A DNA stretch of 64,000 nucleotides, taken from IMG/VR virus record IMGVR_UViG_3300050026_000481, positions 1 through 64,000 of that record. One strand, 5' to 3'. Shown here piece by piece: positions 1-64,000 of the stretch; positions within the stretch are counted from its first letter, which is position 1, and each line of letters starts with the position of its first letter. The notes beneath the pieces are model-generated. The model made no database searches. It was not told the DNA's origin and saw nothing but the letters and a program-made list of their open reading frames with translations. Origin of the DNA: a virus. Both the position numbers and the translations under genes were made by a program.

Positions 1-1
1 G

Positions 2-1561
2 ATAGAAACCTCAGAAACTATCACACTTAGCACACCCCCCAATGTAGCTGCTGCTACTGTCGCTATAACAAAGGATTTAGCAGTCACACAATCAACTCCA
101 TCAAACGTAGCCGCTGCTACTGTCGCTATAACAAAGGATTTAGCAGTCACACAATCAACTCCATCAAACGTAGCCGCTGCGGTTGTCGCTGCAACCCAGA
201 CGCTAGGCGTCACACCACCCCCCCAAAATGTAGCAGCAGCGACTATTGCACCATCGGTCGTACCACTATCTGGGGGCGCCGCATGGTGGCCGCAGGTAAC
301 GGTCCCAGACTGTTCAAGCAAATCAATTGGTGTTGGGAATGATATAACAGTTATAAACGCGGCCCCGACGGGTCCAACGTATGATGGAACGGCAAGTGAA
401 AACCTGTATGTTACTGAACCGTCAACGGCAACAGCATTTGATTTTTCCTCGCCGACAGGGACCGGAACTGAGTACGTACGCATCCCTTCAGCCGCAGGGA
501 TTGATGACTTACAACAGCTCACGCTTGAGTTTATAGTATATTACCGCGACGGAAATACCGGAAATTGGCCTTTCTTATGGGATAAAAGCCCGTTGCCGAA
601 TAGGTGGTACATCCGCGCAGTGGATGACCCCCTAGGGGAATGGTCAGATAGATTAGAGTACCACCTTGAATGTACTGGTAGCGGTTCGTTTGGCAACGGA
701 TATCAATACTTTACACCCGGTTTTAGTTTCGTTCCTGGGGGTTTTTATTACATTCAGATAACCCACGACAGGTCAGATGTAAGTAACGAACCAGTGATTA
801 AAATAAACAACGTCAATCAAGAGTTAACCCAAAACATCGATGGTGCCCCCGCCGCGTTATACGATGACACTGGTTTTGATATGTACCTTGCCAACTGTGC
901 GGAAATCCAGACCTGTGGTTTGGGTGTTGACTTGCTATTATTCCGCATCCACGATGTAGTACTTACCGATGATGAGCTCATTGCTAACTTTAACGCGTCC
1001 CGTTGGCGAATGGAAGGAACGAACTGGATACAGGTAACGGTTCCTGGTACGACAAGTGGAGTAACTGCACCGTCATGTGGCGGAACCAGTGTAAGTTGGA
1101 CGCAAGTTACTGTTCCTGATACGACAATTTCCGTTGAAACTTTTGAGGATATACGTGTAACATGGATGCAGACCACGACCCCCGCCACCACGAGCGCGGC
1201 AACTGCGCCAGAAGACATGATTACCGGTTGGGTACAACTAACCACCCCAACCACTACGAGCGAGGCTTTCGCTCCTACTCTTAGCGGAGTAACGGTAACG
1301 TGGACGCAGACCGTAGTTCCAACCACTAGCAGCCATTCTATTAGTGTTGCTACACAGGGATTGAGTATCCTCGAGCGCGTGCAGGCGACCATGCCCTCTG
1401 AAGAGTACCGTGTGGGAGATTATAGTATTGAATCTGCACCACGGGTAGAAACCAGAAATACCGATTCTACTGAACGTATAATCACTGAATCCCCAGCGCA
1501 GGAGTTCCGTATTGAGAGTGAAATCCCCGTAATAAGAATAACGTGCGAACTGGATGAGTGA
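2..1561 (+). CDS. Fibre-like structural protein with LamG-type domain (5' end outside window)
   Basis: The frame is already open at the first bases, so the N-terminus lies upstream; about 519 residues are visible. Residues 15-56 are two copies of one 21-residue unit, encoded by a DNA tandem repeat. Residues about 95-335 resemble a LamG/concanavalin beta-sandwich, closing with the LTDDELIANFN-type strand common in that fold. Residues about 340-470 hold repeats of the form W-x-Q-x-T-x-P-x-T-T-S. This architecture suggests a surface fibre or adhesin that binds sugars. The next gene starts 14 nt after the stop, behind an AAGGAG site, so it belongs to the tail operon. The fold is inferred from pattern only. 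Confidence 0.7.
   Translation: METSETITLSTPPNVAAATVAITKDLAVTQSTPSNVAAATVAITKDLAVTQSTPSNVAAAVVAATQTLGVTPPPQNVAAATIAPSVVPLSGGAAWWPQVTVPDCSSKSIGVGNDITVINAAPTGPTYDGTASENLYVTEPSTATAFDFSSPTGTGTEYVRIPSAAGIDDLQQLTLEFIVYYRDGNTGNWPFLWDKSPLPNRWYIRAVDDPLGEWSDRLEYHLECTGSGSFGNGYQYFTPGFSFVPGGFYYIQITHDRSDVSNEPVIKINNVNQELTQNIDGAPAALYDDTGFDMYLANCAEIQTCGLGVDLLLFRIHDVVLTDDELIANFNASRWRMEGTNWIQVTVPGTTSGVTAPSCGGTSVSWTQVTVPDTTISVETFEDIRVTWMQTTTPATTSAATAPEDMITGWVQLTTPTTTSEAFAPTLSGVTVTWTQTVVPTTSSHSISVATQGLSILERVQATMPSEEYRVGDYSIESAPRVETRNTDSTERIITESPAQEFRIESEIPVIRITCELDE
44..169 (+). repeat. Tandem repeat, two 63-bp units plus a degenerate third
   Basis: Units at 44-106 and 107-169 differ by one base; a third copy begins at 170 and diverges after about 11 bases. 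The unit is a multiple of three and keeps the reading frame, so it adds 21-residue repeats to the fibre protein. The near identity implies a recent duplication. Confidence 0.95.
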
Positions 1562-1575
1562 TAAGGAGAAAAAAG

Positions 1576-1986
1576 ATGACAGACGACTTTACAATATACC
1601 AAGGCGTGGATGTTACCCCCTATTTTGTCGTAAACGACAACACAGGCAACCCCGTTGATTTAGCCGCGTGGAGCGCCGCTACGTGGGTTGCAGACCCGAT
1701 GGACAGTACCAACCCAGTAATTATAAAACACCAAGCGGCTATGACACTCGGAACGGACCCCGAGGACACCTCAGATGTTGAGAACTGTATATTTGTCCCT
1801 ATACTCGCGGCAGACACCGGGGTAGCCGCAGACGTGCAGCAGTACCGGCATGAACTGCGTATCACGTTAGATTCTAAACAAATAGTAGTATACCCCCCCA
1901 CCGGTACGACCGCGACGTTTTTAGTACTTACAAGCTTAACGTGGGACTCCGAGGCTGCAAATCCGAGAGTCCCTAGTGGAGGATAA
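1576..1986 (+). CDS. Small beta-rich virion protein, paralog of the gene at 18270
   Basis: 136 residues. The ATG at 1576 follows AAGGAGAAAAAAG; an upstream in-frame start at 1558 would overlap the previous gene and skip this site. The N-terminal half (G-V-D-V-T-P-Y-F, then G-N-P-V-D-L, then T-W-V-A-D) matches the pattern of the gene at 18270 (S-M-A-F-R-V, G-S-P-M-D-L, T-W-V-A-D). Known baseplate proteins of the BppU/DUF2479 type have a similar start, with a polymer-like domain followed by P-V-D-L. A virion attachment or baseplate accessory role is inferred; no enzyme motif is visible. Confidence 0.6.
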   Translation: MTDDFTIYQGVDVTPYFVVNDNTGNPVDLAAWSAATWVADPMDSTNPVIIKHQAAMTLGTDPEDTSDVENCIFVPILAADTGVAADVQQYRHELRITLDSKQIVVYPPTGTTATFLVLTSLTWDSEAANPRVPSGG

Positions 1987-1995
1987 TGATTAAAG

Positions 1996-2448
1996 ATGGA
2001 TGAATTTGACAAAATGGGTGATATTCCGGTAATTGTGGTCGAACCGGAAAAACCCGAACCGAAAAAAGCTAAAAAAGTAGAAGTAAAATCCGATATGCAG
2101 ACACTGGCAGACCGTATGAAGGAGAAATTAACCAGTGGTTTTATTTCCCTCGACCGTTCAGTGTTTCCGCATGTGGAATTTTCGAGCGGCGATTTTGGAG
2201 ATTGCGATTTATCTTTCAGTGATGCAAAGCAAACCGAAGTAAAAATACGATGCTATGTTGAGAAAGGATTTGAAAGTGTTTCGCGTTTGCGCAACCTGGC
2301 CACACAAGTGCAAAACGCGTTGAAAGGAAAATGCACCGTAAGCGGATATTCCGTTGATATACAAAATTCAAAGGGATACACCTATAGCGGGGCAGGTAAG
2401 CGGGTTTCCACGCTCGTTTGGCGTGTGACAATCCATAGAATTAATTAA
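1996..2448 (+). CDS. Putative tail terminator / tail completion protein
   Basis: 150 residues with a charged Lys/Glu/Pro-rich N-terminus (residues 10-35) and a compact alpha/beta remainder that includes the V-S-R-L-R-N-L-A-T-Q-V helix and a final strand W-R-V-T-I-H. Size, fold pattern and position immediately before the tail-tube gene fit the gpU/HK97 gp10-type proteins that cap the tail at the head-tail junction. Sequence similarity alone would not prove this; the order terminator, tube, chaperones, tape measure is the main argument. Confidence 0.5.
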   Translation: MDEFDKMGDIPVIVVEPEKPEPKKAKKVEVKSDMQTLADRMKEKLTSGFISLDRSVFPHVEFSSGDFGDCDLSFSDAKQTEVKIRCYVEKGFESVSRLRNLATQVQNALKGKCTVSGYSVDIQNSKGYTYSGAGKRVSTLVWRVTIHRIN

Positions 2449-2466
2449 AAATAGGAGAATAAGATT

Positions 2467-3015
2467 ATGACTGTAGCTCAAAAAAGCAGCGCAGTAAACT
2501 TCCTTAATGGGCGGTTTACGCGATTTTATATAGATACAAGCGAGGATGGCAGCACCCCCAATGTGGTGACTAGCCCCACATGGACAATAATTGGAGGCGA
2601 CCTTACTGGTAAATGGACAATAGACCCCCAGCTTGAGGATTTCACGACTAAAGACAGTGACGCAATTGTCTATTACCCGACGAGGTACAAGTGGAACGGT
2701 TCGTTCGACTGCAATTACCTTGACGACGACGCTGGACAACAGTGGATACGTGCAGTTGCGCTCTCTGTTGGACAACCCAACCCCATAAGCCCCGCACTAG
2801 GGCCTACGTGCAGAATTGCATGGAGAATCCAAGAGAACATCACGGGCGCTCCACCCTTAACTGGCACCCCAGAGAACCAAGCACACATGGTCGGCATGGC
2901 AGCGTTCAAGTGCGATTTTGACATGACGGACGCCAAGATGGGCAAGATGACGGTAACCTTCACAGGCAGCGGTGCTATTGACCTCGCAACTGACCCTGGA
3001 ACAACATACGCGTAG
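2467..3015 (+). CDS. Major tail tube protein
   Basis: 182 residues, beta-rich, beginning S-S-A-V-N-F-L-N-G-R-F-T-R-F-Y and containing the W-T-I-I-G-G-D-L-T-G-K-W motif, a G-x-F-D-C strand and a final V-T-F-T-G-S-G-A-I segment typical of tube proteins that stack as hexameric rings. It follows the putative terminator by 18 nt with the site AATAGGAGAATAAG, and precedes the chaperone and tape-measure genes. The protein would form the tail lumen. Position and composition support the call; the family was not searched. Confidence 0.7.
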   Translation: MTVAQKSSAVNFLNGRFTRFYIDTSEDGSTPNVVTSPTWTIIGGDLTGKWTIDPQLEDFTTKDSDAIVYYPTRYKWNGSFDCNYLDDDAGQQWIRAVALSVGQPNPISPALGPTCRIAWRIQENITGAPPLTGTPENQAHMVGMAAFKCDFDMTDAKMGKMTVTFTGSGAIDLATDPGTTYA

Positions 3016-3030
3016 TCGGGGGAACTAAAA

Positions 3031-3462
3031 ATGGCAGATACACACGTATCTCTCTCGGCAACACAAGTGATAAACACGACGTACCAAGCGGCTATGGCGA
3101 TTGGAATTGTCCCAAACCTTGCTACGGATTCCTGCGGCACGTCTACGGGCGATAAGTTCGTTAATACCGGAAGAGAATTTGTATACATAGCGAATGGTAG
3201 TGGGGGGAGCTCTTATCCTTTAGTAGTCAGATTCAGCGACCAAAGCGTTTGCACGCATGGGTTTGACCACGACGTGGTTACCACCGTCGCGGCAGGAACC
3301 GCTAAAATGCTAGGGCCGTTTCCCGTATCATGGTTCACAAAGTCGTGTCTCATCGACTACGGGCTTGTGGGTGACGGCGAGAGTGTAGCAAATAAAGGGC
3401 AGTCCCCTAAAATAAGTGTTTTCCAGTTACCTGCAATGTCCCCAGGACCAGGGCAGGGCTAA
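3031..3462 (+). CDS. Virion accessory protein A (tandem paralog)
   Basis: 143 residues, beta-rich, paralog of the next gene. Both share N-T-G-R-E-F-V-Y-I, D-Q-S-x-C-x-H-x-F-x-H-D-V-V and G-P-F-P-V-S-W-F-T. The conserved Cys-His-His set in the second motif could bind a metal. A similar size and position are seen for tail or capsid decoration proteins, but the exact role is unknown. It lies 15 nt after the tube gene and is clearly cotranscribed. Confidence 0.55.
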   Translation: MADTHVSLSATQVINTTYQAAMAIGIVPNLATDSCGTSTGDKFVNTGREFVYIANGSGGSSYPLVVRFSDQSVCTHGFDHDVVTTVAAGTAKMLGPFPVSWFTKSCLIDYGLVGDGESVANKGQSPKISVFQLPAMSPGPGQG

Positions 3463-3478
3463 ACTGAGGTGAAAGAGA

Positions 3479-3943
3479 ATGTCAGTACCAACTACACAAT
3501 ATACGGTGGGTAGCACACTTTACACATTCACCGAAGTCCCGGTACAGCCGATAACAACGACGTACAACGCAACACCGTCTCTCGTCGGACTCACACCGGA
3601 TTTGAGCACGACCTCTGTTCTAATAAGCGGGTCTACCGGCAACTACTTCGGAGAACCGATAACGGCGGAGACACATCTGCTGGACAACCGGAACACGGGG
3701 CGGGAGTTTGTGTACATCGTAAACGGCGCAGCAACGCTCACCGTTACCTTTGTTGACCAAAGCCTCTGCGACCACGAATTCGAACACGATGTCGTTGCCA
3801 CTATTCCAATAAGTGGCTCAAAAATGTTCGGACCTTTTCCAGTATCGTGGTTCACGAGCAAGGTGTTGATGTACTTTAGCGGCGCTACGACCGCGAAGAT
3901 TGGTGTCTTTAGATTACCCACACAGGGCGCAGGACACGCATAA
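3479..3943 (+). CDS. Virion accessory protein B (tandem paralog)
   Basis: 154 residues, second copy of the pair, with about 55 extra N-terminal residues rich in Thr and Pro and a shorter C-terminal half. The shared core runs from residue ~75 (N-T-G-R-E-F-V-Y-I) through G-P-F-P-V-S-W-F-T-S. The copies have diverged well beyond recent duplication. A hairpin with a T-rich tail follows, so the pair may close a transcription unit for abundant structural proteins. Confidence 0.55.
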   Translation: MSVPTTQYTVGSTLYTFTEVPVQPITTTYNATPSLVGLTPDLSTTSVLISGSTGNYFGEPITAETHLLDNRNTGREFVYIVNGAATLTVTFVDQSLCDHEFEHDVVATIPISGSKMFGPFPVSWFTSKVLMYFSGATTAKIGVFRLPTQGAGHA

Positions 3944-3951
3944 TTGACTAT

Positions 3952-3981
3952 GGCGCGCGACGTAGCGCGCCCTTTCTTTAT
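3952..3981 (+). terminator. Hairpin with T-rich tail after the tube/accessory genes
   Basis: GGCGCGC (3952-3958) pairs perfectly with GCGCGCC (3965-3971) around a 6-nt loop, followed by CTTTCTTTATT. It sits in the only sizeable gap between structural genes here and could attenuate transcription between the abundant tube proteins and the chaperones. Confidence 0.6.
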
Positions 3982-4010
3982 TCCGAAACAGAGAGGTAAA
4001 AAAGATAGAG

Positions 4011-4475
4011 ATGGCAAAAGTTAAGAACCCTAGACACGGATTCGTTGAAGTTGAAATCGACAAGGACCGCAAGTTTTTAGATATCGCAAAGAATGAGAAA
4101 ATCTTTTTGAAGTACAATTATAACGCAATCGGCGATGCTGATAAGGAGATGAAGGCGTACGGCGGTTCGACACTCCTACTCTTCACAAACCCCAGAGCAA
4201 TCGGCACCGACGACGTAAGGATTTTGCTCGGAGCGGGGCTAAGACATCAGTTCCCAGGCATTACCACAATACAAGCAGGGGAAATAATGGAGTATGAAAA
4301 GTTCCCCGATGTACTTGTTAAGGTAATGGAAGCACTATCCTACGCGATGGAAGGCTGGTTCGACGGCGAAGCGCAGCAGGATATCAAGAACATGCGCGTG
4401 CGGGCGGTGGCGATAGATGGGCAAGAAGAAGAAGCAGCAGAAGGTCAAGAAGAAAGGGCAAAAGGAAAAAACTGA
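4011..4475 (+). CDS. Tail assembly chaperone, upstream (gpG-like) product
   Basis: 154 residues. The body is a mixed helical domain (residues 1-125) followed by a Glu/Lys-rich tail. Its position between tail tube and tape measure is the canonical location of lambda G/GT-type chaperones, which coat the tape measure during tail assembly. The stop codon at 4473 lies directly after an A-AAA-AAC slippery heptamer, and the -1 frame continues as a second chaperone domain, so this ORF yields both a short and an extended protein. Confidence 0.75.
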   Translation: MAKVKNPRHGFVEVEIDKDRKFLDIAKNEKIFLKYNYNAIGDADKEMKAYGGSTLLLFTNPRAIGTDDVRILLGAGLRHQFPGITTIQAGEIMEYEKFPDVLVKVMEALSYAMEGWFDGEAQQDIKNMRVRAVAIDGQEEEAAEGQEERAKGKN

Positions 4476-4505
4476 GGTTCAACTTCAAGAATCTTCTTGA
4501 AGTTG
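4466..4505 (+). promoter_or_regulatory. Programmed -1 ribosomal frameshift signal
   Basis: The slippery heptamer AAAAAAC occupies 4466-4472 with the zero frame read as AAA-AAC. The stop TGA follows at once. After a 7-nt spacer, CAACTTCAAG (4480-4489) pairs over ten base pairs with CTTGAAGTTG (4496-4505) around a 6-nt loop. Slippery site, spacer and stem match the standard layout for -1 frameshifting. Confidence 0.88.
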
Positions 4506-4954
4506 CCTGTGGCCCCCTAAACCTAACCCCCGCCGAATTTTGGGAACTAATGCCCTTTGAGTTTGTATTGCTCTACGAAGGCTACACAGCGCGCGAGAAA
4601 ACAGCCGATTTCCGCGCGGCGTGGCAAACTTCGTTAATGATGAATATGTGGAAGGATGAAAAGTCACCAGCGATAACCGTCAGCGATATCCTGCCGTGGG
4701 TTCCGAACGAACCAGCGAGAACGGAAACGAAAAATAAGAGATTAGAAGCGGTAGGAGAACGGGAAAAAGTGGATGGATATAGCAAAGTCATAATTGACTA
4801 TGCCGCGCTGACTGGCAAGGATTTGGATACACTTACGCCAGAGGAAGTATCAGCGTTTGAAACTGAAGCTATAAACTTTTCCGTCGCATCGCAACTCAAC
4901 GCACCAGGGTTTAAGATGTTTGAACGGAAAAAATACGGGAAATTCCCTGATTAG
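4472..4954 (+). CDS. Tail assembly chaperone, -1 frame extension (gpGT-like)
   Basis: The frame entered by the -1 slip encodes about 160 residues. It reads through F-K-N-L-L-E-V-A, then L-T-P-A-E-F-W-E-L-M-P-F-E-F, the motif typical of the second half of phage tail chaperones. An in-frame ATG at 4550 could give a shorter independent product, but it would cut the conserved motif, so expression as a fusion of about 314 residues with the upstream ORF is more likely. In known phages the fusion is the minor product that recruits tail tube subunits to the tape measure. Confidence 0.8.
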   Translation: MRFNFKNLLEVACGPLNLTPAEFWELMPFEFVLLYEGYTAREKTADFRAAWQTSLMMNMWKDEKSPAITVSDILPWVPNEPARTETKNKRLEAVGEREKVDGYSKVIIDYAALTGKDLDTLTPEEVSAFETEAINFSVASQLNAPGFKMFERKKYGKFPD

Positions 4955-4957
4955 AAC

Positions 4958-5140
4958 ATGCACCACGCAACCGCTAAAACTGTACATCATGCAACTGTTA
5001 AGGCAGCACACCACGGAGCGGTTGCCCCCTACGTGAAACCCACCGCAGTGCATCACGCGACGGTAAAAGCGGTACACCACGGTACTACTACTAAACAAAG
5101 CGCGGCAAAGCCGATTATTAAGGTTAAGGTGAAGAAGTAA
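4958..5140 (+). CDS. His-rich repeat peptide between chaperone and tape measure
   Basis: 60 residues made of five H-H-A/G-x-V/A units such as V-H-H-A-T-V-K-A, ending in a basic V-K-V-K-K tail. It starts 3 nt after the chaperone stop, and its stop is immediately followed by the tape-measure ATG, so translation is probably coupled. No family is recognised. The paired histidines could bind divalent metal, and the basic tail could bind nucleic acid or the tape measure. Whether it ends up in the virion is unknown. Confidence 0.6.
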   Translation: MHHATAKTVHHATVKAAHHGAVAPYVKPTAVHHATVKAVHHGTTTKQSAAKPIIKVKVKK

Positions 5141-5141
5141 A

Positions 5142-8100
5142 ATGGCTGGTATAAATGAGATAATGGTGGCCATAACCGGCAATGCCACTGGTTTAAAGGC
5201 GGCGCTAGGCGAAGCTGAAACAAGTACAAGTGGCTTCGCTTCTAAGCTAGGCGGCATCGGCAGCATAGCCGCCGCTGGTCTTGGTGGTGCAGCCGTAGCC
5301 ATCGGTGCGTTTGCCTTGAAGAGTGCTTCGGATGTCGGTGGCGCGTATAAGACTATTGAAAAGCAGACAGGTGAAACTGGGACTGCCCTTACTGCACTTA
5401 AAGGTAACTTTAATACCGTATTCTCAAATGTTCCTGAAGATGCAAACACTGTAGCTACAGCCCTAAGTGATGTCTACGACAAGAGTGCAACGCTTAACGG
5501 CGGGGTAAAACTAACCGGCCAGGGACTCGACGACCTAACTCAGAAATTCCTTAATTGGTCGCGTATTAGTGGCGTGTCGGTTACTAGCCTAGTTGATGCA
5601 ACAACCGCGTGGGGTGGCGCGTGGCACATGACCTCAGCGCAGGTCAGCGACTCGATGGATGAAGTAGAAAAAGCATCACAGGCGACGCACGAGGATGTCA
5701 GCACCCTCACAGCCGACTTACAGAAGATGGGCCCCGCGGCTACACAATTAGGATTATCATTCAAAGAAACTACCGCCGACGTTGCTGGGTTTGAAGAAGC
5801 AGGATTGAAATCCACTAGCATCACCTCCGCAATGAACAAAACGTTTAGTGATGCTACTAAAGCTGGTAAAGACGCGCATACTGAATGGGAACAGGATATC
5901 GATACATTAACGAAATATACAACCGCCGTCCAAAGCGGTAATAAAGCGCAAGCAGAAGCTATAACAAAAACATCTGATTGGAAGCAGGTTACGACTGACT
6001 TTTCAGCGAGGACGCTTACTCAATTAGTCACCGCCGTCGGCGAAGGAAAAATGAGTGTCGCCGACATGAACAAGATGCTGGAGAATAGTTCGGGGGACAT
6101 CAACAAGACGGCTTCCGATACTATGACGTTCGGTATGAAGCTTGACGAGTTCAAGAACAAACTAGAAACTGCGTTCGCGCCGTTGGGCATAAGTATAATC
6201 AATATATTAACGAGCTTCCTTAATATTCTTACTCCGATTATTCCTGTTATAACTGCTCTAATTTCTGGTTTTACCTCGTTACCGATGCCCATCCAGGGAG
6301 TTGTCATGGCCGCCGGTTTGCTCGTCGGCGGCCTCGGCGCGCTTAATCTTGTGCTTGGTAAGTTTAATATGAGCATCACAAAGTTACCGGCCGATATCCA
6401 AAAGGTTGCCACCGCATTAAAGAACTTAGACGTAAGTAAAGTCACGAGCCTTTTAGGTATGGGGGGCAAGGCAGGCGGAACTGGTGGATTCGACAGCATG
6501 CTGCAGACCGGCGAAGGGGCGGCCGTGGGCGGCGAGGGTGCCGAAGGTGGGATGCTTGCGAGTTTAGCCCCCGCATTATTACCGGTTATCGCAATAGTAG
6601 CCGCTATCACCGCAGGGTTTGCTATTTTATATGCCACATCTAAAACGTTTAGGGATATGATAAGCGGCGTTGTTACTACGCTACAAAATGTACTAGGTTG
6701 GGTCCAGCAAATCGCTAGTGCGCTGATGAGTGGGAACTTCTCTCAAGCAGGGGACTTACTCAAGCAGGGGTTCCAAGGCGCGATTGATTCAATCAAGAAC
6801 TTCGACTTCGGCGCGTGGGCCGGTAAGATGGTGACGTCGATTCAAGAGTCCGCTGGAACTATCGGCGGCATCCTGATGGGTGCGTTTGATACTCTGAAAA
6901 ACATTGATTGGGGTGGAATCCTTTATGGGATACTTACCGCGATTGATAACCTCCTTACTCAAGCGATGAATTTTGACCCTACATCTCTTGTTAATAATCT
7001 TATTGACGCTATAGGTGGTGCGTTCGATTCTCTATTCGGCGGCGGCAGCGGCGGAACGGCGGGGGCAAAGGCGTCTACGGGGATATCCGGCGGCTTAGGG
7101 AAAGGAATGGAAAAAGCGGGTCCGGACATACTCGGCAAACTTGGGGATGTGTTTGTTAAGCTAGTTGCACTACTCCCGACGATATTTATGAAGGTCGGAA
7201 TAGCGCTCGCCACCGCACTCGGAAAGGTTGATTGGGGTGCCGTATTTGGAAAATTAGGTGAAGCCATCGGTAACGCACTCGGTGGGATTGGGGATTACCT
7301 TTCAAAGGTAGATTGGGGGACCGCAATCTTGGGGCTCTTTAAAACGCTTACAAACGCAGGAGGGTCATTTTTAACCGCGATACTCGCGTTGTTCAGAACA
7401 GTCAACTGGCTTCAAATATTTACACTTATATTCGTTACTATCGCTTCATTCGGACAAGCGATAGTTAAGGGTCTATTAGCGGTTGACTGGGGTAAAGGAA
7501 TTGCGGCGTTATTAACCGCAATCATGAACCTTGACTGGGGTGGTTTCGCTAAATGGGTATGGGGTGAACTCCAACTCGCTATAGGTGCAATTGTCAAGTG
7601 GCTTGAAGGATTAGATTGGGGTGGGTTTGCTAAGTGGGTATGGAACCAACTCCAAATAGAGATAGGTAAGATTATTGCCTGGATTGAAGGTTTAGACTGG
7701 AAGGGGTTCGCTAATACAATTTGGACTGATATTCAAGATGCGCTTAAGGATTTCGGAAGCTGGTTACTCACGGCTGCTGAGAATTTCTTTAGCGGACTTC
7801 CTGGAAAAATCACTAGTGCTATAAGTGGATTTGGTGCTTGGCTGATGTCCGCCGCGGCCGGTTTCTTCGGCGGTCTACCTGGAGCAATCACGAGTGCTAT
7901 AGGTGGATTTGGAAACTGGTTACTTACCGCCGCCGACGGCTTTTTCACTGGACTTCCCGGAAAAATCACGAGCGCTGTAAGTGGCCTTGGTGCTTGGTTA
8001 ATGACTGCAGCATCGGGCTTTTTCACCGGCATACCTGGGGCATTTTCAGATGCGATAGGGAAGGTCCACGTTACGCTTGATACAACCGCCCCCTTCCTTC

Positions 8101-8429
8101 ATATCTCAACTGCGGCAGGCGGGGGACTTGTAAGCGCAGTACCTGGAGGTGTGCCGGTTCTCGTAGGTGAGGGGGGGGCTCCTGAAGCAATAATACCACA
8201 AAGCATGTGGTGGGGTGTCAACCCCGCAGTACTGAACGCCTTACCCAAGTTCGGCGGCGGGGGGGTTATTGGTAACGTGTCAACTTCGGCGGTGACTACG
8301 CCGGGCGCGGCAGGTAACAGCGGCAACCAAAGCGTATACTACAACGTTTATGTGACCGTCGATAGCGAAAACGTCACGAACAAAGTATTCCAAGCTATCA
8401 GAGAATTGGAAAATTATCACCATTTATGA
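5142..8429 (+). CDS. Tape measure protein
   Basis: 1,095 residues, the second-longest gene in the window. Residues 1-60 contain an A-T-G-L-K-A-A-L-G-E-A type N-terminus; residues 90-340 are helical with the pattern of TP901-type tape measures (T-A-L-S-D-V-Y, A-W-G-G-A-W). Hydrophobic segments lie near 370-410 and 475-495. From about residue 690 the protein consists of repeated Trp-rich amphipathic units (L-D-W-G-G-F-A-K-W-V-W) and then alternating G-F-G-x-W-L-x-x-A-A-x-G-F-F-x-G-L-P-G units. Length sets tail length, so a tail near 150-170 nm would be expected by the usual 0.15 nm per residue rule. Confidence 0.92.
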   Translation: MAGINEIMVAITGNATGLKAALGEAETSTSGFASKLGGIGSIAAAGLGGAAVAIGAFALKSASDVGGAYKTIEKQTGETGTALTALKGNFNTVFSNVPEDANTVATALSDVYDKSATLNGGVKLTGQGLDDLTQKFLNWSRISGVSVTSLVDATTAWGGAWHMTSAQVSDSMDEVEKASQATHEDVSTLTADLQKMGPAATQLGLSFKETTADVAGFEEAGLKSTSITSAMNKTFSDATKAGKDAHTEWEQDIDTLTKYTTAVQSGNKAQAEAITKTSDWKQVTTDFSARTLTQLVTAVGEGKMSVADMNKMLENSSGDINKTASDTMTFGMKLDEFKNKLETAFAPLGISIINILTSFLNILTPIIPVITALISGFTSLPMPIQGVVMAAGLLVGGLGALNLVLGKFNMSITKLPADIQKVATALKNLDVSKVTSLLGMGGKAGGTGGFDSMLQTGEGAAVGGEGAEGGMLASLAPALLPVIAIVAAITAGFAILYATSKTFRDMISGVVTTLQNVLGWVQQIASALMSGNFSQAGDLLKQGFQGAIDSIKNFDFGAWAGKMVTSIQESAGTIGGILMGAFDTLKNIDWGGILYGILTAIDNLLTQAMNFDPTSLVNNLIDAIGGAFDSLFGGGSGGTAGAKASTGISGGLGKGMEKAGPDILGKLGDVFVKLVALLPTIFMKVGIALATALGKVDWGAVFGKLGEAIGNALGGIGDYLSKVDWGTAILGLFKTLTNAGGSFLTAILALFRTVNWLQIFTLIFVTIASFGQAIVKGLLAVDWGKGIAALLTAIMNLDWGGFAKWVWGELQLAIGAIVKWLEGLDWGGFAKWVWNQLQIEIGKIIAWIEGLDWKGFANTIWTDIQDALKDFGSWLLTAAENFFSGLPGKITSAISGFGAWLMSAAAGFFGGLPGAITSAIGGFGNWLLTAADGFFTGLPGKITSAVSGLGAWLMTAASGFFTGIPGAFSDAIGKVHVTLDTTAPFLHISTAAGGGLVSAVPGGVPVLVGEGGAPEAIIPQSMWWGVNPAVLNALPKFGGGGVIGNVSTSAVTTPGAAGNSGNQSVYYNVYVTVDSENVTNKVFQAIRELENYHHL

Positions 8430-8438
8430 GGAGAAATA

Positions 8439-11400
8439 ATGGCAGAAAAATGGGTTCTTAAAACGTTTGACGGTGAGGAGTTCAACCTTCGGGTTACTGG
8501 TGACGCGGGCTACTCAGGATACGACGGCATCTACTCGCTTCTTATTGGTACAATTGGTCACATGGGTACACCAGTGTCCATTCAGTCAGACGTTGTACCC
8601 AACATAGCCGGTTCCGAATTCCGCAACATCGTCCGCGGCGACCGCACGGTTTATCTCCCCCTCGCCATTATAGGAAAAGACCCCGCCGATTTCCATAAGA
8701 ATCTCGCAAAGCTCAGAAAATCTATGAGCCCGGAAAACGAAGCTCAACTGTGGGTTACCAATAACGAAGGCGAAACTAAGGTACTGTACTGCAGGTACCT
8801 AAAGGGCTTCGAGGCGGCGCTTGATGATGATAAACGAGGCCCAACGTGGATAAAAATACCTTTATACGTCCTCGCGGAAGACCCCTACTGGTACGACGTT
8901 CCAGGCGCTGAAATCTCACGCAACTTCTCAAGCGACCCGTGGACTTCTCCGTTCTTTACGTTTACCGTTCCGATAGCGCTTACATCCGACGCGCTTACCG
9001 GCGACACGAGGGTTACTCTTACTAATACCGCGAACTGCGTAGCAGGGAAGGAAGTAGAAATCCGCGGCAGTAAAATAATTACTAGTGATGAGCTTGGGTT
9101 TGATGGGGATGAATTAATACGGATGGGAAAACGGGTGGGAAACCTAAGAACCACAGTACCAACAACGAGTATATCTATTGCTGTGGACAACACCAACCCC
9201 CAACTCAACCAAAGCGTCCACATAAGCGGAATAGTAACTACGGCAGACGGCAGCCCGGTTACGGCAATCGGTGCTATATTATTGTATATCACCGGCGGCA
9301 TAGCCACGAAATGGAACCTTTCTGCGATAACGGACGGCAGAGGCAGGTACTCCTTTACAATCATCACCGACAAAGACGGCCCGATGACCTTCCAAGCGCG
9401 TTACCTCGCGGATGAGGTTAATTATGCGACATCGTGGTCAGATATTCTCACTATCAACTCAGGAATCACCGCCGGGACGGCATTAACATTAGTATCCAAC
9501 ATAGACACCCCTATGCGGCTCGAGAAGTTTATCCTTTCAGGTACCCTCTCAATAGGGGCTACAGGACTCCAAAATCAGCCTATTACCCTTTATAAAGCAT
9601 CACCCTCTGGAAATGTAGAGGTGGGGTCGGCTATCACCAACCAAAATGGAGATTATTCAATCAACTATATTGAAGATGTTGAGGGGTGGGTCTCGTATGA
9701 TGCCGTCTATGCTGGGAACGCTATTACATCAACAAACACGATAACGCAGATTCAGACGGCGATAAACGCAACAAACACAAACGCAAATCAAAACATTACG
9801 CAGACGCAAAACAAAGGAGATGTAACAGGCAGCGGCAACGTCATAAACTTTGCAAGCCAAGACCAGAGCCAGACGAATAATGTACTCTATGACAGTATTA
9901 TTTCCACGCTCGAAGGTACTACAAGCGTAGCGACATACGGCGCTGCGGATGCTAAACTCACCCTAAACATCGGCAATGTACAGTATCCGATAAACTACCA
10001 GGTCGCCCTCCCCGCGAGTATGATAAACGACGGAGAGGTTCAGTACTTCGGTTCAAAAGGCTTTAACGGCGTTATTCTCATAGCGGAAACTACTACGGAT
10101 GATTACGCGGCCGAGCTGGCTATTATAAAGGCGCAAGGCTTGTGGCCTGCGATTGACATTAGTGTTGTTACTGACGTAACGTACCCGCTTTCACATTGGG
10201 ACACATGGCTAGAAAGCCTCGTAGCGGCTGGGTGGGAATATGTTGCAGGCATAAACAGCACCGGCCGAACGGGCGACCCGGCTCATTTGGTGGGTGCAGT
10301 AGGGTTCACAGGATATATAAACTACAGCTCAACCCCTCGAGGTGACACATCTACGAATCCAGATAGCTCTGGGGTATACCGAAACAGCTTCAGGTGCTTT
10401 GACACCGCGGAGATTCCTTACATTGAAGCATGGGATGAGGCCGCATACGCCGACGACATAAAAAGCGGCTTAGTGGTGGGTGTACTAGCAGACAGTAAAA
10501 ACAACCAGATGCTTACTAATTCAGTTGCTGATGCTGTGCCGAGTTATCAGGATATACTTGATTGGTCGTATATCAACTCGGTAGGCATGACCAACTTTGT
10601 TGTATGGTTCCCCCCGAAATATAACGCGATAACGGCGAGGGATTCCGAGCCTGAACAGATTGACCTCTATAAATCACTCGGGCTAGATACGGTTGTAACC
10701 AACCTAATGGAGTATTATCCTGCGACCGATTACCTTGACGGGCATCATTATACATGGGAAGAACCATCGACTACTAAAGCAGTAGACCTCACGATTGGCT
10801 ATACTGATATCCCCCTTGTTTTCACAGGCGTATTATCAAAATTAACTACCGGGGATTTCATCGCAGGAAAAACGATAACGCTGCAAGAATCTACGGAATC
10901 CAACATTACCGCAGACGTGGCTTCTGGAAAAGCGGTTAAAGTAGAATCAACGGTCGGGTTCCTAGCAGGCGATGAAGTCGTAATCTCAAGCATGCACCCG
11001 TTCTCGCAGACTAATCACATTGCTACAGGTGGCGTTAACGCGACCACGAACACCCTGACGATGACGGACACCATCGCGTATAACTTCACAGTAGCATACT
11101 CCGCGAAGGTTGCGTTATACGGAAATGCCGCCGACGGATGGCTCACCCGCGGGACGGCAGCGACGACAGATTCAACCGGAACGTGGACAGTTTCATTAAC
11201 CGGCGCGTATGCCGTGGCCGCAGGCAAACATCAGTTCCGTGCAAAATTCGCAGCGAGTTCACCTTATCTCGGGTTTATCGCGCCGTCGGATGATGGGATG
11301 ACGATGTATCATGCAGTCTACACTGAATCGATACTCGTAGAAGAAATTAATACTATAGAATCTGTCGATAATTCAACCGTGCTAACGCTTACCGACCCGC

Positions 11401-12491
11401 TTGTAAACGATTATCTCGTTTCATCTGATGCCTATATTACCGAAGTCGATACTGCTGATACGTTCTTTACGCCGACGGATACGACAACCAGAACGGTAAA
11501 TGCTGATTGTACGCTCCTTCAGTTCTGGATACCTGGGTGCCCGCCGTGTTACGCCGCTATGGCCCAGCTTAATGCACTCGTGGCGGATTATCCTACAGTT
11601 ACGTACCTACACGCGAATATTAACGAAGCACTTCCTTATGGTCCTGACAACCTAATCGAATCATATAATGTCCCTGGCGATATCGGCATGAACGCCGCAA
11701 AGATGTTTTACTCCGAGGGAGAATTGTTTGCGCGGCCAAAGTCGCTGGGCGGCTCGTGCGGCCCTGCGCTGGCGTCGTGGGGGCCGATGACTCCTATTGA
11801 TGAAATCATGCCTACGGTAATCGCCCTCTATAGGGGTGGAATATTTATTACTGCGTGGTGTGGGGTACATACCACAGGGGTAGACCCCGTTTCTACTGAC
11901 GTCATTCTTGAGGCCTGCGGACCGAAGCTTACGTGGCGGCTTGGCAAGAGCGCAATTATGAGCCAGGTTATTATTAACAACGCGGGGGATACTACGTCCT
12001 ACCCCATCTGGACAGTCACCGGCCCGGGAAGGTCGCCAACGTTTACAAATACCACTACTGGCGACGTGTTTCAGCTAAACCATGATTTAATAGCAGGGGA
12101 AGCGGTTGTGATAGACGCCACTGAAAATGCGCATACCGTAGGAAGCACTGCATCGGCTACGTTTACGGGAAGCGGGTACATGAAATCTATAACATGCCCG
12201 ACGTGTCACGGTACTGGTGTAATTGCCTCCGGGTGCGTAAACTGCGGCGGGCAGGAGATATGCCCGACATGTCACGGTAGTGGTGTTATATCGGTATTTG
12301 TTCCGTCTTCTACAGGGAGTACAACCAACGTAAGCGGCATGTATAACCTACGGTTCCAAATCGACCCCGGCGCTAATACCTTCTGGGGCTTCGCCCCGGG
12401 TGCTAATATTATCCAGGTTGAACTGAGTTGCGCCGAATACGGAAAGAGCATTGCGAATGTTAACTTAGTACAACGATACGAAGGAGTTTAA
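8439..12491 (+). CDS. Giant distal tail (Dit) protein with inserted Ig, TIM-barrel and thioredoxin-like domains
   Basis: 1,350 residues. Residues 1-155 match the N-terminal belt domain of siphovirus Dit proteins (ending in A-E-D-P-Y-W-Y). Residues ~1180-1345 match the Dit C-terminal domain (I-N-N-A-G-D-T-T-S-Y-P-I-W-T-V-T-G, then N-T-T-T-G-D, then V-I-D-A-T). About 1,000 residues are inserted between: two Ig-like repeats (~245-345, ~350-440), a possible TIM-barrel glycosidase fold (~530-780), further beta domains and a thioredoxin-like segment with C-P-P-C at ~1034. The C-terminal half also carries a DnaJ-type zinc module with two C-P-T-C-H-G-x-G repeats (~1253-1290). Domain folds are pattern-based inferences. 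Confidence 0.75.
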   Translation: MAEKWVLKTFDGEEFNLRVTGDAGYSGYDGIYSLLIGTIGHMGTPVSIQSDVVPNIAGSEFRNIVRGDRTVYLPLAIIGKDPADFHKNLAKLRKSMSPENEAQLWVTNNEGETKVLYCRYLKGFEAALDDDKRGPTWIKIPLYVLAEDPYWYDVPGAEISRNFSSDPWTSPFFTFTVPIALTSDALTGDTRVTLTNTANCVAGKEVEIRGSKIITSDELGFDGDELIRMGKRVGNLRTTVPTTSISIAVDNTNPQLNQSVHISGIVTTADGSPVTAIGAILLYITGGIATKWNLSAITDGRGRYSFTIITDKDGPMTFQARYLADEVNYATSWSDILTINSGITAGTALTLVSNIDTPMRLEKFILSGTLSIGATGLQNQPITLYKASPSGNVEVGSAITNQNGDYSINYIEDVEGWVSYDAVYAGNAITSTNTITQIQTAINATNTNANQNITQTQNKGDVTGSGNVINFASQDQSQTNNVLYDSIISTLEGTTSVATYGAADAKLTLNIGNVQYPINYQVALPASMINDGEVQYFGSKGFNGVILIAETTTDDYAAELAIIKAQGLWPAIDISVVTDVTYPLSHWDTWLESLVAAGWEYVAGINSTGRTGDPAHLVGAVGFTGYINYSSTPRGDTSTNPDSSGVYRNSFRCFDTAEIPYIEAWDEAAYADDIKSGLVVGVLADSKNNQMLTNSVADAVPSYQDILDWSYINSVGMTNFVVWFPPKYNAITARDSEPEQIDLYKSLGLDTVVTNLMEYYPATDYLDGHHYTWEEPSTTKAVDLTIGYTDIPLVFTGVLSKLTTGDFIAGKTITLQESTESNITADVASGKAVKVESTVGFLAGDEVVISSMHPFSQTNHIATGGVNATTNTLTMTDTIAYNFTVAYSAKVALYGNAADGWLTRGTAATTDSTGTWTVSLTGAYAVAAGKHQFRAKFAASSPYLGFIAPSDDGMTMYHAVYTESILVEEINTIESVDNSTVLTLTDPLVNDYLVSSDAYITEVDTADTFFTPTDTTTRTVNADCTLLQFWIPGCPPCYAAMAQLNALVADYPTVTYLHANINEALPYGPDNLIESYNVPGDIGMNAAKMFYSEGELFARPKSLGGSCGPALASWGPMTPIDEIMPTVIALYRGGIFITAWCGVHTTGVDPVSTDVILEACGPKLTWRLGKSAIMSQVIINNAGDTTSYPIWTVTGPGRSPTFTNTTTGDVFQLNHDLIAGEAVVIDATENAHTVGSTASATFTGSGYMKSITCPTCHGTGVIASGCVNCGGQEICPTCHGSGVISVFVPSSTGSTTNVSGMYNLRFQIDPGANTFWGFAPGANIIQVELSCAEYGKSIANVNLVQRYEGV

Positions 12492-12493
12492 CC

Positions 12494-14083
12494 GTGCCAG
12501 GAAGCCCACTTGTTGATGAAGACTGCGTGATTATCATCCGTGATTCTAATTTAGAAGACGTAGGCGAAATCACCCGATTTAGCCAGTGGCAACACACGCT
12601 AAAATTAAACGACATATCAAGCTGGCAACTCGACCTGCAAACCAAAGATTTTGAGAGTTATGGGATAGACACCAACACTGGGTTTCTATTTTACAGGGAC
12701 GGCGAACTTTTGATAGACGGCCCGATTATGCCCAACGGGATACAGCATACCTTCCAGGCGGGGGAAGAAAAAACAACGATAATCGGTGGTTGTGATAACG
12801 CATACCTTACTAGCCGGATTTGTTACCCCGTCGTGACCGGGCCGCTCTTTGATACCTCAACGAGTAGCTGGCGGTTCGGCGTCCAAAGGTCTGCGGTGGG
12901 TATTAAATCAGTTATCACGACCGGCAGTCCGGAAGGGGAAGAGTATGATGTTCCCCTTGTCGTCGCGGACGCAGAAGGGTTCGTTGAAGGTAATACCGTA
13001 GCGTGGATTGACACAGCAGGGGCCTACTGGAACAACTGGGACCAACTACCGGGTAAAAGCGGCGATACTGAAGAATGGGTAGGTGAGTTGTTCCCACAAA
13101 GCGCAGCACTGACGTTAGGTGGTGTCGATTTTAGCACGAACACGCTTACCATTTCAGTTCCCGACCAGAGCGGACCCGCAGGAAAAATGCTAGCGGATGC
13201 TTTTCCAGCAGGGGGTACAATAATCCAAACAAGTGGGGGTATCGTGGACGACCCCTCTTATTTAGGTTACGACACGCGAACTGGACTGGCTGATGACGTC
13301 GCAAAACAACTTGTTTATTTCAATGCCGGTCACGGCGCGTGTGCGGACCATTTTGGGACAAGGGCGATTCCTTACCTTACGGTGGCTTCCCCGACTATGC
13401 AGGGGGCGACGGTTACGTCAAACGCACGAGGGGAGAATTTACTTACGCAGGTCCAAAATGTTTGCTTATCTGGCGGGATAAACTTCAAAACAACCCAAGT
13501 AGGAACTGAGTTAGTGTTTGATACCTACCTCGGAAATGACTTGTCCCAGAATGGTAATCTTGTGTTTAGCGTCGAGATGGGCAACTTAAAGGAGTACATG
13601 TACTCGTACGGCCCACCGACGTCGAATATGATTTGGGGCTGCGGCCCAGAAACGGGGCCGGATAAGCTTATGCTTCCAAGTGGGAACCAGAATTCCATTA
13701 ATGAGTACGGTCGCTGGGAAGGGTGGATTAGTTCCGCGACCGCGAACGCTGGGGACTCAGCAAGCCAAATAGCGGCAAATATGGTTCAAACGAATAACGC
13801 CACATTGGCGCAGTCTATCGTGAACGGTTCACTGACACTTACTATCCAAGAAACCGACCAAGTACGCTACCCGCGGGATTTCGGGCTAGGTGATAGAATA
13901 CGAATTATGGTAGGAACTATGCCCGTTGATGAAATAGTGACGACGATAGTGTACTCACTCCCAGGTAGTACCAGCTCCGCAGCGAGTTCAGCACTCACTA
14001 CTGCGCTTACAAAACAGCAAACGCGGGCGATGACGGCGCAGAAAACTATGCAGAAGCAGTTACAGCAGATGACAATGACTTAA
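12494..14083 (+). CDS. Gp37-like tail hub / baseplate protein
   Basis: 529 residues starting at GTG 2 nt after the previous stop. The N-terminus (V-I-I-I-R-D-S-N-L-E-D-V-G-E-I-T-R-F, then W-Q-L-D-L) matches the siphovirus ReqiPepy6 Gp37-like family, which forms the hub below Dit. The later L-L-T-Q-V-Q-N-V-C and Y-P-R-D-F-G-L-G-D-R-I-R-I segments also follow that family. The C-terminus is a short Gln/Thr-rich helix. Adjacency to Dit and tape measure supports a central tail tip role. No protease motif was seen. Confidence 0.7.
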   Translation: MPGSPLVDEDCVIIIRDSNLEDVGEITRFSQWQHTLKLNDISSWQLDLQTKDFESYGIDTNTGFLFYRDGELLIDGPIMPNGIQHTFQAGEEKTTIIGGCDNAYLTSRICYPVVTGPLFDTSTSSWRFGVQRSAVGIKSVITTGSPEGEEYDVPLVVADAEGFVEGNTVAWIDTAGAYWNNWDQLPGKSGDTEEWVGELFPQSAALTLGGVDFSTNTLTISVPDQSGPAGKMLADAFPAGGTIIQTSGGIVDDPSYLGYDTRTGLADDVAKQLVYFNAGHGACADHFGTRAIPYLTVASPTMQGATVTSNARGENLLTQVQNVCLSGGINFKTTQVGTELVFDTYLGNDLSQNGNLVFSVEMGNLKEYMYSYGPPTSNMIWGCGPETGPDKLMLPSGNQNSINEYGRWEGWISSATANAGDSASQIAANMVQTNNATLAQSIVNGSLTLTIQETDQVRYPRDFGLGDRIRIMVGTMPVDEIVTTIVYSLPGSTSSAASSALTTALTKQQTRAMTAQKTMQKQLQQMTMT

Positions 14084-14095
14084 TGAGGATAAACA

Positions 14096-14578
14096 ATGCT
14101 CAACGCGAGTGATGAAGATTATAAAACCGCGGTGGCGGCAAACCTGATACAACACCGGTCGGATATATCGGATATTAGCTCTACCCTAAACGACACCGCA
14201 GCGGTGACTGGAAATAGTGGTGTGCTTGAAACGCAAGGTACCCAAGGTTCTGACATTTCCGTTTTACAAACGAAAGGGTTTACCCCTGGGGCGTGCTCGA
14301 ATGGGACGTTTCATTGGGTATTTGTCGTGGGAACCGACAACGCGTGCGCATATCGAGTTTACAACGCCGGTTGGAGCGTAACATGGTATACCTGTGGGGG
14401 TGCGTTTTCCAGCGGCCTCAGTGCGTATTGGGTGAGTCCTAGGGTCTACGTTTACGGGCGCGGTACGGGCGCAGGGAATACGTACTACCGATGGGCAACG
14501 ACTGCAGATAACGGCGTGCTTACGTGGGGGATTGGATGGACAAACCTCGGCGGCAACATAGGAAGCATAGGACAGTAA
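14096..14578 (+). CDS. Tail fibre protein with Trp-rich lectin-like repeats
   Basis: 160 residues. Residues 1-60 are Ser/Thr-rich and may form a helical stalk. Residues 65-155 contain repeated strands of the type W-V-F-V-V-G-T-D-N-A and V-Y-V-Y-G-R-G-T-G, each followed by W-x-x-x-W-x-x-L/C-G-G. This pattern resembles one and a half blades of PLL-type lectin propellers and the C-terminal modules of the proteins at 32593 and 45545. It may be a receptor-binding tip. It would need trimerisation or a partner to form a full propeller. Confidence 0.5.
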   Translation: MLNASDEDYKTAVAANLIQHRSDISDISSTLNDTAAVTGNSGVLETQGTQGSDISVLQTKGFTPGACSNGTFHWVFVVGTDNACAYRVYNAGWSVTWYTCGGAFSSGLSAYWVSPRVYVYGRGTGAGNTYYRWATTADNGVLTWGIGWTNLGGNIGSIGQ

Positions 14579-14579
14579 C

Positions 14580-15647
14580 ATGGGAAAAAGATTCGCGGCC
14601 CATTTCGGTTCGCTTGATAACGTAGGTCAATTGGCGTCAATGGGGTTCACCGAGGCTGGGTTAGTGTACTCGTGGGATGGGAGTAATACCAATGGAGGTA
14701 CTGCAAGTGAAATACACAACGCAGGAATCCCCACGGCAACCCTTAACTTATTCAACGATGGTAGTTCACCCCCCAGCCAGATAGGTGCAGCGGGTGGGTC
14801 ATACGCAGGGTATTTCCAATCTATTGTGAGCGCTGGATGGAACTGTATCGCTGGCGAGGGCGTAGGTGGTTCGGTTATTGGTACAGTGATGAACTATTGT
14901 ACGTATGTTAATTATGGGGGCATCGTAGGGGATTCACAGGGGAATATGTATGCTTCTCCCTGGGACCACCCCACATCCGGCGGTCACGGACATTGGGATT
15001 ATATTGAAACTTATAATAATAGCAACCAATATAGAGACCCCAGCGGGGCAATCCAAGAAGCACAAGCCGCGGGGGCCGGGCACCTTGGCATATTGATAAT
15101 GTTCGGACCCAATCCCGCCGCAGATGCGAACACTTACATAAATCTCGTTGACTCTCTAGGGTTAGATACGATTCTCTTCTGGGGGGGTTACTCTGAGTCT
15201 TCGTCTGCGTGTGTAGGCTTGGCCCAAGAGCTGATAGGCCACTATGGCGCTGTAAAAGACGGTTCGGGAGCGGCTACGACAACCGGCGGCACGGGGGCGG
15301 CGGCAAAGGTGCCCGTGATACATTGCCCCTGTAGGCATATTTGGCTTGGTTTCAACAGGGTAAGCGGAAACTCAACCTCTGAAAAAATTGAGTTTAAAGT
15401 GATGGTTGTAGGAACCGCTGGGTGGGTTACTGATGGTGATGACTGGATTCCCAGTAGGCCCTACACGGGAAAACTACAGTTATGGGGCCGCACCGATAAA
15501 ACGGCATGGCAGATACAGGAGTTTTGGCCTGCAGCAGATGGTACGTTTGCTCTATGGGTCGGCAGCGACACTGCTGAAACTAGGTACTATAACGTGTGCT
15601 TCGCCGATGCGGGGAGTTCACCGGCGTATCAAACGGTAATGGAGTAA
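14580..15647 (+). CDS. Glycosidase-like (TIM-barrel) fibre protein
   Basis: 355 residues beginning 1 nt after the previous stop. Residues 1-230 alternate beta strands and helices with a barrel-like pattern: G-L-V-Y-S-W-D at strand 1, T-A-T-L-N-L-F-N-D-G at strand 2, W-N-C-I-A-G-E-G at strand 3, and L-G-I-L-I-M-F-G near strand 6. The same plan occurs in the inserted domain of the Dit protein and in the gene at 32593. Residues 260-355 form a beta-rich C-terminal domain. A role in degrading or binding host surface glycan is inferred; catalytic acids cannot be assigned with confidence. Confidence 0.5.
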   Translation: MGKRFAAHFGSLDNVGQLASMGFTEAGLVYSWDGSNTNGGTASEIHNAGIPTATLNLFNDGSSPPSQIGAAGGSYAGYFQSIVSAGWNCIAGEGVGGSVIGTVMNYCTYVNYGGIVGDSQGNMYASPWDHPTSGGHGHWDYIETYNNSNQYRDPSGAIQEAQAAGAGHLGILIMFGPNPAADANTYINLVDSLGLDTILFWGGYSESSSACVGLAQELIGHYGAVKDGSGAATTTGGTGAAAKVPVIHCPCRHIWLGFNRVSGNSTSEKIEFKVMVVGTAGWVTDGDDWIPSRPYTGKLQLWGRTDKTAWQIQEFWPAADGTFALWVGSDTAETRYYNVCFADAGSSPAYQTVME

Positions 15648-15651
15648 CACG

Positions 15652-16161
15652 ATGACAATAGACGTTTATGTTCTCACGGGTTGCGAGTATTGTGCGTCTC
15701 TTGAGGCAGGGATTTCGAGTGCCGGATTGAACGTTACCATGCACACCGACCAGGGCAACGGCGGTTGTGGCAGCGCGAATCCATCGACAATCATCGATGG
15801 GAAATGTTATGGGTATCCTGGTTGCGATGTAGACTGCCAGTTGGCGGCGATTAAAGCCGCGGTATCTTCATCTTCTACCCCTACCGCAACCACAGCTAAC
15901 CCTACTACGACAAGTACCGCAGCAACCCCGGCAGCGGCGGCCGCCACCCCTGAGTGGATGACCACTAAGTGGGGAAATGAGCTTACAATCAACTGGGGGG
16001 CTGAGAACCCTAAACCGGTTATTGCTGAAACCCCGGTTGGCTGGGCAGCACCAGATATTAGCTTAACGCCCGTGCTACCGCTGCCGCCGACGATGGCGGC
16101 CGGTATTACGGTTAGCCTGAGGGATGAGAAACGGATGCCTAAGGGACGAAAAGTGGCATAA
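15652..16161 (+). CDS. Glutaredoxin-like protein with Thr/Ala-rich linker
   Basis: 169 residues. Residues 1-75 read as a glutaredoxin-like fold: strand D-V-Y-V-L-T-G, active-site C-E-Y-C, then N-P-S-T-I-I-D-G-K in place of the usual T-P-T-x-x-I-x-G motif, and additional Cys pairs. Residues 78-105 are a low-complexity Ser/Thr/Ala/Pro linker, and the C-terminus has W-G-N-E-L-T and repeated Pro. Sitting among tail fibre genes it may be a virion-associated thiol oxidoreductase. It is one of three C-x2-C redox modules in the tail operon. Confidence 0.6.
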   Translation: MTIDVYVLTGCEYCASLEAGISSAGLNVTMHTDQGNGGCGSANPSTIIDGKCYGYPGCDVDCQLAAIKAAVSSSSTPTATTANPTTTSTAATPAAAAATPEWMTTKWGNELTINWGAENPKPVIAETPVGWAAPDISLTPVLPLPPTMAAGITVSLRDEKRMPKGRKVA

Positions 16162-16174
16162 GATAAGATATAAT

Positions 16175-16708
16175 ATGAATAAACCCCAATATGAGGTTAT
16201 GAAATTGAATGATATAGGCATCAGTAGAGGGTACCTAACTAACCAAACTCTTGAAGAACGATTTTGGTCCAAAGTTGATAAATCAGGCGATTGTTGGATA
16301 TGGACTGGTGCTGGGAATGGTGGGGGTTATGGGCATTTTATTGTTAAACTCAATAATAAGTGGCAACCATTTAAAGCTCACCGCCTCGCGTATCTCTTAG
16401 CATATAATGAAATTCCAAACGGCATGCACGTTCTTCATAAATGCGATAACCCTCTTTGTGTGAAATCTGAACATTTGTTTTTAGGAAACCACGCGGACAA
16501 TATGAAAGATAAGGTAATTAGAGGGCGCAGCAATAAAGGGCTTCGTTCGTTCCATGTATGTAAACTAACATGGAATGAAGTTAGAGAGATTAGGTTACAA
16601 TATATCGCGGGGATTCCTGACGCGGCGCTTGGTAGGATTTATGGGGTGTCTCCTCAGAATATTGACCGCATTGTTAATTATGAAACATGGAGAAAAGAGG
16701 AAATTTAA
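16175..16708 (+). CDS. HNH homing endonuclease (zinc-loop type) inside the tail operon
   Basis: 177 residues from the ATG at 16175; an upstream in-frame start would overlap the previous gene by 38 nt. The core R-L-A-Y-L-L-A-Y-N-E-I-P-N-G then H-x-C-D-N-P-x-C then H-L-F-L-G-N-H-A-D-N-M is the HNH_3-type zinc-binding nuclease motif. The C-terminus (L-G-R-I-Y-G-V-S-P-Q-N-I) resembles an HTH used for target recognition. It is more A/T-rich than its neighbours, consistent with mobile origin, and ends exactly at the start of the next structural gene. Confidence 0.88.
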   Translation: MNKPQYEVMKLNDIGISRGYLTNQTLEERFWSKVDKSGDCWIWTGAGNGGGYGHFIVKLNNKWQPFKAHRLAYLLAYNEIPNGMHVLHKCDNPLCVKSEHLFLGNHADNMKDKVIRGRSNKGLRSFHVCKLTWNEVREIRLQYIAGIPDAALGRIYGVSPQNIDRIVNYETWRKEEI

Positions 16709-18259
16709 ATGGAAGTTAGTTATCCTTTCGGAGTGCCTCCGGGCAATACTATGAGTGAAAATCAATGGGCACAAATGATGCGCTACCTTCTTGGAACGGG
16801 TGTCATGGCGGTCACATTTAATGACAACCTAAACGAACTCGCCGTGACGCCAGGACCAACGGCACTGACGGTAAATATCGACACCGGCGCGGCGTGGATA
16901 CAAGGGCATTACTATCAAAGCGACGCTATAAATACCCTGAACGTTCCACAGAATACCGCGGCTGGAACGCGTGCAGATTTAGTAGTACTTGAATGTAAGT
17001 GGGGACTCGGTGCCAGTATAACCGCGAAAGTAGTTCAAGGAACCGCAGGCGCAGTGTGGCCGGCTACCGACCCCAGGTCCGGAAGCCCAATGCCCGCACC
17101 GCTCGTTCAGACCTATGGGGTCAAGTGGCAGATACCTCTCGCGCAGGTGAACACCACACAGAATCAAGTAGTGGTGTACCCAACTACTGCGATGCTTGAC
17201 CAGAGAAACTTTGTTGGCACGGGCACCGCACAGGCCGTTGCGGTTTCAGTAGCAATGCCAAATGCGAGCGACAAGATGCGGCAAAATGCAGATTTCCAGA
17301 TTCCAGGCGTAGAATCATTTTATACCGCAGAGGAAATCATAAACGAAGCCTTTGCAGCGCTGCCGTCATGTGGTGGGACGGTGTTGCTCAGCGAAGGTGA
17401 TTGTTTCATATCAGACAGTATTGTGCCTACCGCCGGTTCGACCTTAGCAGGATGCGGCACTTCCACGGCGATTACGTGCGCGCCGCTCATGAACGCGTCA
17501 CCAATGGTTAACGTTAGCAACCCCAACGTAGTGGTGCGCGACCTTACCTTAAACGGCGGCGGCATAGTCCAAACCATTCCAATGCCTGCGAGTTCGACAA
17601 ACCGTTATGGGATTTCAGTAACTACCAATCTAGTAACGATATCAGGGGTAACCGTAAACAATGCGATGAATGATGGTATCAATGTAGCAAGTGGAGGAAC
17701 ATACCTATCAGGGGTCAATATTAACGACTGTAAGATAAATAAGGCGTACGGCAACGGTATTGGGTACCAAGGCAATTTTGGCATACTATCCGACAATGTA
17801 ATTGCCAGCTGTGGTGGGGATGGACTGTGTCTTTCTGCTACAGCTGCTAGTGATTGTAATTCAAACAAAGTGGATGGAAACTTAATTTTGAGTTGCAGCC
17901 GAGATGGTATTACAATTGACGGTCAGGCGGCGGGATGTTATGTTATCTACAACATGGTTAGTAACAACGAGATTGCTACGTGTGGGCAGCTTCTGGATTC
18001 GACCTACTCTGGTATTTACGTCGTTGGCGCAGGCGCTCAGCACACATCTCTAATAGGCAACAATGTGTGGTCATCTATCGCGCCGCTTATGAGATTTGGA
18101 ATATGTATCATGGCAAACGTAGGCGGTATAACAAAAGGTATTGGAAACGATTTATATGACGCATCCGCTGGCGCTACCGCTGGGTACGACCTTGTTGTCT
18201 ACGCACCTGCGGTGTTCCAATCACTTAGCTTGAACCTTGTACATACGCATTTACCGTGA
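16709..18259 (+). CDS. Right-handed beta-helix tail fibre / tailspike
   Basis: 516 residues. Residues 1-170 form a fibre-attachment domain with P-G-P-T-A-L-T-V-N-I-D-T-G-A-A-W-I-Q-G-H, a motif common at the base of phage fibres, and A-D-L-V-V-L. Residues ~205-500 show the repeating pattern of a pectate-lyase-like beta-helix (V-V-V-R-D-L-T-L-N-G-G, I-S-G-V-T-V-N-N, D-G-I-N-V, N-K-V-D-G-N). Such spikes bind or cleave surface polysaccharide. No lyase catalytic residues could be assigned, so a purely binding role is possible. Confidence 0.78.
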   Translation: MEVSYPFGVPPGNTMSENQWAQMMRYLLGTGVMAVTFNDNLNELAVTPGPTALTVNIDTGAAWIQGHYYQSDAINTLNVPQNTAAGTRADLVVLECKWGLGASITAKVVQGTAGAVWPATDPRSGSPMPAPLVQTYGVKWQIPLAQVNTTQNQVVVYPTTAMLDQRNFVGTGTAQAVAVSVAMPNASDKMRQNADFQIPGVESFYTAEEIINEAFAALPSCGGTVLLSEGDCFISDSIVPTAGSTLAGCGTSTAITCAPLMNASPMVNVSNPNVVVRDLTLNGGGIVQTIPMPASSTNRYGISVTTNLVTISGVTVNNAMNDGINVASGGTYLSGVNINDCKINKAYGNGIGYQGNFGILSDNVIASCGGDGLCLSATAASDCNSNKVDGNLILSCSRDGITIDGQAAGCYVIYNMVSNNEIATCGQLLDSTYSGIYVVGAGAQHTSLIGNNVWSSIAPLMRFGICIMANVGGITKGIGNDLYDASAGATAGYDLVVYAPAVFQSLSLNLVHTHLP

Positions 18260-18269
18260 GGTAAGGAAA

Positions 18270-18935
18270 ATGTCAAACGGAATCACTATCCTAACCAGAA
18301 CAAGTCCGGATATCACCATGGATGAACAAACGTCCATGGCCTTTAGAGTCATAACGTCCTACCTTGATGGCAGCCCCATGGATTTGACTAACAGTTCAGT
18401 TACGTGGGTCGCCGATTACCATGACGTACAACAGATTAAAAAAGACGTACCGACGATGACGGTTATGCTTGACCCGGTACCCTCTTCTACCGTCGTGCAA
18501 ACTGCAGCCGCGAAACAGGACAATATAAAAGTAGCCAAGGTTGCCGACTTTTCTGACGCCTGGGGGCGGCCGGTCGCCGATTTCGCGGCAGGGGATATCG
18601 TAAACATTACTGATACCGCAGGACATAGTGAGGTTAATAGTATCGCTTCGATTAGGGATACAACGCTTACGATGGCTAACCCTCTAAGTAATTCATACAC
18701 CGTAGGAAACACCGGTACAGCAGCAAAAATAATCACCTCGTTTACGTTTTCATTGTTGCCGGGAGATACGATGTTACCGACGACTAAAACGTACGGTACG
18801 CCGATACTCTATGACCATATGACTCAAGTAACCTACCCGGCCGGATTGAGCCCTGGGGACATCTACCAGCAACCGACAACCTTTGTGCCAATGCGCGGGC
18901 GGATTTTTATTAGTCCTGTATTGAGTATAAGCTGA
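18270..18935 (+). CDS. Beta-rich virion protein, paralog of the gene at 1576
   Basis: 221 residues from the ATG at 18270, which follows GAGGTAAGGAAA; the longer frame would overlap the beta-helix gene. Residues 20-60 share the S-P-M-D-L then T-W-V-A-D pattern with the protein at 1576. Residues ~95-165 add a second small beta domain (V-N-I-T-D-T-A-G-H). Finding the two copies at opposite ends of the tail module suggests that both act as baseplate or fibre adaptors. Confidence 0.55.
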   Translation: MSNGITILTRTSPDITMDEQTSMAFRVITSYLDGSPMDLTNSSVTWVADYHDVQQIKKDVPTMTVMLDPVPSSTVVQTAAAKQDNIKVAKVADFSDAWGRPVADFAAGDIVNITDTAGHSEVNSIASIRDTTLTMANPLSNSYTVGNTGTAAKIITSFTFSLLPGDTMLPTTKTYGTPILYDHMTQVTYPAGLSPGDIYQQPTTFVPMRGRIFISPVLSIS

Positions 18936-19030
18936 TGGCTGGAAACGACAAGAAGCGCAACAAGAAGTGTGCGAGATTACGGAAAAAGAAAAAGAAGCGA
19001 GCCAATAATCGGAACGGCGGAGAATTTTAA
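18935..19030 (+). CDS. 31-residue highly basic peptide
   Basis: Starts in a TGATG overlap with the previous stop. The sequence is one third Lys/Arg (R-K-K-K-K-K-R near residues 16-22) with one Cys. It could bind nucleic acid or an acidic virion protein. No homologous family is recognised; the tight overlap and lack of a competing frame support it being translated. Confidence 0.45.
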   Translation: MAGNDKKRNKKCARLRKKKKKRANNRNGGEF

Positions 19031-19044
19031 TTAGAGGAAATAAC

Positions 19045-19371
19045 ATGGACGAAGAAACAAAAAAAGAAATTGAGAACATAGAAGCGCGCATGCAACGCAC
19101 TAGAAGGGAAGACGCTGAGGATGAAGCGAAAGTTCGGCTTATAGAAGCAGAGAAAGCGGCTAATGAACTACTAGAAGTTGCGGCAGAGGAAGCACGGAAG
19201 CTTATAACCGAAGCAGCCATGAGAGCGAGAGACTTGCTCGCAGTCGCCGTAACTAAAGCGAGAGAACTAATCCAAAAAGAACAGGATTTGGCGCGTGACC
19301 TGATTGAAGAAGCAGCAGAGCAAGACCGACGTGCAGACGGAGCTCGAATCGCTGAATTAAAGAAGGCATGA
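19045..19371 (+). CDS. Charged coiled-coil protein
   Basis: 108 residues, almost entirely helical with heptad spacing and repeated A-A-E-E-A/E-A-R-x-L/E units, giving a long coiled coil. It begins after TAGAGGAAATAAC and overlaps the next coiled-coil gene by 4 nt (ATGA), so the two are probably made together and may form a heterocomplex. The role is unknown. Confidence 0.65.
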   Translation: MDEETKKEIENIEARMQRTRREDAEDEAKVRLIEAEKAANELLEVAAEEARKLITEAAMRARDLLAVAVTKARELIQKEQDLARDLIEEAAEQDRRADGARIAELKKA

Positions 19372-19997
19372 CCAAAATATCAAAGGCAACCAAAGAAGCG
19401 GAAGCCATCAAGAAGCTCGATAAATCAGCCTTACTCGCGCAAGAGCGGATAACAGAAGCCGCGAAAAAAGCGCAGAAGATGATTGACGACGCCTGTGCCA
19501 CGGCGACACAGGCACTTGAAAACACATTGAGAATCCCTGACAGAAGGAATATAGACGGCAGTTTCCAGTGGGACCGCGGGGATAGATACCGCCGCGGCAG
19601 CGATGATAGGCTGGAGCGGCTAGAAGATAAGGTACTCAGTATAAACGGTGCTAGAGGTTCTCTGGAAGTTGGGCAAGCAAAACGCGAAGAGCAGATTATC
19701 GGATTAATTGATGACGTTACCCATATACAAAATGATTATGACCAGGTACGTAATGAGTTAGACACAGTTAATAAAGAGGTAACCTCCCGAATGTCAACTC
19801 TTCGAGAGTTAATCCTTGAAGTAAAGGAAGGGCAGAAAAATGAACTCGCAGAAATACGCACGGAGTTTATCACGAAGCACTCAGAAGCGATGAGTAAAAT
19901 ACAATGGAAAATTATTGCCGCGCTCTCTTCACTTGCGTTCTTGTTTATCTTAGTGTTTATCTCGTATACCTTTCACGTCTTTGGAGGTCTACCTTAA
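19368..19997 (+). CDS. Coiled-coil protein with C-terminal membrane anchor
   Basis: 209 residues. Residues 1-45 are an Ala/Lys-rich helix, residues 70-170 a second coiled coil, and residues ~180-203 a hydrophobic segment (I-A-A-L-S-S-L-A-F-L-F-I-L-V-F-I) followed by a short outside tail. Tail anchoring after a long coil resembles spanin-like or membrane scaffold proteins. It belongs to a run of small membrane proteins at the operon end, a position often used for lysis or exit functions. Confidence 0.6.
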   Translation: MTKISKATKEAEAIKKLDKSALLAQERITEAAKKAQKMIDDACATATQALENTLRIPDRRNIDGSFQWDRGDRYRRGSDDRLERLEDKVLSINGARGSLEVGQAKREEQIIGLIDDVTHIQNDYDQVRNELDTVNKEVTSRMSTLRELILEVKEGQKNELAEIRTEFITKHSEAMSKIQWKIIAALSSLAFLFILVFISYTFHVFGGLP

Positions 19998-20008
19998 GGG
20001 GGGTTGCC

Positions 20009-20260
20009 ATGACAGATGAAAACCACGACACCATTATACGCCACGAGTGCGCGATAGGCGAACTGCGTGAGCAAGGTGAGTTCATACTGAAACGCCTTGA
20101 CGAACAAGACGCGAACGATGTCAAAACAAAAGACGAGTTAGTTCAAAAAATCGGAGAGATACAGTCATATAATGCCAATCACCTGAATGCGATTTTGGGT
20201 TCGATAGTAGTTGGGCTGCTGACTACGGTAATAATTGTGATTTGGTACGCTATTCATTAA
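20009..20260 (+). CDS. Small tail-anchored membrane protein, holin-like
   Basis: 83 residues from the ATG at 20009; a start at 19904 lies within the previous gene and is not needed. Residues 1-55 are charged and helical with D-E-x-D-x-x-T-K-D-E-L-V-Q-K-I. Residues ~60-80 form one membrane helix (I-L-G-S-I-V-V-G-L-L-T-T-V-I-I-V-I-W). Its topology resembles small phage haemolysin XhlA-like proteins, but no motif proves function. Confidence 0.55.
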   Translation: MTDENHDTIIRHECAIGELREQGEFILKRLDEQDANDVKTKDELVQKIGEIQSYNANHLNAILGSIVVGLLTTVIIVIWYAIH

Positions 20261-20280
20261 TTAAAAGGAGGCGATAAAAT

Positions 20281-20370
20281 ATGCAATTTTCATACATGGA
20301 ATTCATAACGACGTTGATTTTTATTGAAGTACTATTCGTATTGTTCCAGATTTATGGAGTGATGCATTGA
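20281..20370 (+). CDS. 29-residue membrane peptide
   Basis: A strong ribosome site (AAAAGGAGG, 11 nt upstream) precedes ATG. The peptide is mostly one membrane helix (F-I-T-T-L-I-F-I-E-V-L-F-V-L-F). Its stop overlaps the TTG start of the membrane thioredoxin, so it may couple translation or be its small membrane partner. Confidence 0.55.
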   Translation: MQFSYMEFITTLIFIEVLFVLFQIYGVMH

Positions 20371-20825
20371 ATCACAGAACTCGGGTCACGCTTCAATTCG
20401 TTAAATCGCACCCGAAGCGGCGCACCAAGAAAATCATAGCTGCGCTGTTTATTTTACTTATTGTAGGTTGGGTAGCCAGCGTGGCATATCAGGTTGTTAC
20501 GTACAATAATCTAGCGAGTAAGCCTGAGAAACCGTGCCCCGTGATACTCGTGCCGGAGAATGCCACAAAGCCGGTGTTTTCTATTTATTACTTTACGCAA
20601 TCCGGTTGTGATTACTGCACCAAACAAACGCCAGCTATATCTGATATCGCCAAGAGCCATGATGTGACGATTATTAATTTGACAACAGATTCAAACGGCG
20701 CGGCTTTGATAAAACAATACAATGTGACGACAACCCCAACAGTTATAATATTTCGCAACAATGTAGAAGTGAAGAGGTTCAATACCGTCCAGAGCGAGGC
20801 AACACTACTGGCGGCATTGAAATGA
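20367..20825 (+). CDS. Membrane-anchored thioredoxin-like protein
   Basis: 152 residues with a TTG start overlapping the previous stop. Residues 25-45 form one signal-anchor helix (A-A-L-F-I-L-L-I-V-G-W-V-A-S-V). Residues ~65-152 are a thioredoxin fold: F-S-I-Y-Y-F-T-Q-S-G-C-D-Y-C with the active pair C-D-Y-C, and the cis-Pro motif T-T-T-P-T-V-I-I-F. The catalytic domain would face outside the cell. It may reduce or rearrange disulfides in virion or host-envelope proteins. Confidence 0.85.
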   Translation: MNHRTRVTLQFVKSHPKRRTKKIIAALFILLIVGWVASVAYQVVTYNNLASKPEKPCPVILVPENATKPVFSIYYFTQSGCDYCTKQTPAISDIAKSHDVTIINLTTDSNGAALIKQYNVTTTPTVIIFRNNVEVKRFNTVQSEATLLAALK

Positions 20826-20875
20826 AATTTATTAATTCATGCATGAGTTAAAATAAACAGGAGGTGGAAATAAAA

Positions 20876-21148
20876 ATGATAGATGCAACAACGATTAATT
20901 TTATAGCGGTGTTCGCGGGCGTTGTGATAGGGATTATCCTTACACAGTTGACGGCTGACGTGACCCCGATAGTTCACAAGATTGTTGTTTCAGTGATGGC
21001 AGTACTAGCTGTAATGGGTTCGCTCGCAACAGGTGGGCAGGTTCTAGTGCCAGCTTTATTTTCTTCACTCATCGTCGGTTACGTAGCGGGAGTTACGTTC
21101 GAGACGAACGGCGTGATGCTTAAGTTGCGCGCTCAGGCTGGAAAGTAG
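20876..21148 (+). CDS. Small polytopic membrane protein, holin candidate
   Basis: 90 residues; the AGGAGGTG site at 20860 selects the ATG at 20876 instead of a GTG inside that site. Three membrane helices are visible (residues ~7-25, 35-52 and 55-75), followed by a short basic tail K-L-R-A-Q-A-G-K. Size, helix count and position at the end of the tail operon fit class I holins. No family motif confirms this. Confidence 0.55.
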   Translation: MIDATTINFIAVFAGVVIGIILTQLTADVTPIVHKIVVSVMAVLAVMGSLATGGQVLVPALFSSLIVGYVAGVTFETNGVMLKLRAQAGK

Positions 21149-21157
21149 CTGAAAGGT

Positions 21158-21180
21158 TACTTTTTTTTCTTTTTTTTCTT
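21158..21180 (+). terminator. Poly-T terminator of the tail operon
   Basis: Two runs of eight T residues separated by one C follow the last membrane gene by about 12 nt. T tracts without a hairpin are the usual archaeal termination signal. It marks the end of an almost gap-free 20-kb operon. Confidence 0.8.
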
Positions 21181-21194
21181 ACTATTCTATACAC

Positions 21195-21203
21195 TTTATA
21201 TGC
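21195..21203 (+). promoter_or_regulatory. Candidate TATA element upstream of the cloverleaf RNA
   Basis: TTTATATGC lies about 45-50 nt before the structured element starting at 21247. A transcript starting about 25 nt downstream of the box would include the whole structure. The assignment rests only on sequence and spacing. Confidence 0.4.
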
Positions 21204-21246
21204 TACCTAGCTTTTGCTACCTTCTAATTAGCTATTTTTGGCAAAA

Positions 21247-21343
21247 GAAAGCCGTTAGCAGCGTGGTTTAGAAGCTGACGCAGAAAGGGGTAGGGTTTTG
21301 CGTTGCGTATGGGTTGGAAGCATACTATTTAGCTCTGGCTTTC
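21247..21343 (+). ncRNA. Cloverleaf-like structured noncoding RNA candidate
   Basis: Four helices can be drawn in 97 nt without overlap. GAAAGCC (21247-21253) closes on GGCTTTC (21337-21343), 7 bp. Inside are CAGC/GCTG (21259-21262 with 21274-21277), an 8-bp stem ACGCAGAA/TTTTGCGT (21278-21285 with 21296-21303, one G-T pair) with a G-rich AGGGGTAGGG loop, and GTATG/CATAC (21307-21311 with 21321-21325). No plausible gene overlaps it. It is not a standard tRNA: loops are the wrong size and the T-loop consensus is absent. It could be a viral regulatory RNA, tRNA-like decoy or leader of the micro-ORFs at 21398. Confidence 0.5.
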
Positions 21344-21397
21344 GATAAGTAGGTATTAATACTATTAAGTATATTAGTTAAGTAGAGGTAAAGTAAA

Positions 21398-21481
21398 ATG
21401 AGCTATCTCCATTGCTTGTACAGTCCCTATAACTTGCGGGGAAAAGATGTACTGTCATTATTGGCGAGAGAAGAAAAATGA
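21398..21481 (+). CDS. 27-residue micro-ORF
   Basis: ATG follows AGAGGTAAAGTAAA. The peptide starts M-S-Y-L-H-C-L-Y and ends in a charged A-R-E-E-K. It lies 14 nt before the next micro-ORF, which has its own GAGG site. It may be a leader peptide for the second ORF. Evidence is limited to spacing and the ribosome site. Confidence 0.35.
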   Translation: MSYLHCLYSPYNLRGKDVLSLLAREEK

Positions 21482-21494
21482 GGTGAGGAAAGAG

Positions 21495-21617
21495 ATGCAC
21501 AACGGAATACCAGGGAAAAACATGAACTCCTTCGAGGGGTCAAGTACCCGGGTGAAGGTGTTAGCGTGGGTCATGTCGGTGATTGTGGTTGGGGTCTTGT
21601 TTGGTTTGATGCGGTAG
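21495..21617 (+). CDS. 40-residue single-pass membrane micro-protein
   Basis: Start preceded by GAGGTGAGGAAAGAG. Residues ~20-37 form one membrane helix (V-L-A-W-V-M-S-V-I-V-V-G-V-L-F-G-L). A palindromic operator-like site begins 6 nt after its stop. No family is recognised. Confidence 0.45.
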   Translation: MHNGIPGKNMNSFEGSSTRVKVLAWVMSVIVVGVLFGLMR

Positions 21618-21622
21618 GACGG

Positions 21623-21636
21623 TTGACCAGTGTCAA
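21623..21636. promoter_or_regulatory. Recurrent 14-bp inverted repeat, site 1
   Basis: TTGAC-CAGT-GTCAA is a perfect inverted repeat of TTGAC. It lies just after a micro-ORF stop and 3 bp before an 18-bp A/T palindrome (21639-21656). The same motif recurs at eight other places in the window, several of them upstream of TATA boxes. Confidence 0.7.
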
Positions 21637-21638
21637 TA

Positions 21639-21656
21639 GTATATCTATAGATATAC
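21639..21656. repeat. Perfect 18-bp A/T-rich palindrome
   Basis: GTATATCTATAGATATAC reads identically on both strands. Its position beside inverted-repeat site 1 makes a regulator binding site or an easily melted element plausible. It could also act as a bidirectional TATA element, since each half contains TATA. Confidence 0.6.
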
Positions 21657-21776
21657 ATAAAAGTAAAGAAAGTAAAAGAAATAAAAAAGTAAATGCTCCG
21701 AGAATGGAAGGGTTTGCGATTTCCTAATGATGATAATATAAAGCTTTAAAATACTCGTGTTATGGATATGTTTGCT

Positions 21777-21789
21777 ATTATATATAAAC
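21777..21789 (+). promoter_or_regulatory. Archaeal TATA box, distal promoter of the 21901 gene
   Basis: TTATATATAAACT matches the TATA consensus. It lies about 120 nt before the next start, so a transcript from it would carry a leader that includes a second TATA box at 21866. Confidence 0.5.
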
Positions 21790-21865
21790 TTTGCTCATTG
21801 CGCACAGCCTTTTGAAATCTGCGGCAAGGTCACAATCGCATCACTTACTTTTTTACTTTTTTACA

Positions 21866-21879
21866 AAGTTATATATATG
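21866..21879 (+). promoter_or_regulatory. Archaeal TATA box, leaderless promoter
   Basis: AAGTTATATATATG is centred about 29 nt before the ATG at 21901, the spacing expected for a leaderless archaeal transcript. T-rich tracts lie immediately upstream. Confidence 0.7.
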
Positions 21880-21900
21880 TTCGCAGCATTCTAAACATTG

Positions 21901-22290
21901 ATGACAAACACATTTCGTGTTTCACCTAATGCTGATACAAAACATATCATGCGCAGAATCCGCGCGCGGGTTGACAACTGTAATCTTCCTGAGTGTTGGG
22001 TCCTACGCAAGCCAGGTCGTGATAAGATATGGTTGCGTAAAGGTGATGTTACGGGGTGCCCGGACAAAGGTAAACTCATGACAATATCCCGCCTGTTGTA
22101 TCTCTTTGAATATGGTGAGGTGCCAGAAGGGGCAAACATCAAGACCGTCTGTGGCACAAAATTTTGTCAGAACCCAGCCCACATGCGCATCGAAGGTTAC
22201 CCTGTATCATATGGGCATGTGTCTGGGCAAATAGCGCGACACATACTCACAGCCGAACAGGCGGCAGAATGGTTTAGGGATGATGAATGA
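21901..22290 (+). CDS. HNH-type zinc-loop protein
   Basis: 129 residues from the ATG; a TTG one codon upstream is not needed. Residues ~63-100 carry R-L-L-Y-L-F-E-Y-G-E-V-P-E-G and then C-G-x-x-x-C-x-N-P-x-H-M-R, which parallels the zinc-binding nuclease loop of the protein at 16175. The catalytic HNH Asn and second His are less clear, so it may be a degenerate or DNA-binding-only member. The C-terminus is helical and overlaps the next start by 4 nt. Confidence 0.6.
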   Translation: MTNTFRVSPNADTKHIMRRIRARVDNCNLPECWVLRKPGRDKIWLRKGDVTGCPDKGKLMTISRLLYLFEYGEVPEGANIKTVCGTKFCQNPAHMRIEGYPVSYGHVSGQIARHILTAEQAAEWFRDDE

Positions 22291-22460
22291 CCCCATTCAC
22301 CACCTGCGGCTGCGGCAACCTAACCTACGGCAAATACCACCGCCGCTACTGCCCCGTCTGCCTGCACGCGCATAAGAAAGCCTCCGAGCACAACCGCAAC
22401 CTACAGCGCGACGCCGACCTGCGGCAGCGGCGGACGGAACTGTGGCATAAGAGGCTATAA
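22287..22460 (+). CDS. 57-residue zinc-ribbon protein
   Basis: Begins in an ATGA overlap. Cys residues C-G-C-G at 7-10 and C-P-V-C at 22-25 form a compact zinc knuckle, followed by an Arg/Gln-rich helix (R-N-L-Q-R-D-A-D-L-R-Q-R-R). The layout suggests a small nucleic-acid-binding protein; the target is unknown. Confidence 0.55.
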   Translation: MTPFTTCGCGNLTYGKYHRRYCPVCLHAHKKASEHNRNLQRDADLRQRRTELWHKRL

Positions 22461-22461
22461 C

Positions 22462-22599
22462 GTGTCTCCTTGCGAAATCTGCGTCTCCTATGAATACGAA
22501 GGCGGCCTTGTGTGGTGTTCCCAACCATCAGGAAGTGTTGTGCTATTTGATAATAGGCCATGTTTGAGGTATGTGAAGGATGGACACAAGAAAATATAA
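22462..22599 (+). CDS. 45-residue four-Cys micro-protein
   Basis: GTG start one base after the previous stop. Spacing is C-E-I-C, then V-W-C, then P-C-L-R-Y, which is the C-x2-C...C...C-x2-F/Y plan shared by at least six other micro-proteins in the window. It overlaps the start of the HNH gene by 20 nt. Four Cys can hold one zinc ion. Function is unknown. Confidence 0.5.
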   Translation: MSPCEICVSYEYEGGLVWCSQPSGSVVLFDNRPCLRYVKDGHKKI

Positions 22600-23299
22600 G
22601 CCTAAAAAGTGCAAGGGGTGTAATATAAAATTTACCCCGCACAATGCAGGTACCATGTATTGTAGTAAATGTCGGCCTGAAAAAGATAGACAGTATAGGT
22701 TGGCGAATCGCGAAAAAATACGTAAAAAAGTTGATAAGTGGGTCAAAGAAAACAGGGAAAGGAATACTAATAATAAAAGGAATTGGTATTTATCAAATCG
22801 GGATAAAATCTTAAAAAAACGGAGCGAGCATTACGCGCAACACCGCGAAGCTATGCTAGAACGGCAAAAAAAGTATCAAAAGCGTCCAGAAGTGCGCGAA
22901 CACAAGCTCAAGCGTCAGCATATATATTATCAGGAGTATAAAAAGAGACCAAGTGTGCGAGAACAGAGGCGCGAATATTTACGAAAATACCGAGAAGAGC
23001 ACCCTGAAAAGGGAAAAATGGTACACCACAGGCGGCGCGCTCTTGAGAATGGCAACGGTGGCTCTTATACAGTTGAAGAACTAAACCAATTGTGGCACGA
23101 ACAAAGAGGCTTTTGCTATTACTGTGGTGAACTCCTCTATAAAACATTAAACAGTGTTTATCATATAGAGCATAAGACTCCACTATCACGCGGCGGCACA
23201 AACGATATTTCTAACATTGTATTAAGCTGCGCTGAGTGTAACTTGCGCAAAGGCACAAAGACGGATAAAGAATTTTTAATCGAAATAGGTAGGCTATAA
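22580..23299 (+). CDS. HNH endonuclease (NGNGG type) with N-terminal zinc finger
   Basis: 239 residues. An N-terminal C-K-G-C...C-S-K-C zinc finger (residues 11-31) is followed by ~100 residues of basic helical repeats (K-R-P-E-V-R-E-H and similar). Then come the linker N-G-N-G-G and the HNH core C-Y-Y-C-G...H-I-E-H-K-T-P-L-S-R-G-G...L-S-C-A-E-C-N. Catalytic His and Asn are present. The same design recurs at 24497, 37212 and 57222. It is A/T-rich and likely a free-standing homing endonuclease. Confidence 0.9.
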   Translation: MDTRKYKPKKCKGCNIKFTPHNAGTMYCSKCRPEKDRQYRLANREKIRKKVDKWVKENRERNTNNKRNWYLSNRDKILKKRSEHYAQHREAMLERQKKYQKRPEVREHKLKRQHIYYQEYKKRPSVREQRREYLRKYREEHPEKGKMVHHRRRALENGNGGSYTVEELNQLWHEQRGFCYYCGELLYKTLNSVYHIEHKTPLSRGGTNDISNIVLSCAECNLRKGTKTDKEFLIEIGRL

Positions 23300-23335
23300 G
23301 GATTGCCCGTGCTATTGCAAAGCAAAACCAACACA

Positions 23336-23346
23336 CTTATAAACCC
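23336..23346 (+). promoter_or_regulatory. Candidate TATA elements upstream of parB
   Basis: CTTATAAACCC at 23336-23346 fits a TATA box. A second element CCTTTAAGTATC (23410-23421) is exactly repeated at 49915-49926 upstream of another gene, and lies about 55 nt before the parB ATG. Which box is used cannot be told by sequence. Confidence 0.45.
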
Positions 23347-23471
23347 TAACTACGTTTAATTACTCTCCTTAAGCAATATTGTTATTATATCACAACGTAA
23401 TATAGCATACCTTTAAGTATCTTTAGTAACCATATAGTAACTTAGTGTCTAATGAAACGGAAGGGAGAAAA

Positions 23472-24491
23472 ATGACGCAACAATTAGAATTCGTAAGCAG
23501 CGTTGAGCTGCCGACGGAGTCAATAACCCCGTCAAAACTCAACCCGCGAACCGAGTTCGACCGGTCGGAACTCGAGAAATTCGCGCAGAATATAAAAGAA
23601 CGCGGGATTATTCACCCTATCACTGTACGCCCCATCGGAGAAAACGACTACGAGATAGCCGACGGCGAACGGCGGTGGCTGGCGGCGAAACAGCTGGGGA
23701 TGAAGCACGTACCGGTTATTATCAGGGATTTAACCGACCAGGACGTCATCGAACTTAACCTCATCGAGAATATCCAACGGCGGGACCTCACGGATGTGGA
23801 AAAGGGTAGGGCAATCAGGTCAATGCTTTTGGATGAGAAGTTTCAGTATAACACGCAAAAGGACTTAGCCAGGGCGATTGGCGTTTCGCCGGTGGAAGTA
23901 AACCGCTGGGTAGCCCTCGCAACGCGGCTGGACCCCATCGTCCAGGAGATGATTGCCCCGTCGGATATGAGCAAAGTAAAACCGGCAGGGACGATTGAAA
24001 GTAGGACGGGTACAATCATAGCTTCGCATGTCAAGGAACCAGAGAGGCAAAGAGAGATAGCGCAGGCGATAGTGGACACCGGCTTACGCGGCCAGGAAGC
24101 GAGGAGTTTTGTCAGGAGGGCGGCAAGGCCTGAAGTGACTGTACAAGAAACAGTAGATGCGATTATTGAGAAGGTCAAGGAGCCGCGCGTGCAGATGGCT
24201 TTCAGTAAAAAGGAAAGGAACCAGATAGATGCATTGGCGAAGCGCACCGTCGTAATCCCACACATCAGGCCTGGACTTTCAGAGGGAGGCTTAATAGATA
24301 TCTGTGTGCAGTCTGATAGTGTGAGAATCAGTGGGATTTATCCCAAGCAGTATGGCAGCCTCACGGATGATGATGCGATGCGAGACGGATTTAGTAATGT
24401 AGATGAATTTAGAAGCCACTTTGAAACTAAGTACGGCCCAATTGGCGATGATGAGCGGGTATTCGTAGTGCAGTTTACAACCGAGTTGTAA
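23472..24491 (+). CDS. ParB-family protein with C-terminal ASCH-like domain
   Basis: 339 residues from the ATG behind AAGGGAGAAAA. Residues 18-105 are a ParB/Spo0J N-terminal domain, with G-E-R-R-W at 65-69 (CTP-binding box II of known ParB proteins) and E-N-I-Q-R at 99-103. Residues ~127-150 form the KorB-type HTH (Q-K-D-L-A-R-A-I-G-V-S-P-V-E-V-N-R-W). Residues ~255-339 match the ASCH pattern with L-T-D-D-D-A-M-R-D-G-F-S-N-V-D-E-F and a final V-F-V-V-Q-F strand. No ParA is visible. The role may be genome partition, transcription control or RNA binding through ASCH. Confidence 0.85.
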   Translation: MTQQLEFVSSVELPTESITPSKLNPRTEFDRSELEKFAQNIKERGIIHPITVRPIGENDYEIADGERRWLAAKQLGMKHVPVIIRDLTDQDVIELNLIENIQRRDLTDVEKGRAIRSMLLDEKFQYNTQKDLARAIGVSPVEVNRWVALATRLDPIVQEMIAPSDMSKVKPAGTIESRTGTIIASHVKEPERQREIAQAIVDTGLRGQEARSFVRRAARPEVTVQETVDAIIEKVKEPRVQMAFSKKERNQIDALAKRTVVIPHIRPGLSEGGLIDICVQSDSVRISGIYPKQYGSLTDDDAMRDGFSNVDEFRSHFETKYGPIGDDERVFVVQFTTEL

Positions 24492-24496
24492 TTGCA

Positions 24497-25240
24497 CTAT
24501 TTTCTTTTACTCAACCACTCAAAATATTCTACATCAGTTTTTGCCCATTTTTGTTGATTGCAACTCAGATGAGCCAAACCAACATTAGACATATCATTGA
24601 CCCCACCTCGCGAGATTGGAATTTTGTGGTCTATTGTTGGGGGGTCGTCAAATCTTTTAAAAAAAGGTTTACCACACAAATAACATAAACCATCTTGGTG
24701 TTTGAATAATATTATTTCGGCGTCGTGTGGTAACTTTCCGCCGTTTCCTTTTATGCGCGCCCTCCGGTTTTGTACTAATATCCTTACCTTCTCCGGATTG
24801 TTCCTACACCATCCACGAGCGCGTTCACGCTCTTTTTCGGGATTCTTCCAATACTCTTCACGCTGGCGTTCAAGTATCTCTTCACGATTTTTCTTTTGCC
24901 ATTTGCGGGTAAGTTCGCGCAGGTATTTACGGTTTCCTGCACGGTATATTGCTTGGCTGGCTCGAATCTTATCTCCATGTTTTTGCCGATATCTGCGTCC
25001 AATTTCGCGGCAAGTGTCACACGTTTTAAATCGTTCAGATTCATTAGGCCTACCACAGTTATTACAGTTTCCAAGTGTGTGCCTTCGCTCGTAGGTGCGT
25101 TCATCCTCTTTCTTTAAGTATGCCACTCGGTTCTTTTTGTACCATGCTCGTCGCTTTGCGCGGCACAAACTACATTTTTTAAAGCCGTCAGCTTCAAATT
25201 CTTTACGGCATTTAGTACAAACAGAGATATTGATAGACAT
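24497..25240 (-). CDS. HNH endonuclease (NGNGG type), leftward
   Basis: 247 residues. Two N-terminal zinc fingers (C-x2-C...C-x2-C at residues 8-26 and C-N-N-C-G...C-D-T-C at ~59-78), a basic helical repeat region, N-G-N-G-G at ~168, and the core C-Y-L-C-G...I-D-H-K-I-P-I-S-R-G-G...L-S-C-N. All key residues are intact. It converges with parB, ending 5 nt from that stop. A TATA element (25264-25274, minus strand) and an inverted-repeat site (25315) precede it. Confidence 0.9.
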   Translation of the reverse strand: MSINISVCTKCRKEFEADGFKKCSLCRAKRRAWYKKNRVAYLKKEDERTYERRHTLGNCNNCGRPNESERFKTCDTCREIGRRYRQKHGDKIRASQAIYRAGNRKYLRELTRKWQKKNREEILERQREEYWKNPEKERERARGWCRNNPEKVRILVQNRRARIKGNGGKLPHDAEIILFKHQDGLCYLCGKPFFKRFDDPPTIDHKIPISRGGVNDMSNVGLAHLSCNQQKWAKTDVEYFEWLSKRK

Positions 25241-25263
25241 CTAAGTTACAGATGGTTGCAAAA

Positions 25264-25274
25264 GTTAATATAGC
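25264..25274 (-). promoter_or_regulatory. TATA box for the leftward HNH gene
   Basis: On the minus strand the element reads GCTATATTAAC, centred 28-29 nt from the ATG at 25240, implying a leaderless transcript. Inverted-repeat site 2 lies about 50 bp further upstream. Confidence 0.6.
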
Positions 25275-25314
25275 TTTCGGAAGGAAGAAGAAAGTAATAA
25301 AATTAAGCAAAAAA

Positions 25315-25328
25315 TAGACAGTGGTTAA
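25315..25328. promoter_or_regulatory. Recurrent inverted repeat, site 2 (imperfect)
   Basis: TAGAC-AGTG-GTTAA keeps one full half-site (GTTAA) and the central tetramer with one change. It overlaps the TAA stop of the leftward 25325 gene and sits upstream of the TATA box of the leftward HNH gene. Confidence 0.45.
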
Positions 25329-25687
25329 TCCCTAGCCGCCGCCTCTTTTTCCTTACTCTCTTTTTCCTTAGCGCGGACAATGTCCAGTAGGTCATAGAAG
25401 ACCAATCTTTTAATCATAATCTCTTCCAACAAATCCTGCTTCAGCGCACTATCGTTGACCTTAGTCGCGTAACCCTCGGCCGACTGAATCGCCTCAAGCA
25501 AGTGCTCCACTTCTGAGCGCTGGTGGTTGTCGTGTGGGGTATATTCGATAGGGTCGTATCTGGAAGGTACGTACACCCTACCTAATTTCTCGAGTGACCT
25601 ATCAATTTTCTTTAAGCAGATAACACATCTCGTATGTGCAAGCTGGTCCGCTGGGTCGAGAATGATTATATCGAAGTCGGGTGTCAT
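25325..25687 (-). CDS. Hypothetical helical protein with one CxxC
   Basis: 120 residues from the ATG at 25687. A further upstream ATG would lie too close to the TATA element at 25721-25729. A short N-terminal strand D-F-D-I-I-I-L-D and a C-V-I-C pair (residues ~22-25) are followed by a long acidic helical region ending in a charged K-E-K-E-S-K-E-K-E tail. It may bind zinc as a dimer. No family is recognised. Confidence 0.55.
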   Translation of the reverse strand: MTPDFDIIILDPADQLAHTRCVICLKKIDRSLEKLGRVYVPSRYDPIEYTPHDNHQRSEVEHLLEAIQSAEGYATKVNDSALKQDLLEEIMIKRLVFYDLLDIVRAKEKESKEKEAAARD

Positions 25688-25720
25688 AGTGTGTAACACT
25701 AGCATAGTGCGTTGCGATTA

Positions 25721-25729
25721 GTTATAAGC
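25721..25729 (-). promoter_or_regulatory. TATA box for the leftward 25687 gene
   Basis: Minus-strand GCTTATAAC lies about 38 nt from the ATG at 25687, giving a leader of about a dozen nucleotides. It also excludes the ATG at 25705 as the start. Confidence 0.5.
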
Positions 25730-25788
25730 TTTGCGTTTTGTGCAGGGTTTTGATATCGCTTTCACAGTTTCACGTTTCAAACGTAACT

Positions 25789-25800
25789 ATTTATAATATT
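25789..25800 (+). promoter_or_regulatory. TATA box for the small antitoxin-like gene
   Basis: ATTTATAATATT is centred about 24 nt before the ATG at 25818, consistent with a leaderless transcript. Together with the leftward box at 25721 it makes a divergent promoter region of about 70 bp. Confidence 0.6.
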
Positions 25801-25817
25801 AAAGACATTAGTTGAGT

Positions 25818-25952
25818 ATGCAAAAAACAACAATAACCGTGACAGAGGAAACACATGCGCGGTTAAAACGGAACGGTAAGTTTGGAGAGTCGTTTGACAA
25901 CCTTGTCAATCGTTTGCTTGACTGTATTGAAGGGGTGAATAAAAATGACTGA
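25818..25952 (+). CDS. VapB/DUF7557-like archaeal antitoxin-type protein
   Basis: 44 residues with the pattern T-I-T-V-T-E-E-T-H-A-R-L-K-R, then G-E-S-F-D-N-L-V-N-R-L-L-D, typical of short archaeal AbrB/VapB-like and ribbon-helix-helix antitoxins. No toxin (PIN or RelE) is recognisable next to it, so it may act as a stand-alone regulator or neutralise a host toxin. Overlaps the next gene by 8 nt. Confidence 0.7.
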   Translation: MQKTTITVTEETHARLKRNGKFGESFDNLVNRLLDCIEGVNKND

Positions 25953-26070
25953 AGAATTTATAGACCCTGAACTCTTTAAAACTGAAAGCTCTAACATGCT
26001 TCAGTTTAGGATGCTAATAAATAAACTAAATAGGATTATTGAACTGTTAGAGAAGATAGAAGAAAAATGA
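25945..26070 (+). CDS. 41-residue helical protein
   Basis: Starts within the end of the antitoxin-like gene. Residues 17-41 form a leucine/isoleucine-rich helix (M-L-I-N-K-L-N-R-I-I-E-L-L-E-K-I) suitable for dimerisation. Coupled translation suggests that it works with its upstream neighbour. Too short for any toxin motif. Confidence 0.5.
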   Translation: MTEEFIDPELFKTESSNMLQFRMLINKLNRIIELLEKIEEK

Positions 26071-26079
26071 GGTAAAGAA

Positions 26080-26283
26080 ATGAGTCTACGATGCTTGGTG
26101 GGAGCCCACAAGTTTAAAAACTACTATAGATTTCCTGGTTATTGGGTGATAAGATGTATGCGATGCGGACGGTTTGATACCGTGTTTGGTGGAAGAGGGT
26201 GGTGGGGTGACACTGGAGAAGCATACGATTATTGGAAAGATAAACCAGTTAGGAATTATGAAAAAAAGGGGGTTAAAAAATGA
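26080..26283 (+). CDS. 67-residue Cys/aromatic-rich protein
   Basis: Contains C-L-V-G-A-H near the start and C-M-R-C-G at residues ~26-30, followed by a Gly/Trp-rich stretch (G-G-R-G-W-W-G-D) and a basic tail. The Cys-x2-Cys with upstream Cys/His could bind one zinc. It overlaps the next gene by 4 nt. Confidence 0.5.
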   Translation: MSLRCLVGAHKFKNYYRFPGYWVIRCMRCGRFDTVFGGRGWWGDTGEAYDYWKDKPVRNYEKKGVKK

Positions 26284-26462
26284 CCTGGGAACTAGTTTGT
26301 GTTAAGTGTAAGAAAGACAAGTGTTTAGTAACTGTCAATTTTGAAAAGGACGACCAGTATTCAGTACAAAGTCCGAAAGCACTCGCAAAAGAGCTGATGA
26401 GATGGTTAAAAGGAGAAACTATAGGACACAGCAATAACACAACCCCGCGCCGTTTTCGGTAA
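26280..26462 (+). CDS. 60-residue CxxC protein
   Basis: Opens with W-E-L-V-C-V-K-C-K-K-D-K-C, three Cys in a zinc-knuckle spacing, followed by a beta strand and an acidic-then-basic helix. The ATGA overlap with the preceding gene suggests a coupled pair. Function unknown. Confidence 0.5.
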   Translation: MTWELVCVKCKKDKCLVTVNFEKDDQYSVQSPKALAKELMRWLKGETIGHSNNTTPRRFR

Positions 26463-26474
26463 ACTTATATATCA
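26463..26474 (+). promoter_or_regulatory. TATA box for the recombination operon
   Basis: AACTTATATATC directly after the stop of the CxxC gene. The predicted start near 26498 gives a leader of about 110 nt before the SSB-like gene, including a strong hairpin. Confidence 0.6.
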
Positions 26475-26511
26475 TTGTGGCCATATCTAAAGGTAGCGAC
26501 AAACAACATGG

Positions 26512-26582
26512 CGTGGGGTCTTCATGATTCATGATATACACCTCCACCCCACGCTCCCTCCGATTCTTTTTTGCTGAGGTGA
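26512..26582 (+). promoter_or_regulatory. Structured leader with 9-bp hairpin and T6 tract
   Basis: GCGTGGGGT (26512-26520) pairs with ACCCCACGC (26547-26555) over nine base pairs. The 26-nt loop holds CATGATTCATG. A CTTTTTT tract follows at about 26574. The arrangement could terminate a short RNA of about 80 nt or attenuate the operon behind it. Confidence 0.5.
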
Positions 26583-26611
26583 ATCCTAAGACCACAAATG
26601 AGGAATAAAAA

Positions 26612-27055
26612 ATGCCAAAACCACGATTTATGACACCAGAAGATGTTAGATTAGATGATGCTAAACCAGAACTCGAAGGAAATGAATTCCAGCACGAGTC
26701 GTTTCAACTAGAGCGGCCCGCACACGTGCCTAGACTTTCCGAGGGTACGCACGACGCCGAAATCCTAAAAATGCACCGCACGAGAGAACCTTCTTTTGAT
26801 GACCCCAGTGTAATGGAGGACAAAATAGTCGTTCTGTTTAGTACTAACGAAGGCACAATCCAGCGCACTATGAATGAAAAATACCACGAAAAGAGCGTAC
26901 TGGGGCAGCTCCTTACCGCGGCGCTTGGCGAGATACCGGCATCGATTAGCAGCGATGACCTCGTAGGGAAAAAGCTGAGGATTACTATTATTCACAAGGA
27001 AAAGGGCGCGGACATTTGGGAGAATGTGTCTGCATTTAAGAAGCCCAGAAGTTAA
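26612..27055 (+). CDS. Putative single-strand DNA-binding / recombination protein
   Basis: 147 residues. After an acidic N-terminus (1-45), residues 50-145 form a beta-rich domain with E-G-T-H-D-A-E-I-L, Y-H-E-K-S-V-L-G-Q-L-L-T-A-A-L-G and D-D-L-V-G-K-K-L-R-I-T-I. This pattern is found in the small phage proteins (DUF669-like) that accompany RecB-type exonucleases and act as SSB. The exonuclease at 29737 supports such a pair. The stop lies within inverted-repeat site 3. Confidence 0.5.
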   Translation: MPKPRFMTPEDVRLDDAKPELEGNEFQHESFQLERPAHVPRLSEGTHDAEILKMHRTREPSFDDPSVMEDKIVVLFSTNEGTIQRTMNEKYHEKSVLGQLLTAALGEIPASISSDDLVGKKLRITIIHKEKGADIWENVSAFKKPRS

Positions 27056-27065
27056 CCAGTGTCAA
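27052..27065. promoter_or_regulatory. Recurrent inverted repeat, site 3
   Basis: TTAAC-CAGT-GTCAA, one mismatch from a perfect palindrome, overlaps the TAA of the SSB-like gene and precedes an 80-bp gap before the next start. It is identical to site 8 at 49874. Confidence 0.7.
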
Positions 27066-27135
27066 TCTATCACGATTTAACACAAACGCGACGCAAACAC
27101 AAGCCTTAAGCTAACGTAAACAAACCGTACAAACC

Positions 27136-27360
27136 ATGAATCAAGGGGAACACGAGCTGCTGCGACAGGCAGTAGCGGAAAATATAAAGATGCGCGAACG
27201 GTATGAGAATGTACTCAACGAACTCGATAACCTCTGGACATCCCTTAGGGAGCTCCAGGACTCACATGATGATTTCTACGAGAAAGCAACGTCATTCCGC
27301 GCCGACGCGCTGAAGTGGCGCACATGCACGGTTAGGGAAATAGAACAAAAAATAAAGTAA
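27136..27360 (+). CDS. Coiled-coil protein
   Basis: 74 residues, predicted almost wholly helical with heptads (L-L-R-Q-A-V-A-E-N-I, V-L-N-E-L-D-N-L-W-T-S-L-R-E-L). One Cys. Similar short coiled coils occur at 30816 and 44-45 kb. No enzyme motif is visible. Confidence 0.5.
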   Translation: MNQGEHELLRQAVAENIKMRERYENVLNELDNLWTSLRELQDSHDDFYEKATSFRADALKWRTCTVREIEQKIK

Positions 27361-27415
27361 AAGTTACGTGGCGGCGGCATCGCAGGAGCACCGACTGCCG
27401 CGGCCGTGACACATT

Positions 27416-27440
27416 GGGTGGTTAAGTCCACCCATATTTT
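27416..27440 (+). terminator. Hairpin with A/T-rich tail
   Basis: GGGTGG (27416-27421) pairs with CCACCC (27428-27433) around TTAAGT, followed by ATATTTTTTATT. It lies 17 nt before the next ATG, so it may end the previous unit or act as a translational control element. Confidence 0.5.
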
Positions 27441-27456
27441 TTATTATAGAGGGAAA

Positions 27457-28239
27457 ATGAGCAATAATATCTATCTTGTGTCTGGCGGCAAGGATTCAAC
27501 AGCTATGCTTATCAATGCCCTTGAAAACGGCGACCAAGTAGATTCAGCTCTCTTCTTAGATACCACTCTTGAGTTTCCAGAACTTTACACTTATCTCGAT
27601 AAACTCGACGCATATATCGCCGACTACGGCATACAAATCGAACGACGCGTCACATCATCAACGCCGTTCGAGGAACGGTTCTACCGCGTCCGCGAGAGGG
27701 GGCAATTAAAGGGGACGGTCTTAGGCTTCCCGTACGCGGCATTCCCACGCAACTGCTGGATACGCAGGGAATTTAAGGCGTTCCCTAAGCCTGGAGAAAA
27801 CGATTGTCACATGATTGGCATCGCCTATGACGAACGCCACCGCACCAATAGGAAGATGTACTCCGAGGAAGTTGAATGTGTAGGCTGCGCGCCGTTTGCC
27901 GACCATTGTAACACACTTGCGCTTCAAGTATCAAAATATTACAAATTCCCTTTAATCACATGGAAATGGACCGAGGCCGATTGCATCAATTTTTTAGAAG
28001 AACGTAACATGCTGAACCCACTTTATGACCGATTTAAGCGTATAGGTTGTTGGCTGTGTGTATATCAGCGGAAAGACTCGCTGTACAATCTTTATACATA
28101 TTATCCAGAACTATGGGGTCAACTATTGAAGTATGAGCAGGATAGCCCCCACGGGTTCAAACCAATGATGACGTTGACAGAGTGGCAGAATGAATTTGAC
28201 AAGCGGAACGCGACTAAACAGTTGACGCTAGAAGCATGA
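27457..28239 (+). CDS. PAPS-reductase-family protein (ATP pyrophosphatase)
   Basis: 260 residues from the ATG behind AGAGGGAAA. The PP-loop S-G-G-K-D-S at residues 9-14 binds ATP pyrophosphate. E-F-P-E-L then follows, with Y-D-E-R-H in the core, and Cys pairs C-V-G-C at ~148-151 and C-W-L-C at ~207-210. Virus-encoded members of this superfamily are common and poorly understood. They may provide sulfur for nucleic acid modification (DndC relatives) or act in host sulfur metabolism. The four late Cys could hold an iron-sulfur cluster. The adjacent zinc-ribbon regulator begins 6 nt later. Confidence 0.85.
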   Translation: MSNNIYLVSGGKDSTAMLINALENGDQVDSALFLDTTLEFPELYTYLDKLDAYIADYGIQIERRVTSSTPFEERFYRVRERGQLKGTVLGFPYAAFPRNCWIRREFKAFPKPGENDCHMIGIAYDERHRTNRKMYSEEVECVGCAPFADHCNTLALQVSKYYKFPLITWKWTEADCINFLEERNMLNPLYDRFKRIGCWLCVYQRKDSLYNLYTYYPELWGQLLKYEQDSPHGFKPMMTLTEWQNEFDKRNATKQLTLEA

Positions 28240-28245
28240 GGAACC

Positions 28246-28638
28246 GTGACTGAGGAAGCATCAGAACGTAGGAAGTATTGTAACTGCGGCTCGAAACTTG
28301 ATTACACAGCCACCGACGGTAAAGTCCATTTAGCCTGTAGTAACTGTGAACGGACATACCCATTGGACGGCCAAATAAACACTGGTCAAGATATTACTCT
28401 TGATGATACTGATTATAGAATTCTTAAACATATAGCATTCGTAGCCTACGCTAGTCCTATGGAGCTAGCCTTGTGCGGCAAGTCATATGCTACGATAATT
28501 AGACGGGTAAGGCGGCTGGCAAAGGCTGGCTATTTGCATTTACACAAGAAGAACCTCCACCGATTATTTTTATACCGCACCGAGCGGCTGGAAGAGCTGG
28601 CGGCAGAGAAAGAGTGGTGTGGGTTGAAGAAGAAGTGA
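28246..28638 (+). CDS. Zinc-ribbon winged-helix regulator
   Basis: 130 residues, GTG start. Residues 12-36 are a zinc ribbon (C-N-C-G ... C-S-N-C). Residues ~52-125 form a winged helix: D-Y-R-I-L-K-H-I-A, recognition-like S-Y-A-T-I-I-R-R-V-R-R-L-A-K-A-G-Y-L, and a wing ending L-F-L-Y-R-T-E-R-L. Probably a transcription regulator of viral or host genes. The close spacing to the PAPS-reductase-like gene suggests joint expression. Confidence 0.7.
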   Translation: MTEEASERRKYCNCGSKLDYTATDGKVHLACSNCERTYPLDGQINTGQDITLDDTDYRILKHIAFVAYASPMELALCGKSYATIIRRVRRLAKAGYLHLHKKNLHRLFLYRTERLEELAAEKEWCGLKKK

Positions 28639-28652
28639 GAAACGGTGAGTGA

Positions 28653-29183
28653 ATGAAGTATCCCAGCTTTGGTGATGACCTAGCATTCAGCCAGGAACCT
28701 AATTATCTGCAGCGCATGGAGGAATTTTATCATATCTTTTTTGCACCACTCGGCAAGGTCACTACGAAACGTATAACAGAAATTGACGAAAATAAAAAAG
28801 GGTACGACATTCTTATCATAATCGATGATGGCGAACAGTATATCAAAGTAGAAGAAAAAGCCGACCGTTATCCTTCAAAAAATATTGTGCTCGAGCTGTG
28901 GAGTGACCTAAACCATAAAGTCGGCTGGCTGTATTCCGCTCGATGTGATTGGCTTGCGTATCACTATGTAAGTACGGGGCTCACCCAGATGCTGCCGATG
29001 CCCGCGCTAAAACTTGCGTTTAAAGATAATGAGATGGAGTGGCGAGATACATACCGCGTACTCACAAAAGAGAACAGAGGTTGGACCACCCAGTTTATGC
29101 TAGTACCCTTAGATGTTTTATGGGACGCCATCAGAGGCGTTCTTGTTCACGACCACGGGATTAATCACGGCGAGAGGTGGTAA
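28653..29183 (+). CDS. Putative PD-(D/E)XK-fold nuclease
   Basis: 176 residues. The core G-Y-D-I-L-I-I-I-D-D-G then I-K-V-E-E-K gives D52, E67/E68 and K69, the D...ExK spacing of the restriction-endonuclease-like fold. Downstream R-Y-P-S-K-N-I-V-L-E-L and a W-L-A-Y-H-Y segment fit the following helix and strand. It may be a DNA nuclease or resolvase-like protein of the recombination set. It overlaps the next gene by 7 nt. Confidence 0.55.
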   Translation: MKYPSFGDDLAFSQEPNYLQRMEEFYHIFFAPLGKVTTKRITEIDENKKGYDILIIIDDGEQYIKVEEKADRYPSKNIVLELWSDLNHKVGWLYSARCDWLAYHYVSTGLTQMLPMPALKLAFKDNEMEWRDTYRVLTKENRGWTTQFMLVPLDVLWDAIRGVLVHDHGINHGERW

Positions 29184-29581
29184 ACACGGAAGTAACTGCA
29201 CCAAATAGTGTAAAGATAGAAGCGCCAGATGAGCAAATCTATGAATTAATAAAACTAATCCGACAAAAATACGATAACTCTTGCCACTTCCTGCGCGGCC
29301 CTTTGTGGCGCACGGGGAAACTGACGTATAATGAGAAGCTAATCAATGTGCAGTTCCATCTGGTGAATCACCACATTTACGAAGTTCAGAAAAACGACGA
29401 CATCAAATTGGTGAAGACGTACTGGAGGGTCAGTGGAAGAGGTAATGTAAATCCTATCACTAGAGCCGAAGCTATTGAGATTATCGACAAACGAACGGAT
29501 TATGTCGAGGACTCCGATTTAGGGGAAGTACCTGCTGATGATAGCGGCGCGATTCCATATAACCCTAGTTGCGACTGGTGA
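29177..29581 (+). CDS. Hypothetical alpha/beta protein
   Basis: 134 residues, GTG start overlapping the nuclease-like gene. Residues 15-75 contain I-Y-E-L-I-K-L-I-R-Q-K-Y, R-G-P-L-W-R-T-G-K-L and V-Q-F-H-L-V-N-H-H-I-Y-E-V. The C-terminus is acidic and probably disordered. No family is recognised; it is conserved in frame with no stops and is flanked by recombination nucleases. Confidence 0.5.
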   Translation: MVNTEVTAPNSVKIEAPDEQIYELIKLIRQKYDNSCHFLRGPLWRTGKLTYNEKLINVQFHLVNHHIYEVQKNDDIKLVKTYWRVSGRGNVNPITRAEAIEIIDKRTDYVEDSDLGEVPADDSGAIPYNPSCDW

Positions 29582-29584
29582 GCC

Positions 29585-29740
29585 ATGAAGCGGAATAAAC
29601 AAAACCAATCGCGCACCATACTCTGCGGCTGCCGGCAGTCACAGAACTATAATTTTCCTTGTACCCACGGCTTCACCGCCGAGCACAGGCGGCAGGGGTT
29701 GATGGCTCACTGTAAACGCTGCGTGGGTGGTGAACGGTGA
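29585..29740 (+). CDS. 51-residue Cys/His-rich protein
   Basis: C-G-C at residues 14-16, P-C-T-H-G at ~25-29, and C-K-R-C at ~43-46 give five Cys plus His for zinc. Its end overlaps the GTG start of the exonuclease gene. It may be a small accessory zinc finger of the recombination complex, but this rests on position only. Confidence 0.5.
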   Translation: MKRNKQNQSRTILCGCRQSQNYNFPCTHGFTAEHRRQGLMAHCKRCVGGER

Positions 29741-30477
29741 AATTAACGCGCTCATATCGCAAAGGCATTGGCCGAGTATATATTGACGAGGATAAGCGAG
29801 AGTATCCATCTGTAACCACCATATTAAACGGCACACTTGCCAAAGGAATCTGGCTAGGCAAATGGCAGGACAGAATGCGCCGCGAGCAGTTCCACGCCCG
29901 TGTAGAAGTAGAATCCTTAAAAGGCTTAACCACCGAAAATGTTTACGATTGCTTCGATGATGCCCTCGCGCATCCGAATAATTATAGAGACGCGGCAGGG
30001 GATGTCGGCACCTTTTACCACAAGGCCATCGAGGCGCATTTGACTGATAACGATACAACGGAGTTCCTGATAAAGAACCCCAACGTGGAAGGTGTTTTAA
30101 GTAGTTTATATGAGTGGGAATGTGCGACAAAACTTACCCCTATTCATGTAGAACAATATATCGCAAGCCCGCGGTACGGATACGGTGGAACGATAGACTT
30201 GGTTGGCACGCAGGACAAAACCCTCGCGCTTTTCGATTTCAAAACCGGCAGCCTACAGGATGACGCCCTGCTGCAGCTCGCAGCATACTCGATGGCGTAT
30301 CAGGAAATCTACGGTAGGCGGCCAGATAAAACGGCATTCATTAAGGTAGATGTAGCTAAGGGCACTATAAAAGAAGCACCGCCGCTATCATACCATGAAA
30401 TCTCACAATACTTTGATTTGTTCCTTTCAGCTTTTAAGCTGTGGAAATGGAGACAACTAAAACAATTCGGAGGTTAA
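29737..30477 (+). CDS. RecB/Cas4-like PD-(D/E)XK exonuclease
   Basis: 246 residues from GTG. The family residues are present in order: G-x-F-x-H with H95, G-G-T-I-D with D154, F-D-F-K with D167 and K169, and Q180-x3-Y184 in L-Q-L-A-A-Y. An N-terminal S-V-T-T-I-L motif is also typical of phage exonucleases of this type. It would resect DNA ends for recombination or genome maturation, probably with the SSB-like protein at 26612. Confidence 0.82.
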   Translation: MKLTRSYRKGIGRVYIDEDKREYPSVTTILNGTLAKGIWLGKWQDRMRREQFHARVEVESLKGLTTENVYDCFDDALAHPNNYRDAAGDVGTFYHKAIEAHLTDNDTTEFLIKNPNVEGVLSSLYEWECATKLTPIHVEQYIASPRYGYGGTIDLVGTQDKTLALFDFKTGSLQDDALLQLAAYSMAYQEIYGRRPDKTAFIKVDVAKGTIKEAPPLSYHEISQYFDLFLSAFKLWKWRQLKQFGG

Positions 30478-30479
30478 AG

Positions 30480-30671
30480 GTGAAGTATAAAATCTTAATT
30501 GGAATCCTAATCGCGGCATTGATTTTAACAGCAATTCCCACTGCCGCCGCACCGAACGAAACCTGCGTAGCTACAGTTTGCGCGCAGTGTACGAGCTGCG
30601 CGAGCAGCCACCCATCGGAATGCTCTGCAGGTAGTTGCCCAGCGCACGGGTTGATTGCTAATGCCACCTGA
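30480..30671 (+). CDS. Secreted Cys-rich micro-protein
   Basis: 63 residues from GTG, which follows GGAGGTTAAAG. Residues 1-23 are a signal peptide or anchor (I-L-I-G-I-L-I-A-A-L-I-L-T-A-I-P-T-A-A-A). The mature part holds seven Cys in 32 residues (C-V-A-T-V-C-A-Q-C-T-S-C, then C-S-A-G-S-C) and ends in G-L-I-A-N-A-T. The dense Cys would need an oxidising or metal-rich location. A host-directed exported factor or virion-exit component is possible. Confidence 0.6.
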   Translation: MKYKILIGILIAALILTAIPTAAAPNETCVATVCAQCTSCASSHPSECSAGSCPAHGLIANAT

Positions 30672-30816
30672 AAGTGACTTGTTGGAACCAATAATACTAT
30701 TCGTGGTCCTACTCGCCGCCTTCAGCGCGGCAAGGATACTCTGGGCTTGGTGGGATTCTCGCAATCTGCGCAAGGCAGAGGAACTCAACGGTATGCGCTG
30801 GAGGTGGATGCGGTAA
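30661..30816 (+). CDS. 51-residue single-pass membrane protein
   Basis: Overlaps the previous gene end by 11 nt. Residues ~9-29 form one membrane helix (I-I-L-F-V-V-L-L-A-A-F-S-A-A-R-I-L-W-A-W-W); the tail is Arg/Trp-rich (R-W-R-W-M-R). Overlaps the next ATG (TAATG). It could be a small holin or pinholin; no proof. Confidence 0.5.
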   Translation: MPPESDLLEPIILFVVLLAAFSAARILWAWWDSRNLRKAEELNGMRWRWMR

Positions 30817-31049
30817 TGAATCTTGAAAATCCTGAGATGGAATCACTCAAAGAGGAGAATCAACAATTAAAGAGGGATATCGAATATTTAGCCTCAGAGC
30901 GTGCCAATGAGAAACGGCGCGCAGAGAAGTTGGAAGAGCAGATGAAAACAATGCGCATGCTCTACGAGGCCGAAGCCAGCGAAGCGGATGACCTTGCTCA
31001 TGAGGTATCACGACTTAACAAGGTTCTCAAGGAGAAGAATGGTAAATAA
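30816..31049 (+). CDS. Coiled-coil protein
   Basis: 77 residues from the ATG in a TAATG overlap. Strong heptads (S-L-K-E-E-N-Q-Q-L-K-R-D-I-E-Y-L) continue to the end. With the preceding membrane protein it might form a membrane-linked pair. Its end overlaps the start of the following glycosidase-like gene. Confidence 0.55.
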   Translation: MNLENPEMESLKEENQQLKRDIEYLASERANEKRRAEKLEEQMKTMRMLYEAEASEADDLAHEVSRLNKVLKEKNGK

Positions 31050-32463
31050 GCCGACTTACCCCTGTAAAACCCTTAACGCTGGTATGATGCTCGGGCCGGT
31101 ATGGTGCGACTCGTATGTCAATTGGGGTACGCACTATTCACTCACCAACGGTTCCGGTTCAATCTCAAACCGCACATGCGCCGGAGCTATAGTAACAAAA
31201 ACTAATATCGGTTCTGATAACACAAAAGCATACATGATGGCCCCCGATGCTAACGGCACAAAGTGGGACTTGTATTTTGACTTGGAATACGGTCAAGCAA
31301 TTAACTATAATACCGCAGCCCAAGGACAACCGAGTCTCACGGTACTTGAGGACTTTGCCAACTACTATGTGTCTCTTGCAGAGGATATGGGTCTAAAATG
31401 GTGGCTGGAAGTTTCAGAAGTCACGAACAGCGGAAATTATACCTATCAGTCGCCATATTCTGCGTACGAATCAGTACTTGGCCCATGGTGCGATTATATC
31501 GAAAACAATTGTTCTAAAAACTTTGTAGGGTACAGTGTCGAAGTCGCATATGAAAACTTCTTTAGGTGGCTCCGACCGCGCACAACGTATGCGATAGCGA
31601 ACAAAGAGTGGAGCGGATACACGTACTCAGCACTACTTCAGTATAAAGACCCGACGACGGGAGTGACGGGATATGCCACGCCAGCTCAAAGGTTAGCGGA
31701 GATTGACCAACTCGTTGTTGAAGTATTTACCCCCGACCCATCGCAGATGTTCGACCTCTGGGTCGCAAACCTAGGGGCGTATGCTGCACAGTTCCCTAAC
31801 CTTCCGATTATACTAAACGTAGACCAAATAGGCAATAAAGAATCGTGGACTGGTGGCCCACCTCCAGCGGGGTCGCCGGTTGACGGCGGGCAGGGGTACT
31901 GGTATCCTGATACATCACCATTTACTACGACCGTTAATACCAATAGGTTAGCGAACGAACGCCAGGTATTTCTTAAACGAGCACAGAAGTTACGTGATAT
32001 CCTAATAGCGGCGCGCGGGCGAGCGTTTGACGGCGTTATCTACAACTTCGTAAACTCGGACTTTTGGCCGTATGGCACCGCACCGACGGTTAGCTGGCAT
32101 CTTGGATTTGTTGATTCTATATTATCGACGATAGTAGGAGGTGATAATACGACAACATTAAACCCATCGACAAGCAATTCAGCTTCCATTATCATTGGCG
32201 ACGCACCGGTGGCCTCGACGCTCACGGCAAGTTGCCCCACTACAGGCACGACGGGAGCAGCATTCGCTGTGACAGGGAAACTCACGCGAAATGACACCGG
32301 CGCAGGGGTCAGTGGCATGACCATACAACTGCAGCAAAACGGGACAAACGTGGCAGGTAAGACCGCTACAACGGCATCCGACGGCACGTATACAATCTCG
32401 ATGACTGAAACCGCGGCAGGGACGTATCAACTTCAGACAACCTTTGCGGGTGGAAGCGTATGA
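31039..32463 (+). CDS. TIM-barrel glycosidase-like protein with C-terminal Ig-like domain
   Basis: 474 residues from the ATG after AAGGAGAAGA. Residues 1-375 show alternating strands and helices with W-D-L-Y-F-D-L-E-Y, K-W-W-L-E-V-S-E-V, F-V-G-Y-S-V-E-V-A-Y-E and D-G-V-I-Y-N-F-V, a barrel pattern with acidic residues at strand ends (D-L-E-Y, E-V-A-Y-E) that could be catalytic. Residues ~395-474 form an Ig/CarboxypepD-regulatory-like domain (G-K-L-T-R-N-D-T-G-A-G-V-S-G). A host envelope glycan hydrolase is the best guess. No signal peptide is visible. Confidence 0.6.
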   Translation: MVNKPTYPCKTLNAGMMLGPVWCDSYVNWGTHYSLTNGSGSISNRTCAGAIVTKTNIGSDNTKAYMMAPDANGTKWDLYFDLEYGQAINYNTAAQGQPSLTVLEDFANYYVSLAEDMGLKWWLEVSEVTNSGNYTYQSPYSAYESVLGPWCDYIENNCSKNFVGYSVEVAYENFFRWLRPRTTYAIANKEWSGYTYSALLQYKDPTTGVTGYATPAQRLAEIDQLVVEVFTPDPSQMFDLWVANLGAYAAQFPNLPIILNVDQIGNKESWTGGPPPAGSPVDGGQGYWYPDTSPFTTTVNTNRLANERQVFLKRAQKLRDILIAARGRAFDGVIYNFVNSDFWPYGTAPTVSWHLGFVDSILSTIVGGDNTTTLNPSTSNSASIIIGDAPVASTLTASCPTTGTTGAAFAVTGKLTRNDTGAGVSGMTIQLQQNGTNVAGKTATTASDGTYTISMTETAAGTYQLQTTFAGGSV

Positions 32464-32558
32464 CAGTACTGAAAGGTTCAACAAGCAAACCTGAGAAAAT
32501 AGTAGTTAAGAAAAAATGCTTTGTGAGGGTGGCATTAAAGAAGTTGAGAAGGTCATAA
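32460..32558 (+). CDS. 32-residue basic micro-ORF
   Basis: ATG overlaps the previous stop. The peptide is Lys/Arg-rich (V-V-K-K-K-C-F-V-R-V-A-L-K-K-L-R-R-S). Its stop lies inside a terminator hairpin, which makes it less certain. Confidence 0.3.
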   Translation: MTVLKGSTSKPEKIVVKKKCFVRVALKKLRRS

Positions 32559-32573
32559 AGCCTTCTCTTTTTA
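32546..32573 (+). terminator. Hairpin plus T5 terminator
   Basis: GAGAAGG (32546-32552) pairs with CCTTCTC (32561-32567) around an 8-nt loop and is followed by TTTTTAAT. It separates the two large glycosidase-like genes. Confidence 0.7.
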
Positions 32574-32592
32574 ATATTACAAGGAGATACTA

Positions 32593-33780
32593 ATGGTAAA
32601 TCATTCAATGGTGTATTTTGTATCAGGAGATTCGTATTCAGACCTTAACGCGCTTAAGAGCGCTGGAATAGTGGACTTACATTTCGTCATCCACGGCGGC
32701 GGCAGCTCAGCGCCTACAAGTGTAGTATCCGACTGCAACGCCGCAGGGATGTCACCCATTCTAAACAACGGAAATGATGGTTCTGCAGGATGGGACGGCT
32801 CAGACAGTTACAATGCAAACCTAGCCGCACAAGGCTGGCACGCTGTTGGTGGGGAATCAGAGCAAGCGCCCGAGATTGATTCTATCATGAATCATTTAAT
32901 CTTTCTTGACTATGGCGGCGAAGGGACTGGCGGTGGGACCAACGACGATGTGTGGGCAGCTACACACTCAGCGCCAGTTCATGACCACGGCTGCGCAGGC
33001 TACTACGAGACCTACGATGGTTCATCTAATTTTTGGGGATGGGGTACTATAGGCCACAGCCTGCTCGACTGCAAAGCTCATGGCGTCAAAGAAATCGGCA
33101 TAATGGTTGGCACATGGATGATTAACCATAGTTCAGCGCAGGACTACATCACCCTCGCGCAGAATATGGAATCTAACGGAATTACCTGTGCAGGGATAGG
33201 TGTCTGGGGCGGCTACGGAAACAACGCGAATAACGTCTACAATACTTTCGCTTCATGGTACAAACAGTGGCAGGCAATCTGGCCGCCGGAAACACGCACG
33301 ATGAAAGAACGTTATACTCCCGGTCCAGGACCTGCACCCCCGGCACCAACAACCCTCACCTTCGCCTCAGCCCCCACCGCCTGCTCGCAAGGCGTAGGCA
33401 GTCTCGATGTCTTTGTCGAAGGCTCTGATGGCGCACTATGGCACGGTTATCCCACTACAACAACCTGGAAATGGGAAACTCTTTTTGGTACCATAACGTC
33501 CGCACCAGCGGCAACATACCGCGCTAACGGCCTGGACGTCGTCGCACGCGGCAGCGACGGTGCGCTCTGGTACCGCCACATGCCAGCACCGCCACCATTT
33601 GCATGGGACCCCTGGATATCTCTTGGTGGTGCGATACTGAAGGGTACAGGCCCTACCATTACATCAAGAGACGCGGACAGCCTCGACGTCTTTGTAATCG
33701 GCACCGATTCGGCCCTTTACCGTAAATCCCTTTCCGGTTCGGTCTGGTCCGCATGGGTAAAGGAGGCAACAAAGGCGTAA
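32593..33780 (+). CDS. Glycosidase-like barrel fused to Trp-rich lectin-like repeats
   Basis: 395 residues, start after AAGGAGATACTA. Residues 1-235 resemble the barrel of the gene at 14580 (L-H-F-V-I-H-G-G, S-P-I-L-N-N-G-N-D-G, W-H-A-V-G-G-E-S, I-G-I-M-V-G-T-W). A Pro-rich linker (~238-258) leads to three repeats with S-L-D-V-F-V-E-G-S-D-G-A-L-W-H and similar strands, as in PLL/tectonin-type sugar-binding propellers. The same C-terminal module ends the papain-like protein at 45545. A virion or lysis enzyme that holds on to host glycan is inferred. Confidence 0.65.
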   Translation: MVNHSMVYFVSGDSYSDLNALKSAGIVDLHFVIHGGGSSAPTSVVSDCNAAGMSPILNNGNDGSAGWDGSDSYNANLAAQGWHAVGGESEQAPEIDSIMNHLIFLDYGGEGTGGGTNDDVWAATHSAPVHDHGCAGYYETYDGSSNFWGWGTIGHSLLDCKAHGVKEIGIMVGTWMINHSSAQDYITLAQNMESNGITCAGIGVWGGYGNNANNVYNTFASWYKQWQAIWPPETRTMKERYTPGPGPAPPAPTTLTFASAPTACSQGVGSLDVFVEGSDGALWHGYPTTTTWKWETLFGTITSAPAATYRANGLDVVARGSDGALWYRHMPAPPPFAWDPWISLGGAILKGTGPTITSRDADSLDVFVIGTDSALYRKSLSGSVWSAWVKEATKA

Positions 33781-33944
33781 TGACCAAAAAAAGGCCGTGC
33801 CAGTGTGAAAATTGTACTAGAATCAATATAGAAGAGGGTGTTATCGTCTATGAAGACATAGGCGAAACACTCTTCTGCGTGTTGAAAGATGTGTGGGTAT
33901 CCCCAGGGTACCTATGCGATGAATTTTTCCCAAATTGTTGGTGA
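33780..33944 (+). CDS. 54-residue four-Cys micro-protein
   Basis: ATG overlaps the previous stop (TAATG). C-Q-C-E-N-C near residues 7-12, then L-F-C, then Y-L-C-D-E-F-F: the C-x2-C...C...C-x2-F/Y spacing. Acidic residues in the loop differ from other members. Function unknown. Confidence 0.55.
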   Translation: MTKKRPCQCENCTRINIEEGVIVYEDIGETLFCVLKDVWVSPGYLCDEFFPNCW

Positions 33945-33957
33945 CCGGAGGCTAAAA

Positions 33958-34092
33958 ATGTCAAAAGGTTACAAGCCAGTTTACATCAGCCCCGACCATT
34001 ATGACAGAATAATCGCCAAGGCAAAGGTTGAGGTGTGTACAAACGCGCAGGTTGGAGAGTGTCTGATACGGCAGTTCCTTGAAGAGGTTTGA
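33958..34092 (+). CDS. Ribbon-helix-helix / VapB-like small protein
   Basis: 44 residues. K-P-V-Y-I-S-P-D-H-Y-D-R-I-I-A-K-A-K-V, then V-G-E-C-L-I-R-Q-F-L, matches short RHH-type regulators and resembles the proteins at 25818 and 50527 in layout. Starts after GGAGGCTAAAA. Probably DNA-binding as a dimer. Confidence 0.6.
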   Translation: MSKGYKPVYISPDHYDRIIAKAKVEVCTNAQVGECLIRQFLEEV

Positions 34093-34095
34093 GAA

Positions 34096-34485
34096 ATGCC
34101 CAACAAATGCCCCCACTGCAAAGGCCTAGTAGATAACCCCCGATACGTCACCTGCAGCCACTGCCGGCAGAAGGCAGCCGCTGCCACGAGAAGGCGGCGG
34201 GATGCACGTAAGGATGCAGGAAAGTGTTCAATTTGTGGGGTAGCAAAAGCAGATGACGGTTTCATTCGGTGCCTGACCTGTAGAGAAAAAGACAGGAGTT
34301 ACCGCCCGCGTCGAAGGCCTGAGTTCAAACATGAGCCAAGGCATTCGGTAAACGCAAAAGTCCAAATTAAGACTGAGTTTATAGAGCTGCTTGAGGGAAA
34401 GGCGGCAGAGAAAGGTGTGAGTAAACAAGTATTGTTTGAAGAGTTGATTGATAAGTACATTGAGAAGGTTGTGGTGTGGACGTGA
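34096..34485 (+). CDS. Zinc fingers of HNH type fused to a ribbon-helix-helix domain
   Basis: 129 residues. Residues 5-23 (C-P-H-C...C-S-H-C) and 43-62 (C-S-I-C-G...C-L-T-C-R-E-K-D-R) are the paired fingers seen at the N-termini of the NGNGG HNH enzymes, linked by the basic stretch R-R-R-R-D-A-R-K. The HNH domain is missing. Residues ~88-129 carry an RHH/VapB-like pattern V-Q-I-K-T-E-F-I-E-L-L-E-G-K-A-A. This may be a regulator made from an endonuclease DNA-binding module. Confidence 0.65.
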   Translation: MPNKCPHCKGLVDNPRYVTCSHCRQKAAAATRRRRDARKDAGKCSICGVAKADDGFIRCLTCREKDRSYRPRRRPEFKHEPRHSVNAKVQIKTEFIELLEGKAAEKGVSKQVLFEELIDKYIEKVVVWT

Positions 34486-34673
34486 CTTTTTATTGTTCCA
34501 CGTGTAATAAACAGATTTCAGACATGCATCAAACGTATATCGGTGGAGAAATCCTCTGCCAACTCTGCGCAGACAAATTAACCCGCCACTGGTATGAGAG
34601 TTGGGGATTCATACTAGCGCTTAATAAGGATTTTACGACTGAAAAAGGCGAGGAAGAACGGCACTACGGATGA
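34476..34673 (+). CDS. 65-residue zinc-ribbon protein
   Basis: GTG start in an overlap; a second GTG two codons later is possible. C-S-T-C at ~7-10 and C-Q-L-C at ~28-31 form a zinc ribbon; an aromatic helix (H-W-Y-E-S-W-G-F-I-L-A-L) follows. Ends in an ATGA overlap. Confidence 0.5.
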   Translation: MDVTFYCSTCNKQISDMHQTYIGGEILCQLCADKLTRHWYESWGFILALNKDFTTEKGEEERHYG

Positions 34674-34807
34674 GCTTAATATGCAAACGGGAAGAATCAA
34701 AGCACTACAACTACCAATGCGCCAAAGGCTACACTGGGCTCGATAAGGAAATGATACGAAGGTACTGTAAAGATTGTTTACGCGAGCAAGCGGCAGAGAA
34801 AGAGTAA
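34670..34807 (+). CDS. 45-residue Cys micro-protein
   Basis: C-K-R at residue 5, Q-C-A-K-G-Y at ~17, and Y-C-K-D-C at ~33-36 give four Cys. The order (one, one, pair) is inverted compared with the C-x2-C-first members. Flanked by genes on both sides with no gaps. Unknown function. Confidence 0.45.
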   Translation: MSLICKREESKHYNYQCAKGYTGLDKEMIRRYCKDCLREQAAEKE

Positions 34808-34969
34808 ATGACAGGACATTATCATCCGTGTGTAAACTGCACTAACGCACAAGACGCGTTCTATCAAGATATGTTCTATTGCGCGGCAAGGAACAGACAG
34901 ATTCCAATTAGAGAAGTAATGACCGGCTGTGAGTATTACGAACGTAGATTGGATAAGGAGATGGTTTAA
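34808..34969 (+). CDS. 53-residue four-Cys micro-protein
   Basis: P-C-V-N-C, then F-Y-C-A-A-R-N, then G-C-E-Y-Y fits the shared C-x2-C...C...C-x2-F/Y plan. It starts directly after the previous stop. Function unknown. Confidence 0.55.
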   Translation: MTGHYHPCVNCTNAQDAFYQDMFYCAARNRQIPIREVMTGCEYYERRLDKEMV

Positions 34970-35170
34970 ACGTCACAAGACGAAGTAGAATCCATACTCA
35001 AACTAACCAACCGCTCTATGTCCGCCAAAGAGATAGCTATTATACTAGGCGCGAATCCTAATACCACACAGCACAACCTCAAGTTTCTCACCAAAGCCGG
35101 CAAAGTTCACTGCTGGCGGCCGCGGATGTGGGGTAGGACTAGTCATCATGTGTACCGTATTAAGATGTAA
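34970..35170 (+). CDS. Winged-helix protein with unclear start codon
   Basis: The frame from 34970 encodes E-S-I-L-K-L-T-N-R-S-M-S-A-K-E-I-A-I-I-L-G, N-T-T-Q-H-N-L-K-F-L-T-K-A-G-K-V and a wing ending V-Y-R-I-K-M, a complete winged helix. The first helix lies before the only ATG (35018). Either translation begins at ACG at 34970, immediately after the previous stop, or a shortened 50-residue protein is made from 35018. A DNA-binding role is likely for the full form. Confidence 0.5.
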   Translation, partial: TSQDEVESILKLTNRSMSAKEIAIILGANPNTTQHNLKFLTKAGKVHCWRPRMWGRTSHHVYRIKM

Positions 35171-35489
35171 CGATTGCCGTTTAGCACAGCACGATGGTAA
35201 GAAGCTGCGGTGTACAGAGACTGGTACATTCATCAGTCCGTTTGCCACCGTCTGCCATAAGTTCCAGCCGCGGGGGAAGAATACGATAGGCAGTGGCCTC
35301 ATAAGAATCCTGAGAGACAAAGAAGGCCGCAGCGACAAGGAAAAAGGCGGCATAACTAAAGAAGACTTAAAAGAAGCGCAAGAATCAACGAGTAAATTCG
35401 CTAAGGTGCTCGAAAAGAATAAAGAGAAAATGGAAGAGGCATTCAAGTCACTTAGAATAGACGATGAGGATACAGAATCTGAGGAATAA
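35148..35489 (+). CDS. Four-Cys domain protein with charged helical tail
   Basis: 113 residues. Residues 7-40 carry C-N-D-C, then R-C-T-E-T, then V-C-H-K-F, a clear example of the C-x2-C...C...C-x2-F/Y unit. Unlike other members it continues with a Lys/Glu-rich helical region (~60-113), which may mediate oligomerisation. Its TAA lies within inverted-repeat site 4. Confidence 0.6.
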   Translation: MCTVLRCNDCRLAQHDGKKLRCTETGTFISPFATVCHKFQPRGKNTIGSGLIRILRDKEGRSDKEKGGITKEDLKEAQESTSKFAKVLEKNKEKMEEAFKSLRIDDEDTESEE

Positions 35490-35499
35490 CCACTGGTAA
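35486..35499. promoter_or_regulatory. Recurrent inverted repeat, site 4 (imperfect)
   Basis: ATAAC-CACT-GGTAA keeps the central tetramer and most of both arms. It overlaps the previous stop and sits 9 nt before the start of an HNH gene. Confidence 0.35.
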
Positions 35500-35508
35500 A
35501 CTTGTAAG

Positions 35509-36096
35509 ATGCCTATCTGTAAGTGCAGCTTTTGTAATAGGAAGAATCAGCCAGTAGAATGGTTTAGTGTTAACCCGAAAACTGATGAGCGATATAAGAC
35601 GTGTGACAAAGGCCGCGAACATAATAAGCGATGCTGTAGGGGCTTCACACACTTAGAAATGAATATATTATGTGAATGGTGTGGTCAGAACGTTGTCACA
35701 GGAAGACGGTCCCAACGTTTTTGTAGTGCGGAACATAGGACATTATGGCATTCTAAGAATCTCAATGTACGGGGTAAGGCCAAAGAGCGAGTACGGGGCA
35801 CAATTTATCGGGCGCAAAGGAAGGGTATAGAGTTTTCAATTACGCGAGAGTATGCATATGCGCTTGTAAGAAGTAGATGCTATATATGTGGGGGGATAGA
35901 ATCATCAGGGATAGTAGGACTTGACCGTATAGACAATGATGAAGGGTACACGTATTCAAACACAGTAGCATGTTGTGGCCACTGTAATACTTGCAAGAAT
36001 GCATTTACAATTCCACAGATGCGAAAGGTTATAGAAACATATGATAAAATGCAAGCAGTTAAGCCGTCAGCCGCGCCAGAGAAAGCGGCAAGGTAA
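35509..36096 (+). CDS. HNH endonuclease (GxDRI type)
   Basis: 195 residues. N-terminal zinc-finger Cys (C-K-C-S-F-C; C-E-W-C-G...C-S-A-E-H) are followed by a basic helix and the nuclease core C-Y-I-C-G-G...G-L-D-R-I-D-N-D-E-G-Y...N-T-V-A-C-C-G-H-C-N. The D-R-I-D motif and Asn define this HNH subgroup. It is a separate type from the NGNGG enzymes. Gene neighbours are small Cys proteins and the packaging module. Confidence 0.82.
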   Translation: MPICKCSFCNRKNQPVEWFSVNPKTDERYKTCDKGREHNKRCCRGFTHLEMNILCEWCGQNVVTGRRSQRFCSAEHRTLWHSKNLNVRGKAKERVRGTIYRAQRKGIEFSITREYAYALVRSRCYICGGIESSGIVGLDRIDNDEGYTYSNTVACCGHCNTCKNAFTIPQMRKVIETYDKMQAVKPSAAPEKAAR

Positions 36097-36431
36097 ATCA
36101 AATGAATGTTATCTTTAAACATAACGAAACTAAGCGGATAGTAATAGAGTGAAGAGTAATGGATGAATAACTACATAACCAACTAAGAACAGTATTATCA
36201 GATGAAGATAGAGAGATACGTGGAATAGCATGTGGTATTGTACAGGTAATGCACAGCATTAACATAAGTGAGGAGAGTATATAAAGAACAAGGAGATATA
36301 ACGTAAAGAAAGGATTAAGATAGATTAATGTACGTTAATACTTACACATCTATATACACACATAACAAACAGAAACAGATGGAAAGCAAACAATACGCCG
36401 AAGGCGTCAATATAACAATCGGAGAACGCTA
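36097..36431 (+). promoter_or_regulatory. Gap before the terminase small subunit, with TATA box
   Basis: No convincing gene is present. GTATATAAAG at 36277-36286 is a TATA element; transcription would start near 36305 and give a purine-rich leader of about 125 nt. A small CGCCGAAGGCG hairpin lies at about 36399. The rest is A/T-rich and unstructured by eye. Confidence 0.5.
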
Positions 36432-36794
36432 ATGCCACGCAAGGATGAGAAGAGTTACAACAAGTATATGCGCAACTATATGCGCAGGCAACGGTCAGCG
36501 GCTAAGGTTGCCGGGTTGTTAGAGGACGGCAAGACCGAGGAGGCAGAGGCAGAGAGGCAAAGGCTTGAGGTAGAGGAAGAGAAGCAAGAGTTCAAGATGG
36601 AAGAGGCAGAGGACCTGCGCCTCATAGTCGAGGATGCAATCAAGGAACTACGGGCCGAGGAAGGCTTGGACCCAGTAATCAAAGCACGTGCTATCTTCCA
36701 GGGTGCGGAAACCGCATTGAAGTTGCTGAAGCTAACCGATTTGGCCAAGAAGGTGAAGGAACTACAAGAGGAGAAGGAGGACTCAGGGGTCTAA
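36432..36794 (+). CDS. Putative terminase small subunit
   Basis: 120 residues, highly charged and helical. A basic N-terminus (Y-N-K-Y-M-R-N-Y-M-R-R-Q-R) is followed by Glu-rich helices and a C-terminal L-K-L-L-K-L-T-D-L-A-K-K-V-K-E-L segment. The first gene upstream of the large terminase, with basic DNA-binding and helical oligomerisation regions, fits small terminases. The HTH is not obvious, and an HNH gene separates it from the large subunit. Confidence 0.5.
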   Translation: MPRKDEKSYNKYMRNYMRRQRSAAKVAGLLEDGKTEEAEAERQRLEVEEEKQEFKMEEAEDLRLIVEDAIKELRAEEGLDPVIKARAIFQGAETALKLLKLTDLAKKVKELQEEKEDSGV

Positions 36795-36800
36795 AGACTA

Positions 36801-36820
36801 AACAAAAGATACCTTTTGTT
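36801..36820 (+). terminator. Perfect 8-bp hairpin after the terminase small subunit
   Basis: AACAAAAG (36801-36808) pairs with CTTTTGTT (36813-36820) around ATAC. The descending arm contains TTTT. It lies 7 nt after the stop and may terminate or stabilise the transcript. Confidence 0.5.
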
Positions 36821-36875
36821 CAGTAACGGAGGCCGTCCTGCCCTCTATAGGAAGACTTTGCCGAGATAGAAAGGA

Positions 36876-37058
36876 GATATATAAACCTTTGCTATCCTTT
36901 GGTTAGGATAGAACAAGAAGAAGACAAGAAGAGTAGGATAAGAAGGACAAGGAACTACCACCAACTACCACCCCAGCGGCCAACCGGCAGCGGAATTGCC
37001 GCGGCGGAAACTGAATGGCGGTAGGGGGGGTAGGGGGAGAATGGAGCTTGTTCTATCC
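36876..37058 (+). ncRNA. Promoter-linked structured noncoding region before the packaging genes
   Basis: A TATA box GATATATAAAC (36876-36886) has no gene within 300 nt. The predicted start near 36908 falls inside GGATAGAACAAG (36906-36917), which pairs over 12 bp with CTTGTTCTATCC (37047-37058). CTATCCT/AGGATAG (36892-36898 with 36905-36911) is a competing local hairpin, and GCGG/CCGC forms an inner stem near 36992. A purine-rich segment and a G-run (GGGGGGG near 37025) lie inside. It may be a viral ncRNA, a leader switch, or a pac/cos recognition region next to the terminase genes. Confidence 0.4.
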
Positions 37059-37142
37059 GAATCGTCAAAATTACATGGCTGCCCTAAAAAATATCTAGGG
37101 TCAATTTTAAGCAGGTGTTAGATTGCAGGCAGCGGTTAACGG

Positions 37143-37156
37143 TTGACACTGGTTAA
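37143..37156. promoter_or_regulatory. Recurrent inverted repeat, site 5
   Basis: TTGAC-ACTG-GTTAA, one mismatch from palindromic, preceded by an extra GGTTAAC half-site at 37133. It ends 20 bp upstream of a TATA box, the usual place for an archaeal activator or an operator. Confidence 0.7.
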
Positions 37157-37176
37157 TTTAAATCCCTAATCAAAGG

Positions 37177-37186
37177 GTATATAAAC
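37177..37186 (+). promoter_or_regulatory. TATA box of the HNH/terminase unit
   Basis: GTATATAAAC is centred about 30 nt before the ATG at 37212, giving an almost leaderless message that would also cover the terminase. Confidence 0.75.
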
Positions 37187-37211
37187 CTATAGGGTAATAT
37201 CATAAGTAAGC

Positions 37212-38198
37212 ATGCCAACGTGCAAACAGTGTGATAGGGTACTAGTAACAAAGGCTACCGGTAGACCTAGAAAGTATTGTGAGGGGTGTCTACTTATAGT
37301 TAAAGCAGAACAGGCCCGGGTTAGACACATTAAAAACAAGAAACCGAAAACGTGTTTATCCTGTGGCGCACGTTTCACACAGGTCGGGCGTACTAAGTAT
37401 TGTGATACTTGCCGGCAAGTGGTCTGTGTAAAATGCCATAGACCGAAAGAGCACGATGAGTACAAAACCTGCCTAGCATGCCGCAACGTTACGCGCAAAT
37501 GGGGTAAGAACAACCCAGAATACTTTCAAAAACGCGATGAAACAAAACGCGCCAACCGACGCGCGCAAGGGTTGTGTCCGAAATGCGGAAAGCCACGGGA
37601 ATCTGAACAGTACGCAACTTGCAAGGCATGTCGAGAACGCGGGCGCGTATGGAATGCAACTTACGAATTGAAACACCCGGGATACGCGGCAGCCAACACA
37701 CGCACATGGAAACTTATTGCAAAGCAGAAAGAAGGCCGCTGTTCATCGTGCGGCCGACCCTGTGAGGATTCCGAGTACAACACCTGCCGCTACTGCCGCA
37801 GCCGCAAGAAAGCACAGAGGCACAACCGCCGCGCAGCCGCTAACGGCAACGGCGGCCGACATACGGCCGCGGACGAACGCGAACTCTTCAGCGCGCAGGA
37901 CTTCAAATGCTTCTACTGCAACCAACCCCTCTTCAAAACCCTCAACCCGGACACGAGACATATAGAACACATTAAATCAATATCAAACGGCGGCAGCAAC
38001 GCGGCTTTTAATATCGTCCGTTCTTGCGACTTATGCAATAACGACAAAGTAAGCAAATATAACGATGACGCTCCTGCTCTTCTTAATGCTCTAGCAGATA
38101 AAGGCACGATAACCGACGCAGAACTCAAGAAGAGTTTGATTGATTTATCCGCGGCGCTTAACGAGAACCTTATTTTACGTGTTTGGCGAGGTGAATAG
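37212..38198 (+). CDS. HNH endonuclease (NGNGG type) with multiple zinc fingers
   Basis: 328 residues, the longest NGNGG member. Four or more C-x2-C pairs before residue 210 give a chain of DNA-binding fingers (C-L-S-C-G...C-D-T-C; C-P-K-C-G-K-P-R-E-S-E...C-K-A-C-R-E-R-G). The linker N-G-N-G-G-R and core C-F-Y-C...H-I-E-H-I-K-S-I-S-N-G-G-S-N...R-S-C-D-L-C-N-N-D follow. The last ~40 residues are a helical tail. It ends where the terminase ATPase gene starts, and shares its promoter. Confidence 0.9.
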   Translation: MPTCKQCDRVLVTKATGRPRKYCEGCLLIVKAEQARVRHIKNKKPKTCLSCGARFTQVGRTKYCDTCRQVVCVKCHRPKEHDEYKTCLACRNVTRKWGKNNPEYFQKRDETKRANRRAQGLCPKCGKPRESEQYATCKACRERGRVWNATYELKHPGYAAANTRTWKLIAKQKEGRCSSCGRPCEDSEYNTCRYCRSRKKAQRHNRRAAANGNGGRHTAADERELFSAQDFKCFYCNQPLFKTLNPDTRHIEHIKSISNGGSNAAFNIVRSCDLCNNDKVSKYNDDAPALLNALADKGTITDAELKKSLIDLSAALNENLILRVWRGE

Positions 38199-39058
38199 TG
38201 CCAAGCGACACCCTAGAAGCAGAAATAAAACGCCTGGAGGCCGCAGGCCGCCGTCGCCTCTCTAAGAAAGAAGCCACTAGATACAACCTCCACAAAAACG
38301 ACCTAAAGCGTTTTGCTCGTTATCTCGGCATAAAAAAGCTGGACGAATGGCAGGAGAAGGTTTTAGACAGCAAAAGCAGCCGGATAATCTTGAACTGCAG
38401 CCGCCAGGCCGGCAAGTCAACGGTCACCGCAGTCCTCGCCGTCCACCACGCTATTTTTAAACCTGATAGCATGGTAATCGTCATCTCTAGAATCGAAGCG
38501 CAAAGCCTTGAGGTGTTTAAGAGAATGTCAAACTATTATAAGGAAGTCTCATACGCGCCTCACGCCACAGAAGACACCTCCCATTCACTAAAACTTTCCA
38601 ATGGTTCCCGAATAATCGCCCTATCCGGCCAGCAACCTGACAGCCTGCGTGGATACGCGGGGGTATCCCTACTCATAATTGATGAAGCGAGCAGGGTTTT
38701 GGAAGAAACCTACAACGTCGTGAGGCCAACTTTGGCCGTCAGCTCTGGGCGGGTTATTTTGCTTTCGACTCCACATGGCCGCCGAGGATTCTTTTTCGAA
38801 AGTTGGATGGAAGCAACAGACCGATATAGGGATAACCTTGAAGGCTGGGAATCCGCCAGCGTAACGGCTGATGAGATACCGCGTATAAAACCCAGCTTCC
38901 TTGAGCAAGAAAGGAAGAAGTATCCGGAGTGGTTTTATCGCCAGGAGTACATGTGCGAGTTTCAAGATAATATATCAAATATTTTTAGGTCGGTCCATGA
39001 AGCCTTCGAGCACGTTGACGCCGACGGCAACGAGTGGCAGTTCGATATCGGGTTGTAG
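38198..39058 (+). CDS. Terminase large subunit, ATPase part
   Basis: 286 residues, GTG start overlapping the HNH stop. Walker A is S-R-Q-A-G-K-S-T (residues 68-75), Walker B L-L-I-I-D-E-A (158-164), and the coupling motif S-T-P-H-G (~184-188). The ORF ends after the region F-Y-R-Q-E-Y-M-C-E-F, where intact terminases continue into the nuclease. The nuclease domain is encoded separately at 40530, about 1.5 kb downstream. It drives DNA translocation into the prohead at the portal. Confidence 0.9.
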   Translation: MPSDTLEAEIKRLEAAGRRRLSKKEATRYNLHKNDLKRFARYLGIKKLDEWQEKVLDSKSSRIILNCSRQAGKSTVTAVLAVHHAIFKPDSMVIVISRIEAQSLEVFKRMSNYYKEVSYAPHATEDTSHSLKLSNGSRIIALSGQQPDSLRGYAGVSLLIIDEASRVLEETYNVVRPTLAVSSGRVILLSTPHGRRGFFFESWMEATDRYRDNLEGWESASVTADEIPRIKPSFLEQERKKYPEWFYRQEYMCEFQDNISNIFRSVHEAFEHVDADGNEWQFDIGL

Positions 39059-39072
39059 GGGGGTTTGAAAAA

Positions 39073-39225
39073 ATGCGACACTACTGCGGAAGAAGTAATA
39101 TAGATATTGACGGTTTGTTACCAGCGTGTCGTTTTGCTTATTGCGATTGTTTTATCGGCAGTAAATACGAAGGACGTAAAATAGAATATTGCTATGAGTG
39201 CGATGAATTTAAAGAAGGAATTTAA
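39073..39225 (+). CDS. 50-residue Cys-rich micro-protein inside the split terminase
   Basis: ATG follows GGGGGGTTTGAAAAA. Six or more Cys (H-Y-C, A-C-R-F-A-Y-C-D-C-F, Y-C-Y-E-C-D-E-F), ending in the C-D-E-F signature of the four-Cys family. Its location between the ATPase and the HNH gene suggests it came with the insertion. Confidence 0.5.
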   Translation: MRHYCGRSNIDIDGLLPACRFAYCDCFIGSKYEGRKIEYCYECDEFKEGI

Positions 39226-39237
39226 TCCGTGACAGGC

Positions 39238-39355
39238 TAGTGTGTTATTAATCACACTACCAAGTATGGCGAAAGGCGTTGAGTTGGTGGCGCGGGAACC
39301 CTGTCCAGGATAAGCCGATTGATAGTCGGTCGCAATATATTTCCAGCTCAACGCC
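39238..39355 (+). ncRNA. Structured element upstream of the inserted HNH gene
   Basis: TAGTGTG/CACACTA (39238-39244 with 39253-39259) is a perfect 7-bp hairpin. It is followed by a 13-bp stem GGCGTTGAGTTGG/CCAGCTCAACGCC (39275-39287 with 39343-39355, one G-T pair). The enclosed 55 nt fold into CCTG/CAGG and CCGATT/AGTCGG hairpins. This three-way shape is more than chance would give in a 170-bp gap. It may be an RNA element linked to the mobile HNH, a translational control site, or the remnant of an intron. Confidence 0.5.
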
Positions 39356-39391
39356 CGTCAAATACTTATTGGTTTATAGGGATATGAAAAA

Positions 39392-40549
39392 ATGGTGGTT
39401 TGTTCTAACTGTCATAAGGGTTTTGAAGAAGATGGATTTAAAACGTGTCCGGCCTGTCGTGCAAAGCGCCGCGAATATGACCGACGACCAGACCAAGTTG
39501 AGAAGCGACGCGAATATCTCAGCCGACCGGAGGTGCACGAACATAAGTGCGAATATTACCGTGAATATCAGCGCGAATATCGGAAGCGCCCCGGGGTTAA
39601 AGAACGGGAGCGACGAAACCGGCAGAAACCAGAAAACAAAGAACGCGTAGCTGCGTATGGCTATATATGGCGACAGAAACCAGAAAATAAAGAATTGCAG
39701 TTAGAAGGGACAAGAAAATATAGGGCATTACATCTTGAAGAATGTAGGAAACGTGACCGTGAATTGAAACGTGAGAAACGGAAACAACCAGAATTTCTCG
39801 AAAAACTGAGAGCTATACAGCGTAAATCTTATTGGAAAAATAAAGAACAGCGCAATAAACTTGGTCGTGAGATACGAATAACATTAGCTGGTAGATACAC
39901 AGAAGCGAAACACAGCGCAAAGCGCCGAGGTATACCATTCGAACTCACACAGGAACAACATAGCACAATCATAAGGCAACCGTGTTTTTGGTGCGGCGTT
40001 ACGCCAAATGGTTCCGATGAAACCTTAAACGGAGTTGACAGAATAAACCACGATAAGACGATAGGTTACGTATTAGATAACGTAATACCCGCGTGTACGG
40101 GGTGTAATAAAGGCAGAAACACCATGACAGTTGATGAGGTAGTAGGATACGTCGAACAAGTTTTCCAGTGGCAACACCTTAGAACGTTAACCGGCACACC
40201 ATTACAGCGTCGCAATGGAAAAGTAGAACTCAGTATGCGTGATTACTACGGAAAGTATAAGGGAAAAGCGAAGAAGCGCAATATTCCTTTTGAATTATCG
40301 TTTGAAGAGTTTTTTAAGACAGTAAAAAGACCATGTTATGTGTGTGGGTATCATCATTTCGAAGACAAAGGACATACTGCAAACGGCATAGACCGATTTA
40401 ATAACGCGGTTGGTTATACAGTTGATAACAGCCTTCCGGCATGCAAATGGTGTAACGTATGGAAAGGTGAGGGCACATATGCTGAACTACTCGACCGATT
40501 TACGCGGATACGCGCGGGGTTAAGGAAGAATGCCAATCAACCAAGATGA
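39392..40549 (+). CDS. Double HNH endonuclease inserted in the terminase locus
   Basis: 385 residues. N-terminal zinc finger C-S-N-C...C-P-A-C, then about 130 residues of basic repeats rich in R-E-Y, and two HNH cores of the GxDRI type: C-F-W-C-G...G-V-D-R-I-N-H-D...C-T-G-C-N (residues ~190-235) and C-Y-V-C-G...G-I-D-R-F-N-N...C-K-W-C-N (~310-355). Two complete cores in one chain are unusual. It ends 17 nt inside the nuclease ORF of the terminase. Confidence 0.88.
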   Translation: MVVCSNCHKGFEEDGFKTCPACRAKRREYDRRPDQVEKRREYLSRPEVHEHKCEYYREYQREYRKRPGVKERERRNRQKPENKERVAAYGYIWRQKPENKELQLEGTRKYRALHLEECRKRDRELKREKRKQPEFLEKLRAIQRKSYWKNKEQRNKLGREIRITLAGRYTEAKHSAKRRGIPFELTQEQHSTIIRQPCFWCGVTPNGSDETLNGVDRINHDKTIGYVLDNVIPACTGCNKGRNTMTVDEVVGYVEQVFQWQHLRTLTGTPLQRRNGKVELSMRDYYGKYKGKAKKRNIPFELSFEEFFKTVKRPCYVCGYHHFEDKGHTANGIDRFNNAVGYTVDNSLPACKWCNVWKGEGTYAELLDRFTRIRAGLRKNANQPR

Positions 40550-41279
40550 TTTCGGAAGAAGCAGACGGCCATATGTTCAAGGGTTAGAACGCGTCCTCAC
40601 CGACGAAGACATCTTTAAAATCCACGGCATCCAAAACGTCCAAAACAAACCGGCTGAAGAAGAAAAGAAACTCACGCCAATCGAAGCCAAGAATATAATA
40701 GTCGGCATCGACCTCGGTAAGGAAGTAGACCGCACGGTAATCGTTGTCATCCAGCCCACCGGCGAGTACGAAAAACCTATCTACCAAATCCACCGCATCA
40801 TTCCCGTCGCCCTTGGCACATCCTACCCGGATATAATCCGTGGACTAGTCGAACTAGACAAACATTTGAGAGAACTAAATGCCAAGGAAATCAGTTATGT
40901 GATAGACGCAGGCGGCGCGGCAGGGGTGGTTGACGCGCTGGAGGAAGAGCTGCCGATGGCTGACGTCTACCGCGTCCACTTGACTGCTGGCCTCAACGTA
41001 AACATGACCGGCATGAAAATTAGTTTACCGAAAAGAGAAATGGTAACCACTCTTGCTCGCGTCCTCGATGAGCATAGGATTGACGTGGTAAGCACCCGAG
41101 ATGAAGGCGTCGTGCTACTTGAGTCAGAACTTAACAATTATCAAATGAAAATAATGGATAGTGGCTACGACAAATACGAAGCCGGCACGGGTCACCATGA
41201 TGATGCAGTCTGCGCTCTTGCCGAGGGCCTCTGGTTTTCCGAACATGAGGCGGCAATGGGGCAGGCGAGGCTATTCTGA
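40530..41279 (+). CDS. Terminase large subunit, nuclease part
   Basis: 249 residues. The RNase-H-like nuclease residues are D61 in V-G-I-D-L-G, D126 in Y-V-I-D-A-G-G and D224/D225 in H-H-D-D-A-V-C-A-L-A. It has no ATPase motifs. An in-frame stop at 40521 separates it from upstream sequence, so it must start independently (ATG behind AAGGAAGA) unless RNA splicing occurs. With the ATPase part the total of 535 residues matches a complete large terminase. Confidence 0.88.
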   Translation: MPINQDDFGRSRRPYVQGLERVLTDEDIFKIHGIQNVQNKPAEEEKKLTPIEAKNIIVGIDLGKEVDRTVIVVIQPTGEYEKPIYQIHRIIPVALGTSYPDIIRGLVELDKHLRELNAKEISYVIDAGGAAGVVDALEEELPMADVYRVHLTAGLNVNMTGMKISLPKREMVTTLARVLDEHRIDVVSTRDEGVVLLESELNNYQMKIMDSGYDKYEAGTGHHDDAVCALAEGLWFSEHEAAMGQARLF

Positions 41280-41476
41280 TGACCCAAGACGAAATGTACA
41301 CGGCCCTCCTGACGGCAGACGGCTGGTGGTCGCCGGCGGAACTCGCGGCGGTGGTAGGATGCTCAAGGAAAGTAGCAATGGTCGGATTAAGACGCCTATA
41401 CAAAAAAAGAGTTGTCACGCGCGCGCGTACGCTCGCGGCCGGCTGGGGGTACCGTTTGTCTGAGGATTCACAATGA
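41279..41476 (+). CDS. Small winged-helix protein
   Basis: 65 residues in a TGATGA overlap with the terminase. L-L-T-A-D-G-W-W-S-P-A-E-L-A-A-V-V-G-C-S-R-K-V-A-M-V-G-L-R-R-L-Y-style helices and a short wing (T-L-A-A-G-W-G-Y-R-L) fit a MarR-like fold. Presumably binds DNA as a dimer. Confidence 0.6.
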   Translation: MTQDEMYTALLTADGWWSPAELAAVVGCSRKVAMVGLRRLYKKRVVTRARTLAAGWGYRLSEDSQ

Positions 41477-41691
41477 CAAAAGCTAAACCATCTAGGAAAC
41501 GCTTAGCGCTACACAAAATAAAATGCCCGACCTGCCTGATGGAATTCACCGTCGCGAATCCAGATAGTTGGGTCTGCCCCTCGTGTTATTCTAGGAAGGT
41601 AGCCGGCCTCCCCAACAAACCGGCAGAGTACGTGGAGAAAGAAAAGAAGCCAAAGGCATCAAAACACAAAGCACATAAAGGAGTAAACTAA
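41473..41691 (+). CDS. Zinc-ribbon protein with Lys-rich tail
   Basis: 72 residues. C-P-T-C and C-P-S-C (residues ~19-22 and ~35-38) form a zinc ribbon with a W between them. The C-terminus is K-P-K-A-S-K-H-K-A-H-K. ATGA overlap upstream and TAATG overlap downstream keep it in the operon. Confidence 0.55.
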   Translation: MTKAKPSRKRLALHKIKCPTCLMEFTVANPDSWVCPSCYSRKVAGLPNKPAEYVEKEKKPKASKHKAHKGVN

Positions 41692-41837
41692 TGATAGCAC
41701 GGGAATGTCCGCTAAATAAAACCATAGTACACTTCGCCGACGTCGCCGGTGTGTATCCCAAAGGTTGTTTAAATTGCGAGTTCTTAAGAAGCGGCCGGCA
41801 GGGCTGCTGGTGCGGGCATGTGGGAGTACCGAAATGA
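41691..41837 (+). CDS. 48-residue Cys micro-protein
   Basis: E-C-P-L-N-K near the start, then C-L-N-C-E-F, then C-W-C-G-H. Its E-C-P-L start resembles the gene at 44116. Five Cys plus His could hold zinc. Overlaps both neighbours. Confidence 0.5.
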   Translation: MIARECPLNKTIVHFADVAGVYPKGCLNCEFLRSGRQGCWCGHVGVPK

Positions 41838-42037
41838 AAGTAGATATCAGTTGTCCGTCGTGCGCATCCGGACTAAACCTCTTCAACGGAACCGTACTCC
41901 CTAACCGATGCCTTGAAATCAGAGCACACTGTCTCTGTCCTATTTGCGCTAGTAAGTTTGCGGTTACCATCCGAATCGAACGGGAGTTGACCACTGTTAA
42001 TTACTCAGAAGAAGAAGGTGATGAACCATTGGCTTAG
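41834..42037 (+). CDS. 67-residue zinc-ribbon protein
   Basis: I-S-C-P-S-C-A-S-G near residues 6-13 and C-L-C-P-I-C-A-S-K at ~33-41 make a classic two-knuckle ribbon with beta strands between. The 3' part contains inverted-repeat site 6. The ATG at 41834 overlaps the previous stop. Confidence 0.55.
   Translation: MKVDISCPSCASGLNLFNGTVLPNRCLEIRAHCLCPICASKFAVTIRIERELTTVNYSEEEGDEPLA
41987..42000. promoter_or_regulatory. Recurrent inverted repeat, site 6, inside a gene
   Basis: TTGAC-CACT-GTTAA matches the TTRAC-N4-GTYAA consensus. It is within the C-terminal codons of the zinc-ribbon gene and upstream of the next small gene. Confidence 0.45.
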
Positions 42038-42252
42038 TCCAACCAGTAGTCCGTTCTATATGGTGCCCATCCATTGCCGCATACGCGCCAATCGAGGATT
42101 GTCGAGGCTGCGCATCAAACGAAGGGTTTGCTTTCGCCAGGGATACCCATCAATTCGGAATAATCTGCGCGAAATCTATGAAGGGGTTCATTCCTGAGCC
42201 TATAAAAGCTCCGCAATCCAAACCGAAACTACAGGACGACTCGTGGCAATAA
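42028..42252 (+). CDS. Cys-rich small protein with non-standard start
   Basis: 74 residues. The frame contains R-S-I-W-C-P-S, E-D-C-R-G-C-A-S-N and I-I-C-A-K-S, similar to other four-Cys proteins, but has no ATG, GTG or TTG upstream of the first Cys. The first codon after the TGA stop in this frame region is ACC, then ATT at 42028. ATT may serve as start, or translation may restart at the overlapping upstream stop. A competing frame from an ATG at 42021 lacks these motifs. Confidence 0.4.
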   Translation: MGLVQPVVRSIWCPSIAAYAPIEDCRGCASNEGFAFARDTHQFGIICAKSMKGFIPEPIKAPQSKPKLQDDSWQ

Positions 42253-42266
42253 CCCGAAGGTGAACA

Positions 42267-42503
42267 ATGGACAATGCACTGCGCTGTCCCATGTGTAAAA
42301 AACCGGTGATTCCAAACAGGCACACTATTATAGATACTGATGAAGATGATAAACCGTACATTCTCTGTCCTTGGAGTAATTGCCAGACCAAACTGTTTTT
42401 ACCGGTTGACCAATCTAACGGCGCCTCGAACCCGGGGCTGCATGAGCAGAACCGCCATAGTCTTCGCGACCCCGTTACTGGCAGATTCGTGAGTGAAAAA
42501 TGA
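42267..42503 (+). CDS. 78-residue zinc-ribbon protein
   Basis: C-P-M-C-K-K (residues 7-12) and C-P-W-S-N-C (~34-39) form a zinc ribbon with an acidic loop (D-T-D-E-D-D). The C-terminal H-S-L-R-D-P-V-T-G-R-F segment resembles phage DNA-binding tails. The ATGA overlap links it to the next gene. Confidence 0.5.
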   Translation: MDNALRCPMCKKPVIPNRHTIIDTDEDDKPYILCPWSNCQTKLFLPVDQSNGASNPGLHEQNRHSLRDPVTGRFVSEK

Positions 42504-42715
42504 CTGAAAAATGGTACGAAGAATCGGAAAAGTTCAGGGCATTTCTCGAACGCAAGGGGATTCTCAATAAGGATGAACGTATCGAGTGCGAACACTGCGG
42601 CCGCCAAAATTATAATTTAAAGGTAACCATTCCCTGTAATATCTGTGGTAAACCGTTCCAGCAATGGGCTGACAAACTGTATACATATTTTTGCGAGGCG
42701 TGTTCGAAGAGATGA
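42500..42715 (+). CDS. 71-residue protein with three CxxC motifs
   Basis: N-terminal charged helix, then C-E-H-C-G, C-N-I-C-G-K-P and F-C-E-A-C. Six Cys allow one zinc with a spare pair. Coupled to both neighbours by overlaps. Confidence 0.5.
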   Translation: MTEKWYEESEKFRAFLERKGILNKDERIECEHCGRQNYNLKVTIPCNICGKPFQQWADKLYTYFCEACSKR

Positions 42716-42879
42716 GTAAGTATCCAATCCTTTTGAAAGAAAACTGCATGACGATGATGAAATGCCCTAAGTATCACGACCACAACCACTATGTATTTTT
42801 CTGTCTATCCGATTGCGAGGATTTCAAAGGCATCCACGACGGCTGCGTGATTTGCTCATACGGACCTAAAGGGAAGTAA
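42712..42879 (+). CDS. 55-residue Cys/His-rich micro-protein
   Basis: From the ATG in an ATGA overlap. M-K-C-P-K-Y-H, F-F-C-L-S-D-C-E-D-F and C-V-I-C give six Cys and three His. The C-x2-C-x2-F element repeats the family signature. Function unknown. Confidence 0.5.
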   Translation: MSKYPILLKENCMTMMKCPKYHDHNHYVFFCLSDCEDFKGIHDGCVICSYGPKGK

Positions 42880-42880
42880 A

Positions 42881-43177
42881 ATGATAAGTAAAGACGAAGA
42901 ACTCCTACACTTACGACACCAGCACGACGCCGACCTCCAAGTAATCAAATGGCTGCAGGACAAGGTAAAAGGATTAGCTCAAGAAAACGCCGTACTCAAG
43001 AAGCAGTGGCCGCCAACGGAAACAAGCGTATACCACGACCTCAGCGATTTGGGTTTTACTCCTGTTGATTCCCCAGAAACCGGTGAGAAGTTTGAGGGGG
43101 AAAGTGAGTTTGTGATTCCAGTTGTAGATACTGGAAAGAAGCCGCGTAAGAAGAGGCGCGAGGCGCCCGAGAGGTAA
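42881..43177 (+). CDS. Helical protein with basic tail
   Basis: 98 residues. Residues 1-40 are a coiled-coil-like helix (L-L-H-L-R-H-Q-H, K-W-L-Q-D-K-V-K-G-L). A middle acidic region and K-K-P-R-K-K-R-R-E at the end follow. It could bind DNA through the tail. No family recognised. Confidence 0.5.
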   Translation: MISKDEELLHLRHQHDADLQVIKWLQDKVKGLAQENAVLKKQWPPTETSVYHDLSDLGFTPVDSPETGEKFEGESEFVIPVVDTGKKPRKKRREAPER

Positions 43178-43180
43178 CAA

Positions 43181-43726
43181 ATGGAAGAAGTAATAGACGA
43201 CGAAAATATTAATAAGGCCTGTAGGGTTTGTGGTGTCCAACTTACATCAGAAAATAGTTACCCATCTCACCGGGCGAGTGCAAATTGGATATGCAAGTCA
43301 TGCAATTCAAAAAAGAACCATCGTTATTGGCTAGAAAATCCAGAATATAGAACGTTTAGTTTTGAAGCTACAAGGAAATGGAGAATCGACAACCCGATTC
43401 GCCAGTGGGCTACTGCATCTTTATTAAATCATAAATTATTAGGTCATAAAATAGAAATTTCTGCGGATGAGTTAGAAATATTAGCTAGAACAACGTTGAA
43501 TTGCCCGATTTGTGGAATACTAATTGAATGGACAACCGGAAATGGCCGTAATTGGAACGGTCCGTCGTTAGATAGGCGGGACAATTCTGAAGTTCTTGAA
43601 AAAAATAACGTGTGGCTTATTTGTATGAAATGCAATACGACAAAATCATCTAGAACTATGGGGGAGTTTGTTGAATATTGTGAAAAGGTTGTAAGTAATA
43701 AAGAGAGGCTCTTAAATGACCAATGA
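43181..43726 (+). CDS. HNH-like endonuclease (third subgroup)
   Basis: 181 residues. N-terminal zinc finger C-R-V-C-G...C-K-S-C-N, a helical basic linker, and core C-P-I-C-G...S-L-D-R-R-D-N-S-E-V...W-L-I-C-M-K-C-N-T-T-K. The D-R-R-D motif stands where other members have D-R-I-D. The gene is A/T-rich compared with neighbours. Catalytic competence is likely but less certain. Confidence 0.75.
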   Translation: MEEVIDDENINKACRVCGVQLTSENSYPSHRASANWICKSCNSKKNHRYWLENPEYRTFSFEATRKWRIDNPIRQWATASLLNHKLLGHKIEISADELEILARTTLNCPICGILIEWTTGNGRNWNGPSLDRRDNSEVLEKNNVWLICMKCNTTKSSRTMGEFVEYCEKVVSNKERLLNDQ

Positions 43727-43904
43727 AGACCAAGCAGCTCGGAACTTGCTCGTGCAGAACGTCCTCGTGTTAATTGGAATCGCGACTGCGGCAGAGATGA
43801 GTCGAGAAGGTCGAATGGTGCTACTAGACGGTTTGAAACAAATTATGGGGTATTTATTAGCGCCGAACCCAGCAGAAGTAGAAGTAACCCCACTCTACGG
43901 ATAA
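43716..43904 (+). CDS. 62-residue helical protein
   Basis: A hydrophobic helix (N-V-L-V-L-I-G-I-A-T-A-A-E-M) and a second helix (M-V-L-L-D-G-L-K-Q-I-M-G-Y-L-L-A) without Cys. Overlaps the HNH stop by 11 nt. May be peripheral membrane or a helical dimer. Unknown. Confidence 0.45.
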   Translation: MTNEDQAARNLLVQNVLVLIGIATAAEMSREGRMVLLDGLKQIMGYLLAPNPAEVEVTPLYG

Positions 43905-43906
43905 AG

Positions 43907-44119
43907 ATGCCCGACACAACCGACGACGTCGAGGAAGCGCAACGCATCGAGCAGGCGGCCATCGGCGGCTGGCTGCACGCACAGGTGGCGTGGCAGGAGG
44001 CCCAGGATGAAGCTATTGCCGCAATCGCCGACCAACTAGAACAATTGGCGGCTGAGGTAACTAGATTAAAACTCATGTTGTCGGCAGTAGGCATAGAAGA
44101 CGGCTGGGGGAACCAATGA
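43907..44119 (+). CDS. 70-residue acidic coiled-coil protein
   Basis: Acidic N-terminus, A-Q-V-A-W-Q-E-A-Q-D-E-A-I-A-A-I-A-D-Q-L and L-E-Q-L-A-A-E-V-T-R-L-K-L heptads. A short helical adaptor; overlaps the next gene. Confidence 0.5.
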   Translation: MPDTTDDVEEAQRIEQAAIGGWLHAQVAWQEAQDEAIAAIADQLEQLAAEVTRLKLMLSAVGIEDGWGNQ

Positions 44120-44406
44120 TAGAATGCCCACTCCGCAATGTGCCTTACGGTGCCTGCTTCGACTGCCGCTACACCGAGCAAGTTGGCTGGTGCGATTATC
44201 CGACCCCCGTTGACGACCTTATACGTGAAGTCAAGCGTCGCCCCCGCGCGGTTCCACTCTGGATGGGTGCACTCAAAAAATGGTCAACCGAAGTCCACTT
44301 AGACGGCCGCCGCTGGTGCGACCTAAACGGCAACGAGGTTTTTATAATACAACCATCCCTGCAAGGGGCGGCTAATAAGAAGAAGAAGGAGAAAGCGAAT
44401 GACTGA
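44116..44406 (+). CDS. 96-residue protein with N-terminal Cys unit
   Basis: E-C-P-L-R-N-V-P-Y-G-A-C-F-D-C-R-Y and W-C-D-Y at residues 4-26 supply four Cys. A longer basic C-terminus with W-M-G-A-L-K-K-W and K-K-K-K-E-K follows. Its start parallels the micro-protein at 41691, suggesting the two are related with a different tail. Confidence 0.5.
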   Translation: MIECPLRNVPYGACFDCRYTEQVGWCDYPTPVDDLIREVKRRPRAVPLWMGALKKWSTEVHLDGRRWCDLNGNEVFIIQPSLQGAANKKKKEKAND

Positions 44407-44626
44407 ACAGAAAGAAGATAATAAGACGTGTACAGACTGTGGACACTTCATCCTTGCGCAGGAATCGGTTACCGTTGATGTAACAGGAACGGATTTAGTC
44501 GCACGAGCGAAGTATATCTGCGAGAAAGGATTGGAACTTAATTTCATAGGGTGGTGCGACAGCTTTTATAGTGCCGTTATAGAAGATACCATCACGTGGA
44601 AACGCGGCTGGGTTGACGAGGACTAA
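44399..44626 (+). CDS. 75-residue four-Cys protein
   Basis: C-T-D-C-G-H-F, then Y-I-C-E-K-G, then W-C-D-S-F: a full match to C-x2-C...C...C-x2-F/Y with longer beta loops. It overlaps the previous gene and has an acidic end. Good representative of the family. Confidence 0.55.
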   Translation: MTEQKEDNKTCTDCGHFILAQESVTVDVTGTDLVARAKYICEKGLELNFIGWCDSFYSAVIEDTITWKRGWVDED

Positions 44627-44629
44627 GCG

Positions 44630-44803
44630 ATGAGATGCACCGGTTGTAGATTCAAGAGTAATTCAATGTTCAGCGCCGGCAACTATGTATGGTGCGCCTA
44701 CGACCACGCAACCCACCCGCGCGAACACGGCTGCACGCACGGGGAAAAACGCACGCGGCAGCGGCAGAAGGTAGTGGATAATCCGATTATGTTTACGGAG
44801 TAA
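44630..44803 (+). CDS. 57-residue four-Cys protein
   Basis: R-C-T-G-C-R-F, then V-W-C-A-Y, then G-C-T-H-G, with extra His residues, then a basic tail (R-T-R-Q-R-Q-K). Starts 3 nt after the previous stop. Confidence 0.5.
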   Translation: MRCTGCRFKSNSMFSAGNYVWCAYDHATHPREHGCTHGEKRTRQRQKVVDNPIMFTE

Positions 44804-44806
44804 AAT

Positions 44807-45052
44807 ATGGAAGACGCTATAAGCGAATTTATAGACCCAGAAGATATAAGAAACTGGCACCAGAAGCCAAAGCATGAACGCGCAAGACTGTGGGCACGCG
44901 CCAAGAAGCGATGCAAGGCCATCCCGCGGGAGTATCGACCTAAGTACTTCAGAGGCCGCTCGCTTAAGAAGGATATTCAGAGTACGATTCTTATAGTAAT
45001 CATCTGGGTTATCTTGGCTTCACTTGCATTGTCGGCGGGGTTTTTACATTAG
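44807..45052 (+). CDS. Basic protein with C-terminal membrane helix
   Basis: 81 residues. Residues 20-55 are Arg/Lys-rich; residues ~58-78 are one membrane helix (T-I-L-I-V-I-I-W-V-I-L-A-S-L-A-L-S-A). A tail-anchored protein with a cytoplasmic basic domain, near the lysin gene, could help in lysis or membrane targeting. Confidence 0.55.
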   Translation: MEDAISEFIDPEDIRNWHQKPKHERARLWARAKKRCKAIPREYRPKYFRGRSLKKDIQSTILIVIIWVILASLALSAGFLH

Positions 45053-45061
45053 GGTACCTAG

Positions 45062-45544
45062 ATGGGTAACTTCGAAAAGATTAACCAACTTTTTAATGAT
45101 TATTTCGGTATAAGTTTAGAGGACAACATGAAAAAGAAAAAGGATGAAGTAGAGATGCACGTAGCATCGCCAAGCGTTGAAGCATGGGGTACAGTTACTA
45201 ACCCCGCGGTCAGTACTGGCAGCTCCGAGCGCGAAGAGCGCATACAGACCTGCGAACGCGCAATATGCGGCGTGCTTGACCGGCTTGATGTAATAGAAGC
45301 GCATTCTGAGCAGAAAGAACACGACCAGATATTCAGGCGGCTCGCGTCAGTTGAAGACCATATCCGCAGTATAGATGTTACTCTTTACGAGTTAAAACAC
45401 AAAGAACCCGCACCAATATTCGAAGAACTCGAAGAACGCGGACTCGCCGAACGCTGCGAGGGTGTACTTGTATTAACCATGAAAGGCAGGCAGGTTGCAA
45501 GCCTTTTCGATAACGGCGAGATTGAGGATATTAGAGGTGATTAA
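45062..45544 (+). CDS. Helical protein with winged-helix-like C-terminus
   Basis: 160 residues. Middle coiled coil (residues 60-115, R-L-D-V-I-E-A-H-S-E-Q-K) and a C-terminal E-E-L-E-E-R-G-L-A-E-R-C-E-G-V-L-V-L-T-M-K-G type half winged helix. Possibly a regulator or scaffold. Its stop abuts the papain-like gene start. Confidence 0.5.
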   Translation: MGNFEKINQLFNDYFGISLEDNMKKKKDEVEMHVASPSVEAWGTVTNPAVSTGSSEREERIQTCERAICGVLDRLDVIEAHSEQKEHDQIFRRLASVEDHIRSIDVTLYELKHKEPAPIFEELEERGLAERCEGVLVLTMKGRQVASLFDNGEIEDIRGD

Positions 45545-46843
45545 ATGACTGAAAAAATGTTTCATGAAATAAACGGACGAAAGTACTATATGGGTTGTAA
45601 GCGCGACCCACCGCATAAGGACGCGCCGCTTTTACTAACCCGCGAACAAGAGTTAACCTTGCCAGCGAGTTATATAATCAAAGACCTAACGCCCGTGGGC
45701 GACCAGGGGAACGAAGGGAGCTGCACCGGAAACGCTGGCGACAACGTGTTTAAAATCCGTGACGCCATGGTAAACGGAACGTTTGTTAACGGCGCACGAC
45801 AGCAGATTTATCAATGTGCTCTTGCAAAAGATGGCAACCCCTTCCAGGATGTGGGCTCTAGTCTTAGCACGATAGCGTGGGTCCTCCAAAACAAAGGCGT
45901 CGCACCTGAGTCAGAGTTTCCATACACCGGAGGAATGAAGGGCGCTGTCCCTGCATCTGTCTTAGCAGACGCCGCGAAACACGAGGCCACAAAAGAACTA
46001 CGCCTCGACGCGAATGACGGAAGTACAACTATAGCAAATATAAAAGCAGCGATATCGCCGAACTCGGTTATTCAAAGTAGTTATCCGGTAATGTACGGGT
46101 ACACTGTATTCGAATCGTTCTTTAACACGGGTGGCGATGGCAACATGCCCGCGCCTTCTGGCGGGGTAGCAGGCGGACATGCGAATGTTTTCATTGGTTA
46201 CGATGACAACCACACTGGAAACTACGACGGAAGTAAGGGCGCGTTCCTCAGTAAAAACAGTTGGGGAACCGGCTTCGGCGCGAGCGGGTATTGGTGGATG
46301 CCGTATAATTACTTCCTTGACACAAACGACGGCGTAGGGGATTGCTGGGCAGTAATAAATACCTCGGATTTCAACCCGACGCCAGGGCCAACACCAACAC
46401 CCCCAAACCCGACGGGTGTCACCTTTGTCAGCTCGCCCGCCGCCTGCTCTTGGGACACCAATCGCCTTGACCTCTTCGTAGTCGGCTCAGATAACGCCCT
46501 CTGGCACCGCGACAGGGTAGACACTGATTGGTCGGATTGGAGTTCCCTCGCAGGTACGTGTACAAGTGCACCAGCAGCGGTAGCACGAACCGGGCAAATT
46601 ATCGACATCGTTGTCCGCGGCTCTGACTCAGCGCTGTGGCACCTACAGTGGACAGGCACCGCATGGGCAAAGTGGACGTCTCTCGGCGGCGTGGTGCTGA
46701 AGGGCACAGGGCCTACTATTATATCCAAAGACGTAAACAGTCTCGATGTGTTCGTAATCGGCACTGATGATGCCCTCTACCAAAAGACACTTACAGGAAC
46801 AACGTGGTCCGGGTGGGTGCAGGTTTCGGCTAAGATTAAGTAG
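45545..46843 (+). CDS. Papain-like cysteine protease with lectin-like C-terminus (putative lysin)
   Basis: 432 residues. The C1A papain set is complete: oxyanion Gln54 and nucleophile Cys60 in D-Q-G-N-E-G-S-C, His212 in G-G-H-A-N-V-F-I-G-Y, and Asn238 in K-N-S-W-G-T-G-F-G-A-S-G-Y. No long propeptide is seen; only about 45 residues precede the catalytic domain. After a Pro-rich linker (~278-290) come three strands-and-Trp repeats (L-D-L-F-V-V-G-S-D-N-A-L-W-H and others) matching the end of the protein at 32593. A host wall or S-layer protein may be the substrate; release lysin or virion entry enzyme are both possible. Confidence 0.82.
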   Translation: MTEKMFHEINGRKYYMGCKRDPPHKDAPLLLTREQELTLPASYIIKDLTPVGDQGNEGSCTGNAGDNVFKIRDAMVNGTFVNGARQQIYQCALAKDGNPFQDVGSSLSTIAWVLQNKGVAPESEFPYTGGMKGAVPASVLADAAKHEATKELRLDANDGSTTIANIKAAISPNSVIQSSYPVMYGYTVFESFFNTGGDGNMPAPSGGVAGGHANVFIGYDDNHTGNYDGSKGAFLSKNSWGTGFGASGYWWMPYNYFLDTNDGVGDCWAVINTSDFNPTPGPTPTPPNPTGVTFVSSPAACSWDTNRLDLFVVGSDNALWHRDRVDTDWSDWSSLAGTCTSAPAAVARTGQIIDIVVRGSDSALWHLQWTGTAWAKWTSLGGVVLKGTGPTIISKDVNSLDVFVIGTDDALYQKTLTGTTWSGWVQVSAKIK

Positions 46844-46850
46844 GTCAAAA

Positions 46851-47105
46851 ATGGTTGATAAATGGGACGGTATAGACCCTAAAAGCGGAAACGAGATACC
46901 AATAAAGCCAGTGAACGGTGAAGCGGGCCCTACGATAGTGGGGCCACCCCACACCGTCGTGAAGTTTAAGGCGTTCTCCGACGACCCCGCACCATTGCAG
47001 CCGACCACAGGGGATAGAAACTGGGGGCTGTTTGTATTGGTACTAGCGCTAGCAACCGCGTGGTTCATCGGGATGCTGATGCAGGCGCAGTTTCACATTG
47101 TATGA
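46851..47105 (+). CDS. Single-pass membrane protein next to the lysin
   Basis: 84 residues from the ATG at 46851, behind GGTCAAAA. A soluble Gly/Pro-rich N-terminal part and one C-terminal membrane helix (L-F-V-L-V-L-A-L-A-T-A-W-F-I-G-M-L). Its position between the putative lysin and MuF suggests a holin or lysis accessory, but with one helix only. Confidence 0.5.
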   Translation: MVDKWDGIDPKSGNEIPIKPVNGEAGPTIVGPPHTVVKFKAFSDDPAPLQPTTGDRNWGLFVLVLALATAWFIGMLMQAQFHIV

Positions 47106-48874
47106 CTAAGAAGCCCAAGCGCACCACCGCACAGCTCGCCCGCCTACGGCAGTTTGAGCAAATGCAACGTGCCTTCAAGAGAGTACAGATACGAGTAAAT
47201 CAAGTTACCATCAACAAAGCGGTGAAGAAAGACAGGGGAAACATACGCGCAATCTTAAAAGGTCATAGCGACACCAACGCAATCAAAAAAGAATTAAACC
47301 ATTACTTCCGCACGACTTCCCCGCAAATCTGGCGCTCGGCGCTTAAGCAGGTTTGGCTGGACGCCGGTGCTGCTTCGATTGAGCTGCATCATGCTTTTTT
47401 CACTGGCTCGACGGAGAAGAGTTACATCGATGAACTAGACGCCGAGCCCGAAGACGAATGGGCCCCACTTCCTGCATTTGATTTCTTTGTTAAGGCCGCA
47501 GACCCAACGGATAGCTGGGCTAATTCAGTTGATGATTACCTTCGCGGGAATGGAGCCGGACGGGCTGACGGGATTAGTTCCACAACCGGAGACCAGGTAA
47601 TGAATTCAATAGCCGACGGCGTAGCCGCCAAGGAAGGAACCGCCGATATTGCCGCGCGGGTTGAAGACCAGTTAGATACAACGTGGCCCGGAAGAGCCGA
47701 GACGATTGCGCGTACGGAGACGGCGGCGGCAACAAATCAGGCTTCTTTAGAAGATGCGCAGGCCACAGTACCCGGTTTAAATAAAACGTGGCTATGTAGT
47801 TTTGTTAATTCACGTGAAGCGCATATGGATGCCGACGGCCAGAGTGTGGCCCAGGATGACCCCTTTGACGTGGACGGAGAGGATTTAGACTACCCCGCCG
47901 ACCCCAGCGGCAGCCCCGAGAATGTGATTAATTGTATGTGCTCTATTGGCTACGAGCCGCCGGAAGACGCCACCGCAGCCGAAGAAGGCGAAGCACCCGA
48001 ACTCACCGACGAGCAGACGTCTCAACTTGCTGACTTATACGACCAGTTAGCGAGTGGCGAAGGTGAGTTGAGTAGTGAGGAAGCGCAGGCGATGGTTGGG
48101 GGGGTTGAGGATATTGTTGGCCCTGCTGAAGGCGGCGAGGCGGCGGCCGGGGGTGGGGTGGAATTTCCAGCCGGCGGCTTTGATTCTGTACAGGCCGCGA
48201 ATGACTACTTAACGCAAAATGATATAATCTCTGCCGGAGGCATCCCCGAAAGTTATGAGCCAAGCGTCGCGAGCGATATTACAAAAGGGCTCAACAATAT
48301 TTATTCTGACGATAGATTCTCCGATATAAAACCGCTTGAGGATATCAAGGAGACGAAGGGACTTGAAAGCTGGGGGTACGCGGCACAAATGCAACGCGGT
48401 ACTAAAATTGAAACCGAAGTGGAGATGGCCGACGGTAGGACAGCAATTCAAAACAGTTATACATCGTTCCTTAACTTACCGACCCACTCAGGTACTGCGG
48501 AAGAATGGACAGGGTATTCTGAATGGTCAAAAGAGACAATCGCTGATACCGGAGCACCGCGTTTAGTCCTCGGCTGGTTGCCGGACGACCAAGCAGCAGA
48601 GGCAGCAGCCGAACACGAAATGGGCCACGCCGCGTTCTTTGGATTTGCGCAGCCTGGTAACTCGGCTTCGTTCTCAAGGGAGTTTGTCTATAACCAAAGT
48701 GTGTGGACCAACGCGTGGACGGCTAATAAAGAAGCGTTAGCTGGTCTGAGTGAGTATGCGGCAAAAGACCCGGCGGAAGGTTTTTCTGAAGTCTTTGAGG
48801 CATATCAACATCCCGAACTATGGGATAAGATACCTGGGCCTCTCTTGGATATTGTGAAAGGGTGGTATAGTTAA
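47102..48874 (+). CDS. MuF/SPP1 gp7-like head protein fused to an HExxH metallopeptidase-like domain
   Basis: 590 residues from the ATG in an ATGA overlap. Residues ~165-285 match the MuF minor head protein domain: I-A-R-T-E-T-A-A-A-T-N-Q-A, S-R-E-A-H-M-D-A-D-G-Q and N-C-M-C-S-I-G. An acidic linker follows (~285-350). Residues ~360-590 form a distinct domain with H-E-M-G-H at 505-509 and a downstream acidic F-S-E-V-F-E-A segment, the layout of zincin peptidases. MuF fusions to toxin or enzyme domains are known and may be ejected with DNA. The protein lies well upstream of the portal gene, which is atypical. Confidence 0.8.
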   Translation: MTKKPKRTTAQLARLRQFEQMQRAFKRVQIRVNQVTINKAVKKDRGNIRAILKGHSDTNAIKKELNHYFRTTSPQIWRSALKQVWLDAGAASIELHHAFFTGSTEKSYIDELDAEPEDEWAPLPAFDFFVKAADPTDSWANSVDDYLRGNGAGRADGISSTTGDQVMNSIADGVAAKEGTADIAARVEDQLDTTWPGRAETIARTETAAATNQASLEDAQATVPGLNKTWLCSFVNSREAHMDADGQSVAQDDPFDVDGEDLDYPADPSGSPENVINCMCSIGYEPPEDATAAEEGEAPELTDEQTSQLADLYDQLASGEGELSSEEAQAMVGGVEDIVGPAEGGEAAAGGGVEFPAGGFDSVQAANDYLTQNDIISAGGIPESYEPSVASDITKGLNNIYSDDRFSDIKPLEDIKETKGLESWGYAAQMQRGTKIETEVEMADGRTAIQNSYTSFLNLPTHSGTAEEWTGYSEWSKETIADTGAPRLVLGWLPDDQAAEAAAEHEMGHAAFFGFAQPGNSASFSREFVYNQSVWTNAWTANKEALAGLSEYAAKDPAEGFSEVFEAYQHPELWDKIPGPLLDIVKGWYS

Positions 48875-49042
48875 ATGCAACCAATGTGTATCTGTTTGGA
48901 TTGTGTGCATCTCGTTTCGATGGATTCAAAAATTTGCGCAGCGTATCCGTATGGAATACCCGATGAGATATGGGGTGCTAAGGTTCAGCACTTCACACCA
49001 TACAAGGGGGACCACGGCATCGTATTTAAGCCGAAATTGTGA
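48875..49042 (+). CDS. 55-residue Cys micro-protein
   Basis: M-C-I-C-L-D-C then I-C-A-A-Y-P-Y, and H-F-T-P-Y where other members have C-x2-F/Y; His may replace the fourth Cys ligand. Starts immediately after the MuF stop. Confidence 0.5.
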   Translation: MQPMCICLDCVHLVSMDSKICAAYPYGIPDEIWGAKVQHFTPYKGDHGIVFKPKL

Positions 49043-49048
49043 GGGGAT

Positions 49049-49261
49049 ATGTCAGAAGAAAGATTAAGAAGTGAAAACGAATCGCTCAGACGAAAGTGCG
49101 GCCAGCTAATAAAACTGTTGACTATCGCGCGAAATGAGTATAACTTCTTAGATTACGAGCCTGCTGATTATTCTAACTTGTCAGAAAAAGGAGGGACCTA
49201 TGAAAGACAACCTATGCGAAGCAATGCTACGCCCCTGCGACGCCCTCCGCGGCGGCAGTGA
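49049..49261 (+). CDS. 70-residue helical protein with Arg/Pro-rich end
   Basis: N-terminal coiled-coil segment (L-R-S-E-N-E-S-L-R-R-K-C-G-Q-L-I-K-L-L) and a tail of R-R-P-P-R-R-Q. The last 62 nt overlap the next gene, which has a strong ribosome site, so the C-terminal part may be incidental. Confidence 0.4.
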   Translation: MSEERLRSENESLRRKCGQLIKLLTIARNEYNFLDYEPADYSNLSEKGGTYERQPMRSNATPLRRPPRRQ

Positions 49262-49352
49262 GTGTCAGATGTGCCAAATAACCTACCTAGTAAAAGAGCT
49301 GAGAAAGATAAAGGATGAGATTAAACTACTGAACATTCGCTTAATGAAATAA
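49200..49352 (+). CDS. 50-residue Cys protein with coiled-coil tail
   Basis: A strong AAAGGAGGGACCT site precedes the ATG. Cys at L-C-E-A, P-C-D-A and C-Q-M-C, followed by a Lys/Leu helix (K-E-L-R-K-I-K-D-E-I-K-L-L). The stop overlaps the resolvase-like ATG (TAATG), so they are translationally linked. Confidence 0.5.
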   Translation: MKDNLCEAMLRPCDALRGGSECQMCQITYLVKELRKIKDEIKLLNIRLMK

Positions 49353-49858
49353 TGAAACAAACTTTCGAGCCGAAGCTTACTAAATTATTATCTGGATTCT
49401 TCGCGGCCACCGAGCAGCACGCCCGCGTAATCAGATTGAAGCAGCCGCAGCCATTTGGGTCATACCAGGACTGTGACATCCTTGTCCTCTCAGCACTTGC
49501 GCAGTACCGCCTCGCCATCGAGTGCAAATCCGTCCTAGAACCCGCGCAATCACAAATCTATTTCTCCTCTCATTTCACTATTGATAAAAAAGGCACCCAC
49601 CAAATAACCCGCATGACTGACTTCTGCTCGGAGAGCGGAATGCGGGGAATCCTCGCGGTTGAGCTCCGAAGCGGCAAGAAATGGTCGCCAAGTGAAGTAC
49701 ACTTTGTGCCGTGGCGCATCGTCCGCCGGTTATACGTTGAAGGCGAGAAAGGATTATCCTATGAAGAGGTTAGGGTCTGGCCTACTTTTTGCAAAGTGAA
49801 AGGCGTACCAAACCTTGACGACTGTTTATCCGGACTTCAGTATAGTATAGACGAGTAG
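49352..49858 (+). CDS. Hjc-like Holliday junction resolvase / PD-(D/E)XK nuclease
   Basis: 168 residues. D42 in D-C-D-I-L-V-L and E57-x-K59 in L-A-I-E-C-K-S give the PD-(D/E)XK core; H-Q-I-T-R-M-T-D-F then follows as in archaeal junction resolvases, with a V-H-F-V-P-W strand. Would resolve branched replication or recombination DNA before packaging. The Glu near the N-terminus (E6) could be the extra acidic ligand of Hjc. Confidence 0.7.
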   Translation: MKQTFEPKLTKLLSGFFAATEQHARVIRLKQPQPFGSYQDCDILVLSALAQYRLAIECKSVLEPAQSQIYFSSHFTIDKKGTHQITRMTDFCSESGMRGILAVELRSGKKWSPSEVHFVPWRIVRRLYVEGEKGLSYEEVRVWPTFCKVKGVPNLDDCLSGLQYSIDE

Positions 49859-49873
49859 CTTTTTTAATGGCGA

Positions 49874-49887
49874 TTAACCAGTGTCAA
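49874..49887. promoter_or_regulatory. Recurrent inverted repeat, site 8
   Basis: TTAAC-CAGT-GTCAA, identical to site 3, lies 15 nt after the resolvase stop and 28 bp upstream of CCTTTAAGTATC (49915-49926), the element shared with the parB upstream region. Confidence 0.7.
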
Positions 49888-50048
49888 CCAGCAGTAGCTA
49901 TCATAACTTAACAACCTTTAAGTATCATAAGCGTGTATAGGTGTGGTGTAAGTAAGCAACAGCACAAAAAATGCGTCGAAAGACGGAGCACATAAAATGT
50001 TGCTAAACTACGCTAGATAAACAAAAATTAGGAAAAGGTGAAAACAAA

Positions 50049-50330
50049 ATGACTTCGCCAAGGTTTAGGGACGTAAAAGACAAAGACGATATGGAACGCG
50101 TCAGAGACGACTTTATGACGCAGGGATACACAGTAAAGGAAGAAGGCCAAACGACACTCTTGATGAAGAAAAAATCATGGGGTTCGGCAGCCGGTTGGAT
50201 TGTAACCCTAATAGTTGCACTAGTCCTCGCGGTCTTTACCGTGGGATTTAGTTTTATAATCCCGCTGGCATATGCGATTTACGCGCATTACACAGCCCCA
50301 GAAGTATTGGTCAGAATGGTAGCGGCGTAG
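50049..50330 (+). CDS. Two-helix membrane protein
   Basis: 93 residues. A charged N-terminal domain with V-K-D-K-D-D-M-E-R-V-R and T-T-L-L-M-K-K-K, then two membrane segments (residues ~45-63 and ~65-80) with a short polar turn. The layout resembles archaeal DUF-type membrane proteins of unknown role. First gene of a unit with a leader of about 100 nt and followed by a perfect terminator hairpin. Confidence 0.6.
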   Translation: MTSPRFRDVKDKDDMERVRDDFMTQGYTVKEEGQTTLLMKKKSWGSAAGWIVTLIVALVLAVFTVGFSFIIPLAYAIYAHYTAPEVLVRMVAA

Positions 50331-50332
50331 GT

Positions 50333-50357
50333 AGAGGTTGAATCAACCTCTTTTTTC
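50333..50357 (+). terminator. Intrinsic terminator-like hairpin
   Basis: AGAGGTTG (50333-50340) pairs perfectly with CAACCTCT (50344-50351) around a 3-nt loop; T6 with C follows. Classical form, 2 nt after the membrane-protein stop. Confidence 0.78.
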
Positions 50358-50380
50358 TTTATTACAAAAGGTGAACCATA

Positions 50381-50527
50381 ATGAAACAAGGATTGAAGAA
50401 AGTGAAAGAATACGTACGGGACGTTGCCGCGCTTATACTACTCACGGCGGCATCTGTATTCCTGACACTAGCACGCGTACCTACAGACACAATAACAGAC
50501 AAAACAAACCGCGAGAGGATTTTCTAA
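50381..50527 (+). CDS. 48-residue membrane protein
   Basis: Start behind AAAGGTGAACCATA. Basic N-terminus, one membrane helix (V-A-A-L-I-L-L-T-A-A-S-V-F-L-T-L-A), then a polar Thr/Asp tail. Overlaps the next ATG (TAATG). Confidence 0.5.
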   Translation: MKQGLKKVKEYVRDVAALILLTAASVFLTLARVPTDTITDKTNRERIF

Positions 50528-50661
50528 TGAAGAAGCATATCGCTGTTCCAGCCGAAGCGCACGAGTGGCTAAAGCTGCAAGCAAAAGAATTAGGAACGAC
50601 TATTGGAGAGGTCGTGCTTGATGTGGTGAGAGCCATAGACGACTACGACTTTAGCGGGTAA
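50527..50661 (+). CDS. Ribbon-helix-helix-type small protein
   Basis: 44 residues. H-I-A-V-P-A-E-A-H-E-W-L-K-L-Q-A-K-E-L-G-T-T-I-G-E-V-V style sequence matches RHH antitoxin-like regulators: one strand and two helices. Third such protein in the window; each is paired with unrelated genes. Confidence 0.6.
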   Translation: MKKHIAVPAEAHEWLKLQAKELGTTIGEVVLDVVRAIDDYDFSG

Positions 50662-50666
50662 GAAAG

Positions 50667-50918
50667 ATGAATGAAGGGTCCTTTGACCACCAAGTGGACT
50701 GTGACTCGTGTGAGCGCTTGACTGAAGAAGAAGCCCGAGAACAACTGTGCGGCAACTGCAGTGTGGAAGAGGAGCGCAACGCTGCACGCCTGACGAGAGA
50801 CTACTACCTTCGGAAGGTCGCCTCGCTTGAGGTAAGCATCAAAGAACTGAATCGAACCGTCGAGTTCCTAAAGCGCGAAGTGGCGCGGAAGAGCGAACAG
50901 GTTGAATTCTTAAAATGA
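50667..50918 (+). CDS. CxxC zinc finger with coiled-coil tail
   Basis: 83 residues. C-D-S-C-E-R (12-17) and C-G-N-C (28-31) form a zinc site, then a long helix with L-N-R-T-V-E-F-L-K-R-E-V heptads. Possibly a dimeric adaptor. Confidence 0.5.
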   Translation: MNEGSFDHQVDCDSCERLTEEEAREQLCGNCSVEEERNAARLTRDYYLRKVASLEVSIKELNRTVEFLKREVARKSEQVEFLK

Positions 50919-50928
50919 GGTGGGGTGT

Positions 50929-51081
50929 ATGAGCATACCAAACGAAATACGGCAAGCGGTCGAAGACCTAGGGGCATACGTATATCACGCGGTTGAAATA
51001 GCGCCAGGGTACTTTAATGTTGAGACAACAACGGGAATGCGCGCGGCTAAACTCGTGAATGGAAATGTGGAGGTTTACTAA
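50929..51081 (+). CDS. 50-residue hypothetical protein
   Basis: Starts behind GAGGTGGGGTGT. Mixed alpha/beta with A-Y-V-Y-H-A-V-E-I and a final V-N-G-N-V-E-V-Y hairpin. No Cys. Stop overlaps the next ATG. Confidence 0.45.
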   Translation: MSIPNEIRQAVEDLGAYVYHAVEIAPGYFNVETTTGMRAAKLVNGNVEVY

Positions 51082-51236
51082 TGGTAGTCGATTTATCCGA
51101 TTTCAAAATCTGCCAGCTAATCGCCATCCAGAAAGATATACTCGCGCGCCTGCACGAGGCTGACGACAAGGACTTCGCGCTGGCAGAAGTCGCGCGGGTG
51201 GACCGTGAGTTAGAGAGAAGGTATATGCAGAACTGA
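51081..51236 (+). CDS. 51-residue helical protein
   Basis: F-K-I-C-Q-L-I-A-I-Q-K-D-I-L-A-R-L-H-E and A-E-V-A-R-V-D-R-E-L-E-R-R form two amphipathic helices. TAATG overlap with its neighbour. Unknown. Confidence 0.45.
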   Translation: MVVDLSDFKICQLIAIQKDILARLHEADDKDFALAEVARVDRELERRYMQN

Positions 51237-51244
51237 GGTAGACA

Positions 51245-51421
51245 ATGACCAAGAAGTTTTACGAAGAGGAACTGGGGGAAGAAACTATAGAAGAAATACG
51301 TAAGATGTCAATTCTTAATTTAAGCGCGCTTTACCACGATTTAAAGAAGAATTATACGTCCCGCAACCAACTACTAATGTATGCTATAGAGGATGAGTTT
51401 CAACGCTTATCTGAGTGGTGA
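51245..51421 (+). CDS. 58-residue helical protein
   Basis: Acidic, with E-E-E-L-G-E-E-T-I-E-E-I and S-A-L-Y-H-D-L-K-K-N-Y helices. Preceded by GAGGTAGACA. No recognisable motif. Confidence 0.45.
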   Translation: MTKKFYEEELGEETIEEIRKMSILNLSALYHDLKKNYTSRNQLLMYAIEDEFQRLSEW

Positions 51422-51431
51422 GGTTTGAACA

Positions 51432-51617
51432 ATGACAGAAGAAGAAAAATACTTATTAACTGTAGCCGAAGTTTCCGTGATTTTACAGGTAAGCAAAGCG
51501 CAGGTGTACCGGATGATAAAAAGCGGTAAACTGCCGTATATTAAAATCGGCGAGAGAGGATACAGAATCCAGCGGGAGCCGTTCTTTAGGTGGTTGGCCG
51601 GTGGGATGATTCCATGA
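51432..51617 (+). CDS. Excisionase-type (MerR-like) DNA-binding protein
   Basis: 61 residues. L-L-T-V-A-E-V-S-V-I-L-Q-V-S-K-A-Q-V-Y-R-M-I is the classical excisionase-family HTH start, followed by G-K-L-P-Y-I-K-I-G and R-E-P-F-F-R-W-L. It may act as a repressor or recombination directionality factor. No integrase is present in the window, so a regulatory role is more likely. Confidence 0.75.
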   Translation: MTEEEKYLLTVAEVSVILQVSKAQVYRMIKSGKLPYIKIGERGYRIQREPFFRWLAGGMIP

Positions 51618-51751
51618 GCGTTACCGACACGTGCTGTTTAATAGCGGCATTTATACTCGTGCTGCCGTTCGCAGTTATTTGGCTGCTGGCAGCAGGGGTC
51701 GAGTGGTCGGCGGCAAAGGCAGGATTTGAGGTGGCACACGGATGGAACTAG
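51614..51751 (+). CDS. 45-residue single-pass membrane protein
   Basis: ATGA overlap. One helix (L-I-A-A-F-I-L-V-L-P-F-A-V-I-W-L-L-A-A-G) and a short amphipathic tail. Its last codons overlap the next ATG. Confidence 0.45.
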   Translation: MSVTDTCCLIAAFILVLPFAVIWLLAAGVEWSAAKAGFEVAHGWN

Positions 51752-51894
51752 AATATTGCCACATGCGCGAAATCATCAACGGCGCGACTGCGTGCGGTGA
51801 GTCATGCGCGTGGCAGCCGTTCTGTGTAACGATACGCGCTTTAGAAGAAAGGATATCGCGGCTAGAGGAACATCAGAGGGAGTGCAAGAGATGA
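51742..51894 (+). CDS. 50-residue Cys protein
   Basis: Y-C-H-M-R, A-C-G-E-S-C-A-W, F-C-V-T and E-C-K-R: five Cys with one His, and an acidic helix between. The ATG overlaps the previous gene by 10 nt. Confidence 0.45.
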   Translation: MELEYCHMREIINGATACGESCAWQPFCVTIRALEERISRLEEHQRECKR

Positions 51895-52049
51895 CGCCAA
51901 AAGCAAAACAATCTCAACGCGACAGCCTGCGCGACAAAGCGGCTAAAGTAGACCGTTATCTGATGGATGGCTATTCTGCGCATGATGCTGAGTTAATGGC
52001 AGAAGCAGAAATGGAGCTAGAATCCGGCGGAAAACTGGATACTAAATGA
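51891..52049 (+). CDS. 52-residue charged protein
   Basis: R-D-S-L-R-D-K-A-A-K-V-D-R-Y-L then G-Y-S-A-H-D-A-E-L-M-A-E-A-E: basic then acidic helix. ATGA overlaps at both ends. Immediately upstream of an HNH gene and may be its partner. Confidence 0.45.
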   Translation: MTPKAKQSQRDSLRDKAAKVDRYLMDGYSAHDAELMAEAEMELESGGKLDTK

Positions 52050-52372
52050 CTACAGACAGCCGCAGGGAAAAACTCGCGTTAGCAGTATTTACTAGGAACG
52101 CTAAATGGCCGAAGGTTAGAAAGTTATTCTTAAAGTTGAACGCTAGATGTGCAGTATGCGGCGGCAGGAAACGATTAGAAGCGCATCATGTGAAACCTTT
52201 CCAGTGGTATCCGGAACTAGAATTAGATGAATCCAATCTGATTACCCTCTGCGCTGCGCATCACCTTTTATTGGGTCACCTGGGACACTGGACAAGTTAT
52301 AATGAGAGAATTGTCGAGGACGCGGCCGCGTGGGCAGAAAAGATAAGGGAAAGGCCGAAATGGCGGCAGTGA
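52046..52372 (+). CDS. HNH endonuclease (compact, McrA-like)
   Basis: 108 residues. C-A-V-C-G-G...L-E-A-H-H-V-K-P-F...N-L-I-T-L-C-A-A-H-H is the standard HNH with a zinc site. It lacks the fingers and basic repeats of the larger members. In tailed phages a small HNH of this kind often sits near the packaging genes and aids terminase cleavage, but this one lies 11 kb from the terminase. Confidence 0.85.
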   Translation: MTTDSRREKLALAVFTRNAKWPKVRKLFLKLNARCAVCGGRKRLEAHHVKPFQWYPELELDESNLITLCAAHHLLLGHLGHWTSYNERIVEDAAAWAEKIRERPKWRQ

Positions 52373-52382
52373 AGGGATTAAG

Positions 52383-52541
52383 ATGGACGAAGTCAAATTA
52401 GAAAATTTAATGTCAAGTCTCACCGAAGACCTACTAACTGAAATGAGCCACAAACTGAATGCTCATGAGGTTTCAATGGGTGAGATGCTGCAGGTGTTTC
52501 AGATGCTGATGGCGTACGTTACACCGATGGTGAAGAAATGA
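52383..52541 (+). CDS. 52-residue helical protein
   Basis: L-E-N-L-M-S-S-L-T-E-D-L-L-T-E-M and G-E-M-L-Q-V-F-Q-M-L-M-A-Y-V form two Met/Leu-rich helices. ATGA overlap to the next gene. No motif known. Confidence 0.45.
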   Translation: MDEVKLENLMSSLTEDLLTEMSHKLNAHEVSMGEMLQVFQMLMAYVTPMVKK

Positions 52542-52759
52542 CCGAAAAAGAGTTATTAAAGCCACTACGTAAACAGGCGCAAGAAGAAACGGGTATTAGA
52601 AAGGTAATCTACAATGAAATGCTGCGGCAAATAAATGAGAAGTTTCCAACGGGAGAATTCACGCGAGAAGAACTGCTCTGTGAGTTGGATAGACAAGGAA
52701 GAGAAGCAAAGAAAAATCTAGAAGAAGACAAAGCGCGGGGGTTGAAAAATGGAATGTAG
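52538..52759 (+). CDS. 73-residue charged helical protein
   Basis: L-R-K-Q-A-Q-E-E-T-G, Y-N-E-M-L-R-Q-I-N-E-K-F and F-T-R-E-E-L-L-C-E-L: three helices that could be a small HTH. Overlaps the next gene by 11 nt. Confidence 0.45.
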   Translation: MTEKELLKPLRKQAQEETGIRKVIYNEMLRQINEKFPTGEFTREELLCELDRQGREAKKNLEEDKARGLKNGM

Positions 52760-52895
52760 TGCGTGTGGGAAGAAGATAGGAAGTAGGGAAGTACACTACT
52801 CAGGTATACGAGAAAACGTGCCGTTTCGGGTGCATCCTGCCTGCTATAGTAGATGGTGTAAGCGGCAGGCGGAAGGTAAAAAAACCACTGGTTAA
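52749..52895 (+). CDS. 48-residue zinc-finger-like protein
   Basis: E-C-S-A-C-G-K-K-I then H-P-A-C-Y-S-R-W-C: LIM/treble-clef-like spacing with a His. The stop lies in inverted-repeat site 7. Confidence 0.5.
   Translation: MECSACGKKIGSREVHYSGIRENVPFRVHPACYSRWCKRQAEGKKTTG
52882..52895. promoter_or_regulatory. Recurrent inverted repeat, site 7 (half-site)
   Basis: ACTGGTTAA matches the right half and centre; the left arm is degenerate. It overlaps a stop codon, like sites 2, 3 and 9, at the end of the small-gene operon. The 228-bp gap behind it has no gene; CCGAT/ATCGG forms a hairpin near 53096, and TATTATACAA near 53020 is a weak TATA element. Confidence 0.4.
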
Positions 52896-53123
52896 TCGTC
52901 GATAAAACCCCGGACCTTCAAGGTGTTTACGAAGTTTCGTGATGGTTCTTTTATACTAGAAATAGCATCATCATCATCGTAGGCTGTTTCATTGGCCTAT
53001 CTAAAGGCGAAACTCCGGTATTATACAATAGAAAAAACCGCTGAAAAATGCAAACTTTTCAAAATTGCTAATGCAGGGGTTACTTGACTACAAACCGATG
53101 AAATAATCGGTGAGGGTAAAGAA

Positions 53124-53273
53124 ATGAAAAAAGTAAAGGGGCCAAACCCCACTAGAGACAAGTTTGGTATTTTAATACCAAACGCCGAACAGCTAGAAGA
53201 GTTGAATGAAGCATGCGCTTTAAGCAAAATGCAGAAACTACACGAAGTCGCTAGTAATAGCAGGAACAGATAA
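53124..53273 (+). CDS. 49-residue hypothetical protein
   Basis: Preceded by GTGAGGGTAAAGAA. K-K-V-K-G-P-N-P-T-R-D-K-F-G-I-L-I-P-N-A then an acidic/helical end. It converges with the leftward moron operon 5 nt away. Confidence 0.45.
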   Translation: MKKVKGPNPTRDKFGILIPNAEQLEELNEACALSKMQKLHEVASNSRNR

Positions 53274-53278
53274 AGGGT

Positions 53279-53431
53279 TCAGTCCACAGTTATTTTCCAG
53301 TATGTGAGTAGTTCCTCATAAGGCGTAAACTCAATAACTACTGTTGGGTTTTCCTTCGGGCCGGTTTCATGCCAACGGGCTAACGGCACAAACTCACTTG
53401 GTTCGCCTTTGTTCGTATCTTGTGTGACCAT
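53279..53431 (-). CDS. 50-residue protein downstream of the proteasome-like gene
   Basis: Leftward. E-F-V-P-L-A-R-W-H-E-T-G, P-T-V-V-I-E-F-T-P-Y-E-E-L-L-T-Y-W: a compact beta/alpha chain. Its ATG lies 11 nt after the proteasome-like stop, with AAGAGGTGTTGGT before it, so the two form one small leftward operon. Function unknown. Confidence 0.5.
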   Translation of the reverse strand: MVTQDTNKGEPSEFVPLARWHETGPKENPTVVIEFTPYEELLTYWKITVD

Positions 53432-53442
53432 ACCAACACCTC

Positions 53443-54213
53443 TTATGCAGCTTCACATGTTAAAGTTTTTCGTTTGATGATATCTAAGCCTTTCTCCGGT
53501 GTGATAATGCAAACGTCAATCTCACCACCACACCCGCGTTCACCTACGGCAAAGCTTTGGGCTTTAATCGTCGTTTCGATGAGAAATGTCGCTAAATCGA
53601 TTGAATCCTGTAGTGTCAGATTTTGGTAAGGGATGAAAAACGCCAGTTGGACTTGTTCAAGAAGGTCATTTTTTACATGATTATCTAAGGAATTTATTGC
53701 CCCTTCAAGAGCGTTACTATAGCCTTTTAACAAGCGATACGTCACTTCTTTCTGTCCTGCGAATGTAAGGGTAAACACTCCTTCTCCCTGTTCGATTGGC
53801 TTAGAGTTTGAAGGAATATCGAATGAATAGACTTTACCGTAAGGGTCAGCCTTATCAAATCCTGCTACAATGAATGAAATTGGTTCAACTCGCTCTTCTG
53901 GTTTTGCAGCATTCCACTTCTCGGCAAAAAAAGCTGAAAGCTTCTCAGAAAACCCAAGTACCGATAATCTCTCCTTTTTTAGGTATTTATCTAATTCTGG
54001 AAGATATGAATGAATTGGCTTTGGGCCTATGGCAGCAAGGCCACACGTTACCGCCCCAACATAGTTATGACGCTTAAACGAAAGCACTTTAGGAGTACTG
54101 TCGTAACTTCCAACATAGGTTCTCTCTTTCTTATCTTGAAACTTTACGGTCTTCCTACTTTCAGCGGCCAAAACCAAGCCTTCGGGTACTTTTACCACGA
54201 AAACCAACGACAT
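53443..54213 (-). CDS. Proteasome-beta-like Ntn hydrolase
   Basis: 256 residues from the ATG at 54213; an upstream in-frame GTG would lie over the TATA box. The N-terminus M-S-L-V-F-V-V-K-V-P-E-G-L-V-L-A-A-E-S-R-K-T matches the first hairpin of proteasome subunits (usual T-T-x-V-G...G-V-V-L-A-A-D-S-R). Ser replaces Thr as the likely residue 1 after Met removal, and Glu replaces Asp17. G-A-V-T-C-G-L and F-I-V-A-G-F-D fit later strands. It could be an active peptidase, a self-assembling relative of Anbu, or an inactive decoy for the host proteasome. Confidence 0.75.
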   Translation of the reverse strand: MSLVFVVKVPEGLVLAAESRKTVKFQDKKERTYVGSYDSTPKVLSFKRHNYVGAVTCGLAAIGPKPIHSYLPELDKYLKKERLSVLGFSEKLSAFFAEKWNAAKPEERVEPISFIVAGFDKADPYGKVYSFDIPSNSKPIEQGEGVFTLTFAGQKEVTYRLLKGYSNALEGAINSLDNHVKNDLLEQVQLAFFIPYQNLTLQDSIDLATFLIETTIKAQSFAVGERGCGGEIDVCIITPEKGLDIIKRKTLTCEAA

Positions 54214-54239
54214 AGAGTAGCTATGTGTGACAATGAGCG

Positions 54240-54247
54240 TTATATAC
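54240..54247 (-). promoter_or_regulatory. TATA box of the leftward proteasome-like operon
   Basis: Minus-strand GTGTATATAACG is centred 30 nt before the ATG at 54213, giving a leaderless mRNA. Having its own promoter and orientation marks the operon as a moron. Confidence 0.72.
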
Positions 54248-54249
54248 AC

Positions 54250-54568
54250 TTCGTTTTGACTCTTGTTTTAGAAACGATTAAGAGTAACTACGCTAAATCG
54301 TTTGGCGGGAGCCAGTAACCTTCTAGTTAATGGGGGTATCTTGTAGTATCTCTCCCCCTCGCCTACTAGGGGGTCTGTGCTCCCACAGCTTTTGATTCTA
54401 ATAAGTGTTGCAAAATGATATATAACATATGTTATATTTGTAGCAAATCTTGGCCAACCGATTCAGCAACCGCATTTTTAACAGCTCTGTTTAAAAAGTC
54501 TGAATTGTGTTTGAAAAGTCGGGTGGTTTTGGGAGTTATTAAACAAAGCCGCAAAAACCATTGGGTAT
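54250..54568. other. Gap with weak ORF and TATA element
   Basis: ATGATATATAACATATG near 54415 is both a possible start and a TATA element. The ORF that starts there (54415-54633, 72 residues) begins with a C-Y-I-C pair but loses protein-like character after about residue 35. From about 54515 another frame becomes protein-like and runs into the gene at 54569. G-run/C-run hairpins lie at 54331-54372. A frameshifted gene is possible. Confidence 0.4.
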
Positions 54569-54745
54569 ATGTATCTTCACCCCGACGGTTCAAACAAGCA
54601 AAGGGTTATGGTTACTCCGTTCGGGAAATATAACCTTAAACCTGAAGAGTATGACATGAAAGTGCTTGCAAAACACGGGATTGTTTGGTGGGGTATAAAT
54701 TCGTCACTGCATTTACTAGGTGCGGATGGAAACAACGTGTTCTAA
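54569..54745 (+). CDS. 58-residue hypothetical protein, possibly the end of a frameshifted gene
   Basis: M-Y-L-H-P-D-G-S-N-K, T-P-F-G-K-Y-N-L-K-P-E-E-Y, then W-W-G-I-N-S-S-L-H-L-L-G. Upstream of the ATG the same frame stays open for 18 protein-like codons (W-F-W-E-L-L-N-K-A-A-K-T-I-G) without a start, suggesting that the original gene was longer. A terminator follows. Confidence 0.5.
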   Translation: MYLHPDGSNKQRVMVTPFGKYNLKPEEYDMKVLAKHGIVWWGINSSLHLLGADGNNVF

Positions 54746-54748
54746 GTA

Positions 54749-54777
54749 GGGGCGTATCCCCCACTTTTTTTTATTTT
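54749..54777 (+). terminator. Short hairpin and T8 terminator
   Basis: GGGG (54749-54752) pairs with CCCC (54758-54761), followed by ACTTTTTTTTATTTTT. It ends 11 nt before the methyltransferase start. Confidence 0.7.
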
Positions 54778-54787
54778 TGGATAAACA

Positions 54788-55420
54788 ATGAAACCGTTTC
54801 CAAATAAGAAATACAATATAATTTATGCCGACCCGCCGTGGAACTATCAAGACCAGAGCTGCGGTGGTGGTTTACATGAACGCGTAAAACCGCCGATAAA
54901 GGAGGCATATATCAAAGAACAGTATGCTACTATGGATATAGAAGACATCTGCGCGTTGGAGGTTCAGGACATTTCTGATAAAGATTGTGTATTATTCTTA
55001 TGGGCAACGTACCCCATGCTGCCGGAGGCATTACAAGTTATCGATGCGTGGGGATTCGCATACAAATCAATAGCGTTCCAATGGATTAAAATGAACAAAA
55101 AAGACGGGCAACCATTCTACGGCCTTGGACGATGGACGCGCGGAAATACAGAACCGTGTCTTTTAGCCACGAAGGGGAAACCAAAGCGGGATTCTAATAG
55201 TGTGTTCCAGCTAATACTTGAAGCACCCATAACAGGGCATAGCGCAAAGCCGCACGCAGCGCGCGAAAAGATATTACAATTAATGGGTGATTTACCTCGC
55301 ATCGAACTCTTTGCACGTAATAGAGTTCCAGGATGGGACGCATGGGGTGATGACGTGAGATTAGAAACACAACAGTCCTTACTAGGGGGGTCCGGTGAAT
55401 ATACACTGGTTAATTACTGA
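54788..55420 (+). CDS. MT-A70-like DNA adenine N6-methyltransferase
   Basis: 210 residues. D-P-P-W at 15-18 is the catalytic motif, with I-I-Y-A before it; C-V-L-F-L-W-A-T and N-T-E-P-C-L-L-A-T-K-G-K are the usual motifs of the MT-A70 group, and W-D-A-W-G-D ends it. Such viral enzymes methylate adenine to protect DNA from restriction or to time packaging and replication. No cognate nuclease is next to it. The stop overlaps inverted-repeat site 9. Confidence 0.88.
   Translation: MKPFPNKKYNIIYADPPWNYQDQSCGGGLHERVKPPIKEAYIKEQYATMDIEDICALEVQDISDKDCVLFLWATYPMLPEALQVIDAWGFAYKSIAFQWIKMNKKDGQPFYGLGRWTRGNTEPCLLATKGKPKRDSNSVFQLILEAPITGHSAKPHAAREKILQLMGDLPRIELFARNRVPGWDAWGDDVRLETQQSLLGGSGEYTLVNY
55400..55413. 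promoter_or_regulatory. Recurrent inverted repeat, site 9
   Basis: TATAC-ACTG-GTTAA, with a full right arm and centre, lies at the end of the methyltransferase gene and about 43 bp upstream of the portal TATA box. Confidence 0.5.
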
Positions 55421-55455
55421 AAATTTCTAGTTTTTTTGCTACAAGTTCATCGTTA

Positions 55456-55470
55456 CTTATTATAATATTC
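55456..55470 (+). promoter_or_regulatory. TATA box for the head operon
   Basis: CTTATTATAATATTC is centred 28 nt before the portal GTG, so the head operon is probably read from a leaderless transcript. A CTAGTTTTTTTGC poly-T tract just upstream (55427-55439) ends the previous unit. Confidence 0.65.
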
Positions 55471-55489
55471 TCGCCGCTAGTTAATAGCG

Positions 55490-56998
55490 GTGACTAACAG
55501 TCCCGAAGAGCGTAAGCTATTTTCTAGGATACGTGATAGACTTAGCGGACGCGCCGAACAAAAGCGGGCGGCAGCGTCTGGCGCGAGCCAAGGCACTTTA
55601 ATTAAACTTTTTGGAAATCAAGAATCAAGTTCGATAAAACGTGATTCAGCAGCGTATCTCAAAGCGTTTAATGAACTACCGTGGTTACGAGCTTCAGTTA
55701 CCAAACTGGCAAATTCCTTAGCGGCTAATGACTGGGAAATCCTCATCGTAAAAACAGAAACAGACGATACTGGAGAAACCATAGTTGTTGAGGAAGAACC
55801 AAATTCTTTAATCCCCTTACAGTCTTTTCTCAATTCACCCAACCCAGACCTTAGCTGGTCGCAGCTTCTGTGGCTCACTGACGTCTATTTAGAGCTTGTG
55901 GGTGAGGCCTTCTGGTACTTAACTACCATAGGCGGAGAAGTTCAAGCGTATCCACTCCAACCGGACAAGGTAGTTAGGGTGCCCACATATGAAGACCCGT
56001 ACTACCATTTTGCAAGTTATAAAGGTGAACAAATTCTTAACCCTGCTGATGTTATCGCCTTTTCTCACCCTGACCCTACTAATCCTTTGATGGGGCGTGG
56101 TGTCGGACTCGCGCAATCATTATCACATGACTTGGACACCGACGACGCGGCATCACGCTACGTTTTATCTTATTTTAATAACAGCGCCCGCCCTCCACTT
56201 TTAATCTATGGAGAAGGATTAAATGCAGAAAGGGTCCGCCAAATGGAGGACGACTGGAATCAGCAATCCCAAGGCTTCTGGAATGCTGGTAAAGCCCGTT
56301 TCCTATCGCGCAAAGTAGAAATCAAAGAACTCTCACAGAAGTTCGAAGGCACCGACATCGTAAACTTACGCCAACACCAGCGCGACGTAGTGGCTAGTGT
56401 CATGGGCGTACCCCCTGAAATCCTTGGCATCCTACAAGCTTCTAACCGCGCCACGATAGACGCCGCAGACCTTTTCTTTTCACGTTACACACTAAAACCC
56501 CGCCTCGACTTTTTGCAGGAAATATTCAATCAACAGCTAGTACCCCGCTTCGATGATACGGGTACTGTTGTTATGAAATACATCAACCCCACGCAGAAGG
56601 ATAAGGAGACGATTCTAAAGGCGGCCCGCTTCATGCCTTCGGCTCTCTCAATCAACGATTGGCGCGAGCTTATGGAGTTCGACCCTCTCGACGGCGACGA
56701 CGGCGACTGTTACCTTGTACCACTCAATATGCAAATCCTCCCAAAGCTAAAGGGCGGAACTACAGAAGCAGGCCCATCACAGGCTCCGGGAACCCCACCT
56801 GGTGCAGCAGCCGAACCGAAGCCCGCCGCGGAACCAGTCCCAGCCGCTGAGCCGGCTGCCGCTGCCGCCTACGGCAATAAATCACCGTTACCACTAATCG
56901 ACTCAAACGGCGTTAAGAAAGAGCCAGAAATCGGCGAGACAGAGACTCCATTCGGCACCCTCAAAGGCCGCAAGGTAAAGCATTTTAAGGACAAGTAG
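55490..56998 (+). CDS. Portal protein (HK97 family)
   Basis: 502 residues, GTG start. Features of the HK97 portal family in order: A-Y-L-K-A-F-N-E-L-P-W-L-R-A-S-V, W-x-Q-L-L-W-L-T-D-V-Y-L-E-L-V-G-E-A-F-W-Y, I-A-F-S-H-P-D-P-T-N-P-L, and V-M-G-V-P-P-E-I-L-G. The C-terminus (430-470) is Pro/Ala-rich. It forms the dodecameric DNA channel and docks the split terminase. Head genes follow in order. Confidence 0.92.
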   Translation: MTNSPEERKLFSRIRDRLSGRAEQKRAAASGASQGTLIKLFGNQESSSIKRDSAAYLKAFNELPWLRASVTKLANSLAANDWEILIVKTETDDTGETIVVEEEPNSLIPLQSFLNSPNPDLSWSQLLWLTDVYLELVGEAFWYLTTIGGEVQAYPLQPDKVVRVPTYEDPYYHFASYKGEQILNPADVIAFSHPDPTNPLMGRGVGLAQSLSHDLDTDDAASRYVLSYFNNSARPPLLIYGEGLNAERVRQMEDDWNQQSQGFWNAGKARFLSRKVEIKELSQKFEGTDIVNLRQHQRDVVASVMGVPPEILGILQASNRATIDAADLFFSRYTLKPRLDFLQEIFNQQLVPRFDDTGTVVMKYINPTQKDKETILKAARFMPSALSINDWRELMEFDPLDGDDGDCYLVPLNMQILPKLKGGTTEAGPSQAPGTPPGAAAEPKPAAEPVPAAEPAAAAAYGNKSPLPLIDSNGVKKEPEIGETETPFGTLKGRKVKHFKDK

Positions 56999-57001
56999 GG
57001 C

Positions 57002-57220
57002 ATGCTAAAGAAGCCCAAACTTCCCGTTCTCACTATATTTGTCCCTGAGTATTGCAGCAACTGCCGCACGCCGTACAACGAAGACAATTTTAAATTCACA
57101 CTAGTCGGTTCGGAACACCACTGTGCATGGCTTTGCAATAGCTGTTTCGTGCGGCTTCACGCGGAGGCAATGGAAAAAGAAAATGCGCTCCGTTTAGATG
57201 TGGAACTTACGAGGAGATGA
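57002..57220 (+). CDS. 72-residue zinc-binding protein
   Basis: Y-C-S-N-C-R-T and H-H-C-A-W-L-C-N-S-C-F (residues ~18-47), with a conserved Cys pair spacing, then a helical tail. It lies 3 nt after the portal and before the inserted HNH, so it may be part of the head operon or cargo of the HNH insertion. Confidence 0.5.
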   Translation: MLKKPKLPVLTIFVPEYCSNCRTPYNEDNFKFTLVGSEHHCAWLCNSCFVRLHAEAMEKENALRLDVELTRR

Positions 57221-57221
57221 A

Positions 57222-57896
57222 GTGAGCGAGAAGTTATGTACGCGTTGCCACAAGCCGCACGATGAGGATACGAAGCATTGCGCAGCGTGCAAAACGTATG
57301 AACGTGATTGGAAGCGACAGCATCCACCTTCACCTGAGAAAAAGAAAGAAAGAGAAGAATACGAAAAACAGTGGCGCAAGGATAATCCCGAAAGGGTAAA
57401 AGCACAGCGAACGGCTTGGAAAAGAAACAACCTAGAGAAGGTCAAAGAAAGTGATGCTAAGTCATACCAAAAATATAAAGAAGAAATCCAAGCACGTAGG
57501 CGCGAGTTTTATAAAACCCACCCTGACAGATATGAAGCAACCCTAAAGAAGAAAGCCGGTTACCAAAAAACCCACCCACAGGTGCAGAAAAAGGCACACA
57601 AAAAGTGGGCGAAGACACACCCAGAAACTATTATAAGACTTTCACATGAGTATCGTGCTCGCAAGATGGGGGCGGCTGGCACATTTACCATTGAAGAAAT
57701 TAAACAGCTGAGGGAGAAACAGGGCAATCGTTGCTACTATTGTGGTGATTATTTAGTTAATGTTCATATTGAACATAAGACCCCACTTATCCGTGGTGGT
57801 TCTAATGATATTTCAAATATCGCACTTTCCTGCCCGCTTTGTAATATAAGGAAGCACGATATGACAGAAGAAGAATTTTTGGTGGTGATAAGATGA
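57222..57896 (+). CDS. HNH endonuclease (NGNGG-related) in the head operon
   Basis: 224 residues from GTG at 57222, 7 nt behind GAGGAG; an ATG at 57198 in the same frame would overlap the previous gene more. Zinc finger C-T-R-C-H...C-A-A-C-K, basic repeats (K-T-H-P-D-R, K-T-H-P-Q-V), then C-Y-Y-C-G...H-I-E-H-K-T-P-L-I-R-G-G-S-N-D-I-S...L-S-C-P-L-C-N. The linker reads M-G-A-A-G instead of N-G-N-G-G. It interrupts portal and protease without splitting either. Confidence 0.9.
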   Translation: MSEKLCTRCHKPHDEDTKHCAACKTYERDWKRQHPPSPEKKKEREEYEKQWRKDNPERVKAQRTAWKRNNLEKVKESDAKSYQKYKEEIQARRREFYKTHPDRYEATLKKKAGYQKTHPQVQKKAHKKWAKTHPETIIRLSHEYRARKMGAAGTFTIEEIKQLREKQGNRCYYCGDYLVNVHIEHKTPLIRGGSNDISNIALSCPLCNIRKHDMTEEEFLVVIR

Positions 57897-59965
57897 CGCT
57901 AGAAAAGGACGTTCAGCACGGCGTTCCAGTATTCAAAACCTTACGAATCAAGGATATTACCGATGCTTCAACTGAAAGCGCGATGAGACTACAATTTACA
58001 ATCTCAAACGAACAGGTTGACCGTGATGGAGATAGCATCGATGTAAAGGGCTGGACGCTAGACAATTTTACAAAGAACCCCGTAGTTTGCTGGGCTCACC
58101 AATATGATAAGTTACCTTTAGGGCGCGCATTGAAAACATGGAAAGCCGGCGATGAGCTTAAATCACTTGTTGAGTTTAGCCCAGACTTTTTATATGATGA
58201 TAATTACCACGGAATCCGTGGTTCAACGGTATTCCGTTTTTACAAGAATGGATATTTGTCAGCCGTTTCCGCGGGGTTTTATCCCCAGGAGTGGACTCCA
58301 ATGACTGGCAAAGGCGCGATGGGCACACATTTTGAGAAACAGGACCTTATTGAGTTTAGTTTTGTACCAGTACCATCAAATCCTAATGCCCTTGTACAAC
58401 GGGAAGGATTCAATCAAACTGAAATTAAAGCAATGAAAAAAGAGCTGAATCAGTGGGTGAAAACCGCTCAAGAGCTCTGTCAATGTCCAACCGAGAAAGC
58501 GTTGGGCGCAGACGATGATACTACCGGCGGGGCACTAGTGCCGCCAGGAGATAACAATGAAGGAGACGAGAAAATGAAAAAGGGAGGAATCTCTTTTAAA
58601 GAAGCTCACGCGGATGGCACCCCCCTCGCCGAACCAGACGAGAAATGGAACGCCGCGGCAGAGCGCGCCAAATGCCAGAAGGCGGCGCACCTGAAGGCTA
58701 TTCACGCCGCATTCAGCGGCGGTGACGATGCTGACAAGAACAACTACGACTTCCCGCACCACGCTGGCGGCGAACCACCTAACCCCGTTCACTTGAAGGC
58801 GGTAAAGAAGATTGCAAAGGCATTCACGCCCGCGCCGCCAGATGACGAGGACGATGGCAAAGACGAACCTGACGAGAACGAACCAGAAAAGAAACAAACC
58901 TCGGAAGGCGACGAACCTGGACTCGGCTACACTCAGAACGATAACAAAGTAATAATGGACCACATGGCGCAGCACCTCACCGAATTCAAGGAACCAATCC
59001 CGTGGGACACGTCAGTCGGCGATGAAAGCGGCTCTGATACTAAGAAGAAATCCGAGCCAGAAGAAGAAACCAAAGGTGCTATTCCTTACCACAAATATCC
59101 ACTCTCAACAAGCGGTTCATGGGACGGCCCGGCGCAGGTGGCAGCGGCTGAAGTTGACGACCTTAAGAAGATGTGCGCGTGGTTTGACAGCGAAAACCCT
59201 GAGACTAAATCCAGTTACAAACTTCCGCATCACATGGCAGACGGCTTCGCTACGGTTAAACAAGGCGTCGTCGCGGCAGGCGGTGTGATGCAGGGCGCAC
59301 GCGGTGGGGCACAAATCCCCGCAGGTGACGTTGGAGCAGTAAAGTCACACTTAGCAAAACACTACGCCGAGTTTGACATGACTGCACCTTGGGAAGCAAA
59401 GGCAGAAGCTGGCGATGACAAGACAGAGGATGAAGACGAGGAGGAAGAACCAGTGACCCCGAAGGGAGACGCTAAAAAAGCCCTTGAAGACTTAGAAGTC
59501 ACCAAAATCGGCCGCACACTCAGCAAAGCCAACGCCGACGCACTTAACGAAGCACTCGGCCACTTCTCAGAAGGTTTCGGCCAGCACGACAAAGGACTTC
59601 AGTTCCACGAAAAGGTAACCAAAGCCCACGCCAAAGCATTGGATGCGCACGAAGAGGCGATGAAATGCTACCAGAAGGGGGCGGACAAGCTGAAATCTGT
59701 ACTAAAGGCTATGGGTGACAAACCCGACGAAGGTTCTGAAGCAGAAGAGCAGGCAGAAACGCCGGAAGAAGAAGCTGAGGAACAGGGTAAACCCACTAAA
59801 GCGGTTGAACCCGAACCTGAGCCTGAATCAGACGAAGAAGTTGAAATTAACGTTAAAGAACAAGAACCGGAAGATGACGTTATCACGTTCGACCCAGAAT
59901 TATTGGTTGAAGTGGTAAAGGAAACGGTTGACGCACTTAGAAAGGAATTAGGTTTATTGAGATGA
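57893..59965 (+). CDS. Prohead protease (S78-like) fused to a scaffold-like region
   Basis: 690 residues. Residues 30-185 are an HK97-type prohead protease: H69 in C-W-A-H-Q, S126 in L-S-A-V-S-A-G-F, and the closing I-E-F-S-F-V-P-V-P-S-N-P. After residue ~215 come two copies of a domain with L-P-H-H or F-P-H-H and an H-x-A/K-x2-K signature (~225-305 and ~400-500), then acidic linkers and a helical part (~535-610) typical of scaffolds, ending in an Asp/Glu-rich tail. The protease would mature the capsid and digest its own scaffold. Confidence 0.88.
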   Translation: MTLEKDVQHGVPVFKTLRIKDITDASTESAMRLQFTISNEQVDRDGDSIDVKGWTLDNFTKNPVVCWAHQYDKLPLGRALKTWKAGDELKSLVEFSPDFLYDDNYHGIRGSTVFRFYKNGYLSAVSAGFYPQEWTPMTGKGAMGTHFEKQDLIEFSFVPVPSNPNALVQREGFNQTEIKAMKKELNQWVKTAQELCQCPTEKALGADDDTTGGALVPPGDNNEGDEKMKKGGISFKEAHADGTPLAEPDEKWNAAAERAKCQKAAHLKAIHAAFSGGDDADKNNYDFPHHAGGEPPNPVHLKAVKKIAKAFTPAPPDDEDDGKDEPDENEPEKKQTSEGDEPGLGYTQNDNKVIMDHMAQHLTEFKEPIPWDTSVGDESGSDTKKKSEPEEETKGAIPYHKYPLSTSGSWDGPAQVAAAEVDDLKKMCAWFDSENPETKSSYKLPHHMADGFATVKQGVVAAGGVMQGARGGAQIPAGDVGAVKSHLAKHYAEFDMTAPWEAKAEAGDDKTEDEDEEEEPVTPKGDAKKALEDLEVTKIGRTLSKANADALNEALGHFSEGFGQHDKGLQFHEKVTKAHAKALDAHEEAMKCYQKGADKLKSVLKAMGDKPDEGSEAEEQAETPEEEAEEQGKPTKAVEPEPEPESDEEVEINVKEQEPEDDVITFDPELLVEVVKETVDALRKELGLLR

Positions 59966-60013
59966 GAGCGCGTCGCTTAGATACGCACTCAAAATAATTG
60001 GAGGATTAAAACT

Positions 60014-61240
60014 ATGGACGAAGCTAAAATGTCGCGGACAGAAATCTCCGCGATGATTAAAGAAATGCTTGGCCCCGAGCTGGAGTCAGTCAAGAAGGCT
60101 GCAGCGCAGCGTGACAATCTTGCGACGCGCGCACTACTCGGTGGAGAGCAACCGGAAACTAAAGCACAGAAAGGCGAAGCAGTTGCACAGTTTATTAAAG
60201 CAATTGCAATGGGTAAAGGACAGCGCAGTGAATCGTTCGACTTTGCACAGAGAGTGTATGGTGACGCGAATATCGTTACTAAGGCCCTTAGTGCAAACCA
60301 AGACACCACAGGCGGGTTCCTCGTACCTGAGGTTCTCAGTACCGAGATAATCGAGTACCTGCGTCCAGCTTCAGTAATGAGGAGCATGGGTGCACGGATT
60401 ATGCCACTGAACAACCTTCAGATGAGCATACCCAAGATTACCGGCGGGGCGACGGCTAGTTATGTTGGTGAAAATGTCAACATCTCGGCAACCCAGCAAT
60501 CCTTCGGGCAGATAACCCTCGCAGCCAAGAAACTCGCTGCACTGGTGCCAATCTCGAACGAACTGCTGCAGGTTAACACTATCGCAGCCGACCAGATTGT
60601 AAGAGAGGATTTGGTTAAGGCAATGGCAATGCGTGAAGACCTCGCATTCATACGCGGAGACGGCACGGCAAACACGCCTAAAGGACTTCTTTCTTGGGTT
60701 GATTCAGGCAACGTATTTTCGGCTAATGATACAATCTCTGCCGCATCGGCGACACACTGGAGTCTGGCAAACGTCACAACTGACCTTGCTAACTGCATGC
60801 TTCTGTTGAGAAAGGCCAACATACCGATGACGAACTGTGGCTGGATTATATCGCCCAGAACTGAATACTTCTTGATGACGATAAGGGACTCACTTGGTAA
60901 CTATGCATTCCAGCCAGAGATGGCAACCGGAAAGCTGCTCAGGTTCCCGTACGCTGTCACGACACAAATCCCGGAGAACATCTACGACTCAACGAACTCA
61001 AGTTCACTTGCAAGTGAAGTCTACTTCGTGAACTTCGATGATATGTTCATCGGCGATGCGATGCAGGTTCGAATCGACGTTAGTAACACCGCGGCATACT
61101 ACGACGGTGCAAATGTTGTTGCTACGTTCTCTGAAGACCAGACGGTTATTCGAGCGGTTAGTATGCACGACTTCGCTGCACGCTACAACAAGGCAATCGC
61201 AGTAATGAACAATGTCATGTGGGGCACGGCCTCGACATAA
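60014..61240 (+). CDS. Major capsid protein (HK97 fold)
   Basis: 408 residues with GGAGG 8 nt upstream. An N-terminal delta-like region (1-95) should be cleaved by the protease. The core begins at T-T-G-G-F-L-V-P-E, then A-S-Y-V-G-E-N-V-N-I, L-A-A-L-V-P-I-S-N-E-L-L, R-G-D-G-T-A-N-T-P-K-G-L-L, the P-loop and A-domain F-S-E-D-Q-T-V-I-R-A. These are standard signatures of phage capsid proteins. Confidence 0.95.
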   Translation: MDEAKMSRTEISAMIKEMLGPELESVKKAAAQRDNLATRALLGGEQPETKAQKGEAVAQFIKAIAMGKGQRSESFDFAQRVYGDANIVTKALSANQDTTGGFLVPEVLSTEIIEYLRPASVMRSMGARIMPLNNLQMSIPKITGGATASYVGENVNISATQQSFGQITLAAKKLAALVPISNELLQVNTIAADQIVREDLVKAMAMREDLAFIRGDGTANTPKGLLSWVDSGNVFSANDTISAASATHWSLANVTTDLANCMLLLRKANIPMTNCGWIISPRTEYFLMTIRDSLGNYAFQPEMATGKLLRFPYAVTTQIPENIYDSTNSSSLASEVYFVNFDDMFIGDAMQVRIDVSNTAAYYDGANVVATFSEDQTVIRAVSMHDFAARYNKAIAVMNNVMWGTAST

Positions 61241-61279
61241 GCACGTCACGAGTTAAAACTTTTTAGGAGTGATTAAAAA

Positions 61280-61933
61280 ATGAGATATTATGATATCTCA
61301 GGCCGCGTAGCGGTATTCAACCTCGCTCACTCTGTGGCTTGCACGACGAACGATACCACTGTTCTTGCAGCAGGTTCAGCACAATCGGCAGTAGCCGATG
61401 CTATGAAATATGTTGACCGCACGGGGTACTACTCGTATATTGTTCAGGTTATCCTTCAGGATAATATGAGTGCTGGCTCTCAGACGCTCAGCCTTTCAGT
61501 ACTATTAGAAAGCAGCACACCGACAGCCGCAACCGCCGCAGGGTGGACGGCAGGTAAGAGTGCTGTTACCTCGGTGTCTTCAGCAGACGCGAATTACAAA
61601 CAGCTTTACCTCAACTCGACTGGTTCGATAACTTCTGTCTCAGATAAAAAGAACTTTATTTCGGCAGGGTTCCAGGACCAGCCATATGTGTGGACATCGT
61701 ACGGTGATATACATCTAACCCCCGTCGTGATGGACGCACGAATCTTCGGTTCGCTGCGCGATGCTAAGGTGACAGGTAAATATATTGCACCTGTGGTGAC
61801 GGTTGTAGCAACCGATGCTGGAACTCGAACCATCACGTGCGACGTTAACCTTATACTCGGCGGCGGCGACAGGATGCCTGTTTTTGAGGCAGGCACATCA
61901 GGTACAAATACATATTATTCAGATGGACAATAA
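61280..61933 (+). CDS. Capsid-associated protein, tandem copy 1
   Basis: 217 residues, beta-rich, start behind TTAGGAGTGATTAAAAA. Shares with the next two genes: M-R-Y-Y-D-I, Y-V-D-R-T-G-Y-Y-S-Y-I, K-Q-L-Y-L-N-S-T-G, D-A-R-I-F-G-S-L-R and the G-G-G-D-R-M-P-V end. Located directly after the capsid gene, the set may be decoration or vertex proteins. Confidence 0.65.
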   Translation: MRYYDISGRVAVFNLAHSVACTTNDTTVLAAGSAQSAVADAMKYVDRTGYYSYIVQVILQDNMSAGSQTLSLSVLLESSTPTAATAAGWTAGKSAVTSVSSADANYKQLYLNSTGSITSVSDKKNFISAGFQDQPYVWTSYGDIHLTPVVMDARIFGSLRDAKVTGKYIAPVVTVVATDAGTRTITCDVNLILGGGDRMPVFEAGTSGTNTYYSDGQ

Positions 61934-61945
61934 GGAGATAAAATT

Positions 61946-62662
61946 ATGAGATATTACGATATTGGAACCCGCGCTCAAGTGTTCAGCCTTGGACGCGATA
62001 TTCCGTGTGCAAGCACCGCGGGGCCCACAACTACGATTCTTTGCCCAGCGGCAGGCTATAACAACACTACAGGTAGCAACGTTGCAGAGACGCCAACATC
62101 AGCGGCAACGACCCTTAATTATGCAACCCGTACGGGGTACTACTCGTACATTTTGCAGGTGGTTCTCACGGGCAATGCATCAATGCTGGTTGGTGACTAT
62201 TTGACATTAGCAGTTAAAATGCAATCTTCGCCAGATTTAACATACTGGACTGACTTTACATCATACACATCGACTGATGTAGAACCCAACGCATACAAAA
62301 CACTTTACCTGAACCACACAGGTGCAACGGGTGCAACGGCATCCCAGTCATATGAGGTTCCGGTTTGTACAAGCACAAGCGACGCAGTTCCCAGCGTAGC
62401 AGGATTTGTAGCGCAGCCATATACATGGACGGCCGCAGGCTCAACGTCCGCGTCACCCGTAATCGACGCCAGAATCTTTGGCACGCTGCGAAAGAAAAAC
62501 GTGACAGGGAAGTATATAGCACCGTATATAACGGTGGCTAACTATGGCACGTCTGTTACTGCATACGCCAATGTGAACCTTATACTTGGCGCTGGCGACC
62601 AGATGCCTGTCATCGAAGGCGGCACGGCAGGCACGAGCACTTATTTCTCGAAAGGACAGTGA
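61946..62662 (+). CDS. Capsid-associated protein, tandem copy 2
   Basis: 238 residues. Same frame of motifs with a longer middle loop (M-Q-S-S-P-D-L-T-Y-W-T-D-F). The K-K-N-V-T-G-K-Y-I-A-P segment aligns with copy 1 and copy 3. Divergence shows that the triplication is old. The predicted product could form hetero-oligomers with its paralogs. Confidence 0.65.
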   Translation: MRYYDIGTRAQVFSLGRDIPCASTAGPTTTILCPAAGYNNTTGSNVAETPTSAATTLNYATRTGYYSYILQVVLTGNASMLVGDYLTLAVKMQSSPDLTYWTDFTSYTSTDVEPNAYKTLYLNHTGATGATASQSYEVPVCTSTSDAVPSVAGFVAQPYTWTAAGSTSASPVIDARIFGTLRKKNVTGKYIAPYITVANYGTSVTAYANVNLILGAGDQMPVIEGGTAGTSTYFSKGQ

Positions 62663-62667
62663 TTTAA

Positions 62668-63369
62668 ATGAGATATTTTGACCTTTCCGGCCGCGTTCAG
62701 GTAATTAGCTTAGTTGATTCTGTAGGCGTTACGAATAGCACGCCAACAATTATCAGCCATGGTTCGGACCAGACTGCTACGGCACCTACGTACACTATGC
62801 CCTATGTTGACCGTACGGGGTACTACTCGTACATCCTGCATATTGTCGTTAAGAGTGGATTAGAAGTAGGGCATACTCTTAGCCTGTCAGCTAAAATGCA
62901 GAGCGCAACGGATGTTACGTCTGCTTCAACGTGGACGTCAACATGCGCAGACTTCACCTCGCTGCAATCAACGGCAGGGGTAAAAGATGCGTACTACAAG
63001 CAGCTTTACCTCAATACAACCGGAGCCGCGGCAGATTATGACGTTGTTGGCACGACGGCATTCCCAGCCGGATGGCGGGACCAGTGCTCAACCGTAGCAA
63101 ATGCAACGTATGGTTGCGTCTACACCGCACCCTCAAGTGCAGCGTATACCAAACCAGTTGTATTTGACGCGCGCCTTATGGGCTCACTACGCAACGCTGA
63201 AGTCATTGGTAAGTACATCGCTCCGTGGATTACGGTTGCAGATACGCACGCAACGCCCAACTCACCTAGTACCACAGTCAGCGCAAGCCTCATACTTACT
63301 GGCGACACGATGCCCGTGATAACGGGCGGCACGGCAGGCACGGACAACTACTACACAAAGGGGCAGTAA
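62668..63369 (+). CDS. Capsid-associated protein, tandem copy 3
   Basis: 233 residues. Carries Y-V-D-R-T-G-Y-Y-S-Y-I, Y-Y-K-Q-L-Y-L-N-T-T-G and V-I-G-K-Y-I-A-P-W-I-T-V. Additional Cys pairs in the middle (T-C-A-D, Q-C-S-T, G-C-V-Y) are unique to this copy. Starts 5 nt after copy 2. Confidence 0.65.
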   Translation: MRYFDLSGRVQVISLVDSVGVTNSTPTIISHGSDQTATAPTYTMPYVDRTGYYSYILHIVVKSGLEVGHTLSLSAKMQSATDVTSASTWTSTCADFTSLQSTAGVKDAYYKQLYLNTTGAAADYDVVGTTAFPAGWRDQCSTVANATYGCVYTAPSSAAYTKPVVFDARLMGSLRNAEVIGKYIAPWITVADTHATPNSPSTTVSASLILTGDTMPVITGGTAGTDNYYTKGQ

Positions 63370-63379
63370 GCCAATCCAA

Positions 63380-63571
63380 ATGAAAACGGTAGAATTTCTC
63401 GACCAAAACCCACCATATCGAATCGGTGACATAGCGGGATTTGAGGATGAAATTGCTAAGAGGTTAGTAGAAGGCGGAAAAGCCAAATACTTCAAACCAG
63501 AAAAAGCAAAAAACCTCGACTCGCCCCCCGAGGACAAAATGGTTCGGAGCGGCGAGATAAAAAAGAAATGA
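63380..63571 (+). CDS. Small head-associated protein
   Basis: 63 residues. K-T-V-E-F-L-D-Q-N-P-P-Y-R-I-G-D-I-A-G-F then L-V-E-G-G-K-A-K-Y: like the short proteins found after capsid genes in many tailed phages. May stabilise the capsid or connector. Followed by a terminator hairpin. Confidence 0.6.
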   Translation: MKTVEFLDQNPPYRIGDIAGFEDEIAKRLVEGGKAKYFKPEKAKNLDSPPEDKMVRSGEIKKK

Positions 63572-63600
63572 GCGTCTTCAAGGCGCTCACCACCCTTTTT
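63570..63600 (+). terminator. Terminator hairpin after the capsid cluster
   Basis: GAGCGTC (63570-63576) pairs with GGCGCTC (63582-63588, one G-T pair) around TTCAA, followed by ACCACCCTTTTT. It likely limits read-through from abundant capsid transcripts. Confidence 0.65.
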
Positions 63601-63623
63601 CATTTAACACGGAGGGGAATCAA

Positions 63624-64000
63624 GTGACAAATATTCCTATTAGTGCTGATTTTGGAGGCAACCTGTGTGCTCCCCTTTTGAATAGAGTAGCCACTGAAGA
63701 TATCCAAGACGGTGCGGTCACCCCGCAAAAGCTTTATGCAGGCGGAACTGAGACTACGTACATCTGGGTATCCGCGGCAGACGGCAACGATACTACAGGC
63801 ACAGGTTCAGTTACCGCACCATATGCCACGATAACCAAAGCGTTTTCGGTGGTAACAGCGGCGCGCAATACTATTTACGTTTTACCTGGTACATATACAG
63901 AAGCATCGATTTTGACATGGCCAAACGTCAATAATGTACAATTAATCGGACTTGACTGGGGTGGCAACGTTACCATCACCGCGCCCGCTGACGGCGGTGC
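63624..64000 (+). CDS. Beta-helix (pectin-lyase-like) surface protein, 3' end outside window
   Basis: GTG start behind GGAGGGGAATCAA; 125 residues visible before the window ends. N-terminal adaptor-like part with T-E-D-I-Q-D-G-A-V-T-P-Q-K-L, then W-V-S-A-A-D-G-N-D-T-T-G-T-G-S and P-Y-A-T-I-T-K-A, the usual opening of a right-handed beta-helix, with I-Y-V-L-P-G-T-Y as the first coil. A head fibre or spike on the capsid is likely. Confidence 0.7.
   Translation, partial: MTNIPISADFGGNLCAPLLNRVATEDIQDGAVTPQKLYAGGTETTYIWVSAADGNDTTGTGSVTAPYATITKAFSVVTAARNTIYVLPGTYTEASILTWPNVNNVQLIGLDWGGNVTITAPADGG

Follow-up and report, generated by a model that had tools for sequence, protein, structure and literature searches.

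The large terminase (TerL) of the virus studied here is most likely (probability of about 0.86) a native two-protein enzyme, as it would be throughout a broad tailed-virus lineage; its ATPase and nuclease subunits would assemble non-covalently, and an HNH cassette would have been inserted later into the boundary between their genes. The stretch of DNA analyzed (64,000 nucleotides, hereafter the window) is part of the IMG/VR virus record IMGVR_UViG_3300050026_000481, which is 86,814 bp long. Because the two genes have separate starts, and related loci show variable frames, halves that are distant or on opposite strands, and no joining signal, we regard this TerL as an inherited two-subunit enzyme. 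Both genes are intact, and the two-gene state itself occurs widely, is inherited jointly, and does not depend on the cassette. The features of the locus are collected in Table 1.

Table 1. Features of the terminase locus in the window
Feature	Position	Strand	Description
TerS-position small protein	36432..36794	+	120 aa; tentative, from position and size; no match in Pfam or PHROG
Second HNH gene	37212..38198	+	Abuts ATPase start; Pfam HNH 7.5e-06; from sequence
TerL ATPase subunit	38198..39058	+	286 aa, starting with GTG; entire ATPase domain, ends past the hinge helix
Cys-rich ORF	39073..39225	+	50 aa, 6 Cys; from sequence; no Pfam or PHROG match
Strongly folded element	39235..39367 (about)	+	Hairpin and long branched stem, 25 nt before the double-HNH start
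Double-HNH gene	39392..40549	+	385 aa; zinc finger and two endonuclease VII-like HNH domains; phrog_1035, phrog_3322
TerL nuclease subunit	40530..41279	+	249 aa, own ATG, SD-like AAGGAA; RNase H fold

The ATPase and nuclease genes

The first-pass annotation had described a TerL split into an ATPase ORF and a nuclease ORF, and the split is real, with the catalytic motifs kept in both halves. The ATPase contains Walker A (SRQAGKST), Walker B (LIIDEAS), and C-motif (LLSTP) sequences and matches Pfam Terminase_6N (PF03237, 1.3e-17) as well as phrog_7579 (1.1e-54), a family annotated as 'terminase large subunit'. Its AlphaFold model (pLDDT 91) finds its best fold matches in the ATPase domains of P74-26 and T4 gp17 (approximately 255-266 columns), which completes the set of motifs, family match, and fold that characterizes the ATPase half of a TerL. 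As had been noticed earlier, the ORF ends soon after the C-E-F motif, with the stop 31 residues beyond it. The position of this C-terminus is common to approximately 118 relatives, and the distance from QEYxCEF to the stop is 38 residues in the window and 36 residues (median) in the relatives. Since the C-terminus is conserved, the break corresponds to the TerL hinge and not to a random insertion point.

The nuclease starts with its own ATG 1,471 bp past the ATPase stop according to the ORF map, in line with the interval of about 1.5 kb first reported. It carries the RNase H motifs IDLG, VIDAGG, and HHDDA, and the residues D61, D126, H223, D224, and D225 show full or almost full conservation among 76 nucleases. 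By itself the window protein has no Pfam match, and it is not among the 45 of 76 homologues in which Terminase_6C is found. It does match phrog_27743 (1.2e-16), a family annotated as 'unknown function' that is matched by all 76 nucleases examined. The nuclease profile matches the TerL nuclease of P74-26/G20c (2e-17), and the nuclease HMM also recognizes the C-terminal half of the one-gene TerLs of Riverbug, MMP17, and HGTV-1. With the AlphaFold model (mean pLDDT 82.5) as query, the top 13 Foldseek matches were all TerL nucleases (G20c, P74-26, T4, HCMV, and SPP1). An RNase H fold, three acidic metal-binding motifs, and homology to the TerL C-terminal domain, the marks of a TerL nuclease half, are thus all present. 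As judged from profiles and predicted folds, phrog_27743 is the RNase H nuclease subunit of TerL, a new functional assignment by which the family gains a function. Neither a second TerL ATPase nor a second TerL nuclease was found in the window's virus record.

One-gene TerLs such as those of Thermus phage Riverbug, Meiothermus phage MMP17, and P74-26/G20c (Terminase_6N plus Terminase_6C) have a homologous ATPase (40% identity) and nuclease with the same motifs and folds. The TerLs of Riverbug and MMP17 are single polypeptides of 415-417 aa, whereas the window lineage uses two genes that can lie up to kilobases apart. The canonical arrangement, in which ATPase and nuclease share one hinge-joined polypeptide, was not found in the window, where the ORFs are separate and no joining signal was detected. 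The earlier statement that both halves sum to one normal terminase does not hold, as they total 535 aa (286 + 249) compared with 415-437 aa in one-gene relatives. The excess is due to an N-terminal extension of approximately 54 aa on the window nuclease, which is partly common to its closest relative.

Two-gene terminases in related loci

Viral relatives were collected with an ATPase alignment (at least 80 contigs) and relatives in GTDB genomes with a second ATPase alignment (at least 80 loci), both as best-scoring matches, and their nucleases were called with an HMM built from the matches; the census counts accordingly describe best-scoring matches and not an unbiased sample. Among the 165 loci, 113 have separate ORFs, 44 encode a one-gene TerL, seven have a short ATPase without nuclease, and one is truncated. 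This comparison with related viruses, which the first-pass annotation had proposed, bears out its idea of two ORFs that might act in trans, in that the split recurs; the two products would presumably work together in trans. In most split loci the halves abut or overlap with no gene between them. Of 112 co-oriented split loci, 62 have a best nuclease start that overlaps the ATPase stop, and in another 31 this start lies at most 30 nt away. The split layout is found in loci of methanogenic archaea, Acidobacteria, Chloroflexi, Planctomycetes, Alphaproteobacteria, Actinobacteria, and Clostridia, including prophage-like loci in three isolate genomes (cultured Bradyrhizobium sp. Ai1a-2, Ferruginivarius sediminum WD2A32, and Arthrobacter castelli DSM 16402). 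Twelve long split records other than the window's were examined, and each encodes a single TerL ATPase.

Searches with single sequences recovered little. A DNA-level search with the locus sequence gave no match, and a scan of viral contigs with the window nuclease as only query returned no relatives. By tblastn against 50,697 phage records, neither the window nuclease nor an Arthrobacter-prophage nuclease had a match, and a Bradyrhizobium nuclease matched only four records, annotated as TerL. A profile search with phrog_27743 in the genomes of one phylum gave a match in 5 of 199.

The closest relative, IMGVR_UViG_3300046673_000114 (identity of 45-48% for the ATPase and 52% for the nuclease), has its nuclease 7.8 kb downstream of the ATPase. 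There, an HNH-like gene, recognized by visual inspection, comes next after the ATPase, with many other genes behind it. In a careful tree, the window groups with this relative and with locus L093 (from a fen euryarchaeon) among the split loci (support of 99/96). The tree is unrooted and requires six to seven split/fused changes in all; fission and/or fusion therefore recurs. Monophyly of the split loci was not recovered in this tree, whose deep branches are poorly resolved. Distances between ATPases correlate with those between nucleases (Mantel r of 0.54, reached in 0 of 1000 permutations), as expected under co-inheritance, although shared ancestry alone would also yield such a correlation.

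The loci counted as nuclease-less require separate consideration. In three of the seven (L101, L149, and L160) the sequence stops no more than about 0.5 kb from the ATPase, and L076 carries a separate nuclease ORF from another subfamily. In L027, L093, and L141, a short ATPase was found with no detectable partner nuclease, which counts against the two-subunit reading; L093 belongs to the window's own small clade. For L093 no partner was present within 8 kb on either side, and the best match of a genome-wide nuclease profile search lies on a different, 161-kb contig.

The least improbable of the alternatives is that the nuclease is a repurposed paralogue of the TerL nuclease (for example, a resolvase) and that the ATPase packages alone or with cutting by an HNH protein, similar to HK97 gp74. 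In phi29-type motors, packaging is driven by an ATPase that does no cutting, and some of the loci collected here carry additional nucleases in tandem. Moreover, the HNH protein of HK97 works with the terminase in cos cleavage, as discussed in PMC10448857. We nevertheless consider a repurposed nuclease improbable, given that in almost every locus the gene is the immediate 3' neighbor of the ATPase gene, frequently with translational overlap and in most cases with no gene in between, that it co-varies with the ATPase, and that one and the same profile also recognizes one-gene TerLs in their C-terminal half.

The HNH cassette and the origin of the split

The Cys mini-ORF, the structured element, and the double-HNH gene, all reported earlier between the two halves, are indeed present. 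The composition of the double-HNH gene is unlike that of both halves, with a GC3 of 37.9% compared with 56.6% for the ATPase and 55.8% for the nuclease. Its 3' end shares 20 bp with the beginning of the nuclease gene, and it has several relatives elsewhere in the same genome. An intergenic HNH gene next to a conserved essential gene, membership of a multi-copy family, and foreign composition are the characteristics of a free-standing homing endonuclease, which its product probably is, as far as sequence can tell. Free-standing endonucleases are well known from boundaries adjoining terminase genes, where homing endonuclease genes cluster (PMC10448857). A packaging role similar to that of HK97 gp74 may also be considered; like gp74-type genes, the double-HNH gene adjoins the terminase, but it is much larger, encoding 385 aa with a zinc finger, two HNH domains, and same-genome relatives.

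Given that an HNH gene lies between the halves, it could be argued that a homing cassette split a one-gene TerL in the window lineage and that the pieces now complement each other in trans, as the first-pass annotation had implied. Such a mechanism is known for a phage ribonucleotide reductase (RNR; Friedrich 2007, as cited in PMC2988022 and PMC5418858), and the clustering of homing endonuclease genes near terminase genes (PMC10448857) is compatible with it. The RNR of Aeromonas phage Aeh1 (nrdA/mobE) likewise consists of two pieces flanking an HNH homing endonuclease with an RNA structure upstream (PMC2988022). In Aeh1, however, the endonuclease made the split, whereas in the window the split predates the insert. 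An uninterrupted gene in close relatives and a split that coincides with the insert, both expected from such an event, were not observed. Instead, the 113 split loci are mostly free of inserts, the nearest relative is also split with other contents between the halves, and the ATPase ends at one conserved place throughout the relatives. As the origin of the split, breakage by the cassette is therefore refuted by the relatives, and it ranks as still less probable than a repurposed nuclease. As the layout is common to more than 100 related loci, the HNH gene arrived later and did not bring about the split; the simplest reading is that a homing-type cassette was inserted into a pre-existing gene boundary.

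The folded element between the halves is strong (MFE of -55.2 kcal/mol, z = -5.3, none of 200 shuffles equally stable), which might suggest that the two ORFs are exons of a TerL joined by splicing of a group I or II intron, or in some other way, with the HNH protein as intron-encoded endonuclease. Indeed, the terL introns of ICP1 and Jug phages, in which terL also occurs in at least two pieces near homing endonuclease genes, have been shown experimentally to be spliced (PMC10448857, PMC12363816). While those pieces are joined by intron splicing, the genes of the window are separate. Rfam searches of the window at both gathering and permissive thresholds detected no intron and no known RNA, and neither an intron core nor in-frame exon joining was found. 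The window nuclease has its own start, SD sequence, and N-terminal extension, and in all 112 co-oriented split loci a nuclease start codon lies upstream of the first motif, preceded by an SD-like sequence in 89. The frame of the nuclease relative to the ATPase varies (+2 in 68, +1 in 23, and 0 in 21 loci), the halves can be as far apart as in the closest relative, and in L116 the nuclease is on the strand opposite to the ATPase. An intein is contradicted by the ATPase stop codon (39056-39058), the conserved C-terminus without added domain, and the lack of an intein family match. Neither intron, intein, nor frameshift is needed or detected for the two-gene TerL; the earlier suggestion that splicing might be required is not borne out, and a joined product is very improbable. 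An assembly or sequencing error that broke one TerL gene could be imagined for a metagenomic contig but can practically be dismissed, as over 100 contigs, which stem from different samples and assemblies and include the three isolate genomes, show the layout independently of one another.

RNA structures 5' of free-standing endonuclease genes are known (PMC2988022). The folded element of the window has no Rfam match and, by BLAST, no similar sequence among the other sequences in the analysis, and no comparable structure was present 5' of the nine other HNH genes examined. The 50-aa Cys ORF is probably an ordinary small phage protein or a passenger of the cassette. Another observation concerns the second HNH gene, on which the first-pass annotation was silent; it abuts the ATPase start, and the ATPase gene lies between it and the double-HNH gene.

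Implications for the packaging motor

TerL is generally portrayed as an ATPase to which an RNase H nuclease is attached; PMC7824862 refers to the nuclease domain as 'a universal feature across Caudovirales', and the covalent hinge of the T4 TerL has been described as essential (PMC9958956). When T4 gp17 was split at the linker, the ATPase and nuclease activities were kept while translocation was abolished (PMC3012670, PMC9958956), which makes an unlinked motor unexpected. This laboratory construct consists of separate ATPase and nuclease polypeptides with the same boundary as in the window; its translocation was wholly lost (PMC3012670), whereas the natural split version is widely maintained.

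For the two-subunit TerL, we infer from sequence that both proteins would be made, bind each other, and package DNA unjoined. At the portal, ATPase subunits would make up the motor ring that pumps DNA, and the nuclease would dock non-covalently on this ring, the DNA, or the portal and introduce the cuts that initiate and terminate packaging. The boundary between the genes coincides with the TerL hinge, and it is there that the cassette (Cys ORF, folded element, and double-HNH gene) would have landed later, with another HNH gene landing upstream of the ATPase. Either a strong non-covalent interface may have evolved, or translocation may here be independent of the nuclease domain. Candidates for docking elements are the ATPase tail, which is conserved, and the N-terminal extension of the window nuclease. 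Going further, it is conceivable, at somewhat less than even chance, that the ATPase ring translocates without a covalent nuclease throughout a widespread lineage, that the hinge and the 'translocation domain', regarded as essential from work on T4, are not universal, and that the nuclease is an exchangeable separate cutter, with tandem copies at some loci and a substitute from another subfamily at one locus or more.

Targeted full-text searches, outside whose coverage most subscription literature falls, found no description of a natural two-gene TerL and only intron-spliced split terL. The cluster AN Arthrobacter phages (PMC5679792) were considered as a precedent and discarded, as that paper concerns lysis genes and not the terminase. 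With a natural unlinked TerL at hand, also in prophage-like loci of cultured isolates, the need for an attached nuclease in translocation becomes testable. The layout also calls for caution with marker pipelines based on TerL, which can overlook half of the enzyme. Annotation vocabularies for actinophages contain the terms 'terminase, large subunit (ATPase domain)' and '(nuclease domain)', and annotators may therefore have met the two-gene TerL before.

Variation among related split terminases

The related terminase loci L018, L041, L105, L133, L136 and L165 each carry an ATPase followed by at least two tandem TerL-type nuclease ORFs; tandem ORFs of this type are also found on two contigs of genome G010 (G010:C363 and G010:C177), several copies being present on single contigs. 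Such an arrangement suggests that the cutter subunit has been duplicated or swapped. At locus L076, the separate nuclease ORF of the split terminase (L076:4711-5325) belongs to the other nuclease subfamily, which is planctomycete-type and otherwise one-gene, and this locus is possibly a second, independent kind of TerL split. The ATPase of locus L012 is contained in a 711-codon open frame (L012:2582-4717) and is possibly fused to an upstream gene. Between the terminase halves of the window's closest relative, about 1.8 kb (L092:7605-9439) is nearly free of ORFs.

Prophage-like modules

Loci L169, L143 and L112 are prophage-like modules in which a TerS-like gene and a split TerL are followed by host-like genes, with a major capsid protein present in L169 and L112. 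These modules may represent satellites that form capsids, or else prophages that have decayed.

HNH-type genes of the window

About ten HNH-type genes, some assigned from sequence only and many low in GC, represent a heavy load for 64 kb; one lies between the portal and capsid protease genes.

HNH-type genes in the window
Gene	Position	Strand
HNH-type	16124-16708	
HNH-type	21898-22290	
HNH-type	22580-23299	
HNH-type	24497-25240	-
HNH-type	35509-36096	
HNH-type	37212-38198	
HNH-type (double-HNH)	39392-40549	
HNH-type	43181-43726	
HNH-type	52046-52372	
HNH-type	57198-57896	

Directly 5' of the double-HNH gene lies a strong fold (39235-39367, z -5.3), for which neither an Rfam search nor a search for relatives returned a match. 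Elsewhere in the window, the product of 53443-54249 (minus strand) looks, by eye, like a proteasome-type Ntn hydrolase from its sequence.
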